From the NCBI GenBank assembly GCA_958510825.1, contig OY294044.1, positions 40,832,791 through 40,896,790 of the forward strand: DNA of 64,000 nt, in the 5' to 3' direction. The position numbers and the translations under genes were made by a program. The stretch comes from Brachypterus glaber (lineage: Eukaryota; Arthropoda; Insecta; Coleoptera; Kateretidae). The notes beneath the pieces are model-generated. The model worked only from the letters and a program-made list of their open reading frames with translations. It had not been told where the DNA came from and did no database searches. This document shows positions 1 through 64,000 of this stretch, piece by piece. Numbering within the stretch: position 1 is the first letter of the stretch; each line of letters starts with the position of its first letter.

Positions 1-307
1 CTTACAAGTAAAAGATTTAAAGAATAGTTTATATTCCAGACTGTAAACAACGAATACGTTCCATTTCTGGCGCAAACAAGCAAATGTTTATTCAGCAAGT
101 AGTTTGACATGGTGAATAATTAGATTAAACCTAATATTGGTAAATTTATTGTGCCATAAATTGAAGCCGATGCATCTGAGGAGAAATTATAGTTATTTAT
201 GCAGTAGTAGATGTCATAATAGCACATTGGTACATTGCGGTTAGGCTTTTGATAAAGTAAAACTAATAACTGAATTGCATATATTATTAATATAAAATAT
301 TATATAA

Positions 308-376
<69 letters not shown>
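308..376. repeat. (AAT)n microsatellite
   Basis: About 23 uninterrupted copies of a trinucleotide AAT/ATA unit. The flanking 1-307 holds no gene or recognisable repeat. Confidence 0.95.
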
Positions 377-377
<1 letters not shown>

Positions 378-448
378 TATAAAATCACAGATCTATATTT
401 GCATTAAAGATGGCGCCACAGGAGTTATTCTTTAAAGAAACAACATGG

Positions 449-814
449 TAGTGCTGTGACGTCCATATTGGAATATTTTAAAAACTTAACATTTTAAATC
501 TTTTAGTAGTGCTTATGTTAAGCTCACTATGCGAAAATTGTTTTCTTTAATTTTTAAGGAAATGGTGCAAATTTAAATTTTTTGAAAAGGCCTTAACCAT
601 TTTCTAAAAAAATCAAATAAAATGACCAATTTTTATTTAGTTTTTTTTTTGTAGAGCATACCCAAATTTTTAACTTAGTGATATAAAAAATAAGTCATTG
701 TATTTAAAAATTTAGCACAAATTGACTTTAAAGAACAGTGAGTTCTTAACATATTACTAAAAGAGTTAAAATATCAAGTTTCTAAAATATTCCAATATGG
801 ACGTCACAGCACCG
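449..814. mobile_element. MITE with about 35-bp terminal inverted repeats
   Basis: The left end reads GTGCTGTGACGTCCATATTG and the right end holds its reverse complement (GGACGTCACAGCAC), with pairing continuing into TGGAATATTTTA. There is no coding potential in the roughly 365 bp between. I could not settle a target duplication, so the exact ends may move by a few bases. The stretch 815-1028 is unannotated repeat-like sequence. Confidence 0.75.
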
Positions 815-1028
815 CCACGCTGAGTTTTAAAAAATGTCTCCTATGGCGCAATCTTTAACGCAAATGAGCAGACCCCGGTTCCTGATATGTATGCCAAGTT
901 TCAGATTTCCAGCTATTTGGGAAAAACCTCTGGAAGACAGACACCTCAGCGATTTTATTACAGATTTTTCATTTTTATTTTTTTATTACTTTCGCATAAA
1001 AGACATTTTTTTTTTGGCTTATATCATT

Positions 1029-1234
1029 AGTTTCGGGATTGGATTTTCCAATTAACTTTTTAAAAACAAATACAGGAGACTTTATTGAAAAAGGTACAAT
1101 CATTTTAATTATATCAAGTCTACAAACAACAAAGATCTAATTTCAAAAAGCGTTTTACATATATTTATAAACTGGTTAGATCTTACTAAGCAGAAATATA
1201 ATAAGGGCTAACTAGGTGTTCCAGGCATGTAACT
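1029..1234 (-). repeat. 3' LTR of the errantivirus
   Basis: 206 bp, nearly the same as 9135-9331. On the minus strand it begins AGTTACATGCC and ends with GAAACT. A 9-bp GAAATATAA stretch is present here but absent from the other LTR. An AATAAA lies within it on the minus strand and could serve polyadenylation. Confidence 0.93.
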
Positions 1235-1244
1235 CCTCCCTTCT
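1235..1244 (-). promoter_or_regulatory. Polypurine tract (plus-strand primer)
   Basis: On the minus strand AGAAGGGAGG directly abuts the 3' LTR start AGTTAC. Position and composition are those of a retroviral PPT. Confidence 0.85.
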
Positions 1245-2137
1245 CAGTTGAGAACTTCGGGCTGTGACTGGAGTTCGATGTCAAACACTCCAGGTTTTCT
1301 TTCTTCTTTCTTTAAATTCTTCTTCCTGTAGATTTTTCTTATGTGTAGAGTTATTCCAACAGCTACTGCAATTGCCAAAAATATGTATAGAATTACTGTG
1401 TAACCACTGGTCTGATGAAAACTTATTGGTTCGATTTGATTTATTTCTTCTTCTTTATTTTGTAGTATTGTTTGTATATTGTTTAATTCTTCCAGGTCGA
1501 TGTTTTTCAGCTTGAACGGTTGTATTTTTGGTAAGTTAGTCATTGGTGGCTTTTGATTTATATTTATCATTGGAAAATCAAATTGTTTAAATTTACTATT
1601 GTTATTTTGGTATGTTTTTAAAACGAAGTTGTTGACGTGAACCTCACATTTATTGTTTAGTTCTATAATGTAGCTTCCACTTAAGGGTACATAATTTTTG
1701 TCGTTTTTACATATTTGTATTGCAACAGTCCTTTCGGGAACGATGACGATCCATTCATTTCTTTCGATTTTTTGGATGTTGATTTCTTGAAGGGTAACTG
1801 GTATTTGTTGGCAGTTGGAAATGTTGTAAATATGTTTTAAGACTTGTAGCTCACAAGGAGTATCGATTGATTTTGCTGTATTGAATTCTTGGCATAAATA
1901 TTCTTCAGGGGTTATTTCTTGGCATTTTTCGTTGGTAAGTGCGTAGGATTTTTCATTGTTTAAAAGGTATTTGGAGTTAGGAATAATTGTTTTAAAAGAC
2001 TTTATTGCAGGAGTAGGAAATGGATGAATTTTATAGTAAACATAACTTTCTACCTCTACTATTGGTATCTCCAACATAAAAATTATTTTATTTAACTTTG
2101 AATAGCTCTTAATTTGCATTATTTTTTCATATAACAA
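1244..2137 (-). pseudogene. env: env, C-terminal part (fragment)
   Basis: A 297-residue open stretch forming the membrane-proximal part of the envelope glycoprotein. Near its C-terminus is a hydrophobic segment (YTVILYIFLAIAVAVGITL, about residues 246-264) followed by a basic cytoplasmic tail (RKIYRKKNLKK). This is a typical transmembrane anchor and tail. The ectodomain part is Asn/Ile-rich with scattered cysteines. It is cut off from the upstream env part by a stop and frame change around 2140-2248. The C-terminus runs up to the polypurine tract, as expected for env. I infer its identity from position, the membrane anchor and the upstream fusion-peptide part. Confidence 0.8.
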
Positions 2138-2248
2138 ATTATTTTGTAAATTTGGATTAAAAGGTAGTTTGTTATTAAGTAACTGTTTGTGCGCTGACTG
2201 TAATTCTAATATCAGATCTTCTGGTTCGATAATTGAATTATGAAAAGG

Positions 2249-2719
2249 TTAAATTTTTGAGAATGAAATGGCTACTTCAATATTTTCTAGAGTATTAGAG
2301 ATAATTTGAAAGGTAGTGATTATTTGTGAAAGTACCATGAATATAATTGTAAATTGCCGTGACTCTGTGTTTATTAAATGTGTAGTATTAATGATTTTCT
2401 CTATTTCAGTTATTCTTGATTGCATAATTTTCTGGTTATGAGCTAAAGATTTTGTACTATTTTTAAATTTTTCAATGGAGTTTTGAAATAAGGTTATCTG
2501 ATCTTTAAACAAAGTTTTAATTTTAAATTGATTATTCGAAAGGGTCGTTATTGCTTCATCGTATTTTTGAGCATCCGTTTGGTCAAGATTACCGGTTATT
2601 GATTTAATTATTGAGCCTAAACCATCGATTATACCTCGTTTATTTTTGTTTATATCATAACTTTGAGGGTTTATTTGCGTTAATTGAGTGGTAATTTTGT
2701 GTATTAGATTATCTCCCAA
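2249..2719 (-). pseudogene. env: env, fusion-subunit N-terminal part (fragment)
   Basis: A 156-residue segment with the hallmark of errantiviral/baculoviral-F-type envelopes: a basic cleavage site followed by a glycine-containing fusion peptide (NKNKRGIIDGLGSIIKSITG), then heptad-like helices. The same frame is open upstream to about 2986, where it reads a hydrophobic signal-like stretch (LVQCFFIFTIAEY) overlapping the last codons of integrase. That overlap fits an env made from a spliced mRNA, the rule in this group. The shown start is a non-ATG codon inside the longer frame. A stop after SFSKI ends it early. Confidence 0.85.
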
Positions 2720-2928
2720 GTGGTATGTATTGTAAAATTCTAAATCGTAGTGAAAGCTGTTTTGTAAGCTCTGATTTTTAAGTGTATTTTTGATTTGATG
2801 ATATGTTTGTTTAAGTGTTTTAAATTGGTCGTAAATATCGTTTATGTCATAAATCTGAACAAATGTCCAGTGGTCGTTGTATATTTGTGCATTTCCTAAC
2901 TTGATCGGTAGAAGCCCTGGGTTATCAT

Positions 2929-4026
2929 TTAGGTTGTGGTATTTGGGATATTCTGCGATGGTGAAGATGAAGAAGCATTGGACAAGTCTGTAACAAGGGG
3001 TCTTTTTAATTCTTTAATATGTATAATTTCTTCCTTACTATTGTTAATATTTTTAATTTTTACTTTATTATTTTCCAGAAGTTCAAGTTCTTTATAGGGT
3101 CCTGTAAATTTGTTTTCTTTTTTATTTCTTTCGTTGGTATATTTATAAACTATATTGTCTAACTGAAAGTCCACTTGATCTGGACCTTTAGTATTTATTT
3201 TTTTTATTATTTTTTCTTTTAGTTCTTTATTTTTCTCCGCAACTGTGTAGTAATTAGCAGTCAAAAGTTCAGAGGGGTCACGTGAGTCCGTATGTCCGTA
3301 AACTAATTCATAAGGGGTAAATTTCGTCGAGGAATGTATCGTACTATTGTATGCTATTATTGCGTAATTTATAAGGGTTAAATATGGGTCCTGGGGGTGT
3401 TTAATCTTTAGGAGCCTTAAGTGTTCAATTAATGTGGAATGAAGACCTTCCACTGGAGAATTTGACTCACGATGCCCTGTAGTTCCAAAATGTATTTTAA
3501 TATTGTGCATTTTTAGAATATCTTTTACGGTTTCGTTTTTAAATTCAGTTCCGGGGTCACTAACAATTTTTGAAGGTATTCCGCAACATGAAAAGAAATT
3601 TATTAGTGCATTACACGTTTCAGTTGCCAATGTACTACCTATGGGTATTGCTTGTGCAAATTTAGAAAATTTATCAAAGATAGTTAAGTATTTTTGTTTA
3701 TCGAAAGTGAAGGTGTCCATGTGTATTATTTCAAAGGGTTTAGATGGGGTTTCTGTTAAAACAATAGGGGTGTAATGGGGAGTTCTTGAGTATTTTGCTA
3801 TTTGACACGTGTCACAATGATTAATGTAGTCCGTTACGTCGTCTTTCATTTTTGGCCAATAATAATTTCGTTTTAGTTTTTCAAGAGTTTCGTTAATGCC
3901 TCTATGATTGCTTTTTCCTTCATGCTGGTATTTGATTATTAAATTTTGGTCTTCTTTATCGCGTACTGTATTTACTATTTTACTGCAATTTACTAATTTT
4001 AATCCGCTCCTATAGAAGTTTTCCAT
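2929..4026 (-). pseudogene. pol: pol: integrase domain (open, all catalytic residues present)
   Basis: 365 residues, the best preserved piece of pol. An HHCC zinc finger is made by H35, H41, C71 and C74, followed by an RNase H-fold core with D104 (HMDTF), D157 (VSDPGTEF) and E193 (ESNSPVEG). There are 35 residues between the last two, so a standard D,D35E triad. The C-terminal part, rich in Lys and Ile, is the host-DNA-binding region and overlaps the start of env in another frame. A single TAG at 4033-4035, in the same frame, separates it from the upstream linker. In the living element it was therefore part of one Pol polyprotein. Integrase joins LTR ends to host DNA in the nucleus. Confidence 0.93.
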
Positions 4027-4032
4027 GTAAAC

Positions 4033-4389
4033 CTAGTTAAAATTTTTATATTGTTCGCTGTCAAAGAAATATAGGTAAAATGTGTAACCGGTTGCTGTAT
4101 ATTTTTTCAAAAATTCAATTACTAAATTTTCGTTATGTTTGGGGATTTTAAGTAGCAATATTTTTAAGTGTTGGAAATGATCGAATTTGACTTCTAAGTC
4201 ATTATGTACATTAGGGGAAATATAAACTTGATGGGATTTGTTATTTATTATGTCGTCCAAAATTGGTATACCTTCATTTAAAGTGTTAGAATTGTGAGAG
4301 TGGGATGTTTCTATAGAGTCAAGGGGTGGTCTAATTTGTATATCCTGTAGAATTTTGATCTTAGGTTTTGGTTTCTTCGAGTTTCTCAA
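4033..4389 (-). pseudogene. pol: pol: linker between macrodomain and integrase
   Basis: 118 residues in the same frame as the integrase. It is acidic and Ser/Asn-rich at first (residues 10-60), then has a more ordered Leu/Ile/Phe-rich end (EFLKKYTATGYTFYLYFFD). I recall a comparable Leu/Phe-rich stretch just before the zinc finger in other errantiviruses, but did not check this. It overlaps the macrodomain frame by 29 bp, which marks a frameshift near 4361-4389. No enzyme motif is visible. Confidence 0.65.
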
Positions 4390-4927
4390 TTATTTCATTA
4401 ATTTTTTCATTTAAGCGGTTTTCTGGGCTAAGTTCTGCGTCGAGAAATTTGTGAATGTCAATGTCAATGTCACCTGGGTTATTTATTACTGATTCGTTTT
4501 CTATAGCATGGCATTGTAAGTCTGGTTCTGTGTCGTAAATTTTAACTATTATGTTACTGTCTTGAAAAACTGCTTTTATTATGTGGAACACTGTAGTCCA
4601 GTTAAGTTTGTCTAGTCCGCAGGCAATTTTTGGCATTAATATAGTTTTTATATTTAATTTTAAAAGAAGTAATTTAAGATTTTGTAATTTTTGATATACT
4701 GTTTTATAGGATGGTTTTTCATAATAGTTTTCTTTGGCTATCAAATAAAATATTCTTTTGTTATTAAATTTTATGTGTCCGACTTCACCTAATTTTTTAT
4801 GTTGAATTTTAAATTTTTTTACTGAACCGAATTTATTTTTAAACTGCAGAGCGATTCCTTTATTCATTACATTACAAACATTTTTATTTTTAATTTCGAC
4901 TTTTTTATTTACGATTTCTTCTAACAA
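4361..4927 (-). pseudogene. pol: TARG1/OARD1-like macrodomain (ADP-ribose hydrolase)
   Basis: 188 residues; the frame is open upstream to about 4969, right after the RNase H end. Residues 22-132 follow the OARD1/TARG1 macrodomain pattern in order: NKGIALQFKNKFGSV (23-36), KLGEVGHIKF (45-54), RIFYLIAKENYYEKPSY (58-74), a Leu/Lys helix, then TILMPKIACGLDKLNW (95-110) and IIVKIYD (126-132). TARG1 uses a Lys and an Asp as its catalytic pair; the matching residues here are K65 and D106. Family members remove ADP-ribose from acidic residues and from DNA. The nucleotide-binding loop before GIA looks shorter than in cellular TARG1. Residues 133-188 are an acidic extension. The domain lies in a different frame from both neighbours, so indels have hit on each side. 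I judged similarity by eye against the remembered family pattern, with no profile search. Confidence 0.82.
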
Positions 4928-4949
4928 GTTTTGATTTGAATTTTGCTGG

Positions 4950-5606
4950 TCAGTAAAGTTTATTTTGATGCGGATAAAGCGTCTGCATTACTATTATATT
5001 TGCCTTTTTATATATTATGTCATAGTCAAACTCTTCTAGTCTTAGTCGCCAACGTACCAATTTTGAGTTTGGTTCTTTTAAATTGAAAAGCCAGGTTAAT
5101 GGTCTGTGGTCTGTGTATATAGTAAATTTACGACCGTAAATGTATGGCCTAAAGTATTTGGACGCCCAAACTATTGCAAGACATTCTCTTTCAATAGTTG
5201 AGTACTTACACTCAGACTCGTTGAGAGTCCTAGAGGCATAAGCTATAGGTCGGTCGTTAGGTAGGTTGCCTTGAGAAAGTACAGCCCCTAAAGCAAAGCT
5301 GCTAGAGTCTGTAGTTAAAATAAAAGGCTTTTCGAAGTCGGGATATTGTAGTAGGGGGTGGTTAGTTAGAATCTGTTTACAGGTATCAAAACATTGTATG
5401 AATTCTGGGGTATGTTCGATTTTTTGGTCCGTTTTGAGACATTTTGTCATAGGTTTGGTAAGTTTAGCAAAATCAGGGATGAAACGTCTGTAGTAGCCCA
5501 AAAGTCCAAGAAAAGATATTATTTCTTTTTGACTTTTTGGAATAGGAAATTTTTTGATGGCGGATACCTTATTTGGGTTAGGTTTCACGCCTTCGGGGGT
5601 TATCAC
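4950..5606 (-). pseudogene. pol: pol: RT thumb/connection and RNase H
   Basis: 218 residues. Residues 1-60 are the RT thumb (GVKPNPNKVSAI, FLGLLGYYRRFIPDFA). Residues 95-200 are the Ty3/gypsy RNase H, with D100 (TTDSSSFALGAVLSQG), E141 (IERECLAIVW) and D166 (YTDHRPLTWLF) as metal-binding residues. The usual C-terminal NADAL motif is present at 4975-4989 but in a neighbouring frame, showing a frameshift just before it. RNase H degrades the RNA strand during reverse transcription. The frame matches the RT core upstream, interrupted by a stop near 5655. Confidence 0.92.
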
Positions 5607-5654
5607 ATGACCTAAGTACTGAACGGTTTTTTGGAGAAATTCGGACTTATCTAA

Positions 5655-6056
5655 TTAAATTTTTAAATTACTGTCCCTAAGCCTATTGAAAACTTGTTTA
5701 AGTCGTTCAATGTGCTTTTCTAGGGAAGTGCTAAATATGATGATATCGTCCAGATAAACTAGACAAATTTCATTTTGTAAACCCGGCAATATGTTATTCA
5801 TTACTCTCTGAAAGGTGCTCGGAGCATTAATAAGTCCAAAGGGCATACGCAAGAATTCAAAATAACCTTCGTCGGTAGAAAATGCCGTTTTTTCGACATC
5901 TTCTGGATCGACTTCAATTTGGTGAAAACCTGATGCTAAGTCAATAACTGTAAAATACATTGCTTTTCCTAATTTGTCTAAAAGTTCAGTTATATTGGGA
6001 AGTGGAAATTTATCTGCAATTGTTTGGTCGTTTAACTTTCTATGACCATTCTCCAT
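5655..6056 (-). pseudogene. pol: pol: reverse transcriptase palm/fingers
   Basis: 133 residues covering RT motifs: [16 protein letters not shown], the first catalytic Asp (D39 in [13 protein letters not shown]), [14 protein letters not shown] (73-86) and the active-site box YLDD (101-104). Length and order match Ty3/gypsy RT. The N-terminal fingers lie at 6057-6233 in disturbed frames (for example a recognisable SYRYPQIHKQE reading). It is in the same frame as the RNase H piece. RT copies genomic RNA to DNA in the particle. Confidence 0.93.
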
Positions 6057-6233
6057 TTTTTACATCCAGAAGCGCCTTTTTACCAACTATCCAAATTGGA
6101 CTAGAAAATGGAATAACACTTGGCTGAAAGATATTTTGGTCTAACATTTTATTAATTTGGGTTTTTACTTCCTGTTTATGGATTTGGGGATACCTATACG
6201 ATTTAACGAAAATTGGGGAATCTGATTTTAACC

Positions 6234-7106
6234 TTATTTTATGTTTAATTTTGTTTGTAAAGCTAAGGGGGATCCGTCACATTGAAATATGTCTCTGTGT
6301 TCGTAACATAATTTTTCGATAGCGTCTTTTTCTTGTTTATTTAAATGATCAAGTCTAAGTTTGCTTAAGTTTTGTTTTAATTTTTTGTCGTCCTCTTTTG
6401 ACTTTTTGCTGTATTTATATTCATTTAAATCATCTATAAAATTACTGTTTACTATATCGATTGTTTCTACTTCTAAAGGCTTATTATTATTAAAGTTTAT
6501 ACTTATTTCACTGGAGTTTAAAATTGTTGTTGTTGCAAAGTAATTTTCTATAGTTACTAATGCAGAAGGCATCATGACTTCATCAGAAAATTTTGTGTGA
6601 GGCACAATGCCTACACCTTCCTTGATATTTACTGGTATTTTTGTGAGTTTATTCATTCTAGGTTTTAGTTTTATAGTAAACGTTTCAAAATTATTATTTT
6701 CTTTACAAGTATTTTTATTTGTATTTTGGTATGTAAAAGGAATTCTTGAGTACGGTGAAACTATACATTTTAAATTAAAGTCTATATTTGCACCTATTTT
6801 ATTTAAAAGACCAACTCCAGTTAAACCATCGTATTTATCGCAAAATTTAAATAAGTAAAATTTATTAGTATCTTTAAAGTTAAAATCATCAAAAAGAGGA
6901 ATACAAATTACTTCGTTATGAAAGCTCGTATCGTGGGCAGTTTGTATATTAAAATTTTCGTTAAAAATAAATTTTTTGTAAAATTTATATGCCAATGAAG
7001 GGTTCATTAAACTTTTAGTACTGCCAGTATCAATCAAAAAGTTTGCTTTAAGTTTGGGGATATATATAAAAGGCAAATCAGATTTAATTGTATTAACACA
7101 AATCAT
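6234..7106 (-). pseudogene. pol: pol: aspartic protease and start of RT
   Basis: 290 residues. A retropepsin active site LIDTGSTKSLMN has its catalytic Asp at residue 26 (DTG 26-28). The remaining protease and spacer runs to about residue 230. The end (LNKQEKDAIEKLCYEHRDIFQCDGSPL) is the usual lead-in to gypsy RT. The frame ends at a stop at 6234 before the RT fingers. The protease cuts Gag and Pol during particle maturation. Confidence 0.9.
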
Positions 7107-7155
7107 CTCTGTGTTTTTGTTGATTGGTCCATGGGAAAATTTAAATTTTTTGAAT

Positions 7156-7908
7156 CTAAGTTGTCTGTCTGTTCGATATCTTGGGGGTTTTGATCGTTGT
7201 TTGGATTGTTTTGTTCGTCAGGGGTTTCTTTTTGAGACGTTCCTGCATATTGTTCGTACTGGTTAGATTCGTAAAAGTGATTTGGGTCACAATATTGGTT
7301 CGGGTCATAACATTCGTTGGGGTCATAATATTGATTAACATATGGATCGATATCAGGGTAATCTTCTTAAGACATGTAGTTTAATTTCGTGTTGACAGAG
7401 TCTACTTCCATCGGTGTGGGTCTATAACTATTTTTTGTACGTTGACTAAAAGCGTTTCTATTATTAAAGTAATTTGGAGAACCAAATGATACTGTGTAAC
7501 TAAAAAAATAAATAAATAAATAAAGGGTCGCATATTTTGATTGAAAGAGTTAAAGGGTCTATTAAAAACGTTTGCTTGTGGTCGTGGTGTCTGTCCAAAA
7601 TTATTTTGAAAACGTTGAGGCTGGCTAAACGTATTCGAAAAGTTTGGTCTGGAGAAAGATTGTTGAGCAAAATTAGGTTGTGGAGAAAAATTTGGTGTTT
7701 GAGCAAAAAAGGATGGTCGTGAAAATTGTGGTAGTGGTGGTCTATAAAATGGTTGTATTTGCGGTCTCGTTTGATTTGGTTGTAATCTAGATAGCGGTTG
7801 GTAATATGGTTGTAAATTTTGAGCGTTAGACTTATTTTGTGCGTAAATAAAATTCTCTTCTTCAATAACTAAGCTCATGGCTTTTTCTAAAGTGTCTGGG
7901 TTTCTCAA
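7156..7908 (-). pseudogene. gag: gag, C-terminal half (broken)
   Basis: From about 7908 to 7525 one frame reads a Gln/Pro/Phe/Asn-rich, low-complexity nucleocapsid-like region with repeated SRPNF/QPN motifs and no CCHC zinc knuckle, as in many errantiviruses. An (AATA)n run at 7503-7523 breaks this frame. Downstream in another frame are a PMEVDS-type motif near 7390-7415 and a Tyr/Asp/Asn-repeat tail (CDPNQYYDPN-like units), which I take as the Gag C-terminus. Gag would form the particle shell and bind RNA. Confidence 0.75.
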
Positions 7909-8140
7909 GCGTATGTTATTTTCTAATTGGCCGGAAAGTCCTCTAATAAAGGTAGTTCATCGTAATTGTTTACATGTAAGGCCTTCTGTTCTGGGGTATA
8001 ATCGATTGACGATTTTAATTTGGAAATTACCAACGATCGGCAATCTTGACACCTGATTCCAAAATTGTATCATTTTTATTTGGTCGAAGTCCAATGAGGT
8101 CTTGGACCAAACAGTCAATGTTTCTTTGATCGGAAAAATT

Positions 8141-8181
8141 TAATTTTAATTTAATTTAATTTAATTTAATTTAATTTAATG
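8141..8181. repeat. (TTTAA)n microsatellite inside gag
   Basis: Eight or so AATTT units interrupt the Gag coding frame; the sequence on both sides is Gag-like in different frames. Confidence 0.9.
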
Positions 8182-8554
8182 TTAAAGATTCTTTAATTCT
8201 AGTCCATGAAGTCATATCGGTTCGTGAACCGATTAAAATCATAGCTCTACCGGATAATTTTGAGATAACTGAACGGACAAGAAAATCGTTAATTGAGTCA
8301 TTTGGAGTCTGTGGTTTGGCAAATTTTAAAATTAAGTTTTCGCAATTATCGATAAAAATGTTGAGAGTATGTGGGTCACCCTCATATTTGGGAATGGTGT
8401 CCAGGTAGAATTTTAAAAGTTGTAAATCGGACTGTGCCATTGTTTGGTTATTAGCTTGATTATTTGGGTTCAAATTAACAGTCCTATTTCTATATTCTAA
8501 ATTTATGTTACTAAGCCTATCTAAAATTTCGTCGAGTTCGTCAGAGTCGGTCAT
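8171..8554 (-). pseudogene. gag: gag, N-terminal part (fragment)
   Basis: 127 residues starting with ATG at 8554, about 570 bp after the PBS. This is the expected place for Gag to start after the untranslated leader. It has an acidic Asn-rich N-terminus, then FYLDTIPKYEGDPHTLNIFIDNCE, resembling the capsid start of gypsy-type Gag proteins (a helix with a F-dxxP-xY-xG-d pattern). The frame runs into a (TTTAA)n microsatellite and stops. The middle of Gag (7909-8140) is recognisable only in shifted frames. Confidence 0.78.
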
Positions 8555-9120
8555 AAAAATTTAAATTGTGAATAATTTTTCTCAGTGTATATGTATTTTA
8601 CTAGTTTTAATTTTTAATTGAATTAAACACTCGCAAAATAGGTAAACGTGATTTTTTAATATTACTAAACTAGATAAAGCGACGTTGTTCGTTCGAGTTT
8701 ATCTTACGCCTACGCGTACACGATAACGGACGGTGACCGTGTGCTAAGTGTACTAAGTACTTTTTATGTTTAAAATGTTTCTTAATTGTAAATCTTATTT
8801 AAATAACATTTAATTTTTATGCTGCAAAAACTCAAAAGAAAAGTAGAATTTCATACTATAAAGTGAATAATAATAATGAAGGAAGCACTTACATATATAT
8901 TCTCATCTTAATCTTATACAGCTTAAAAAGTCCTCTGCTGGTTCTGGTTTTGGCGATGTGTGTCCTCTACCAGTCTGGTTTTGGCGATTTTTGTCCTCCA
9001 CCAGTTACTGTTTTTGCTTTTTACTTCGCAATTGTTTTTCCACCCACTATTCACTGTCTTTTTAGGTTCGTTCGCGAATTAATCGTTAACACGAAAAGTT
9101 TTTCACGCTTTTCACGATCC
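8555..9120 (-). other. Errantivirus untranslated leader
   Basis: Sequence between the primer-binding site and the gag start. No long frame on the minus strand. It would hold the splice donor for env mRNA and packaging signals, but I cannot point to either. Confidence 0.6.
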
Positions 9121-9135
9121 GTTACGACTGCGCCA
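9121..9135 (-). promoter_or_regulatory. Primer-binding site, tRNA-Ser-like
   Basis: On the minus strand TGGCGCAGTCGTAAC follows the 5' LTR directly. It matches the TGGCGCAGTCG start of the tRNA-Ser primer site known from 17.6/297-type errantiviruses. Confidence 0.88.
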
Positions 9136-9331
9136 GTTTCAGGATTGGATTTTCCAATTAACTTTTTAAAAACAAATACAGGATACTTTATTGAAAAAGG
9201 TACAATAATTTTAATTATATCAAGTCTACAAACAACAAAGATCTAATGTTAAAAAGCGGTTTACATATATTTATAAACTTGTTAGATCTTACTAAGCATA
9301 AGGGCTAATTAGGTGTTCCAGGCATGTAACT
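9135..9331 (-). repeat. 5' LTR of the errantivirus
   Basis: 197 bp, AGT...ACT termini, matching 1029-1234 with 8 substitutions and one 9-bp deletion. CATT follows at 9332-9335 as the target duplication. Confidence 0.93.
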
Positions 9332-9335
9332 CATT

Positions 9336-10590
9336 TTATTTTATTTTTATTTTTTTTATTAAAACGAACTAGATATCAAAGTATTGCTTTGATGTTATTT
9401 GTATGCCATTATTTTATAATGCATTAAAACGGAAATTCTTCTAATATAAAAGGTTAGCTTACATTATGCGACATTCAAGTTTGTAGCAGGACAAAATTAT
9501 CCATTTACATTCGCCAAAGATAAAAGCCAATTATTCGATTGGTTAATTTCATCTTGCTTTAAAATTTATCACTAAAATTGCATAATGCAAGACTAGCTTA
9601 AAATCTGATTTAGCGTTCTTTGATGAGATGCGTGATTATAGATAATCCCTTTGGGTAAGCACGTAGCCGTTTGATTACGTGTGTACTCTTAGCTGGACCA
9701 TTGAATATCTCTGATGTGGCCACTTTAACAAAACAAATAATTCCCGGTAAGCAAATAGTGTCTGAGTCTTTACTTATTCAATATAAATAAAAAGATAATA
9801 AGGGAAAAAAAGTCGCATTTTTTCTTAAAAATAATGTTGTCTTGTTTGTCACCTTCATCGGAAAATGACTTTGGTAGAATATTTTTTTACGTTTTTATCA
9901 ACCAATCATTTAACAATATTTACGAATAAGTGTTTATTTCTGTCCAATCATATTACAGTTATATCGGGAATTTTTTACTGTAGAAAATTCTAGTGACAAT
10001 CGCTGTAGTATTTCGTTTTTTAGTATTTCTCTTTTACAACAAAATTTCATAACTAAAACTAATTAATAATTAAACATAATATATTACTATTTATAATTAT
10101 TATTATTACTTTATTATTTTCCAAAAAATACCACAAAACATTCTTTTTATAAAATGTGACAGTGACAGTTTTTCTAGGTTGACTTTTTAATATGAACATT
10201 CTTCACTGAACAAGCAGTACCGCACTAGTCAGTGACTGAACTATTGCCAGAACCGTAATCTGAAATTTAGAAAAGGACAAAAAACATTTTATTTTAGCTA
10301 TTGAGTACGGAATTAAATTACAGAATATGCCTGTAAAAATATTGAGATAAGTAATAAAACAATTTATGTCATTTTGCGATGAAAAAAATATAAAAGTTGA
10401 TTTGACATATTATAAATCGTTAAAAAATTATCTTCCGAATTCATAATTCTTAGCCTCTTGTGTAATTATATATCGGAATTTTAAAGGAAGCTCCTAGTAA
10501 AGGTCTCTATAGAGCCTTAGCTACTAGAAGTCGGATCAAGAACGATGCTCGATTGATGCGTAAAGTGTGACGCTCGAAAATTATAAAAAG
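9336..10590. other. Intergenic AT-rich sequence
   Basis: I see no gene, no clear repeat boundary and no long frame. Confidence 0.6.
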
Positions 10591-11353
10591 GTGGGTGAGC
10601 CAATTATTGCCAGCCCCCTTAAACTTGTTAGTTCGTCCTTTGTGTCATAGATAGCACTGCCAGTTTATTTGTTATATCGAAAAGATGCCTGTAAATATGA
10701 GGTATCTGTATCCAGTTGGTAATGGTGTACAAAAAAACGCAGTTCGTGTTTCGTGCTCTTGCACTATAAAAACTTGTAAAATTGTGCAGACTGTCGCAAA
10801 TATGCACTTTCTTGGCTCATATTGTGTTTTACTTAATAATGAAGCGAAAAGGTAATTATTGATTGTTGTCTAAGTAGCTGTGTTCCTAATATTGCGATAC
10901 AAAGTAGTTGACAACAAAAAAATGTCAAAAACAAAAGCCAACAAAAAAAGTCCAAACGAATAAATCAGAGATTTCTAAATCTTGGTTCTGTTTTTTATTC
11001 GAAGAGAATCGTCAGGCCGATATGATATTGTAATGGTACATGAAGAGTGCGTTGGGCTTACTAAAAACGACAAATTATTATTTAAGCGCCCAAATTGTAC
11101 CTAAAAACAGCCAAAGTTTGTTCTTTACTATTATATGGCAATATTTGGGGCATGGGTTCCTAATATTGCCAGTATGCAATCTTTTTAAAAAGCAATAACA
11201 TTTTTTTCCAAGGTCCTGCAGTTTGCTTATATTTTACCCATTAGAATAAAGATATGTTTATTGTTATTGTAGTAAAGTTTCAGGCGATTACAAATAATTT
11301 TGAATGCAGTAGAAAATAAAATATCTTAACATGGCAATAATTGATTCACCCAT
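10591..11353. mobile_element. Non-autonomous TIR element with subterminal repeats
   Basis: Ends GTGGGTGAGCCAATTATTGCCA (10591-10612) and its near-inverse at 11332-11353 match at 20 of 22 positions. Related motifs (TTCCTAATATTGCSA) recur inside at about 10880 and 11155, like subterminal transposase-binding sites. No target duplication is obvious and there is no transposase. Confidence 0.6.
10685..10855 (+). CDS. Possible 56-residue first exon, unknown
   Basis: An ATG frame of 56 codons (MPVNMRYLYPVGNGVQKNAV...NNEAKR). A TATA-like ATTATAAAAAG at 10580-10590 lies about 100 bp upstream. The last codons AAAAG|GTAATT look like a splice donor, so the stop just after may be intronic. No homologue is recognised. 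It sits inside the TIR element at 10591-11353, so if real it is a transposon gene exon rather than a host gene. It could well be chance. Confidence 0.25.
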   Translation: MPVNMRYLYPVGNGVQKNAVRVSCSCTIKTCKIVQTVANMHFLGSYCVLLNNEAKR

Positions 11354-12326
11354 CTTACCCATAATTAATTTCAAGATTTTCTAATCAGTAAAATTTATTA
11401 TTTTACTTTACATGCGTTAAATACAAAACATTCTTACAATATTTTTATTGGACTTTAAACTTTCAATTTCTTTTTTTTTCTGCAGTCATTATTTGTATAC
11501 ACATAATATGTTTATAAATAAAACATATTTGTTTTATTTATTCGCGATATTTGGTATTTTTTACTGTACTTGTGATTTTAAATACTTAAACGTCAATATT
11601 GTGTGCTATATCTTGTATTACATGACACTAGCATTTTTTTAAAACTTTTTTTTTAATTTTTGGAAAAAAAATAAAAAAACTTTTTTTGAACCTTTTCTTG
11701 ACAACAATATTTTATTTTGAGTTTTAAATAATTTCAATTTGCGAAAATTTGGGGAAAATGCAATATAGTATCTACTGTGAGTAATGGAATGCGTAGCTTT
11801 AAATATCTTCACGACTTGTTATTAATTATTATAATTTAAGCAAATAAATAATTATGACAGTGATTTAGTAATATTTACTAATTTTGTAGAGTCAAGGGAC
11901 GTATAATGACTTCATGAATGTTTTATTCTTTTTTGAATAGCATAATGCGAAAATAATTTAAGGAAATTTAAATTGATATTTGTTGTACCGAAATCGCAAT
12001 TTTCTAATTTGCTTTTATAATATAAAAAAATATTTGCAATTTTTATTTATGAATTCAAGATTTTAAAAGTCTGGGATTTAAATTACTTGGTAGTAATATA
12101 AGGCTTTATTTTCCTAATTTAACCTGAAATGTGTCTGACAGATGCTTATACATACTTTATTTAAATTAGGATAAGAGTTTATTTAAATTAGGATAATATT
12201 TTATATTGATTTATTATATTCAATGAAGTTATGACGGAAATTAAAATCGACTTAAGACATTCTCAATGAGAATGTAGCATTCATAACAATAACTGATCAT
12301 TTTTTTAGTGCGAGGATTTTTATTTA
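11354..12326. other. AT-rich sequence with a shared repeat end
   Basis: No gene. At 11780-11840 a TAATGGAATGCGTAGC...CTTCACGACTTGTT segment recurs at 35745-35795 (inverted) and 42793-42840, so it is the end of a dispersed repeat family. Confidence 0.55.
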
Positions 12327-12610
12327 AGGGTGATTCCGGCCGTTTGGATCAATTGAAAAATAGACAAAACGGGATATTATTCAGTATTAAAGTTTCTATA
12401 GCCCGAACTAGAAGAATATTTTTTGGAAAAAAAAAATAACAAAATGGCGGAAGCTTTTCAAAAATTTTCAAACGTTTTCAAACAAAAACGTCCGCTATTT
12501 TTTTTTGGGCAAAATTTTTTTTTTAGTTTGGGCTATAGCGACTTCAATACTAAACAATATCCCGTTTTGTTTATTTTTTTCGGTCAATTCAAACGGCCGG
12601 AATTATCTTC
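12327..12610. mobile_element. MITE, about 284 bp, 65-bp inverted arms
   Basis: Left arm GGTGATTCCGGCCGTTTGGA...AAAACGGGATATT pairs with right arm AATATCCCGTTTT...TTCAAACGGCCGGAATTATC. The centre is AT-rich without coding sequence. Ends are set by the pairing, with no sure target duplication. Confidence 0.8.
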
Positions 12611-13288
12611 GTGTCCTTTAGCAGTAAATCGTTTTTTCAGTCTAGTTAAGATTTTGTTTGTATAGATTTCATCTATTACTAAGTGTGCTCGATATATTAA
12701 TTTCCATTACTGTCGGCTTTTTGATTAAGTAATGTCAACTTACCTAGTTGGTAGTGAGAAAATTATCTTCTTTTAATTAAGCCTACCGTATACTCGTAAT
12801 AACCTTTTGAGATATTTAAAAATATTAAAATAATTTAAAATGAGCTTTAAATAAAATAAAATAAAATAAGTTGGCTTTGATGCTTAGAGTCCCTAAGTTA
12901 CACTGAAAAAAAAATATAAAAATAATTGCAAATCATATTTCTCAATAACTGCTCTAAGGATTATTTTAATTTTAGTTTAGTTTTGCTCTGTACATAATAC
13001 TACAAAATCTATAAATAAAAAATTGGGGTGCCTGATTTTTGATTTTAAATTTTTAAGGCTTCCGTATTCTCTTTATTAAAGCAAATGTCAAATTCATATA
13101 ATTTAAAGTATCTGTTTTTTTTTTTTCAGTATTGTAACATAATTTATAGTATTTCCAATAAAGGTACCTATTCATTTTTAGACCTTCCCGCTTGTAAACA
13201 AACTTTAAGTTACTATAGCCACGCAAGATGCGCAAGCATAGTAAGCCAATTGGCAAAGTCCAATTTACACAATAGTAAAAATGTTTAT

Positions 13289-13368
13289 GTGCCAGAATAA
13301 AAACGATTTCATAAGCAAATTTTGTTGTGTGCCAGAATAAAAGCGATTTTATAAGCAAATTTTGTTTG
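13289..13368. repeat. 40-bp tandem dimer
   Basis: Two copies of TGTGCCAGAATAAAARCGAT... with a 40-bp period. The flanking 12611-13288 and 13369-13632 hold no supported gene. Confidence 0.8.
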
Positions 13369-13632
13369 TACAGAAATAATTTGTAAACACAAGTATTTGT
13401 AGTGAAAGCTTTAACAATATTACTTTTTTTTATCAAAAAATCATGGAAAGATAAAGCAAGTAAACAAAACAAAATATAAATATAAAATTCTGTGTAAACT
13501 TCTCAGTTTATGAGAAACAAATTATTTTAAGAGTATACGACATTGTATTGGAATGTCCGTATTTGTGGGTTGTGCATTAAAAACTGCTACGTATGTAATA
13601 TACATTTATTTGTATCAGACTACAATAAATAA

Positions 13633-13652
13633 ATTCTATTCTATTCTATTCT
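13633..13652. repeat. (ATTCT)4 microsatellite
   Basis: Four copies of a pentanucleotide. Confidence 0.85.
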
Positions 13653-13692
13653 ACGTATTCAGGTGTTTCCACAGCTTTAGTTATTAAGTTAG

Positions 13693-14193
13693 GTCTAAAA
13701 GATCTAGAACATGAGCGTTAAGTGAATTCCAAAGTCAACCTGTAGGCATAAAATGGTTTTACCTATACTGATTGTTTTTGAACGCAACAAATTATCTTAT
13801 TAAGCTTTTCATTATAAAAACCACCAAATTAACACAAATTAAGATGAGAAGTATTTATTGGTTTGGTTCATACAAAATAATTGATAATAACAATTATATA
13901 TAATATTTAAGGTAAAGAATATAAAAGTTTTGCTTGGTTATGTTGGTTGGTTGGTTGTTGGTCTAAAAGATCTAGAACATGAGCGTTAAGTGACCTCCAA
14001 AAGTCATCATGTAGGCATAAAATGATTTTACCTATTTTAATTGTTTTTCAAAGCAACAAATTATCTTATTATGCTTTTCATTATAAAAACCCACAAATTA
14101 ACACAAATTAAGATGAGAAGTATTTATTGGTATGGTTCATACAAAATAATTAATAATATCAATTATATATAATATATAAGGTAAAGAATATAA
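13693..14193. repeat. Tandem duplication, 268-bp period
   Basis: 13693-13925 and 13961-14193 share GTCTAAAAGATCTAGAACAT and continue alike to GGTAAAGAATATAAAA, with scattered substitutions. The unique spacer between them carries (GGTT)n. No coding sequence. Confidence 0.88.
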
Positions 14194-14531
14194 AATGTTA
14201 TGCAATACAAAAAAATCCAAATGCTTCAGTGAAAATCGTACTTCGTTACATACAGCCTGTTCCAGAACTCGCGTACCGAAATTTGAGGGTATATTAAAAA
14301 CCCTCTGGAAAATATGAAAAAAAAATCAAAAAAAATCCATCTTCGTTCAATTCAAAAATAAGAACGCTTTAAGTGGACCAATACTGTTGCTGATTATAAA
14401 TTACCATTAAAGGTTGAATTTGTAGCTATGGAAGCAAATTTAATTATTGCAGGTACATATTCTGTAGGTTGACATGATGATTAATGTGACATAAATATTT
14501 ATTAATGTCATAAAAAAATATCAAAACTTTC

Positions 14532-15665
14532 ATGATGTTTACTTCAGAAGAGTATTGCGAAATGCTAATTTTATATGGCGAGTGTGGCCGGAGTGCTTCA
14601 GCTACATCTGTAGAATATTCTATTCGTTTTCCCAATAGAGAATATCCTAGCAGAAATGTTATTTTAAGTTTGGTGCAAAGGGCAAGAAATTCTGGAAATT
14701 TAACTCCAAACAAAAAAGAGATTGGAGGCGCTCCGCGAACGGCAAGAACGGTTGATAATGAAGAAGCTGTCATTCAGGCTTCTGAAGAAGAACCTGAAAC
14801 AAGCCTTAGTATCGTGGCTAGAAATCTTGATATGTCTAAGACCTCTGTTCAACGAATTCTAAAAGATGAAAAAATGCATCCCTTTCATTACACTCGAGTA
14901 CAATGCTTGACACCGGAGGACTATCCCTTACGAGTCGAATTTTGCACATGGCTGTTGCAGAAACATCAAGAAAATGAAAACTTTGTAAAAATCATTCTTT
15001 TTACGGATGAGTCTGGGTTTCAAAGAGATGGTTTTTTTAATTCAAGGAATTCTCATGTTTGGGGACAGGAAAATCCCCATGCCTTCAGGCAAGGAAATCC
15101 CCAACGAAGGTTTTCCTTGAATATTTGGGCCGGAATATTGGGAGAGGCTATAGTAAGTTATTTTGAGAAATAAACCACCATAAAATGCTTAAAATATTTG
15201 TTTTTAGGTTGGACCCCATGAGTTTCCTGGCAGATTGAATGGCGAAACTACACTAACTTCTTAAGGGATGAAGTGGAAAATCTTATTGATGACATCCCAC
15301 TTCAAAGGTTGGCAAATGTGGATAACATCTGGTTTCAACATGATGGCTGTCCAGTGCATTTCTCAGAAACGGCAAGAAGCCAACTCGACATCAGTTTTCC
15401 AAACAGTTGGGTAGGCCGTGGGGGTCCCAGAAGGTGGCCTCCTAGATCCCCTGATCTCACTCCAATGGACTTCTTTTTATGGGGCCATGTAAAAAATTTA
15501 GTGTATAGAAATATGCCAGACACTGTAGAAGAACTAGGAGACCGAATACATGAAACGCTTGAGTCAGTAACTCCAAATATGATTATTAATGCCAGGAGAA
15601 GTCTGTTAAAAAGAGCTGCTTTATGTGTTCAAGTTGGTGGAGGTCATTTTGAACATATTCTTTAG
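14532..15665 (+). pseudogene. Mariner-like transposase, intron-containing, one frameshift
   Basis: Exon 1 is 14532-15152 (207 codons), then a 55-bp intron (GTAAGT...TTTTTAG, 15153-15207), then exon 2 from 15208 to the stop at 15665. The protein has an N-terminal helix-turn-helix region (EEYCEMLILYGECGRSASAT, residues 6-25), a second helix-turn-helix (TSLSIVARNLDMSKTSVQRIL, about 90-110) and an IS630/Tc1/mariner DDE-fold core. The core has D in LFTDESGF, D in FQHDGCPVHF and D in PRSPDLTPMDFFLWG, with 36 residues between the last two. One base is missing near 15247-15250, giving a stop at 15262; the reading continues one frame over from 15273. The enzyme would cut and paste at TA sites. The source element is probably intact elsewhere in the genome. 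Confidence 0.9.
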
Positions 15666-15739
15666 CATGCTTCATACATTGAACGCGAGTTTGCTAAAAA
15701 TAATGCGTTTCTTCATCTTTTAGAGTTCATTAAACACAG

Positions 15740-15942
15740 GACAGACATATCAAGATTTCTTGCCACGATACTAATGCTTGTTCCAGATTATTCTTCAAAA
15801 GTCTAAATGACAGCTTCTTTATTATCAACAGTTTTTGCATTTTGCAAAGTGTCTCCAACCACTTTTCTGTTTGCGTTTAAACTTCCAAAATTCCTTGCCC
15901 TCTGCACCAATCTTAAAATTACATTCTAGCTAGAATGTTCTC
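15740..15942 (-). repeat. Inverted partial copy of the transposase gene
   Basis: This 203-bp stretch is the reverse complement of 14638-14840 (helix-turn-helix coding part), equal in length with no gaps and roughly 80% alike by eye. Both lie inside the same transposon, downstream of the stop codon. An AATAAA lies shortly after (about 15990), so a full transcript would contain both arms. Confidence 0.85.
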
Positions 15943-16637
15943 TTTTCGGAACACCGATAAAAAATTTTCCTATATTCATTACTTTGAAATAAATAAATAA
16001 AATTCAGTTATTGTATTTTTATTTTAATAATTTGTATTAAGAATTTATAGCCAGTAAATCAATTAAAAGATCTAGGTTTCTAATAAAAAAAAACACTACA
16101 TTCAGCGCGCTGAATGGAGTTGCAGCGGCAGTTTGTTGCTGCCGTCTAAGACGGGTATCATAAAACCACCGCCGGATGGAGTGACCCCATAAAAATAGAA
16201 TATTTGATAGCCCTGTCGGTTTTGTCAAAATATAATAACCTAAAAAGATTCTAAAGTTGAAAGTCTTAAACAATGCACGAGTCAACCATTAAAATGCAAC
16301 CATAGTTACTAATAAGTAGGGAAAAACTAATTTTTAGGTAATTTAACATCAGCAACAGGATTGGTCAGATTAAATAGCTACCTTTTTAATTAGTATTGAA
16401 GATGGATTTTTTTAAAATTTTTTTCATATTTTCCAGAGGGTTTTTAATATACCCTCAAATTTCGGTACGCGAGTTCTGGAACAGGCTGTATATAGCGCCA
16501 AATTTAAAAAATTTATAGTATACTTGGAAATACTATAGAACGAAACTAAAATCTTTGCATATTTTGGTATATTATTTGATTTTCTGACCAAATATATGAT
16601 TAAGATTAAACATTTTAAATCATACATATCTATCATA

Positions 16638-16848
16638 CTATGGTCTATTTTTTCAAGCAAGATAGTAAATTAAAAATCTTACCGTATATAATTGCACAAC
16701 AGGTTTGAATGTTTGTGTATAGAATATAGTTGTGTTTTATAAAATAAACTACTCAGTTTATTCGCACATCGAATATTCGAACCTGTTTTGAAAATATTTA
16801 CTGTGCGATTTTTAATTTACTTTCTTGCTTGATGAAACAGACCATAGA
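16638..16848. mobile_element. MITE, about 211 bp
   Basis: Inverted ends: CTATGGTCTATTTTTTCAAG...AAATTAAAAATCT on the left, and the right end as its inverse (GATTTTTAATTTACTTTCTTGCTTGATGAAACAGACCATAG). Arms of about 42 bp. AT-rich centre. Confidence 0.8.
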
Positions 16849-16958
16849 ACTATTTAACTTTAGTTTCACGTTCAACTATCTACCAAAAACCTTTTCTCCT
16901 GATAAAATCTAAGCAATAAAGTTTTATTGTTCTTAAGCAAGTAACTATTGAGATAACG

Positions 16959-17372
16959 AATGAAATAAAGTAGGAGTGACAGTGTCACCAAGTTAAAAAT
17001 ACTTGAAAGGAAAGCATTTCAACAAAATGAAATAGCGTATATTACTAAGTAGGATGGTAAACAGAATTATATCTACAGTAGTGCTTTTTTCTATATTTGA
17101 GTATAATTTAGTTTAAAGAAATTGAAATAAGTGACAGAAATATGTACGAGAATAAAATAAAATAAAAAATAAAATAAAAAAAATAAAGTAGGAGTGACAG
17201 TGACACCAATATAACAATATTTGATAGGAAAGTATTTTAACAGAATGAAAAAGCGTTTATTACTTAGAGGGATGGTAAACACTTTTATCTTTATGGTTGT
17301 TTTTTTTTTCCTTCTTTATTTGGATATAATTTGGTTTAAAGAAATGACATAAATATGTACAGTTGGATCCGA
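16959..17372. repeat. Tandem duplication, 218-bp period
   Basis: AAATAAAGTAGGAGTGACAG starts both units (TAGGAG at 16971 and 17189). They stay alike through GGATGGTAAACA and AATATGTAC. An (AAAAT)n run separates them. Confidence 0.85.
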
Positions 17373-17766
17373 AAAAAAAAAACAGATAGAAAATGTAGTT
17401 GTGTAAATTGAATAATTGTTGTTAAATGCTGTTAGGAAAGCTCAAGCTGTTGGGTTATTGGAAGCAGGATGTGAGCAAGTGGACTTGGTAAAGTTTAATG
17501 TTTCGGACAGTTTAGTTAAGATTCAAGAAAAAATGGATACAGGAGGAAACGGTTAAAAGGCGTGCAGGCTCGGGAAGAAGGAAGTGAAAATTTACTTAAT
17601 TATTTAAGAGAACACCCTTTAAAGAAAAACCGACAATATGTCAAATTATTCTAACCTCTTCCTTAAAATTTTACTTTTAAGTAATATAGTTTAAAAACTA
17701 TAAAATAATTAATAAAATTGACATTTTGGCATATTTAAAACTTGCATTTTTTTGTGGGTTTAACTG
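17360..17766 (+). mobile_element. Deleted Tc1-like element, TA-flanked
   Basis: Begins CAGTTGGATCC and ends GGGTTTAACTG, with TA at 17358-17359 and 17767-17768. It holds only the start of a transposase gene, so it is an internally deleted derivative. Confidence 0.7.
17442..17640 (+). pseudogene. Tc1-like transposase N-terminus, decayed
   Basis: In one frame it reads AQAVGLLEAGCEQVDLVKFN followed by VSDSLVKIQEKMDTGGNG, then a stop. The next part (RAGSGRRK, ENLLNYLREHP) is in shifted frames. This is the helix-turn-helix pattern of Tc1/mariner transposases: Leu-Leu-Glu-Ala-Gly, a Val-Ser recognition helix, Thr-Gly, and a GRPR-like Arg-rich hook. No catalytic domain is present. The call rests on the family pattern, not a search. 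Confidence 0.65.
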
Positions 17767-17929
17767 TACAAGAATTCTAAAATCAGAAGAGACTCGAAAG
17801 AACTTGATTAACGCAATTTAATGGCCTAATAACATTCTTTATCAAATTTATTTTCTCTAATACCCTGATAATAAATATTACATATTTCCTAAACTTTATT
17901 CCTTGAAAAAACGACTCATCGCGACGCCT

Positions 17930-18190
17930 CAGTATGAAATAGCGGCTAAAAATCTATAACTTTTGAATGAGAACCGATTTAAGTAATTCCTTTCTCATTT
18001 TGAAAATTTTCAAAATTTCGGAAAGCCCTGTATTTGTGCAAAAATTTTCAAATTTTTTTTTGCATGTTTTTCCGTTTTATGACGTTTTATGTCGATATAA
18101 ATCAATTTCAAGCAAAAAAATATTGTCGGTCGATCGGTCGGTCGATCGGTCTGTCCGGATAAACCGGATAAAAATAAGTAAAAATTATGA
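17930..18190. repeat. Dispersed repeat with (CGGT)n-like core, copy A
   Basis: Contains GTCGATATAAATCAATTTCAAGC and GGTCGATCGGTCGGTCGATC (18125-18160). The same pieces occur around 48440-48600 (inverted) and 59790-59890, so this is one dispersed family. 18191-19028 has no feature that I can support. Confidence 0.7.
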
Positions 18191-19058
18191 TGTAGATAAA
18201 GACTTCCCTATCAAAAGCTAATACGGTGTTAAGTGGATCCAATGACTAGATTGTAAAATACAGCCCATCACGTATAACTTTTAAATGGATAAACCAATTT
18301 GTGTACTGTTTTTGTTTGATAGAAGAAGTGCCTCTTGCTTAGAATGTGGTAATACTATTATATAGTTAAAATGCTATCTAAAAGTCATCATATTACTCGA
18401 ATTTTTCCAATCTACACTTTTTCTTATTATTCTTAACGAGTGATTTTGACCATTAGGGAATTTTATGATAATTTATTTTCATTTTTTTTTAAATGTATCC
18501 CAATTTATTCTTACATCATCTGCAGATCTCTACATTTTTTACAGCTTTATAAAAATACTTTTAATAAGGAATATTTTGATATGTAATTCTTAAAGTCGGA
18601 TGATTCTTTTATGTCGTACTTTTATTATTAAAATTTTAATCAGACGTAAAATTACAGATTATGTAATCAGAACATTTTGGTAAACCTGACGCACCTTGGT
18701 TTTATATTTGTCCAGATAAATAATTATAATTAATTAATTAAATATAATTAGTTATCGATATGTATTAGATAAACATACCAAATATATTTCTGATTTTAAT
18801 ATAAGGTACAAATTATGTATTAATATTACCATTTCGTAAAATCTAATCCTTTTATAAACAAACATGTAAAGTTATATGCATGCACTGCATAGCAATCAAA
18901 ATAATTAATAGTTATTTATATAATATAAATATATATAAATTATATTCCAATAACTAATAATTGCATGAAGTCTGGTGGAAATTCGAGGTAAAGGACATGG
19001 CACATACATTATGGGAAATGGCCTCAGTTAAATGCTTCAAATTTTAGTATGTTATAGA

Positions 19059-19345
19059 CAGTCATCGGCGAATTTCCAGTGCTCGCATAGGCCGCGTCGA
19101 TTCTTTCGTTGACGCGAGGTTTTAAATATTTACATTTTTATTTTCTTCGAAAAACACCGATATATTTACATATTTATAGTTAATATGGATATTCAATATT
19201 GTTGTGTGTAATAAATTAGTCGTCAAATGTTTCGATTTAGTGACCTTTATAAAAATTTCCCTCATAATTCGGCAAAATTATTCCGTAAGCCTATGTTTCT
19301 GTGTTTATTTTCAATGAGTCATAACTGAATTTACTCCGATTAATG
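19059..19345. mobile_element. hAT-type MITE with 8-bp target duplication
   Basis: 287 bp flanked by perfect GTTATAGA at 19051-19058 and 19346-19353. Ends CAGTCATCGGCGAATTTC and (inverse) CATTAATCGGAGTAAATTC match imperfectly. CA-starting ends with 8-bp duplications are typical of hAT. The opposite arm lacks it, giving the empty site. Confidence 0.85.
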
Positions 19346-19522
19346 GTTATAGAGCATGACCTCCTGAAAAAATGTCTTCATGGGCACAAAAAATTTATGG
19401 TGGTTTGGCTGCTATGGCCATTTAAAGACCATACGTTTTAGATGATTAAATCGTCGTTTATCGGTGTGTATGTGTGTATTTATAATTTTACATAAGTGGT
19501 TAATAGTTTATATAATATTTAA

Positions 19523-20814
19523 CCCTTAATTGCTGTTGTGGGGTCTGAGCGGACCCCAGCGAAGTTAATTTTCCTCACCACATGTAGGTAAGCGACCGAT
19601 CTGAGTTGAGACTACCGGTACCTTTATGTCAGTATGAGAGTAACATTGAGTGGTGCTTGTATCGCGGTCGCTCTGTTAGTTACGTCAGAAAACAACACTT
19701 GGGGTCTGTTCATACCCCACAACGTAATTAACGTAAGTTTATTGAACATATATATATTTTTAAATTTTAAAATATTGGTCATTTTAGGGGTTTTAAAAAT
19801 GGCTTCAACGTCTAAAAAGAATCTAAAAAGAATGTTAGAGCTACAGATTCAGATTTTGAGACCACAGTAGAACAGTGGTTTCGAGAAATAGACGAAGAAA
19901 AAAAACAGCGAAGCTGAAGATCCTGACTTGGATAATAGTGAATTACAAAGTGAACATGGTACTAAAGGCATATAGAGACTACAAAATTATCCAGGAATAA
20001 TTATGTTTTTATATAGTACAGCTTTAGATAAAAAATGTGTAACTTTTTCATCAAGCAGACAACGCGTAGATCGCCCCTGGCACTTTTTTTTGAATTTTAA
20101 ATATTTCGTAATATATTTTGCACTCTCTTTTTGTGATAATTCACAAATATTACGCTTTGTGACTTACTCAGCAACTGACAAGACCATACTTAGAGCAAAG
20201 ACTTGCAAATGAAAGGATACCAAGACAGTTAAGATTTACAATAGGAAGGATTTTAAAGAAACCTGTTTCTCATCAAGAACCCAGAGTAGAAAATGTTGGT
20301 CGCAAACCATGCTATTTGTGTCCTAGATCAAAAAACATAAAAAGTAATATAGTTTGTTTCATTTGGGAGCAATATATTTGAACAAAGTGCCGTCGCAATG
20401 TCTGTCAAGAGTGTATGAAAGACTGAAATTTCTTAAAATTCACTTTTTGTGAAAATCCAGAGTTTTTTTTTAATTTTTATGTTTATCTTATTTTTATTTT
20501 TGTTTGATAGGAAAAGTGATAAAAAAACTTAAGTTTCTTTACTCAGTTTTTATATTTGACTAAAATACCAAAGCATCTAAATACTTCGAGTTTTTAGTTA
20601 ACTCTTTGAATGTTGTTTATTTTTTTTGTTAAAATTTATTTTGTTTTTATCTTTCGTGGTTTTTAAGCTTAATATACTACAAATAAATAATTTTTTACAT
20701 TAATATTGCTTTAATTATTTTTCCATTCAAACTTATATGTGAAAATAAAATGGGGTCCGCTGAAACCCCACAACGTAATGTATGTAGCAAAAATATCACA
20801 ACAGCAGTTAAGGG
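19523..20814 (+). mobile_element. piggyBac element, internally deleted
   Basis: TTAA at 19519-19522 and 20815-20818. Ends CCCTTAATTGCTGTTGTG and CAACAGCAGTTAAGGG are inverted, and a second inverted block (GGGGTC-GCGGACCCC / GGGGTCCGC-ACCCC) lies inside. It carries only the two ends of a transposase gene. The right arm of the surrounding inverted repeat has the empty site. Confidence 0.93.
19798..20436 (+). pseudogene. piggyBac transposase remnants (N-terminus and Cys-rich C-terminus)
   Basis: An ATG at 19798 reads MASTSKKNLKRM. After a frame change an acidic stretch follows (SDFETTVEQWFREIDEE), like the acidic N-termini of piggyBac transposases. Near 20300-20430 another frame reads KPCYLCPRSKNIKSNIVCF, and then TKCRRNVCQECMKD. 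That is the C-terminal cysteine-rich zinc-binding domain (CxxC...CxxC...CxxC). The catalytic DDD core between them is missing. Stops and frame changes show decay. Confidence 0.8.
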
Positions 20815-21005
20815 TTAAGGGAAAGTTAGTGTATGTGGGTATATTTTATTTACTATTTTTGGGTGTATATGGGCAGTATCGGTGCACCCAGGTATATGTA
20901 TGTGGATTTGTGAGTGTTTCAATGGATTTGTGTAGTATTTATTTTGTATGTGTTAACAGTTATGTGAATTTGTATTAATTTTTTGTGGGTTTGTATGGGT
21001 GGTTT

Positions 21006-21200
21006 CGCCTGACGCCGATTTGCCTTTTTTAGTTAATTGATAATTTAAATTTGGCGAGGCGATAAGTGAAAAGGGAGTGTCCGTCCCTATAAACTAGTTC
21101 GAAAGTCAGTATAAGCCGGTGCTTTCCCCTACTACTAGCCCACATAAATCCTGGACTTAGGGCATGTTTAATTAAGTAGAATACGAGGTTAAACAAACAT
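21006..21200 (+). mobile_element. SINE copy 1, lacking most of the tRNA head
   Basis: Matches 23531-23717: GCCTTTTTTAGTTAATTGAT, GGTGCTTTCCCCTACTACTAGCCC, CCTGGACTTAGGG, and the tail TTAATTAAGTAG...ACGAGGTTAAACAAAC. The 5' tRNA part is lost apart from a GACGCCGATT remnant. Confidence 0.8.
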
Positions 21201-21532
21201 ATAATTTATTAGTGTACATAGTATATATAGTGTACTATATTATACACACCAATATTAATAATTATGTATTTGTATGGGTTTAATATTTTTATTTATTATT
21301 TGGCGAAATGCATGGGTTGTTGTGAATGTATATAGGTATTTATAGATTCGTATGGGCTTTAATGAGTAATGAGTATAATGAGTAGTATTTATACATACAT
21401 GGGTAGTTATGAGTGTGTATTTGTATTTATGTTTTTTACTGGCTTTGATGCATTTTTTTTTGGGTTTGGGTTTGTATTTATGGACTTGTATGGATTTTGA
21501 TGGGTTTATATTGTATTTATGGGTAGTAGAGA

Positions 21533-22318
21533 GACAAGTCACGGGGCGGTTTTTGTCCCTTCGAGAGACGATATGGCGATATCGGGGGCGATATCGTGTC
21601 GATATCGGGCGATATCGAGACGATATCCGGTGATATCGAGGCGAAATCGGGCGATCTCGAGGCGATATTGATTAATGTAAAAGGCGATATTAAGGCGATA
21701 TTTCGTCCCGCTAATTAAGCACGGTTCGATTTTTTGGGTCGATAACAAAAGAAATGGCCCAACGCAAAACTAGTGTTAAACCATTCCTTACATGTCTGGC
21801 TTTTATTCAGACTAAATTTAAAATAATCCATCAACGAAAAAAAATGTTATTCAACTTTTTATTTTTTCAGTGTATTTTTTTGGATCAAATTTGTTAAATT
21901 AGCCAATAATATTAAACTTTTGTTATAAAACTTGGATATTTTAACTGTTTTTAACTAATTTGGGTCGCTGATTTCAAAAATATTTATACAATGTATAATA
22001 AATTTTTAAGCAAAAAATGCAGATTATCATAGTTTGCATGGTTTATATTTCTTTAAAATAACTTTTACAGCAAAACTGATACTATTTTTAAAATCAGAGA
22101 CCCAAAATTAGTTAAAAACAGTAAAAATATCTAAAAAGTTTAATAAACTTGGTTCAAAAAAAAAAAGTTGAAATTTTTTTTTGTCGATGGATTATTTTAA
22201 ATCTGGTATGAAATGAAAGCTAGACTTATAAGGAAAAGTTTGACTAGTTTCACGTTGGGCCATTTTTTTTTAATCTACCTAAACAATCGAACCTTGTAAG
22301 AGTGACTTGCCCCTCGTA
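21533..22318. mobile_element. Foldback element with GATATC minisatellite
   Basis: Outer ends CAAGTCAC / GTGACTTG and inner arms (ATGGCCCAACGCAAAACTAG at about 21755; CTAGTTTCACGTTGGGCCAT at about 22247) are inverted. The arms reach to AATAATCCATCAACGAAAAA / its inverse. The left arm alone carries the minisatellite at 21566-21706. AT-rich loop with further pairing (CCAAAATTAGTTAAAAACAG). Confidence 0.75.
21566..21706. repeat. GATATCG-rich minisatellite
   Basis: About ten degenerate 14-16-bp units of GCGATATCGAG type, each carrying the self-complementary GATATC. It is GC-richer than its surroundings. Confidence 0.85.
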
Positions 22319-22319
22319 G

Positions 22320-23459
22320 GTAGTTATACTTGTATTTTTGAATTTTTATTAGTTTGAATGGATTTATGGGTGCAAATGGGTAGCTTTGGGTGTGTATGGG
22401 TATCAATGGTTTTTACGATGAATTTGTATAGTATTTATTATTCCATTGTTAATGGTATATACCATATGGTTTTGTATGAGCCATTGGTATATTTAATGGG
22501 GGAAAAATGAGTTAGTGGGTGGGTGCTTCAACGTTTTCAAAAAATTTGTTTCAAGTAAAACTTGAACGTTCCCAAAAATATGAATAAAATAGATGTTGCG
22601 CTTTGTCGGTGAAACTTTTGACACCGATTGAATGGTTTGAACAGTTTAGTCGTTTTTTCGCTAACACAATTCCATTTCGTTCAAACTTTTCATTCCGTCG
22701 ATGTAGATTGAATGAAAGGAATTGTGCATCTGTCACATGAAGTTGAAAAGCGCGCCATCACACGTTTTAACCTTAAAAGGTTATGGCATTTGTAAGAAAA
22801 TGGAAAACAAAATGAAAAATATTATTGGACAATGGTTTTGATCCCCCAAATTCTCGAATCCTTTTATTGAATAGTGAAGAATTTCATATTCTGTGACTAC
22901 CAAAACAAAAGTAGTTACAAATTTTAAGTCTTAAATCAGATTTAGGGGTTCTGTCTGGGTCTAACTTCCTCATAGTAGTTTTTATTTTTGAATACTTTTT
23001 CATTTGCTGAGCTAACATAATTAGCATTAATAAAACACCTAACATCGTCATTTTCAAGAGCACTTACTTAAATATTACTTAAATATTATATCAGATTTGG
23101 AATAAGTCCAACATTTTCAGATACTCCTTATTCTATTACTTTCTGAAACAAATTACAAGGGCTAACGCTCTTTCATTCATTGCATTGATTTTATTTAGAG
23201 TTAAAAAACTAGGTTAGATTTTAACATATAAAAAATGGCATTGTAAAACAAACCATGAACCAAACCTTGGCGTTTTGTCGCTTTGAGCATTCCGTCCAAA
23301 CCATTCCAACCGCGGAATGATCCGACAAAACGCAACAAAAAATTCAAACGCATACTAGTTTTTTTTTTAATTTCTTATCGATTAGCTTTTATATATACAT
23401 ACATACACACTCATGACTACCTTTGCACATCCATAAATAATACAACATACCCATTTTAA
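22320..23459. other. Inner part of the large inverted repeat and spacer
   Basis: 22320-22530 and 23390-23459 carry TATGGGT/ACCCATA-type sequence belonging to the arms. 22540-23385 is spacer with CG-rich words (GTCGGTGAAACTTTTGACACC, GGCGTTTTGTCGCTTTGAGC); no gene seen. Confidence 0.5.
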
Positions 23460-23717
23460 GGGAGATTTAGCTCAGCGGTCTAAGGCATCGATATAGTATT
23501 GACACTGAGCTAATGATCGTGAGTTCAAACCTCACTGGCGCCAATTGCCTTTTTCAGTTAATTAATATTGAAATTTGGCGAAGGCGTACTCCCTAGATAT
23601 ATTGGTTCGAAAGTCAATTAAAGCCGGTGGTTCCCTCTACTACTAGCCCATAAAAGTCCTGGACTTAGGGGATGCTTAATTAAGTAGTACGAGGTTAAAA
23701 AACAAACAAACAAACAA
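23460..23717 (+). mobile_element. tRNA-derived SINE copy 2, with head
   Basis: The head 23461-23542 reads like a tRNA: an A box in TTTAGCTCAGCGGTCTAAGG, a B box GAGTTCAAACCTC, ending TGGCGCCA. The spacing and long variable part resemble a class II tRNA (Leu/Ser). A unique body and an (AAAC)n tail follow. The body is shared with 21006-21200. It would be transcribed by RNA polymerase III and mobilised by a LINE. Confidence 0.85.
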
Positions 23718-24050
23718 TACATACCCACCTATACCCATAGCTACCCATTAACATCCATAAATATTAAATAAATCCATTAAAAGTAATAAAAACTAAATAC
23801 CCATAATCACCCAAAACTACACATAGAAACTCACAAAAAATTAATACAAATGCACATAATTATTAACACATAAAACATAAATAACACACAAATCCATTAA
23901 AACGCTCCCAAATCCACCTACATACACTTGAGTGCACCGACACTGCACTGTAAAAACTGCATGTAAAATAATGTAAAAATACATGAATTTACATAGTACG
24001 GAATAGTAAATTTACTATTCTGGACTATGCATAATGAATTTATGTAAAAG

Positions 24051-24110
24051 AATGTAAAATAATGTAAAATAATGTAAAATAATGTAAAATAATGTAAAAT
24101 AATGTAAAAA
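24051..24110. repeat. (AATGTAAAAT)6 minisatellite
   Basis: Six 10-bp units, five identical, inside the element with CACTGTAAAAA ends. Confidence 0.93.
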
Positions 24111-24740
24111 AATATATTTACATTGATTTACATATTTTTACATGATTTTACAATGTCGGGCTATGTTATTTTAAGACGCGCGTGCGCTTTGGACAATAAC
24201 CAAGAAGGCGTCGCATGAGATGGACCGTTTTATATTGTCATGTTAGAGAGATAACGACGCATGCTGCTAGGTTAAAGTGTTAGAAGTGTAAAAAAAGGTA
24301 AATATTATTTAAGTACGATATTTAAATGCTTTATTTGTGGCCTAAAATTTACATTCATTATAAATTACGATCTTTATCAACGAATAGATCTTTAAAGAAA
24401 GATGTAAGCAGTTTATACTCGTATTAAGGGTGCAAATCGTTTGGTTTATTAAACCAAATGAACTTTACGCTACGTCATTTTAAAAAAGCTTTGACACAGA
24501 GACTTGTAATTTGGAACAAACATTTTCTAAGTAGTAAATATTTTTTTTTTGAAGTTCAAGTCTCTATGTCAAAGCGTTCTTGAAATATCGTAGTGTTTAA
24601 GTTGTTTTAAAGGCACTTTTAATATGACTGTATGTTAATTTTTTAAAAAATTATTAAACACATCATAAGTATTGTAGGCAAATATAAAAAAAATCCTTCG
24701 AGCTGATCCTTTTTTTAAGTTTGTTTTTATAATAAAAAGT

Positions 24741-24979
24741 CTATGCAAAATATTACCATTCTGGACTATGTAATTTTTAGCGTTCCGGTCTATGCAAAAT
24801 ATTACCATTCTGGACTATGTAATTTTTACCGTTCCGGTCTATGCAAAATATTACCATTATGGACTATGTAATTTTTACTGTTCCGGTCTATGCAAAACAT
24901 TACCATTACGGACTATGTAATTTTTACCATTCCGGTCTATGGCAACATATTACCATTTACGGACTATGTAATTTAATGT
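24741..24979. repeat. 49-bp minisatellite, five units
   Basis: CTATGCAAAATATTACCATT...GTAATTTTTACCGTTCCGGT repeats at 24741, 24790, 24839, 24888 and 24937 with a constant 49-bp period. The last unit is the most diverged. Confidence 0.95.
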
Positions 24980-25071
24980 AATTTATTTTTACCGTGTGCC
25001 CAAAAACAGTAAATAAAAGATACCCACATACACTAACTTGCCTTTAAACATTATATAAACTATTAACCACT

Positions 25072-26150
25072 TGTAACAGAGTGGTCATCCTGTATATATT
25101 GATTATTTTTATTTTATTATTATTCTAAGTGAGAAACTTATTGTTCTAAACAGGAAGTTTGCTTTTGCAGATGTTTATCTTATATTTGGTACTCTAAGAT
25201 TTTACGTAATTGAGGCGTTTACATTAAAAGGGTGTACATTTTTATTAGACTAATTAATTGGTTAATTCGGTTTTCTTAATTAATAAATATGGGAATATCT
25301 TTAATGATGTTGTTTTAGATACTGGCTATAGTTAGGGACTTTTTGTAAAAATGGTTTTTTCTACTTCGAAGCAATTTCATGAAAATCAATATCAATCAAT
25401 AAGTAGAAGTAGTTTTTTTAATCATTTCTCTTAATTAAATTTAAATTCATTTTCAGTAATTTAAAGTAATACTTTGGTTTGGAACTCTTCAGATATTTTT
25501 CGTTTATAGTTTTATGACTGGTATATCGGCATCTCTGGGAAGGGACATTTTGCCTCTTTTGAGTTATGGTCAAAAATGGTATTCAGAAATATGTAGTCGA
25601 CTAGTTAAGTTGGGTCTTAAGGGAATTTTAGAATTAACGTAATATGTGAAAATTTAAAGTCGCGAGTATAGAAATATCTGAAGGGTAAAGATACTATGTT
25701 AAGCTTAACTTAACTTTCAAATCAAAATATTTTGTTGTTTTTTATTTGTTTTTAACTTTTCAATTTTCTTTCATTAAATTCTTTTAATTGTTGTTTAATC
25801 CTTTTGTTTTATTGGTAAGATATATTTTAATTAATTTAAAATATATTTGAAGTTTTTTACCTTTCACATTTCTATATAAAGTTAGTGATATATGGAGTCA
25901 TCGAAGAAACATCTAAGAAAGTCAGATAAGTATTAAGTAGTAATTAGAATCATATATTAACATTTGTAATCATATGATATATGATATTGTGGTAATATTA
26001 TGTAATATTATTACTGGTGGCACGCTACCCAAATAGCAACTATACAGCTATTTGTATTTGATACGCCTCCAAATAATAGTGTGTGGTTCTAAATTAATGT
26101 CTTAGATAATTAATATTTTTGGCTTTAATTGGGACCAACGCGCTATTACA
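25072..26150. mobile_element. Probable solo LTR (or Ginger-like element), 1.08 kb
   Basis: Begins TGTAACAGAGTGGTC and ends GACCAACGCGCTATTACA, with CACT duplicated on both sides (25068-25071, 26151-26154). The empty site is in the opposite arm. A TATATAAAG box lies at about 25874 on the plus strand. TG...CA ends, a 4-bp duplication and no coding sequence fit a solo LTR. Ginger-type DNA transposons also have TGT...ACA ends and 4-bp duplications. Confidence 0.65.
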
Positions 26151-26331
26151 CACTCATGTAAAATTATAAATACATACATACACACCGATAAAAAACGATT
26201 TAAGTACCTATATAATTATCTAGAATGTATGGTCCAAATAGCCATAGCGGCCACCATAAATTTTTTTGTGCCCATGGAGACTTTTTTTCAGGAAGTCATA
26301 CTCCAGAACATACTAAAATTTAAAGCATTTT

Positions 26332-27216
26332 AAATTAAAAATTTTAATATTTATGCAAAAAAATAAAAAAATTGAATAATTTTGAAGAAACAAAAATCTT
26401 GAAAAAAAAAATAATAAAATATAACTAGCTACAGTTACAGCTAAACAGAAAGTTTTGTTCTCTTTAAAATGATATATCACATGACCTACGTTTCTATTTA
26501 ATATTTTGTCCCACGCGTCCCCCCTAGCGCCGTACACATTCACATTCTATAAGAATGTGATAAGATCACATTGTGATAAACACATTTTAAGTTTTAAGAT
26601 TTTATCTCATCCCCATTTAAAGTTTGAACGAGTTGAGGTACCGACTTTAAATTTGTTAATTGCAACTTAAATTATCTTTTTTGCATGCAGTGTAACCGTT
26701 TTTTGACCTCAAGCATGTGAGATACACATGCTTGAGTCATTATAAGAGATACAAGATCGGTTAAATTAGAAAAAAGTTGAGCATTTGACCTGACATTTTT
26801 GTTTTTTAATTATAGCAAAAAAATTAAAAATCCCGAGTTCCGTTTGTATTTTTTTGAGAGGAACCCAACAAAGCTAGACTTTTTTAATTGAAACGTTGCT
26901 GAGGTAGGTACTTTTTTGCAAGGAATCTAAATCTGTTATCATATTGTCCATGGCATTTTAGATGCAAGAGTTACAACACTTAACTTCTTGTTTTCTTATT
27001 TTGGACTTTTTACATTTTTGAATACACTTTTTTTTTCTGATTACGATAATGTATCACACGAGATGATCAAGTCACCATCTACGCGCATGCGTGAGCTCGG
27101 CATTTAGATTATCAAACTGTGAGTAGCGACTAATTGTATATTTTCGGTTTTGAACCTAACCTTCGTTAATTTAATTGCTTCGTTGTTTTCAAAGCACTCT
27201 GCGCAAAAATCATTTT
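26332..27216. other. AT-rich sequence before the assembly gap
   Basis: No gene supported. A short inverted motif TGTGATAAGATCACA lies near 26558. Confidence 0.5.
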
Positions 27217-27416
27217 NNNNNNNNNNNNNNNNNNNNNNNNNNNNNNNNNNNNNNNNNNNNNNNNNNNNNNNNNNNNNNNNNNNNNNNNNNNNNNNNNNNN
27301 NNNNNNNNNNNNNNNNNNNNNNNNNNNNNNNNNNNNNNNNNNNNNNNNNNNNNNNNNNNNNNNNNNNNNNNNNNNNNNNNNNNNNNNNNNNNNNNNNNNN
27401 NNNNNNNNNNNNNNNN
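27217..27416. other. Assembly gap (200 N)
   Basis: Exactly 200 undetermined bases; frames drawn across it mean nothing. Confidence 0.99.
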
Positions 27417-27422
27417 CATACA

Positions 27423-27540
27423 CGAATAAATGTCTGTTAGTTGTTTATTGAAAGACAGTTAATTATTTCATGTACAATGTACATGAAATAATTAACTGTC
27501 TTTGAACAAACAACTAACAAAAGAACAAACATTTATTCGT
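27423..27540. repeat. Near-perfect palindrome next to the gap
   Basis: Arms of about 52-60 bp meet at TCATGTACAATGTACATGA. The right arm carries a few extra bases (AACAAAAGAAC). It starts 6 bases after the gap. Confidence 0.9.
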
Positions 27541-27801
27541 TAACGAGATAAAAAGAGTTTATTTTTGTTTCTACATTGTCCATAGAGACAGTAAATTAAA
27601 ATAAATTAAATGTTTAATTTACTGTTCAGTAAATTAAATTAAATTAAATTAAATTAAAAATTAAATTTACCAGTAAATTATTTCATGCACTGATAAAAAA
27701 ATCTAGAAAGACTAATAAAAAACGTTGTTGTGTCAACTTTTAGGTATGGAATATAATTTTTATAAAGTTATATTAAATACATTAAAAACTATTTCTCTGT
27801 A

Positions 27802-28972
27802 AAAGACCGAAATCTGGGAATGTCGACACTCTCCGGAGAATGCCCGAAAACTAAAATAAAGAGGGGGCATTTGTTAACGTTAACGTTGGTTTGGTTTTGT
27901 TTTTTGTTTACGGAAAAAAGCTAAACTGGATTGAAGATTAATAATCTTGAATCAGCGCTATGCTTGTTTCCCCATTCCGCAACTCTAGTTATACTTCTTT
28001 TTAGGAAAATCTTATTGTTTTACGCTGACAAAGTTTTATTTTGTTCAAGACTTAGCTAGTATTGAAATCAAGAATATAACTAAACTTTAACAAAATTCTA
28101 GATACAATCTTGTTCCGAGTATTACTTATACTTATTTAGATTAGCAAATTATATCTATCAAGTATAAAAATTATTGCATTAAGTGTAAAAATTATTGCAT
28201 TAAGTATAACAATTCTTTTAGATCGATGTGCCTCCAGGCACACACATTTTTGCTTGTGTCTTGAAAACGCGAAGAAATCAAAAAAATAACGAAAAAATCG
28301 ATCCCCCTAGACATACAACCCCACATAAATCCATTTCAAACAACATGAGGACACTGAAAGTGAGGAAACCGGAAGTGGGGATATTCTCAGTGGGAATGTG
28401 ATAACTGGAGGAACTAGTTCATCTAGGCTTAAGCCTCCAGATATCTTGATCCATACCAATCCGATAATGTGTATGGAATTAGCTGACTAGTAAGATATAA
28501 TGACAGTATTCCAAGAGCGCGACTTTATTCATTATAAAACTTTTGTTAGTAATAGGAAATAACATGTGGTTCCACCTATAGCATAACGCTGTCAAGTGTA
28601 CTGAAATTGAAAAATTATACAAGCCTGTAATAAATAACATCTATAAAAATGTTTATACTTGATTAAATAATAGCTTCGCTAATGAATTTATTCACTTTTT
28701 AAGAGTGTATCTTCTTCTTAAATATAAGACAATTTCTTCTTTTTTTTTAATACAAAATTACTTAAAGTGAGTATAACAAGTATAAGAGTATATTGGCTTC
28801 AAATATTTGTTATGCCCATGGAAAGAATATTATACGTTGAATAAGTGTAAAATTTTAAGTATATGATTATTCTTGAATATAGATTTGATTTTCTTCCGTG
28901 TTGTTTGGTGCTTTTTTTTTAGTTTACGGACATTCTCCGGAGAATGTCGACATTCCCTAAATTTCGGTCTTT
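27802..28972. mobile_element. 1.17-kb TIR element with CTCCGGAG in its termini
   Basis: Left end AAAGACCGAAATCTGGGAAT...TCTCCGGAGAATG and right end CATTCTCCGGAGAATGTCGACATTCCC...TTTCGGTCTTT are inverted over about 57 bp. The inside has no recognisable transposase. No firm target duplication. Confidence 0.82.
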
Positions 28973-29000
28973 CATAGTAACATATCTAGTATATATTATA

Positions 29001-29343
29001 TCGTCGGCTTACAAGTAAAAAGTCCAAAAACATGGTTTTGAGATAATTGTTACAAAAATTCACGTTTCGCCAAACAAACACTCAGTCGCTTAGTGCAGAA
29101 ACATTTGAAATAATCTACAAGTAAAACGCACTAAGTGCACTAAGTGACTTAGTGCCTATTGCCAGATAAAATTTTATTCAAAATCAACCTGGTGCGTTTT
29201 GTATAGTGGGAACTCTCTTGGCAGTCCACCTAGAAGTTAGTTCGGTTTACCTGTACATAGATCATCAAAAATTAATTACAGTACCCTAAAAATCCCATTT
29301 TTGCAAAAAAGTGACTTAGTGCCTTTTACTTGTAAGCCGACGA
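29001..29343. mobile_element. MITE, 343 bp, TA-flanked
   Basis: Ends TCGTCGGCTTACAAGTAAAA and the exact inverse, flanked by TA (28999-29000, 29344-29345). The palindromic word AGTGACTTAGTGC recurs internally. The outer word reappears at about 44300. Confidence 0.85.
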
Positions 29344-29345
29344 TA

Positions 29346-30091
29346 TACTAAACAACTTCATAGTATTTAATTTTAGAACAACATTGTTGTACTATAGTGC
29401 CGGTATTTTATGAACGATAATTATTAAAGATGGCGAAAATCTGCTGATTTTACCAACATTTTCAAAGTATGCATTTTGGTCTAAACTTTTTATGTGCATA
29501 AGTATACTTAACGATAAGCATATACATGTACTTGTATATGAATATGTACATGTACATGTACATATAATTGCATGGAATATGTGGTTTTTATGTGCACATA
29601 CATGTAATAAGTGAATTTAAAATAAAATGCGTACAATTTTTTGTTGTTAATCGAAGAACTGTACTCATTTGTAAATACCGAACGCGTTTACTTTTTTGTT
29701 TTTGTATGTAATATATATTTATTGTTATATTCGATAACTTGGTTACGCTATTGATTACGATAGTGTTCTATCAGTGTGTACATAGGGAAAAGATGCCTTA
29801 TTTTAAAAGGTTATTGCACCAAAACGGTTAATCAGAACAGGGTGTCTCAGTCAGTTTTGATCAGCGAACTGATGAAATGCACGTTCCTTGCTGCCACGTG
29901 CTTTATATTAATTATAAAGATTTATTAAAAACAATAAACTTCAATTAAAGCTAAAATTTGCTTTGCTTTGAAGTTCTGATTTATAAAGGGGTGCCTTTTG
30001 TATTATTGGGAAAAAATTCATTTTGTGTTATATCACGAAATCGTCAAGTTTTATTTTAATATTATGTCCCGAAATCGTCAAGTTTTATTTT

Positions 30092-30097
<6 letters not shown>
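29346..30097. other. AT-rich sequence
   Basis: A short (GTACAT)n run at 29540-29562; otherwise nothing recognised. Confidence 0.5.
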
Positions 30098-30123
<26 letters not shown>

Positions 30124-30165
30124 TTTATTTATTTTTTATTTATTTTTTATTTATTTATTTAGACG
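30088..30165. repeat. (TTTA)n microsatellite
   Basis: Imperfect ATTT repeats, with longer T runs towards the end. A G13 homopolymer follows at 30482-30494. Confidence 0.9.
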
Positions 30166-30561
30166 GGAAAACCCCATTACAGTAAAATATAAGTTAATTA
30201 GACATAATCAAATATAGATTCAATACAAAAGATAAAGACAAAATATATAGATATAAAAGGAATAGATACAGAATATAAAACTTAGAAATAAAAGATATAT
30301 TATACAAAATTAAAATTAAAAATGGAACGAATAGTCGATCTTAAACTGTTAATAGTGCCAAAAAACAGATCTAGTTTGTTTTCGTTTATAAACTTTAAAG
30401 CAGTATTAAGTGGAGTATTTGCGGCAAAAATTGTAATATTTCGAGTTAAGTAAAAAGTACCTTGGTTTCTACGTAAATATCGGGGGGGGGGGGGTACATA
30501 AAAGTTTATTAGATTTAGAAACTCGGGACTGTCTATTAGACCGTTTAGTAGTTAATAATAT

Positions 30562-30706
30562 TAATTTAACTTTTAATTAATTTATAAGCTTTAAGTTTAA
30601 TATAGTTAATTCTAACAGTATTTTAATTTAACATTTAAAAATGTTAAAATAAAATAATGTTAAAGTTAACTATATTAAAGATTATAAATTAATTAAAAGT
30701 TAAATT
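30562..30706. repeat. AT-rich hairpin, about 70-bp arms
   Basis: AATTTAACTTTTAATTAATT pairs with AATTAATTAAAAGTTAAATT, and pairing runs to the centre near ATTTAAAAAT. Probably a small MITE. 30707-31222 has no feature. Confidence 0.75.
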
Positions 30707-31221
30707 AGGTATTTTACAGGAAGTAAATTTGAGCTTCACTTATTGATTAAACTAGCAGTTATAGAATGCTTTTATTTATTTGGACTTTAAAAGAAAAAAA
30801 ATATATAAAAAAAAGGAATTTATAAAGTTAGAAGTTCAGGTTGCATTTTTTCTAAGATATCTGTATCAAAAATGACATTAATAAGTTTGTATAGGTGAAG
30901 CGGGGCCTTAACACTTTTTGGGAAAAATTTCGTACTGCCTACAAAAATTAATTTTTGTACTTTTATTTTATAGAATATAAAAATTTTAACCTTCAGCTAT
31001 TATTTAGTGAAAAAAATTAATTTTTAACTTTTACAGATTTTATGTAAAATTAATTTAAACAAAAAATGTCAAAAGTTAACACTTTCCCCACTTTTGGGGC
31101 AAGAATTAACAGCCATGCGGAAAGTTTTAACCTATGTAATCAAATTAGTGATAAACCGTATTAATTAAAACTTAAATAGGGGCGTTAAAATACTAATATA
31201 TTTTTTTTTTATTTCGTTTCA

Positions 31222-31222
<1 letters not shown>

Positions 31223-31268
<46 letters not shown>
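31223..31268. repeat. (TA)n microsatellite
   Basis: About 22 dinucleotide units. A second shorter (TA)n lies at 32897-32928. Confidence 0.95.
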
Positions 31269-31273
<5 letters not shown>

Positions 31274-31773
31274 TATTTTTCTATATTATAGTTACTTAAT
31301 ATTTTTTATGTGAAAAAAATTAAATTAAAACAAAACTCTAAGTGATATAATTACATTAACTGAATAATATTCTTAAAAAAAAATAATTAAATACCTTATA
31401 GTAAGGAAAAAATAAATTAACTTCGATTAAAATAAAGAAAAACTGATAAAATACTTTTTGCAAAAATAGTTTTACAGAGAAACTAGAAAATATATATACA
31501 GTAATGAAGCCAATTAAATTATCCATATATTGATATAAATTTTATATTTCTTAATCTAATACTGAATTTTTATTCAAAAAAATTATATAGCAAATTTTAA
31601 CGATTACATAAAAAAAGTGACATCAACTGTAAAGACCACATACGAAGTTCTGTCACCAAGCTAGGTATTTTGTCGCTTAGGGTACTATTAAACGAAAGTA
31701 CCATGTAAATATTAGGTGTCTGGTGCATGTAGTTTTTCTAAAAATTGACTGTTAATACTTGCCCCTATTAACA

Positions 31774-32450
31774 CCAACTTTCGATTTTTAAATGAGACAC
31801 CCTATAATTTTTACCTATTTCAATTCTACGCTTCATTCTGAGTACAATGATACCAAAAAAGTGACATTTTAAATTTCAAAGTTTTTTTTCTAATTTTTAG
31901 TTTTTACTATAGGTAGGCCATGATAACTTAAAATTACTCGAAATGGTCCAAGTAACCCTGGAAAAATACATTTACGCTGAAAATTCAATTTATAACTTAG
32001 TATGGACGATTTTAAAGATTGTGAAAATGGTTTTTGTTCAAAAATTATTTTTTTTTAAATTACACCATATTGGTATATTGGCACCAATAAAACGTATTAT
32101 CATTAAGGAATCTAACAATGTTTTTATTTTTATTTATGATAAATACAGCCGTTTTTATAAATTAAAATATATGGTAAAAATCATATTTTTGTGAGTTTGG
32201 CATTGAAAACTTAAGAAGACAGAATTGTTATCCGTCAAATATAAGTTTGAAAAAAAGTTTTTATCGTAAGTACATTAATTTTACATAATTTTGAGTAATT
32301 TTAAGTAATCATGACAAAAACTAATAATTAAATAAACAAAAATTTACCATTTAAAATGTCACTTTTTTGGTACCATTGTACTCAAAATAAGGCCCAGAAT
32401 TAAAATATGTAAAAATATATAGGGTGTCCTATTTGAAAATCGAAACTTGG
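31774..32450. mobile_element. Foldback element, 677 bp
   Basis: Left CCAACTTTCGATTTTTAAAT-GAGACACCCTATA and right TATAGGGTGTCCTATTTGAAAATCG-AAACTTGG are inverted. Pairing continues for about 180 bp (GTGACATTTTAAATTTC; inverse at 32355). AT-rich loop without a gene. Confidence 0.75.
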
Positions 32451-32890
32451 TATCATTTCCGGTTAAACCAGAAGGGACTTAAATCAACTTTTCATGTTAA
32501 AAGTTGACGTTTTATGGTAATAAGAGATTTTTCTAATTTGAAATTTCTTTTAAAACAAAGAAAAAAAGGGGGTGTACCTTGGTCTTGTTACACCCGGTAT
32601 AATAACTCGAAGTATGCCTGGTAAACATTTTCAGCAAGTTATTTTCTCTTGGCTAAATTTTACATATCTATTTTAAAACACCAGGTTCCCTTGGGTGTTA
32701 AAAGCCCCAAAAAAGAAGAACCGAAAAAACCTGTTTTAATATACACTAATAAAACCGTTTATTTTTGGGTACAAAATATTTGGTCGGATATGGCCAATTA
32801 AATTATTTGGTTGTGAATAATAAATGTTGTTTCTGTCAAATAACTATTTTCTTCCTATTAATAAATGATTTTGAAGTTAAAATATTTATT

Positions 32891-32931
<41 letters not shown>

Positions 32932-33337
32932 TCATAAAATGTCAAAATCGGTGTAAGCCTTTTCCACAATGAAAACTAAAAAAAGTGGCTAAAATTAGTA
33001 ATATAAAATATAGACATCGACTTCGATAAAACATATTTTATTGAATATTAAACTATTAAAGAGCAGAGTTTAACAAAAGTTAATTTAATTGGGTAATACC
33101 CACTGGATATCTTGGTAATTTATCTAAAAAAGGTTTAGAAAACCGCCAAAGTTTACATTTAAGTACCCTCTTAATAAACTTATCTGGTTGTAAAACACAG
33201 TTTTTTGACTTTTACTTTGTAAAAGGAAGTTTTAATGCCTTCATTTAATTCAAAATTATTTTCTAGAGATATGAAATAAAGTACTCACAAAAAAGTATTT
33301 ATCTGTTATATCAGTTGAATTTCTTACTAGTTAATAT
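32451..33337. other. AT-rich sequence with a (TA)n tract
   Basis: No gene. (TA)16 at 32897-32928. Confidence 0.5.
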
Positions 33338-34130
33338 AGGATTATAGGTAAAATATTACTAAAGCTTATAGAGTTACGGATATATTAAATGACAACTTAA
33401 GACGAAACCTTAGGAGGGCCATTACTGTCCTCCTGCGGTAGCTCCATCTATGACACATGTGAAGTTAGCAGCCAGACTTAGCGGCCATTATTTCCGAACA
33501 TAGCTGAATTTAAAAGACCTAATCTATGCATTGTGTCCAAACTTAATTTTTATGTTAAATAGCCTATAGGCCTACTAAATAATACTATATACAGGGTGAC
33601 ATTTGCCCCGTGGACGACAGAAAAGAATAAATTTGGTTTTTTGGCTGCTGGCGATTTTGTCGAAATATATACATAGTATCCAAACTAAATTTGTATGTTA
33701 ATTAGCCTACAGGCCCACTAACAAAATGATACTATATACAGGGCGACAGACTAGGATTATAGGTAAAATATCATTACTAAAGCTTATAGAGTTCCAGTGA
33801 TATTAAATGACAACTTAAAACGAAACCTTAGGAGGGCCATTACTGTCCTGCGGTAGCTCCATCTATGACGCATGTGAAGTTAGCGGCCAGACTTAGCGGC
33901 CTTTATTTCCGAACATAGCCGAATGTAACAGACCTAAGACAGTATAATGTATACATTATATCTTATGATACTTTTATTGCAAATGAGCGTACATAACCAA
34001 ATACAGGGCGATATTTGGACTTTTTTTGTCTCGTGGACCACAGAAAATAATAAATTTGTTTTTTTCGCTTCTGACGATTTTGTCAAAATCTATGCATTGT
34101 ATCCAAACTAAATTTTTATGAATAATTTTC
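33338..34130. repeat. Tandem duplication, 415-bp period
   Basis: GGATTATAGGTAAAATATxxx...GAGGGCCATTACTGTCCT...GCGGTAGCTCCATCTATGAC occurs at 33339 and 33754. Each unit also has TACAGGG(C/T)GA-ATTT and a CGATTTTGTC-AAAT segment. Confidence 0.88.
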
Positions 34131-34344
34131 ATTTGATAAAAACAAAACTCTGGTAATTTATATTATTTTACATTGGCTATAATTATTTTTTTGTCTTACT
34201 TAAGGTTTCGCCTCAACTTTTGATTTTTAAATAGAACACCCTTTATGTTTTTATATATTTTGAAATTCTTAGTACAACCATGTATCATTTGTATTTTTTT
34301 TTTTGTATTTTTTTGCCCAATATTTTTGATTAAAATACAATTAT

Positions 34345-35516
34345 ATAGGGTGTATTTGAAATAGGGTAGGAAATTTTAACAGGTGATTCTACATGATAAA
34401 ATATGACAAAAAGTTCCATATGTCTAAAAATGCGTCATAAGGGAGCTACGCCTCTTTGAAATTGGCTAAAAAAATCGGTTTTTATTTAATAACTCAGGAA
34501 CCCTTTGAGATATATTAACGAGGTTTTGCACGTGAATTAACCCTAATAAGGCCCATCTTTGTATGTCATTTTCACGTACTTATTTAAACCAGGGGTGTGC
34601 GAAACGGGGGGGCCTTATTAGTTTTTTGTCCCAAACTTTTTTCTGTGTAACTTTTTTTTAATTTTACTTTTGAAATATGATTCCTCAGGTCAAAATACAT
34701 AAAAAAGGTACTCTTGTTGTAATACTGTAGGATTAACCGTTTTCGAGAAAAGTTCATTTGAAGGTGAAATTTCACGGTTCGAAGACGAAAAATTAAATAC
34801 TAAAATGTCGAAAACCAAAATTTTAATGATGCAATGTTATTCTACATCAAAAACTAAGAAAAAAAGTTTCCATACATGTAGGTCGAAAAAACGCTTTTAA
34901 AGCTACCATAGCCCTTTAAAAATGGTGCATATTTAGGAGACCATAGCTCCATTAGGATTGATTTTTGGAAGTACCTGTATATGAGGTTTTTTTCTTAGTT
35001 TTTAATGTACATTCGCCCTGCATCATTAAAATTTTGGTTTTCAACATTTTAGTATTTAATTTTTCGTCCCCCAACCGTGGAATTTCACCTTCAAATGAAT
35101 TTTTCTCGAAAACGGTTAATCCTACAGTATTACAACAAGAGTACCTTTTTTATGTATTTTGACCTGAGGAATCATATTTCAAAAATAAAATTGCAAAAAA
35201 GTTACACAGAAAAAAGTTTGGGACAAAAAACTGATAAGCCCCCCCCGTTTCGCACACCCCTGGTTGAAATAAGTACATGAAAAAACACATAAAAACGGGC
35301 CTTGGTAGGATTAGTTGACTTGCAAAACCTCGTTGATATATCTCAAAGGGTTCCTGAGTTATTAAATAAAAACCGATTTTTTTAGCCACTTTCAAAGGGG
35401 CGTAGCTCCCTTATGACGCATTTTTAGACATATGTTTATAGGAACTTTTTGTCATATTTTATGATGTAGAATCATCTGTTAAAATTTCCTACGCGATTTC
35501 AAATACACCGTGTATA
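34345..35516. mobile_element. Foldback element, 1.17 kb, about 545-bp arms
   Basis: TATAGGGTGTATTTGAAAT at the left and ATTTCAAATACACCGTGTATA at the right. The arms pair nearly throughout (CATAAGGGAGCTACGCCTCT; TGTGCGAAACGGGGGGGCC; AATCCTACAGTATTACAACA), leaving a loop of under 100 bp. No gene; frames inside are hairpin shadows. Confidence 0.9.
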
Positions 35517-35519
35517 GGT

Positions 35520-35997
35520 ATCAGCCTTTTAACCCTTACCCTTCCGAGACTAAAATAATGTTAATTTTTCGATTTAATTGTGTTTTTTTTTTTATATTTG
35601 CTATGCCTTAAAGAATAAAAATAGAATAAAAAATAAACCATTTTTTTTTTAGTTTTTGCCCGAGTTTTTGTTTCCTTAGAGTTTCAGGAGAGCTGTATTA
35701 TAATTTCTCTAAAATTATTTTGAATTAATATTGCATTAAAGAAAAAACAAGCCGTGAATATATGTAATGCTACGCATTCCATTATACAGGGTTATTCAGA
35801 ATTGCTTTTTGTTTCTTTTTGCAAAAACCAAAAACAAAAAAAAAACAAAAAAAAAATAAAAAAAACATTTTTTTGAAAAAAAAAATAATTTAAAAAAAGC
35901 AAACAAAAATTTCAATTTTTTTATTTTTTTTTATTAGTCAAAAATTTTTATTTTTTTTAATTTTTCTTTTTGCGAAACGCGAATCCTCATTTTCATA
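35520..35997. other. Poly-A/poly-T rich sequence
   Basis: Long A and T runs. An inverted copy of a dispersed repeat end (AACAAGCCGTGAATATATGT) lies at 35745. Confidence 0.6.
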
Positions 35998-35999
35998 GG

Positions 36000-36950
36000 G
36001 CGATCTAGAATTCCCGCCCTCGTAATTTCTCTCAAAAATGGTAAGGGATATTAAAAAAAATCAAAAACCAAGTTTTATGGTCTCACCTGTACTACAAGTT
36101 AAATACCGAATGACGCTTGTTGGCCCTGTGGCGACCTCTATATTTTTCACACGGTAAACGTTTTTTTATTTATGAAATTAAAGGATCTTTAAATTAGAAT
36201 AGTTCACTTTCATATATTTTTTTCACCGCTCATTTGTTTTCTAGTTAAAGGCTGTCAAAATTTACTTAAATTATTGTTCCTAATTTTTTAACCCTTGCAG
36301 ATATTAAAAAAGTTTTAAATGTGTTAATTTTAGCTTTATAAATACTAATTAATTTTAATAGGCAAACAATTTAAAAAAGTCCTAAGCGCCATCTAAACTC
36401 TAATTATCCTTTATTTAAAAACTGAGTTAGTTTATTTGTGATTTGTAAGATGCAGGTATGCCTAGGTATGCATCATATTAATTCTTGCATATTCGTTTTG
36501 TGCCTTATATTCATTTAACTATTTTTAATAAAATAAATAATATTATGTATTTCTTTAAATTTTTTTTTATTCTCTTGATATATTTTTGATTGTTATTAAG
36601 TTATTATTTAAATGTCATGTCAAATTCTTGGTAAATATTTCCATGACAACAGTTTATTGTTGATAATATACCAGGATTATTAATAATAACTAGAAAACAA
36701 ATGAGCGCGGAAAAAAAGACATGAAACTAAACTATTCTAATTTAAAGATCTTTTAATTTTATAAATAAATAATCGTTTAACGTGGGAAAAAATATAGAGG
36801 TCGCCACTGGGCCAACGAGTATTATAACGAAAGCGTCATATGGTATTTAACTTGTACTATAGGTGAGACTATAAAACACGGTCCCTGAATTTTTCTAATA
36901 TCCCTTACCATTTTCAAGAAAAATGACGAGGGCGGGAATTCTGGATCAAC
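36000..36950. mobile_element. Foldback element, about 950 bp
   Basis: Left GATCTAGAATTCCCGCCCTCGT and right ACGAGGGCGGGAATTCTGGATC. Arms of about 260 bp include GGTGAGACYATAAAAC, GAGGTCGCCAC and TCTTTAAATTAGAATAGTT with inverses. The loop is AT-rich. Confidence 0.85.
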
Positions 36951-37757
36951 ATGTACATGATTTTCGTTTGATCATAATTTTTATTTTCCCAAATAATTAT
37001 TATAACAAAAATTCTTTTGATCAATATCTTTATTGTACCGTAAATTATTTATACCAAAATATTGTTAGACAGTTTTTAGTTTTGATCCTTTAATTTATAT
37101 CAAATTATTATTTTTGTACCAAATTTTTATTATACCAAATATTTTTTAGATCGCAATTATTTTTTTAACAAAAATCATTTCGACCGATTTTTCTTTTGAT
37201 CCAATTTTTTTATTATACCGATTCTTTTTATACATTTGGGTGAGACCCCTCTCTAAAAGTTGAACCAAATTCTAATTGTTTAATTATTCTCCCCTTTATA
37301 ATTTGGCTAATTTGCGCAATATCAAAATATTTTTTTACCAAGGGTTAATTATTCGCAATTAATAATTATACTTATATTACTCCATGACACTGTATATTGT
37401 TCAAATAAATCAATAATAATAATAAACTTCAAAAATATTATTATTTATTTTTTATTTATTTATTTTTTTTTAATACATACTTTGTCATCGAGAGCCCCAA
37501 ATAAGCATATGCTTGTGCTAGGGGCTCTCTTTGATTAAAAAATAAAAATTTTCGAGATGTTCCTGCTATTAAAAAATTTTCAATCTTTCCAAAAAATTAT
37601 ATTCCCATGAATCCAGAGTCCAAAAAAGCTTGCATGTTAAATAGATGTATACAAATTCTTTATTGTTTACTAAAATTGTAATCTTTTTTAAATAGTGATT
37701 AATTAATTAATGACAGTTTTGACATAATTATAAAATTGTCAGTAGTAATATCATAAG
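36951..37757. repeat. Degenerate TTTTGATC..ATTATACC repeat and hairpin
   Basis: 36960-37230 repeats a loose TTTTGATCAA...TTTATTATACCAAA theme five or six times. A hairpin AGAGCCCC...GGGGCTCT lies at 37490-37533. No gene. Confidence 0.5.
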
Positions 37758-37910
37758 CGCATGTTGAATTATCGATAATTTTTTTACTGTATTAAAAAAA
37801 TATTTTGCGGTCTCGGAATTTTGTAACACGAAAAATGCACGAAAACAATTTCCTTAAGCAAAATATTTTTTTATATACAGTAAAAAAATTATGTATAATT
37901 CAACATGCAC
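37758..37910. mobile_element. Short hairpin MITE, about 150 bp
   Basis: CGCATGTTGAATTAT...TTTTTTTACTGTAT and its inverse ATACAGTAAAAAAATTATGTATAATTCAACATGC form about 55-bp arms. 37911-38769 has no supported feature. Confidence 0.8.
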
Positions 37911-38769
37911 GAATGGTATTTTGAAAGACTATTTCACAAACAAAATAAGGAAGTATATAATTTTACCATGTTTAATGTTGCTTCATATTTAAATTAAAAA
38001 TTTAAGAACTAAACAACAATATTACTTTACAACTATGATTAAAAATTTTAATCTCAAATTTGCCGCGCTTTTTAAAACCACGATGTTCATTTGTACGCAA
38101 ATATTGACAAGTCTAAACTTTGCTTGATGGATATTTTATGCTTGAGATTATTTTAATAAAATAGTTTTTATCATATATTTTAGCACTTAAATAAAAATCA
38201 TTGCTGTTTTTGTTTAAAAAGTTCAGTTTTCAACTGAAAAGAAATAAAATACCGGTTATTTCCACCCGTAAAAAAACAATTTATATTGCTTATCAATAAA
38301 ATTAAATCAACTAAAGGTAAGCTTCACAAATTAAAAACACATTTTGCAAAAATATTACATATATTAAGATGTCAGTAACTGTCAGTTTCTTGTTTCCATA
38401 GCAACCAAGTGATAATTGCATATGTGCAAAAATTATAAGATTCATTTTGATCTGATTGGTCAAGAAACTAAAAATGCAAGGTTTTGATTGGCCTATATAT
38501 TGTTTGTGAAATAGTCATAGAAACTCAATGATGGAGTAACTCCATCAAGCAGCGGTTTGTTTTAACCCTTCGTTTTAATGTGACATAATGTCACATAAAA
38601 ATCGCCATCTACTTTTCTACTTGAAATTTAAAGGCAGTTATTTACTGTAAAAAAAATCTTGTCTCACGTTTTGTTTCTGCTTCTGTACAACAAAAATCAA
38701 ACAATAATTACAAAAATAATAATTGTGATTATTTATTGTCTAATTTAAGAGAATTTGTCGCAGTGATCA

Positions 38770-41048
38770 AAATCCCAATCGGCAAGAGAATGTAGAATCA
38801 TAATTTGCGCTAAGAGCAAAAATGGCAAATAAATAGTATATTACTCACTGAGTACGCGAACCTAGTTCAGTGCACGAGAGTGCTTTTTTTTACAAGGGAG
38901 AGCCGAGTATTTTTCCTGCGACCTAAAACCTAAACATCCAAAAAACGCAAAATTTGAGGTTATGTGTTTACTCATTCTCTGACAGCAGATATGTAAAATC
39001 TGCTGATTTTCACTTCCCAATCGCTGTCATGGCAACGGGTGGAAAATGGGCACTATACTAACTAGGTCGTAGAAAATAGTATATTAAGTACGCGAACCTA
39101 GTTTTTAGTGCACTCGATGTGCAATGAAATGGTTTGTGTCGAGGTATAGATAAAGATATATTTATTCGACTTAAGTAATTATTTTTTTGTGCATAATTTA
39201 TTGCTTAAAAATTAATTAAGACTTACTTTACTAAAATAAGAAAAAGGTTTCGTTTCCATTTAAAATTTATAAATACTGGCAACAATTAAGAACATATTTT
39301 ATGATAAAAAAACTAATACAAAGTACAAACTAACCAAAGATAATTTAAGTGGATATATCAGTCATTTATCTGAAAGATGGTTAAGAAAACCACTAAACCT
39401 AATATTTAGTACCAATTAAATAAAGTTATATAGTCTAAAAATAGCCTTCTTTTTATTCATCTTTTAAGCAGGAATGTTGTTTAAGATTCAAATTTATTTT
39501 ATAGGTTTAGGTTCTGAAAGTTAGTTTGATATAAAGATAAATTTAAAGTTTTTAACAGAAAAGTAGTTTGTCAATAACTGATAAAGACGTAAGTTTCGAT
39601 ACCCAATCGGCAAAAGAATGTAGAACCATAATTTGCCCTAAGAGCAAAAATGGCAAATAAATAGTATATTACGCACCGAGTACGCGAATCTAGTTCAGTG
39701 CACGAGAGTGCTTTTTTTACAAGGGAGAGCTGAGTAAAATAAGCACTAGATGTGCACTGAAAACAGTTTGCGTCGAGTTGCGTATACTATTTTTCCTGCG
39801 ACCTGAAACCTAAACATCCAAAAAACTCAAAAATTTTCTAAAAATTAATTTGTCAATTTGGGGTTATGTGTTTACTCATACTCTGACAGCATATATGTAA
39901 AATCTGTTGATTTTCACTTCCCAACCGCTGTCATGGCAACGGGTGTAAAATAAGCACTATACTAACTAGGTAGTAGAAAATGGTATATTAAGTAGGTTAA
40001 CCTAGTTTTTAGTGCACTCGATGTGCACTGAAATGGTTTGTGTCGAGGTGCGTATAATATTTTTCCTACGACCTAACACCTAAACATAAAAAAATACAAA
40101 AATTATTTTCAAATTAGTTTGTCAATTTGAGGTTATGTGTTTGACTTTTACTAATTTTCAGCATATATGTGAAGTCAGCTAATCGTCACTTCCCATCCGT
40201 TGTCATAGGCAACGGATGAGAACTAGGTCGTAGGAAAACAATTATTTTTCCTCATTGACATCTCTTCTTTTAGTGTCACTATTTAAATAAAAATATATTT
40301 ATCCAATACATACAGATAATGAGACAATTACCAGCTTTATTTTAAATAGATAAACTCAATAATAAACCCCGCTTGGCTTTTACTTTATTGAGTAGATAAT
40401 TATTTATTTTACCCACTCAACTGTTACTTGTCAAATTATTTTCTTGTAAATGTCATTAAAATTTTTAATAAAAATATGAATTTCTAAGCTATTTATTGGA
40501 TAAAACCTTGTATGGCACTCATGGGTAAACCGATATTGCCCTCTATCTTACTTTACCCACTAGTACCATAAATAACTATTATTCGACTTAAGTAATTATT
40601 TTTTTATGCATAATTTATTGCTTAAAAATTAATTAAGACTTACTTTACTAAAATAAGGAAAATGTTTCGTTTTCATTTGAAATTTATTAGTTACGGAAAA
40701 TACTGACAACAATTAAGAACATATTTCATAATAAAAAAAACTGATACAAAGTACAAACTAACAAAAGTTAATTTAAGTGGGTATCTCAGTCATTTATTTA
40801 AAACATGGTTAAGAAAACCACTAAACCTAATATTTAGTACCAGTTAAATAAAGTTATCTAGTCTTAAAATAGTCTTCTTTTTGTTCATCTTTTAATCAGG
40901 AAGTTTTATGTTTAAGATTCAAATTTATTTTATAGGTTTAGGTTCTGAAAGTTAGTTTAATATACAGATAAATTTAGTAAGTTTTTAACAGACAGGTAGT
41001 TTGTCGATAACTGATAAAGACGTAAGTTTCGATACTTGGGTTTCGATA
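38770..41048. repeat. Nested tandem duplication, units of about 0.83 and 1.4 kb
   Basis: CCCAATCGGCAARAGAATGTAGAA occurs at 38774 and 39602 (828 bp apart). ATTCGACTTAAGTAATTATT occurs at 39164 and 40581 (1417 bp apart). A smaller block (TTTTTCCTRCGACCTAA...GTCATGGCAACGG) occurs three times near 38910, 39790 and 40058. No coding sequence. Confidence 0.85.
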
Positions 41049-41099
41049 ACACAATATTTTGATGCGAACGGGAGGATCTAATCTTTTTGTAATTTATTT

Positions 41100-42780
41100 A
41101 ACTGACAGTAATTATTATATTGTTCACAGGGCGCATGCATTAGAAGAGAATAATACGGTAGTTTAAAATTTCCCAAAATCGTCAAAAAAACCTCCTAGAC
41201 AAAACATTCTTGGATACAAATGTTTTTTATATAAAAAAATGTTTCACTCTCCGTCCGTCCATCCGTCTGATGTTTGTTGTAAACATGATAATTCAAGAAC
41301 GCATTATTTTATCCACTTTTTCATTAAAAATCAAGTTTTATGGAAGGAAGATTATTTTGAAAAAAAATCAAGTTTTATGGAAGAAAGATTATTTTGAAAA
41401 AATAATGCATTTAAAAACAAAAAAGTTATGGGGGAGTTAAACTTTTAAAAAAATCGAAAAAAGCTGAAGGAAAAATCCGATTGACGTAAAATTTTCAGTA
41501 AATTGTCCCCTTATTATAAGGATCAATCCTACCAATTTAAAAAAGCATCAAAAAGTAAAAAAGTTATGGGGGCAAAACTTGACGAAAAATAAAAAGCAAG
41601 TTGCAAAAATAAAACAACAAGCAAAACGTTTTACGCTGTAAATATATGAATCGGTAAACTTTCGAGTATTAAAAACGACGCTATTTTTACGTGCGGTAAT
41701 AATTATTACCGCAGTTATAATTGACGCGGAAATCACCTACCACCCTATTTATACAGGGTGATCTATAACTGGCATGCCAAAATTTAAGAGGTGATTCTAC
41801 ATCCAAAAATATGAAAAAAAGTTTCTATAAAGGTTGGTCCGGAAATGAGCCCTAAGGGAGCTACGGCCCTTCGAAGATGACGTATTGAATGGGGAACAAA
41901 AAAAAGCACCAATAAAATTTTAATGCTGCAGGGTGATTCTTCATTTAAAACTGAGCAAAAAAGTATTATACACCAAAACACCTAAATTTAATATTAAAGG
42001 AGTAATAGCCTTTTAAAAAGTAACGTTTTTGGTGGCACAAAATGTTACTTCCTCTTAATTGCATTTTTTTTTGATAACGGTTGCTCCTACAGTGTTACAC
42101 TATATAATATTTTATATGTATTTTTGCTCTAGAAATCTATATTTTTTACAACAAATCCAAAAAACATACACATAGAAAAGTTTGGGGCAAAAATGTTTTA
42201 AGCCTCATATATTTTGTCCGTCTGGGCACGCCTCTGGATAAATTAAAAAAATAAATTAACATAAACTTATTGCCCTTATTAATACTAGTATACATGCAAA
42301 AGCTCGCCGCTCTAGCTTAAACGGTACCCGAGTTATTAATTAAAAACCTTATTTTTATTACAATTTTAAAGGGCCCTAGATCCCTTAGGGCTCATTTCCG
42401 GACCAACCTTTATAGGAACTTTTTTTATATCTTTGGATCTAGAATCACCTCTTAAATTTTGGCATGCCAGTTATGGATCACCCTGTATTTATAAACTAAA
42501 TTTTTCAATTAGCTTTATCTAGGTAAACGTAATTATTATACTATTCACAGCGCGTAGCGCTAGGATAGTATTATACGGTAGTTTCCAATTTCCCAAAATC
42601 GCCAGAAAACGTCCTAGATAAAAAATTCTTGGATACAAATGTGTTTCATGAAAAAAATAGAAACTTTGAAACTCAAGAATGAATAATCCGATCGACTCGA
42701 AATTAAAAAAAAATCAAGTGCTATGAGGGGAAGATCACTATTGTTTTTAAAAGTAATCCCCTCAAAAAAAAAAGTTACTG
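41100..42780. repeat. Direct repeats around a foldback element
   Basis: 41125-41222 and 42545-42645 share TTCACAG-GCGC, ATACGGTAGTTT and AAATTCTTGGATACAAATGT. They are followed by TCAAGTTYTATGGAAG-type sequence. The second lies just after the foldback at 41754-42485. Confidence 0.7.
41754..42485. mobile_element. Foldback element, 732 bp, TA-flanked (family copy 1)
   Basis: CAGGGTGATCTATAACTGGCATGCC... and its inverse GGCATGCCAGTTATGGATCACCCTG, flanked by TA at 41752-41753 and 42486-42487. Arms of about 130 bp. A second, altered copy is at 62540-63301. CAGGGTG ends and TA duplication suggest mobilisation by a mariner/Tc1 transposase. Confidence 0.88.
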
Positions 42781-43521
42781 TGAATAGAATATAATGGAAT
42801 GCCTAGCATTACATATCTTCACGGCTTGTTATATTATTACAATTTAAGCCATGGTTTAGGCTTAATTAATTTATTAATGGAACATACTTTAGCAAATAGC
42901 CAAACTTTGTTCCAACAATTATCATTATAGAATCTATAGTATTTTGGATCGGGTTTAGAGAACAATGGGGTAGTTCCGTGGGTTTAAATATATTTCTAAA
43001 AAGTAGGCAATTTTATTTGAAAAGCACAATTTAAACTGCTAAAATATGCGACCCACACCAATATTAGAGTTTAATACTGGCAAAACGAAGTTTGCAAAAA
43101 AAGTTACTTTGCACCTCGTAAAAAATTAAAGGCAATATAAATAGAATTAAAGAGGTTATTCTATGCAAAAGTTCATCGAAAATTGTTAAATTATTAAATA
43201 CTATTGATTAATAACAATTTTATAGCATTTTTTAATTATTTTATCATAGCTTATACAAATAACAAGAAAAAATAAATTTTTCGTGTTTGTGGTTTGTATT
43301 TACGAAAGCTCGGCACGCTGTGTCGAATTCTTAAGTAAACACTTGAATTTTCCCTAAAAACATTGGATTGTCGGCCGCCCGATAGCCAACCTTCCGCCGA
43401 CACAAATCACTTCATATTATTCAGGTTCAGGTATTTTCATTCTCCCAATTTTTTTTTTTTTTTTGAGTACCAGGGATTTCTTGTATTTAAAAATGCCTAT
43501 TTGGCTGAAAAATGTACCTTA
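42781..43521. other. Sequence with a dispersed repeat end
   Basis: 42793-42840 matches 11780-11840. The remainder shows no gene. Confidence 0.5.
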
Positions 43522-43749
43522 GGGAAAGTTCAAGTGTTAAGTAACGCAACTTGTACCCAAATTTATACCCAGGTTCCCGCGTTATTGAAGACTGTAGAGA
43601 TTTTATATTTTGTCTACCCCCCCTAACACACGCCCTATTTGGGGGGTAGCCAAAACATGAAATCTCTACAGCTTTTAATAACGCAAGAAGGGGGGTATGA
43701 AGTGTATGATTTTGGTACAATTTGCATTACGTAACACTTGAACGTTCCC
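43522..43749. mobile_element. MITE, 228 bp, TTA-flanked
   Basis: GGGAAAGTTCAAGTGTTAAGTAACG... pairs with ...TTACGTAACACTTGAACGTTCCC. The centre is a C-run/G-run hairpin (CTACCCCCCC / GGGGGGTAG). TTA at both flanks suggests a TTAA-type target. A fragment of the family is at 60616-60728. Confidence 0.85.
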
Positions 43750-44521
43750 TTATTCGTAAAAGTAATGATTGTGAATTTGTCTATATAAAAGTTCAACCTG
43801 TTAACTCCATTTTTGGATGAATTATCGTTTTTGATATCGTTCAAAAGAGGGCGCTTAGTTACACCATCTGCGAAAAATAGGTAACCCTAACCTTTTCCCA
43901 AATGTAACTTTTTCCATGATGCGTTTGCCTGCTTACTCCACGCGCTTCAACCGCTAGTTCGAAAAGCTGATAACTGCCACTTTCAGCAATTATTGCAAAG
44001 GTTTTTATTTTTAAAATGATTGCTTTTTGATGTTGAAGACAGCATTTTGTACTTTCATCTTCTAAAATAAAATCCTTTGGAATAATGCTTTATTTTTTGA
44101 AAAACTTTACAGGAGACGAAAAAAACCTTATAATTATGAATTTAATTGTTGTATAACAAAATAAAAAATCCCGTTTTTTTTATAAGCGTGTTTTGGAGGT
44201 TTTAACAACTACCAAGTTGATTGATAGTATGAACTATAAAAAAATAGTTTGGGATTGAGTTGGCAGGTTTTAGGTATACCTTGCAGGTTAACACTTTAAG
44301 CCGACGATAAAATAGCTATTAATTCCACTAAAGTAGTTTCGACCATGTTTTAGACAACCGTGATAAAAATAATCTTAAATTGTGCATAAAAATAATTTCT
44401 GATTTCTTTTTAAAGTTATGTTACTATCTGTCAAGTTATTGATATCAAAATGTACATTAAGTTGCCTACTAGTGGATGAACCGAAACTGTTTTGGGTTTG
44501 GGCTTTTTTTTTGTTTTAAAC

Positions 44522-44679
44522 CCTATTTACAAATACGACGTAAAAATGTAAACGTAAAAACGCAAGAAATGCAGTACGCTGATTGGTTCAATTTTAAGGT
44601 TGGTTAAAATTAAACCATTCAGCGTACTGTATTTTTTGCGTTTTTACGTTTACGTTTTTACGTCGTATTTGTAAATAGG
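44522..44679. mobile_element. MITE, 158 bp, near-perfect hairpin
   Basis: CCTATTTACAAATACGACGT...GTACGCTGATTGGTT pairs with AACCATTCAGCGTAC...ACGTCGTATTTGTAAATAGG; arms of about 75 bp. Degenerate TTAA/TTAG flanks. Confidence 0.88.
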
Positions 44680-45644
44680 CCCTTAGGTACTATCGGTATG
44701 AAATTAAACCTTTCTCTAAAAAGATAAGTACCGAACGGTCGTCTAAAAAACATATTTTTTAAAGAAATGTACAAAACATTCCAAAATATATGACTATTTA
44801 TTTTTATTAAATATATATATAAATGTAATAGATTTATTCAGAATTCAATTCAAGTGTTTCTTTTTTTTTAATTTCCATTTTCTTTGCAATTTATTTTTAT
44901 ATGAAAAGCAAAATAATGTGTATATTTTTAAAATGGCATTTTGCTCTATGACTTTATGCTAGATATTAATTTGTTTTTTAATAGTTTGTTTATTATTTTC
45001 TATGAAAAATACGTATATTGTTTTTCTGTCAAAAATGAAACGCTATTTCAGAAAAATATTGTATTGGAAAATTTCTGTTGACATATCAATTATCAATCCA
45101 ACTAGGTATGCTATGTAGAAAACCAAAAAGTAATTATTTTTGCTAGATAAAGCAGACATGCTATCAAAAAAGACCTATCTGCTAATTGTAATAATTTTAT
45201 AAATATGGTTTTTCACTACTAGCCTTATTAGAATTAGAATTATTTAGTCGGTTTTTAATTCTAGAAAATAAATTTCTTAACCAATATTAAAATTAAATTA
45301 TATACGGGTGTCCTAGCTAATATATATAGATGTAGTACAGACTTAGAACAAAGTGTTAAAAAATACAGTAGTTCCATCTAGTAAACAGTTTGAGTACTTA
45401 AAACCACATAATCTAATAAACAAATGATTGTGCTTTTAAAAAAATAATAAATTAGAATTATTCCAAATAAAATTATTTATAATTTATATACAAATTATAA
45501 AACTTTTTTTTAATGTATAAAGAATAAAAATATTTTTTAAATTTCAGTGTATTTATATTGCATATAAAAATGGTGTCAAATAAGCTATATCTCAAAAACA
45601 AAAGCTAGCAAAAATTTTTTTTTTTGAATGTAGGTTTTTGGGTG
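44680..45644. other. AT-rich sequence
   Basis: No gene or clear repeat recognised. Confidence 0.5.
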
Positions 45645-47490
45645 TATACCTCTAATAGACCAGGCGGTATCCGTTATAAAACACCCATGTTTGGGTAAAT
45701 CGTATACCATTCTATATTTTTGGATGAATGGGTCCAGAATATCACTAAAAATGATAATTTCACTATGCGCATAAAATCAACCCTGTGCGTAACTTTTTAT
45801 ATAACAAAATGTTGCAAAATCGAGAAAAATTTCATGTTTTTTCTCCTTTTCGTGCATATATCTCTGGAACTGTTCTTTTCAGACAAATATTGAAAAGGAA
45901 AAAAAGTTTTGCAATTGAATTTTATGTATAATGAAATTGGTTGCAAATCGAAAAAATAATAATTATTATTGAAAAAATAGTAAAAATCACAAAAAATCAC
46001 AAAACACGTATAGAAGAGAGCTTAAGCTTTCAAATGATGTTTAAAAAATTAAAATCCGTTAATTAGGAGAGCCTACGCAGCTGTTTAAACATTGGCCGAA
46101 TTTTTGCGCTTATAAACAATTAGAATAACTTTATGAATTTTAGATAAATTTGTTTTTTTTATATATATTGAAAGTACCTAAAAATACACTTCCTTAAAAA
46201 AAAAATATTTGATGATTCGTTCATTAGTTTCGAAGTTATGCAAGTTATACAAGGGCATAAGGGCTGTTTTTTCGACAAGTACCTTTGTTATTCCGAGTAC
46301 TTACCAGACATTAATTTGCAATACTTACGATCATGTACGACCTTGTTAATTAAAAAAACTCAAGTTCGCGTGAAATCGACGAAAAGTGTAGGAGAGGTTG
46401 CTCCGTCCGACTAGAAATTGAAATCGCGAGTTCTAATAGCAACAAAAAGAAGATATCGATTAGCAGTTTTTTCATATCGTTTCTTATTGTAATTTAATAG
46501 TTCTTTTATAAATAAGTTAATTATTATTATATGTTATTAATTAAGCACTTTTAAAAAAATGTATTTCAAATAAAAGCCTTTTTTAAGCCCTATAAAAATG
46601 CTATATACAGTTTTTTTTTGCGTCAGGTGTCCATCTCTCGCTAGGTTTCAGTTTCAGTGCAAATGGCGGTTAAATTTGAACGATCATAACTTCGAAACTA
46701 ATGAACGAATCATCATATTTTTTTATTAAGAAAGCATCTTTTCGAGTACTTTCAATATATATATATATTAAAAAAAGAACAAATTCATTGAAAATTCATA
46801 AAGGTATTCTAAGCGCAACAATTCGATAAATGTTTAAACAAGTGCCTAGGCTCTCCTAATTAACGGATTTTAATTTTTCGAAAATTATTTGAAAGTTTGA
46901 ACTCTCTTCTATATGTGTTTAAATTCAAGTATCTAAAGGCTTTATGTTCAATTTTGTATGATTTTGAAAATTTTAATTTTTTTTTATCCGGATTGAAAAT
47001 TATTGTGCAAAAACTATCAGACCGATTTTGATGAAATTTGGTGTGATGATTAAGCACACCATAAAGTTTTTTTGTGCCAATTTTGAAGGTCCTAAGTATA
47101 CTTTAAGTATCCGGAAAAAAATCCCAAAAAAACTCGATTTTTCTAACCCTTTTTTGTAATATTTACTATTTTTTTAATAATAATATTTTTTCGATTTGCA
47201 ACCAATTTCATTATATATAAAATTCAATTGCAAAACTTTTTTTCCTTTTCAATATTTGTCTGAAATAAACAGTTCCAGAGATATATGCACGAAAAGGAGA
47301 AAAGACATGAAATTTTTCTCAATTTTGCAACATTTTGTTATATAAAAAGTTACGCACAGGGTTGATTTTATGCGCATAGTGAAATTATCATTTTTCGTGA
47401 TATTTTGGACCCATTCATCCAAAAATATCGAATGGTATACGATTCACCCATCTCAAAACAGATACCGCCTGGTCTATAATAACAAATCCA
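45645..47490. mobile_element. Foldback element, 1.85 kb
   Basis: Arms 45645-46262 and about 46680-47490 pair along their length: GACCAGGCGGTATC, TATGCGCATAAAATCAACCC, TCGTGCATATATCTCTGGAAC, AATCCGTTAATTAGGAGAGCC, CATTAGTTTCGAAGTTATG. The right arm has an extra 190 bp or so around 46930-47150. The loop 46263-46680 has no gene. Confidence 0.88.
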
Positions 47491-47911
47491 AAAAACAATT
47501 GACCTGTCTTAGCCGGGACACTCCGAAATCTGTTAATTTCTATCATTTTAGATGTTTTTGTTTTTCTTTTACAATTTTTTAAACTTAAGAAAATTGCTTT
47601 TAATAGTTTTTAACCTATTAAATGTAATTACTGGTTATTAAATATAATGATAAAAATCTTTTTAAAAAACCTAGATTTTTAAACGACTTCAAAGTATTAA
47701 TTTGAGCAAACGTAAATGATTTTATCAAAATTTCAACATTTCAGTGAAAAAAAAAACGTTACAGGTGTTACTAAGGTAGCTTTCCCCGACTTCTTTTTCA
47801 TAACATATTTACATTACACACTACATTAACATATTTACTTGTAAATAAATAAGTTAAGAATTGACAGTCTATAAAAGAAAATATGTATATACTGCACCTT
47901 TGTCGGTTAAT

Positions 47912-49091
47912 ATATATCGCCGTGTTACCTTAACTACCTCGTATCTCCAAAAATTTGATTTCCGGTTTTTTGCACTAATCAATTCTGTACATGATTAGTA
48001 ATGACCTAAACAAAGTCCTAATTTAAAATTCCAATTGGTTTATAAGTTATGTGGAACTAGTTATCTCGTATCTCCTTTACTACTTAAAATAAATAACTGT
48101 AACTACCTCGTATAAATATAAATAAAAATACCTAAAATATATTGGTGAAGTAAAAAAAGACCTACCACCCCTCCATCTCACCCCCAGTGGTAAAAAATAT
48201 CACCCCCGTGGGGGTGGAGTTAGAAAATTTTTTATCAGATTCAATTTCAGCAACCTTAAAAACGCCTTTATGGCAATTTTCAAATTTTTGTAAAAAAAAT
48301 GTGTTTTTTTGCCCCCCTTGCCGCACCCCAATGTTCACCAAAAACAATCCCGAGCGAGAATTTTTGGTAAAATACATGTATGCCAAATTTCAAGTCTCTA
48401 GCTTAAAGCGTACTTAAGTTATCGTGCTTACAAGATTTCCCGGACAAACCGACCGATCGACCGACCGACCGATCGACTGACATTTTTTTTTGCTGGAAAT
48501 TCATTTATATTGATATAAAACGTCATAAAACTCAAAAAGACGCAAAAAACAATTTTGAAAATTTTTGCACCAATACAAGGCTTCCTAACTTTTGAAAATA
48601 TTCAAAATCGGAGAGCAATAATCACCCCCTCCCCCTTAGGGTGGAGTTAGAAAAATTTTATTATCAGATTCACTTTTAGCAACCCAATAACCCCTTTATT
48701 CACAAAAATTACCCCCCCCCCAGGGGGAGGGTTTGGTACAATAAAAAAATATCATCAGATTCAGTTAAAGCAACCTAAATATTTAAAAATTACATGACTT
48801 AAATATTTCACAGTTTTTAATTGAGCAACCTCTTATCTCCAGTACAGGGTTACGAATTGGAAATAATAGTTACTGTAACTAACTCGTATCTCCATAATTC
48901 TAATTTTTGACTCATGTAACTAATAATTTTGCAATATCTTATGCTTGAAGGGTCCACAAGAAATAACTACACTTATATTTGTCTATATTACAATAAAAAA
49001 AATAAGAATTTTAAAGTTAACCGGTTTTTTGTGTCCCTGAAAACCTGTGAATTTGGAGATACGAGGTAGTTAAGGTAACACGACGATATAT
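47912..49091. mobile_element. TIR element, 1.18 kb, holding another repeat
   Basis: ATATATCGCCGTGTTACCTT...CGTATCTCCA and inverse TGGAGATACG...AAGGTAACACGACGATATAT; arms of about 40 bp. The middle (48170-48790) is a copy of the GGGGGTGG/(CCGA)n family. Confidence 0.82.
48170..48790. repeat. GGGGGTGG / (CCGA)n dispersed repeat, copy B
   Basis: CACCCCCGTGGGGGTGGAGTTAG, TATCAGATTCAATTTCAGCAACC, (CCGA)n at 48446-48475 and TATTGATATAAAACGTCATAAAAC. The same words, inverted, are at 17930-18190 and 59790-60990. Confidence 0.8.
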
Positions 49092-49491
49092 CATATATCA
49101 TCAATAGATGGCACCATACTTTTATATCTGTCTAACGTTTTATTTAAATATTAACAACATACAGGATACACAGTGCTGAGGATTTCCAAAAAGGATGAAA
49201 TGGTACCATTCACTGCTTCCTGCTCATTTGATTTTAACGACAGATAGATAACTTTCTAATATATTTACTTGTTTACATTATTTTTAGTATTTTGAATACT
49301 CAGTATAAATATCTACTTATAATAATAATTTGTTATTAGTTAAAACTTAAATCATGCAAAAGTGACCAATTATAATTAGTCTAAGTAAGATCCGTATTGA
49401 AATTGATTTCAAATGGTTAGAAATAAAAGGTTATTAAAAACCACTTTTCTTTGAAAGATAAATTAAAATTATTAAGGAAAACTTCTTTATA

Positions 49492-50521
49492 GACCAGGGT
49501 CGATAATTTTTGAAACCAAAAAAAATAATAGTAGGATGAAATCCGTTAAAAAAGGATGAGAATATAACAAAAATTAAAGGAAAAATAATTTACGGGCGAT
49601 CTGAGGTCGGGAAGTGGAAGGGGGTGAGTTTTTAAGGGTAAAAAACGGTGTATCTCGATTTCCGGCAAAACTACAAGTCCTGTGGAAAAAAATTAAATAA
49701 CAAAGTTGTAGGTAATAAAGAGACCTACAACTTTTGTAATTACACTTTTTTCACATAACCTCAAAATTTATGTGAAAAATTCAAATAATAGTTTTTGGTT
49801 TGGACTTTTTATCTTATGCAAAAATTTTTTGTTTTTCAGGAAATTTGGTTTGGACTTACCTTTTTATGTCATAAAGACACTGTAATTTTTTTGATTTGAA
49901 ATATTTATTTTTTCACCTTATTTTGACTTAATATCGAAAAAACACCCTAATTTTCAATTGAAAATTCTCGCGTCAAAATATCAGCTTTTTTTTGTTCGTC
50001 GAAATCTCTTCTTTCTGATAATGTAAAAAAATATATACATTACTATGGTAAATGTTCTCAGAAAATGCAAAGAAAAGAAAAAAACTCGAATCCGAAATTT
50101 TTTTTTTTAATCACTATGTACAATTTTGAGCTATTTAGTAAAATTTACACTTTGATTACTTGAAAAAAGTAAGATTCTATGTTACATTGAAAAAGTCCAA
50201 ACCAAAAACTTGATTATTGGAATTTTTCACATAAATTTTGAGGTTATGTGAAAAAAGTGTAATTACAAAAATTGTAGGTCTCTTTATTACCTACAACTTT
50301 GTCATTTATTTTTTTTCCATAGGACTTGTAGTTTTGCCGGAAATCGAGATACACCGTTTTTTACCCTTAAAAACTCACCCCCTTCCACTTCCCGACCTCA
50401 GATCGCCCGTAAATTATTTTTCCTTTCATTTTTGTTATATTCTCGTCCTTTTTTAACGGGTTTCATCCTACTATATTTTTTTTTTCACTTTTTACCATTT
50501 TCAAAATTATCGACCCTGGTC
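49492..50521. mobile_element. Foldback element, 1.03 kb, TA-flanked
   Basis: GACCAGGGTCGATAATTTT and inverse AAAATTATCGACCCTGGTC, with TA at 49490-49491 and 50522-50523. Arms of about 320 bp include GGTCGGGAAGTGGAAGGGG, GGCAAAACTACAAGTCCT and GAGACCTACAA. Frames inside are shadows of the arms. Confidence 0.9.
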
Positions 50522-50523
50522 TA

Positions 50524-51659
50524 TTAGCTGCAAAATGTAAAATAATTACATCGTGATTGCTTGAAACATTATATATTCATAGATCAGCACGTAACATGTA
50601 ACAACTGTTAAACGTTAATTTTTTTTTAATTATTTACCTATTTTCTATTGTACGTATTTTTTTTTCTTGCTATTTTATTAAAGTATATTTTTTTAAAAGA
50701 AATAATTATAACTAGAGATTGTATCTTTAGTGACTTAAATTTTTAAAGGTTAAGTTTTATTTTTATTAAACTTATTAACGCTTATTTTTAAGTATGTATT
50801 TTTTATCTAATTTAAGAGTTGGACAGCAGGACAATCAATAAACACACAATAAAAATTATTCAACCTTTTTACTAACGCAAGACTTTTTTCCATTTGGTAT
50901 GATAGAAAATAGTTATTTTTGTAACTGGTGTATGAAGTGGATAAAATCACTTAATACACGAGTTCGGAATTAAATTTTATTCAACACCCTTTAATTTTAA
51001 ATAAAAATCTATAATTTAGCAAAAAATTATAACAAAAAGATTAAGTTTTCTTAATAAGCAAAACATTTTTTAGTCTCTATTTATTTCACTATAGTGAAAA
51101 AACTTTTTATATTTAAAATAGTGCTCTTCTATGCAAAAGAGTAAGCAAAAATTTTTTAGTCACTAGTGAAAAAAACTTAACTTTTAATTTAAAATAGTGC
51201 TAAAAACAAGTGTTTCTATGAAGGTGTTGGATAAAGTAAATTAGATGGTTGTTATTTATCCTAACATAACGAAGAAAAAACTTGATTTAGCTTTTCAACA
51301 TAATTTTTTATAAGTTAATGGAGCTTTAATAATGTAATTTTTTTTGATCCTTTTTATGAATGAAGTAAATCAGACTTCGTCTTATTTAACGTAGCAAGAC
51401 ATTTTTCGCACTTTTACGAAAAATGCCTATGTGATAAAATATGTACCATGAACAAAAAGGACCTTGTTTATTAAAATAAAACTTTATAAATTTATATATT
51501 ATTGGGCAGGGTTTTAAACAGGTTTACTGCCAATACATTTTTAGTTTAATTAATTGAGATAGCCCATAATGAAAAATATATTTTATGCTGGTAATTACAT
51601 GTGTATACATTATCATTTATAGTAGAACACCTAAATATCTAAAACAAATATAACATAGT
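50524..51659. other. AT-rich sequence
   Basis: Some local duplication (GTAAGCAAAAATTTTTTAGTC-type) near 51070-51200. No gene. Confidence 0.5.
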
Positions 51660-52099
51660 CACACAAAAAGAAAAAAGGTCCGGAATTTTTTTGGAGACCA
51701 TTGTATTCCTATGTATTTTGAGGCGCTAAATCTGAATTTGAGGTTAAAATAGCACCTCATCCCATTAGTTTTGGGCTTTTTTTCGAGTATGAAAATAACG
51801 TTTTTTGGGGTTTGAATGTTCTTTAAAACTAATCCGATTAGGTGCTATTTTGATCTTAATCGTTCAGTCGGGGCGCCCAAATTTGTAACACTGTAAGGGC
51901 CTACCTTATCTCAAATTCAAAATTATTTTTGAAAATTAACGGCCTAAAAGATCAACAGTTTTTGATATAAATGTCAAACGTTATCAGGCAAAATTCCACT
52001 TAAAAAGAGGACAACAGTTCCGCATAGCAAAAATGCTGTTATCTCGATTAGCGTCGAAAAAGAGCGGGGGAGATACCTGAGAGGCACGGTTAGGGGGTG

Positions 52100-52192
52100 T
52101 TTTTGTTTTGGAGAGCGTCGCTTCAGAGAGAGTGCGGGGACTACGGGCTAAAAGTGTTCTGTGTCTTAGTGAAATTAAATCAGGTACGATTT
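52100..52192 (+). other. Possible untranslated first exon with splice donor
   Basis: A G-rich, locally GC-richer stretch (GAGAGCGTCGCTTCAGAGAG...TTCTGTGTCTTAGTG) ends AAATCAG|GTACGA, like a 5' splice site. It has no coding frame. It lies inside the 5.9-kb block. Speculative. Confidence 0.2.
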
Positions 52193-52846
52193 TTGTGTTA
52201 ATTTTAATTAATTATAAGTTTTGATGGTTTTATTTTATGTAAAATCTATCATATTTCACACGTGAACATGTACACAAGTTATAAGCATTTTTCAGATGTT
52301 TTTAAACGTAAATTTCACCTGGTTACGAGGTCCGCGTCTGAGGCATCTCGAATGATATATTTTTCCGAAAGTTTTTAGTACATTAATTTGAGTCATATGT
52401 CTCGAAGTAGATATTATCTTGTACTGGGAAAATCTTATTTTATCTATGAAATTATAATCATCGTTTCATGCAAATTTGTAGATCAGGCGGGAACTAGTAA
52501 CCGATGATGACGTGTGAGGTTTTTTATAACTGATTTCTTTCATAGATAAGATTTCTTTGTTTCAAAGGCGCGCTAAAGTTTGACAGATTTTTTCCGTTGG
52601 GGAAAAATGTCATATTAGGGTTTTATTGTTAAGAAAGGTCTGTTTTTAGGTTTAATAATTGAGAGTGTCATTATAAAAGATTAGCCTTATTTATTCATGC
52701 AAAATACTTAAACAAATTTTATAAAATGACTATTAAAAATATTGCAATGTGAACAAATCCCCACGTATGGGATGTTCTATGCGGAAAAGGTCTGTGGTTT
52801 TTAGAATAAGAAATTGAGTTTTAGATTTTAAGCTTTCACGGCCATT

Positions 52847-53022
52847 AAGATATAAAGAACTTTCACTTTCGGGTTTAGACCGTGTTAATGGATTTTCACT
52901 TTCCGACGTTTCGTCTCTTACTACTAGAGACATCTTCAGGGATTAATCTGAAACTGAGAGACGAAACGTCGGAAAGTGAAAATCCATTAACACGGTCTAA
53001 ACCCGAAAGTGAAAGTTCTTTA
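52847..53022. repeat. Hairpin of the GAAACGTCGG repeat, about 71-bp arms
   Basis: TATAAAGAACTTTCACTTTCG...GACGTTTCGTCTC, a 38-bp loop, then the full inverse GAGACGAAACGTC...GAAAGTTCTTTAT. Single-arm copies of the same sequence with the same loop are at 63309 and 63861. Confidence 0.92.
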
Positions 53023-53139
53023 TAAGAAATTGAGTGTTATTTGACAAGGAACAAAAGTCTGTTATAAAAATACAATATTCTCGACTGCCCTATAAAATAC
53101 TACACAAATTTATGTAATAACTAACCGAGTACTAGTACG

Positions 53140-53520
53140 TTGCCCAGGGCATTAAGATTAACATTTTTTATTACCTTGGGGTAGAATATCGAATATTCCT
53201 GAAACACGTATCTTTTCGATTTCAATAAAGAACATTCTTGCCAAAAATGAATATTCTAGATTAAGGGGCCTCTGAGATACGCACACTTTTTAAGAAACAT
53301 TTCAATCCCCGTTTTGCCTCCCTAAGGGTTGAATTTCGAAAAATCCTTTCTTAGTGGGTGCTTATATCATAAAAGAAATAAACTTTCCAAATTTAAAGTT
53401 TCTAGGTCCAGGGGCTTGGGCTGGACGTTAAATACCTGAGAGCGCCTCTGCACGCATTTCGAGAACAAAAATGCGTATCCCCTACTCTTTACAAATTTGA
53501 GCTAGTCAGTCGAGGTCAAA
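53140..53520. repeat. Probable dispersed repeat fragment
   Basis: GTTGCCCAGGGCATTAAGATT...TCCTTTCTTAGTGGGTGCTTATATCATAA...AAGTTTCTAGGTCCAGGGGC resembles a repeat 3' region widespread in insect genomes, from memory only. No second copy is in the window. Confidence 0.35.
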
Positions 53521-56500
53521 TTTTAGCAGTGGTGAAAACGAATATATTGTGGTCTCTGGGTGAAATGTAGTGTGTGTTTTTAGATCTTTACGGGTACGTG
53601 AGTTAAAATTAAATCTTTAATACTTATTTTCTAGTGTTTAGATAGTTATATTCAATTGTAATCACACGTTTTTATGTTAAAATGTATTTCTATGTCTAAT
53701 TGAGTAAATTTATGCTTTTTCGGGGCCAAAAATACCTATAAACGCTTTTTGCACTTTTCTTTTATAATTACAACTTAATTGTTTTAGAAAAAGACATGGG
53801 TTTTTACATGATTTTGTAGTTGTGAAAAGCTTGCATTTTTAAAGGTTCTTGTACAGTTTGTTTTTTTATGGGTATTTTTGAGCGGCAAAAATCTGTGACG
53901 TGTGATTATAACTGCGTATTTAGTTTAAAGCGCGCCAAAGTTGACATGAAGTTCCCGCTAGGGAAATGACATGTTAGTTCATTGGAAGGGTCTATCATTT
54001 TTAAGGATATGTTTATTTTTAAAGAAATGTCTGTTGTTAAGTGGTAATAATTTTTGAGTAGTTTATTTTATGTAAGTACAATGTTTTCTTATAGTTTAAA
54101 ACAAAACCCAAGGTAAAATCATACAAAATAGTAGAGAAAAACTTTTGTATTTAGAAAACCAGAGAGATGGGTGCTAAACTGAATAATGTTAAATTATTTA
54201 ACGTTAATTTATTTATGAAAAGTTTAGAGGTGGGTTTTTACAAACGGTTTAAATTTTTTTTAGTCATTCATAAATGGAAATTATTTTTTTTTATCACTCT
54301 GGTATCAGACTGCTGTTTTGAGTTTAGAAGGGCAGTCGGGCAAGAAATAGACCTTGTTGAATGAAGTAAATGTTTTGTCGGTTTATATTTTATTTATAAA
54401 ATTCATTCTTTATTTTTTTAACTTTATTAATAGAATATTGAGTAACCAAAGGTATGACTAAATTGTTTGTGTTTTTTTTTTAATTATTTTTCTGCTTTCA
54501 AGTAATTTTATTTACTCACATGTAATATTTATTTCTTGCTAAATTTATTTAAGGTTAGTGGGTAGCAAAATTTGAATGGTTTTACTACAAAAGAATTTGA
54601 GCTTTGTAAGATTGATTGAAAGTGTAGAATTTAGAAATGCCAATATTATTTCAAACTTTTCGTGTATTCTAATTTTTATTTATTTATTTTATTTTCAACC
54701 TAGTATCCGGTTATCGTAGGGTTATTTTTACATGTCTTTTTTTGTAAGGTGCTGGAAATGTTATGAATATGTGTTTTAATCTGATTTGTTTATTTACCGT
54801 TTGACAACTTATTTAATTGTGTTTTTATATTTATGTGTTTAAAACCGATTTATCTATTTACCATTTTTTTGAAAACCCATTTCTTTATGTTTCTGTGATT
54901 TGTTTTGTGGTGTATTTCAGGTTTATTTTTCAGGAATTATAATTATTATTTTTATTGTTATTATCAACATATTTATTTTTTCCAGCATTTACATATTTTA
55001 TAGCACTGCCAGTTACCTATGATTTTAAAATGTTGAGTTGGATTTGTGCCTAATTGTTTTTTTTTTTTAATTTCAAAAACTTGTGTTTGTTGCCATCAAA
55101 CAATGGAGGGCCGTTTACGCCGAGCAAAAGGGCCTTGTTAAAAAAAACTAACATTAATCAGTTAAAGAGGTGATTTGCATAAAGGGTATCCGACGCAGAT
55201 TGAGTATGGCTTAACCGGCTTCTGTTTTCGGGTATCTCAGACTTATATGTCTATTTATTTATTTTAGCCAATGTTTTAATTTTATTAGCGGAATGAAAAT
55301 TGATGAATAAAAATGCTAAAACTGACCCAAAAACTTTTGTCTCTATAATTCATTATATTTTTAGTGATTGTTTTTCTGTTAAATTTATATATATTTTTAT
55401 TGGGTCACATTGAACGTGCCTTTGGCTCCCATGACCGATTCCAAAGAGAGACCATGTATTTATATGTACAGTAGTAAATTTCTGTCCATTTTTATTGAAC
55501 TGTTTATTTTTTTATATTGCATATGTCTCACTTTATATAACTTGTGCAACTAGCTACTTTAACTGAATCCCTGTCATAAATATCATCTTTAGCCGGTTAC
55601 TAAGATATCTTGGCCGGTACCTAACCTACCTTCCTTACTAACTTCTCTACTGTGTAAATGTTTTTGTATGGGGCCGCCCCCATTGGGGCGTAAATGATAC
55701 TTTTATTGTTGAATAATTTTAAAGGCAAAACAAAACAAAGTCCAAACCAACTAGGCATACATTTTCCTCACCATTAAGTAATTTTACAATTTCCTATTTT
55801 TTTTTTTACAAAATGTAATCACGTGACAGACATGTAAATGATTTTGCGATGTCTGTTTTCTGGTTTGATTTAGGGACTATGTTATTTGGGTCGTGTTAAA
55901 TAATATTTTGGTGTTTTCTGCCGAACACCTAAATTGTTGGGTATAAAAGTTTGAGTAATACCTGGTTTTATTAGTGCTATTTTATACTAGTGATTTTGTG
56001 GTTAAAAAGAGAAGGTTTTCTAGTTGCTTACTTTCCTTCTCAGAGAGAAAAACACCTGAGGCAACTGTAACTGGCTTTATTATAAGTTTTTTTTTAATAC
56101 CTGGTTTTTTAATCTCATTTCATGTAAATTATACACATCTTGATTTGATGTTTAATAAAGTTGGTTACAAGGATTTATTTGTTTTATTGAAAATGTCCCC
56201 AATTCTCCTTTCATACGCAAGTAAAACAATACAAATCGAACCAAATATATATATTTTAACCTTCTGTAAACACAAAGTAGGATCCTGCTCTAGACTAATC
56301 GATCATTGGCCAGATTTGTTTGTATTTTTGTTGGGGTACTACATAGCCACCTTAAATTGTCGACGTGATAATTTTTGGGTCGGTTACATTACAACACGAA
56401 CCGCGGTCTCTCAGACCCATGTCCAAAAAATAGTTTTTTTAATTAATTTTGATTTTAAATAATAATAAAAACTAAGAGAAAAAGCTTTTATTTAGATAAA

Positions 56501-57131
56501 AAAAACAAAGATCATATGTTATTTCTTAGAAAAAACATAAAAATATGAAAATTAACAATTGAATACAAAACATAAAGTGTATTCTAATAATATAAAAATA
56601 AAATAGAAAACAGAATCAAAATACAACTTTCTGACTTCAAGTCTATTAAATTTTCATTAATTATTAGTTTTTATTCATTTGTTGGATCATTTGAGCATTT
56701 TGGACACCAAGCTTGAATATGTGATAGGCAAACGTTTTTTTACATTTTTTTCCTGATGATGAATATTAATAACATCAAAACATGGCATTTTAATAGGACA
56801 TATTACTCACGTGTTCATGAAGAATCTTTTCACGCCTTGATTGTTAAAATTGGCCCAGCAGTTTAAACTGTATAGAAGAACAAACAAATATGCATACAGC
56901 ATACATGTAAATTCGTTAAAAATATACCTCTCCAATAGCGTTGCTGTAGTCGGGTAAAAATAAGTTTATGGAGCTGTTATATTAAAAAAAGTAAAAATAT
57001 AGAAAACAAATTAATTTACCGAAAAAAAAAACACATGTAATTAACTAAAAATATAAACCCTGGTCCACCAGACTCTTTATGTAAAAACTTTTAACACCGA
57101 AAACGTCCGCGCTTACTACTTGATGTACACG
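53521..57131. other. T-rich noncoding interior of the 5.9-kb block
   Basis: No trustworthy gene. A TATAAAAG box at about 55942 precedes a 162-codon stretch without an early ATG. 55400-55700 has a less AT-biased patch (CTTTGGCTCCCATGACCGATTCC; palindromic GGGGCCGCCCCCATTGGGGCG) that looks like UTR sequence. Confidence 0.4.
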
Positions 57132-57145
57132 CATTGTTTATGAAT

Positions 57146-57369
57146 CTGAAGTTTGCAACGTTTTTTTTGCATCGAAAATTCAAATAGTATATTAAAGTAC
57201 TAGTTTCGTAATATACGTTTTTAGCGCACGAGTACAAGTTTAGAAAACAAACCGCTTGCGGAGAGTTTTCTAAAGAACTAGTGCGCTAAAAACGATTTAT
57301 GGAATAAGTGCTTTAATATACTATTTGAATTTTCGTTGAAAAAAAAAACGTTGCAAACTTCAGCTTCAT
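57146..57369. mobile_element. Hairpin MITE, 224 bp, 14-bp flanking duplication
   Basis: CTGAAGTTTGCAACGTTTTTTTT... and inverse ...AAAAAACGTTGCAAACTTCAG; arms of about 95 bp include TAGTATATTAAAG and TTTTTAGCGCAC. CATTGTTTATGAAT is repeated exactly at 57132-57145 and 57370-57383. Confidence 0.85.
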
Positions 57370-57551
57370 CATTGTTTATGAATTCAAACAGCTACTAGAA
57401 ACCCCTACCCCCAAAAAAAAATCTGCAGCTGATTTCCGAGAGTTTTACAGCACACCAAGTCTGTGAGACCCGGCGCCACGACTGAACTTTTTATATTCGG
57501 ATTCAGCGCCTCAAAATAAAAAAAATCCGGAACTTTTTTGCTTTTTGTGTG

Positions 57552-58133
57552 TACTTAATTAGTATCCCAACAGCTATTAAGGATAAAATTATTTTAATAG
57601 GGCTAATAAATAAAATAGCCCCAAATATAAAATAGTATAAAAGTATAAAATAGCCCCAAATATATTACTATGTCAAATTGTATATTTATGGTAAATAATC
57701 TAAACTGAATAAACAAATAATTGGCATGTTCGTGACAATTAAAAATAATAAATAAGTAATAAATGTTATTAATCACTTTTATATCTTCATTTTTCATAAA
57801 TAGGCAGTTTATTTGGTTTTAACAGAATATTTAAGGCAAATAGATTCTATATTAAAGCTTTTTAATCAACCATTACCAAAAATAAACTTTATAATAATTA
57901 ATTATTAGCATGGCTATTGGCTCTTATATGTATAATCTGTATAGGGGAGGTAGGTGCAAAAAAATCATAGAACAGCAACAAAAAACGCTCCGATTAAAGC
58001 GAATTTAGTGTAAACGTGTGCGTAATTAGATTTTATATTTAAGTATATTTTTTGCCGCATTCTTTCGGTAGTGTCAAACAATACCGTAATTCTGATTTTA
58101 TCTATATTAGTACTGGAATTTTACCTGCATCGA
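57552..58133. other. AT-rich sequence
   Basis: A small AAATATAAAATAG duplication near 57622-57664; no gene. Confidence 0.5.
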
Positions 58134-58691
58134 TGTAGGGATTTTACTCTTTTTAGTAAAATTCCAGTAAAAATTACACTATTATTTTTCATAATGTAAG
58201 AATAGTTGGTTTATAAATTACCAAAATAATATACTGTGAAACTCTATTTATTTATGGGGATTTAACCATATTTTTGTCTCCTAATTTTTATACTTTTTAA
58301 TTGTGATGATTAAAATTATGTTTCACAATTATATGATTTCTTGGTATATAATTCTATTTGGATTTAAACAGGCTTTTGGTTTGGATCCCAATTTTTTAAA
58401 TACGAAGAACATGTAGGGATTTTACTCTTTTTAGTAAAATTCCAGTAAAAATTACACTATTATTTTTCATAATGTAAGAATAGTTGGTTTATAAATTACC
58501 AAAATAATATACTGTGAAACTCTATTTATTTATGGGGATTTAACCATATTTTTGTCTCCTATTTTTTATACTTTTTAATTGTGATGATTAAAATTATATG
58601 TTTCACAATTATATAATTTCTTGGTATATAATTCTATTTGGATTTAAACAGGCTTTTGGTTTGGATCCCAATTTTTTAAATACGAAGAACA
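58134..58691. repeat. Tandem duplication, 278-bp period, nearly identical
   Basis: Units 58134-58411 and 58412-58691 differ by two substitutions and a 2-bp indel by my count. Each starts TGTAGGGATTTTACTC and ends CGAAGAACA. Confidence 0.95.
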
Positions 58692-58780
58692 TTTCTTTTA
58701 AAGTACAAAAAAATTACTAGTCTTAAATATCTCATAAACTCAAACGGCATAACGAGTCCCATTTCACCCTTTAGTTCACA

Positions 58781-58858
58781 AATTTTCCAGCGGTACAGAT
58801 CTGATTTGGGGGTTAATAATTATTAACCCCCAAATCAGATCTGTACCGCTGGAAAATT
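58781..58858. repeat. Perfect 78-bp palindrome
   Basis: AATTTTCCAGCGGTACAGAT...GGGGGTTAATAA pairs without mismatch with its inverse around 58819/58820. There is no loop. Confidence 0.97.
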
Positions 58859-59790
58859 GTTAAATTATAATTTAACAATATTTCGAAAACACGAATAACA
58901 CCAGCCCACAAAAAATAAGTTTAAATACCATTAGACTATATTTTTTTTCATTATTTTTGGGGGCTGAAAACGAATTTGACAGTCCAAAGTACCCTCCTTA
59001 CTTAAAAGTGGTTTTAGTCAGATATCCTTAAATTTTGGATATGCTATAATTCTTAAAATTCTGATTAAAAGTTTACAAGTGCACAACTACCAAAAATTAT
59101 TAGTTTAGGTACTAGAGCATTTTAAAAATCTCGAAACCCGCGGTGCATCGGTGTTACGAAAAAGTATTTTCTGTCTTATTTAGCTAAACTACTTTTATAT
59201 TTTTAATATGAAGGTATAGAAATACACATTTTTTGGATGCTATAGTTCTTAATTTTATGATCTAAAGTGTCCTTGGGCACACTACCAAGATTCAATAGTT
59301 TGTGTGCTAGAGAACTTAAAAGATCTCAAGCTAGTTTATCCAGTATTCTTTATTGCAGTTTTTTTTTCTGGGGTCAACAGGATTTTTCACTGCCAAATTT
59401 GTTTTCAGCACACAAATATACGAAAAAAAAATATAGTCTGGTTAACCAGACTATATTTTACTATTAGTAATTGACTTTTTTTAATTTAATTATTTTTTTT
59501 TGTGGGCCTGCGCAATCTTTGATTACAGACCTACAAATTTGGTTTAGGAAAAAATACCTGGAGCAAATTGCAATCGAATCAAAATCAATAAAAACATGTC
59601 TCGGAGATTTTTTTTGCCGCTTGGTAAATTAATAATGTACTGTTAAAAACTTTGTTTCAAATAATTACGAGACAAAAATTCCAGTTGTGTTTAAATATTT
59701 TAAAGCGCGTCGCTTTTAAACATTATATTATTTTATTTTAGCATTCCCATTTTGAAAATTTCGAAAAGCCTTCATGCAAAAAATTTCAAT
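58859..59790. other. AT-rich sequence with a small palindrome
   Basis: AATATAGTCTGGTTAACCAGACTATATT (28 bp, perfect) at about 59430-59457. No gene. Confidence 0.6.
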
Positions 59791-60990
59791 TTTTTTTTTG
59801 CGTATTTTTGCGTTTTATGTCGATATAAATCAACTTCAAACAAAAAAAAAATTATCGGTCAATTGGTCTGTCCGGGAAATCTTGTGGGCACGATAACTTG
59901 AGAACGCTTTAAGCTAGAGACTTGAAATTTTGCATACAGGTATCTTACCAAAAATTCTAGCTTGGGATAGTTTTTGGTGAACATTGGGGTGCGGAAAGGG
60001 GGAAAATTGCATTTTTTTTAGAAAAAATTAAAAATTGCTATATTATAACAATTATAGCATTAAATGGGATTTTTGAGGTTGCTGAAATTGAATCTGATAA
60101 TAAAAATTTTCTAACCACCCCCGAGGGGGTGAGGGGGTAAATCTTTATAAATAGTTTCAATATTTTCGTCAAAATTGGTATATAGGGGTTTTGGGGTTGA
60201 AGAATTGAATCTGACAATTATGATTTTTTACTTTTGTATGTTCTTTACAACTAATAGTTTTTTTCTGTAAAACTTTTTTTTAAAACTGAATTTTTTTTGG
60301 ACATAATAGGTTTTCCTTTGCCCTTTACTTTTGTTAATAATAATAATAATTAGTTTTTCTAATTTCACCCCCTGAGGGGTGGGGGTAGTTTTAGTAAAAA
60401 CTGGTAAATTGGGCTTTTTGAGGTTGCTGAAAGTGAATTGGATAATAAAAAAATTCTAAAAAAGGTAACCCCCTGAGGGGTGGGGCACTTTTCGTGAAAA
60501 TTGGTATATTGGGGTTTTAGAGGTTGCTGAAAGTGAATCTGATTATAAAAAATTCTAACTCCACCCCCAAAGGGGCGGGGGGTAGTTTTCGTGAAAACTG
60601 GTATATTGGGGTTTATGTAACACTTAAAAAATTATAAACTTATAAAATGTCATGAAAATGTTACGCCTTACATGGGGGGTGGGGTCAAAAATGACCAAAT
60701 TTTGCGTTACGTAATACTTGAACGTTCCCCTGAGGGGCAGGGAGTAGTTTTCTTGAAAATTTATATATTGGGCTTTTTGAGGTCGCTAAAACTGAATCTT
60801 ATAATAAAATTTTTCTAATTTAACCCCCCGGGGTGGGGGTAGTTTTTGTGAAAATTGTTATATTGGGGTTTTTAAGGTTGCTGAAAGAGTAGCTGGTAAT
60901 AAAAAATCTTTAATTCCACCCCCTAAGAGGCAGGGGTAGGTTTCGTGAAAATTGGTATATTTTTAAGGTTGCTAAAAGTAAATCTAAGAA
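59790..60990. repeat. GGGGTGG-rich tandem array, copy C of the dispersed repeat
   Basis: 59800-59900 has GTCGATATAAATCAACTTCAAAC and a degenerate CGGT tract. Then six to eight units of about 100 bp follow: TTGGTATATTGGGGTTTTxxAGGTTGCTGAAAGTGAATCT...AATTCTAAYTYCACCCCC...GGGGT. One unit is interrupted at 60616-60728 by part of the GGGAACGTTCAAG MITE family seen at 43522. Confidence 0.85.
60616..60728. mobile_element. Partial copy of the GGGAACGTTCAAG MITE
   Basis: TATGTAACACTTAAAAAATT at one side and GCGTTACGTAATACTTGAACGTTCCC at the other, as in 43522-43749, with a G-run centre. Confidence 0.7.
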
Positions 60991-62284
60991 TAAAAAATCC
61001 ATTTTACGGAAGGAGGTGTAAAATGTGAAAGCTCTTTTACTGGGCAGTGTATTTTATTTATTCATTTATACCCGACACAGGGACCTTTACAAAAAGGTAT
61101 TTTATACCGGAGAATGTTTATTTATACATTTTAATGTTTAAAAATTTAAATTGGTACAAGATTCTGGCAGCTTCTAAATCTTCATCATAACATTTTCAGC
61201 GGTTAACCATATCCCATGCTCGATTAGATACTACCTAATATTATCTGCATTACTTTATATGAAAAACAAATATAAATATTTGCATAAATTAAATAAATAG
61301 TGACTGACGACTTATATACTTTAATTTAATTAATATAGTGTTTTTCTAAGTTGTTTAACTGCTTATATTAAGTTTGACAAATTCGACGTTAGTTAAGAGT
61401 GGCAGTATTTTTAGAGACGATCTTCGCTTTGTCGATACGGCGAGCAAACATCGGTATTCTATGATAGCAAGCCGTCGCGGCAGTCGCAACCCGGCCAGCC
61501 ATACACTGCTGATCAATAAGATTAGATTAGACTTGCTCTTGTTTATTATAACAGAACAAATTCATTTTAGCATACGTATAGCTTGTTGCAACTTAATTTT
61601 AAAAGTTTTATTAATAAGGCAAGAAAACGACCGATACGTGCTACATCTGGCATAATAGGATTCATGTAGATATAGATACTACGGTTCTGTCTAATAATTG
61701 CATAATATAAAAAAATCTAATTTTGAAATGTTCTTAATTTTTAAACCTGACGCCACACGTAAGGCATAAGGCGTAAGTATTAATGGACCAAGTCTGCTTT
61801 TTAAAAATAAATAGTAAACTCTGCTTCCAATGCTCAAACAAAATCTATAATGAATTTAAAGAGTATACTCTCTAACTATAGTCAATAAAGTGTATTAACT
61901 ATGTCAAAGTAAGGTACATCATTTAATATTATGATTAAAAATTTAATCTAAGTATCTAGACAGTTTATACAACTTTAATGGAAGTAAACAAGGTTTGAAA
62001 CTTTTTAAATTCTGTTTTGATTAAATTGAAATAGGATTTTTACGTAAACGTTTGAATAGTAAATATATGACAAAACGCAGCAAAAGTTGTTAAGTTAATT
62101 TCATTAGTATGCATACACAAAGTGTATTACATATCTGTAAAGTAATATTCAATATCAATATTTTAGTTTTTTATATCTAGCCAATTCTTTCTTATAATTA
62201 GGTAGCAATTTTTTTGCCATATCGCCAGTAGCGCCATCTCGTAAGATTTTTGTGAGCTTTCAATATGGCCGTCGTTGAACACGT
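60991..62284. other. Mostly AT-rich sequence with one GC-rich patch
   Basis: 61410-61510 is clearly richer in GC and CpG (GCCGTCGCGGCAGTCGCAAC, CCGGCCAGCC). A 93-codon frame crosses it but starts at a non-ATG codon and looks like no protein family. It could be a promoter or a UTR exon. Confidence 0.45.
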
Positions 62285-62484
62285 ATATTTATTATTTATT
62301 TATTATTTATTTATTATTTATTTATTATTTATTTATTATTTATTTATTATTTATTTATTATTTATTTATTATTTATTTATTATTTATTTATTATTTATTT
62401 ATTATTTATTTATTATTTATTTATTATTTATTTATTATTTATTTATTATTTATTTATTATTTATTTATTATTTATTTATTTATG
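62285..62484. repeat. 11-bp minisatellite (TTATTATTTAT)n
   Basis: About 18 nearly perfect 11-bp units. Long open frames here are repeat artefacts. Confidence 0.96.
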
Positions 62485-62539
62485 TAATTACAGTGTCATG
62501 TATTATGTATTCCAGAAACTGTTTTAAACAGTTTTAACC

Positions 62540-63301
62540 CATATACACGGTGATTTCAGTCTTTTGTGAGAAAAATAAAGGGGATGATTTCAAATCACCA
62601 AGCATAAAAACCAACTAAGAAAAGTTCGGAAATAAGTCCTAAGGAAGCTAAGGCCCTTCACAGCATATTGAATGGGGAACAAAAAAAGCACCAATAAAAT
62701 TTTAATCCTGGAGTGTGATTTATTATTTAAAACTAAGCAAACAAGTAATCTTTACCGAAATACCTAAATTTAATATTAAAGGAATAATAGCATTTTAAAA
62801 GGTAACATTTTTTGGGTCACAAAATGTTAGGTACTTCCTCTTAATTGCATTTTTATGCATTTTTACTCAAAGAATTCATATTTTTTACAAATAATCAAAA
62901 AAAAAACATAAAAAATTGGGGCAAAAATATGTTAAGCCTCACATGTTTTGTGCGTCTATGCACGCCTCTGGAAAGATTAAAAAATAATAATAATTTGCAT
63001 AATCTAACTACTCTTACTAACCCCTTCCGCTCCAGCTGTTTCTTAAGGAATAGCATACCAGATTTTTTTATGGAAAATCCCGTATACGAATATCCAACTG
63101 TGAATATTGTGTTAAATATAGCTATACCTAAAAATATCCATACGTGGATGCAATGTAACGAAGAGGTTAATACTAGTATACATGCAAAACCTTGTCACTT
63201 TACCTTAAAGGGTACGGGAGTTATTAATTAAAAATCTTACTTTTAGTACAAGGTCGTAACTCTCTTAGGGTTCGTAAGGTTATGTGCTGGTTTTACATGT
63301 T
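62540..63301. mobile_element. Foldback family copy 2, altered
   Basis: Follows 41754-42485 from ACACGGTGAT through GGGGAACAAAAAAAGCACCAATAAAATTTTAAT and GCACGCCTCTGG to AAAGGGTACGGGAGTTATTAATTAAAAA. It has about 150 bp of extra sequence at about 63005-63165. Its right end is cut off by the repeat starting at 63308. Confidence 0.8.
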
Positions 63302-63307
63302 TTCTGA

Positions 63308-63420
63308 TATAAAGAACTTTCACTTTCGGGTTTAGACCGTGTTAATGGATTTTCACTTTCCGACGTTTCGTCTCTTACTACTAGAGACATCTTCAGGGAT
63401 TAATCTGAAACTAAGTTTCG
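63308..63420. repeat. GAAACGTCGG repeat, copy 2
   Basis: ATATAAAGAACTTTCACTTTCGGG...GACGTTTCGTCTCTTACTACTAGAGACATCTTCAGGGATTAATCTGAAAC, followed by AATCAACTTGTGTCACTATTTATGACGAG. Confidence 0.92.
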
Positions 63421-63759
63421 AATCAACTTGTGTCACTATTTATGACGAGTTGTGGTTATTCACCCGTGACGAGGTTTTTCCTATCAAAGACTTCCATATT
63501 GCAGGTAAGTGGTAACCAGTGTCCCGATTGATATTGTTAGGATGCCTAATGTAAAATCATTCCCTTAATTTTACACCAAAAGACTGCAAACCGTTGCCTA
63601 AAAACTATTTTGACGTTTCCTAAACATTAAAATTCCATCTATGATTGGTAAATTCTTAAAAATGAAAACCTAAAATAAAACAAAGGTGATTTTACCTTAA
63701 GCTATAAACTAAAAGCTTCACTTCCATACAAAGAGGTAAAATTGTTTGGCCAGCATTTA

Positions 63760-63784
63760 TATACAATAAATAAATAAATAAATA
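63760..63784. repeat. (AATA)n microsatellite
   Basis: Five to six tetranucleotide units. The preceding 63480-63760 shows no gene. Confidence 0.8.
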
Positions 63785-63839
63785 ATTGACTTTATTATCA
63801 AACATAGACATACAAATATAAATAACAAATTTTAGATTT

Positions 63840-64000
63840 TAAGCTTTTACGGCCATTAAGATATAAAGAACTTTCACTTTCGAGTTTAGACCGTGTTAAT
63901 GGATTTTCACTTTCCGACGTTTCGTCTCTTACTACTAGAGACATCTTCAGGGATTAATCTGAAACTAAGTTTCAAATCAACTTGTGTCACTATTTATGAC
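63840..64000. repeat. GAAACGTCGG repeat, copy 3, running off the window
   Basis: Repeats copy 2 about 554 bp downstream in the same orientation, including the AATCAACTTGTGTCACTATTTATGAC that follows. It is preceded by TTTTAAGCTTTTACGGCCATTAAG, also found before the hairpin at 52847. Confidence 0.92.

Follow-up and report, generated by a model that had tools for sequence, protein, structure and literature searches.

The window, that is, the whole 64,000-nucleotide stretch of Brachypterus glaber DNA that was analysed, contained a complete but decayed LTR element on the minus strand (1029..9331), delimited by alignment of its LTRs and by its flanks, with CATT at both ends (1025-1028 and 9332-9335). 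When aligned to each other, the 5' LTR (197 bp, 9135..9331) and the 3' LTR (206 bp, 1029..1234) were identical at 189 positions, mismatched at 8 and gapped at 9. A minus-strand purine tract, GAGAAGGGAGG, was located ahead of the 3' LTR. The sequence directly after the 5' LTR was looked at as a tRNA-type primer binding site and read GGCGCAGTCG, which may resemble a tRNA-Ser primer binding site.

The modules of the element, all on the minus strand, were arranged in the order gag, protease, reverse transcriptase, RNase H, macrodomain ORF, linker, integrase and env. The gag region (7402..8560) had broken frames, with ORFs including 8560-8171 and 7956-7402, the latter with a weak Ty3_capsid match below cut-off. 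The ORF at the start of pol (6234..7217) gave a weak aspartic protease match (E 0.012, below cut-off), followed by a reverse transcriptase piece (5655..6059; RVT_1, E 1.7e-29) and a piece with the reverse transcriptase end and RNase H (4950..5654; RT_RNaseH, E 2.8e-40). An ORF of 208 amino acids (4361..4987) carried the TARG1-like macrodomain, and the linker piece joining it to integrase (4033..4389) had no Pfam family above cut-off and no macro match in Pfam. The integrase piece (2929..4032) contained an H2C2 zinc finger and an rve core (E 3.7e-18 and 4.9e-9), and env of the Baculo_F type (1244..3013) was split into two ORFs by a stop (E 2.2e-8 and 3.7e-18). The errantivirus-like (Metaviridae) nature given in the preliminary description agrees with this env and with the presence of LTRs, gag and pol; the class is a probable one, assigned from gene content, with gag and protease matches below cut-off. 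The copy is dead, since its frames were broken at several places, and as a dead copy it would itself be without activity.

Outside the element, two transposase-like mobile-element ORFs were present on the plus strand (14514-15665), bracketed by inverted repeats at 14244-14334 and 16407-16497. The first showed a DUF4817 helix-turn-helix (E 2e-14), and the second had no Pfam match. A 49-bp unit formed a tandem array at 24690-24983, and long inverted repeats with 87-96% complementarity, perhaps small palindromic transposons, were located at 34417-35434, 45692-47450 and 49518-50484.

The peptides quoted in the preliminary description in TARG1 order were all present in the 208-residue ORF. When the letters of the 54.6 kb flank were shuffled 20 times, the longest ORF ranged from 97 to 145 amino acids, against 208 for the macrodomain ORF; the longest ORF of the unshuffled flank had 219 amino acids and was transposase-like. 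The NADAL peptide, described as the RNase H end, was found at its reported position (4975-4989) in a frame shared with neither the RNase H ORF nor the macrodomain ORF. A stretch of roughly 190 TARG1-like residues had also been claimed; the match was real, with only about 112 recognisable residues (ORF residues 41-152, window 4532-4867, minus strand), and the rest of the ORF consisted of linker and a decayed N-terminus.

The proposed profile comparison with Macro (PF01661) and OARD1 gave significant matches to both. The macrodomain ORF matched human TARG1 (C6orf130) with E 1.1e-21 in phmmer and Pfam Macro with E 2.2e-5 (24.8 bits, above the curated cut-off of 22), which places the window copy in the macrodomain superfamily, while the match to NCBIfam DarG (E 1.5e-13) reached 50.7 bits, short of the cut-off of 250 for that family. 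These scores exclude chance similarity. TARG1 was the nearest solved relative, far ahead of other macrodomains. The catalytic Lys and Asp named earlier as K65 and D106 were located at ORF residues K85 (codon 4733-4735, minus strand) and D126 (codon 4610-4612, minus strand), where they align with K84 and D125 of TARG1. The active site of the window copy was incomplete, without its GDLF/HCVS portion, so that the N-terminal GDLF-type loop and HCxS motif of the TARG1 class were present in its relatives as a family and absent from this copy.

Eight other proteins held the domain after RNase H; in related Pols it lay between RNase H and integrase, the placement first described for the window, and three of the eight came from two named beetle species: P0002 and P0003 are Harmonia Pols and P0005 is a Leptinotarsa gene model. 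This last model, named 'tropomodulin isoform X2', fuses tropomodulin to a Pol with macrodomain and integrase, perhaps through a prediction error. Among the eight Pols compared, the window RNase H was closest to that of P0003 (63% identical). The [AG]HCVS motif occurred in all nine aligned relatives, in the GHCVS form in P0002 and P0007, and the GDLF-type loop occurred in relatives as well. The macrodomain of P0002 was 45% identical to human TARG1 over 141 residues, and its predicted fold superposed on TARG1 over that length in the structural comparison suggested at the outset. The general Pfam Macro profile passed only P0008 and P0009; P0001, P0002, P0003, P0005 and P0007 were missed or fell below cut-off, and the relatives under the cut-off nonetheless gave a clear macro fold model. 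No relative was found in the viral contigs scanned with the macrodomain, RNase H and integrase pieces of the window and with an RNase H alignment.

A chance match, or the insertion of a host OARD1 fragment without any role into this one dead element, would suit the broken state of the window copy, whose domain lacks the N-terminal motif. Confinement to a single copy had been named beforehand as grounds for giving up the domain, and it is contradicted by the eight further proteins; together with the phmmer score they rule this explanation out, and we give it practically no credence.

The Harmonia protein P0002 contained an intact macrodomain (455-566) and a second, degenerate TARG1-like stretch (about 642-733) directly before integrase. 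The second stretch scored 29.7 bits against a profile built from eight other domains, the sole scorer among six post-macrodomain stretches tested, the five others having no score against the domain profile. It exceeded shuffles by 6-12 standard deviations in 15 comparisons, and it retained a Lys without the CGLD motif that contains the catalytic Asp. The intact macrodomain of P0002 was nearest to that of P0003 (59.5%, among eight compared), whereas its integrase was 44-47% identical to those of P0007-P0009 and 25% to that of P0003. In the 237-amino-acid fragment P0115, the integrase C-terminal SH3 was followed by a TARG1-like macrodomain, so that the module stood after and not before integrase; this macrodomain grouped with P0004 and P0005 (95/86). 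On sequence grounds, the patterns in P0002 and P0115 may hint at domain exchange between elements and are leads rather than proof.

The degenerate second stretch of P0002 shows that a non-catalytic version can persist, which would suit a domain that reads ADP-ribose, for example on PARP-marked DNA damage, or that merely joins RNase H to integrase, with catalysis irrelevant. Such a reader or spacer would need neither catalytic residue, and the Lys84 and Asp125 equivalents were retained in all ten domains, nine of which were only 32-77% identical to one another in pairs. This retention counts against the idea of a binder or spacer, which we consider improbable.

Identity comparisons were made between the macrodomain and its neighbours. 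Across 36 pairs (the window and eight Pols), mean identity was 46% for the macrodomain and 56% for RNase H; in the 15 pairs with integrase, which exclude the window, it was 59% for RNase H, 46% for the macrodomain and 37% for integrase. Without a function, a module should diverge further than both of its neighbours; the identity of the macrodomain fell between theirs. RNase H and macrodomain identities were not correlated across pairs (Spearman 0.15, p 0.39). The RNase H tree separated P0004-P0006 from the rest (100/100), while the macrodomain tree placed P0004 with P0005 and put P0006 elsewhere (82/64). The absence of correlation and the different grouping of P0006 give no support to strict co-inheritance; in a core-only macrodomain tree, most element branches were unresolved.

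The macrodomain tree had 30 rows: 11 element-type domains (the ten domains and P0115), three of four viral and four of eight bacterial domains, and 12 OARD1-type rows from the 120 matches listed. The element-type domains formed one clade (98/96) beside metazoan OARD1 in this tree, which contained no insect OARD1. With phage and bacterial rows as root, the clade joined metazoan OARD1 by a weak branch (70/84). Descent from phage or bacterial TARG1-like proteins was considered and rejected on this grouping, subject to the weakness of the joining branch. Four viral contigs, probably phages, encoded TARG1-like proteins, including standalone ones of 143 amino acids (L001, 4971-5402, on a 131 kb contig) and 138 amino acids (L002, 4914-5330, on a 52 kb contig). 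Eight bacterial loci (L005-L012; Ruminococcus, Clostridia and Alistipes) encoded such proteins as well. No insect was present among the named OARD1-type matches listed (120 of 1485); capture from an insect host is a candidate origin.

TARG1 removes ADP-ribose from acidic residues of proteins, and both TARG1 and DarG reverse thymidine-linked ADP-ribose in DNA. The reading we favour, and hold somewhat better than even, is that the domain is a TARG1-family macrodomain in Ty3/gypsy Pol, which likely hydrolyses ADP-ribose and so prevents host-added ADP-ribose from staying on the proteins and nucleic acid of reverse transcription and integration. As part of Pol, the macrodomain would be made and packaged with reverse transcriptase and integrase, and it would act in the particle or incoming complex and not in the producer cell. 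The macrodomain would have as its putative substrate the ADP-ribose attached to acidic residues in Gag and Pol or to single-stranded cDNA. Because TARG1 clears both acidic residues and thymidine, the Pol-borne enzyme would best be read as keeping Pol, Gag or cDNA unmodified in the incoming complex. Judged from sequence, the domain likely lets the elements remove a host ADP-ribose mark during copying and insertion.

The main rival is an active hydrolase aimed at DNA: during reverse transcription it would free cDNA or its ends of ADP-ribose, and host defence would play no part. DarG was the next relative behind TARG1 by profile and fold, the domain is placed between the DNA-making and DNA-inserting enzymes, and insects have few PARPs according to PMC10221186. 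The likeness to DarG was far below that to TARG1 (9.8e-9 versus 4.6e-51), and TARG1 also acts on proteins; a purely DNA-directed role is rather unlikely in our judgement.

For the favoured role in removing host-added ADP-ribose, a study of Drosophila without PARP-1 (PMC7712786) reports eight mobile elements with differential expression, five raised and three lowered, with springer, of the gypsy clade, raised most. Another ten elements were also raised but did not pass the FDR cut; nine of these were LTR elements of the gypsy superfamily, and the authors regard the effect as perhaps indirect (PMC7712786). Both these data and the similar macrodomains of several arthropod-associated viruses speak for host ADP-ribosylation as a source of pressure. 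Two statements in PMC10221186 count against a host-PARP reading: insects are without most vertebrate PARPs, and insect-specific alphaviruses lack macrodomain catalysis. A broader proposal, put forward tentatively and with less than even confidence, is that several beetle Ty3/gypsy lineages share one Pol-borne, catalytically intact TARG1 clade that has moved between elements, because insects use an undescribed ADP-ribosylation defence against the incoming retroelement complex or cDNA. If the favoured role holds, reverse-transcribing elements would be under the same ADP-ribose pressure in animals said to have few vertebrate PARPs, and one more enzyme would join the known Pol modules; the small size of the domain makes the ADP-ribose question directly testable.

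Among the open-licence PMC papers listed, none described a macrodomain carried by the Pol of an LTR element from insects; the word 'macro' is absent from PMC12992720, and none of the four terms looked for occurs in PMC4038475. The macrodomain described here has the fold and the Lys84/Asp125 pair in common with TARG1 (OARD1, C6orf130), which is a cellular enzyme, whereas here the domain is fused into an LTR-element Pol. DarG antitoxin has the macro fold as well, with 18-22% identity, and belongs to a bacterial toxin-antitoxin system. Some lentiviruses carry dUTPase in Pol at the RNase H/integrase junction, the same junction for an accessory enzyme, although fold and chemistry differ. Viral macrodomains are thought to mark ADP-ribose-based conflict between host and virus. 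Those of alphaviruses, coronaviruses and rubella likewise place a macro fold in a viral protein, and similar macrodomains occur in arthropod-associated reo-, iridescent, virga- and flavi-like viruses, but none of these are reverse-transcribing elements. The Kadipiro and iridescent virus macrodomains were 34-43% identical to the P0002 domain, and those of alphaviruses 11-14% among the matches listed. In fish epsilon-like endogenous retroviruses, macro domain proteins are mentioned as additional ORFs in PMC4977317 (citing Basta 2009); these too are macrodomains in an LTR retroelement, and they differ from the Pol-borne domain in being additional ORFs and in their vertebrate host.
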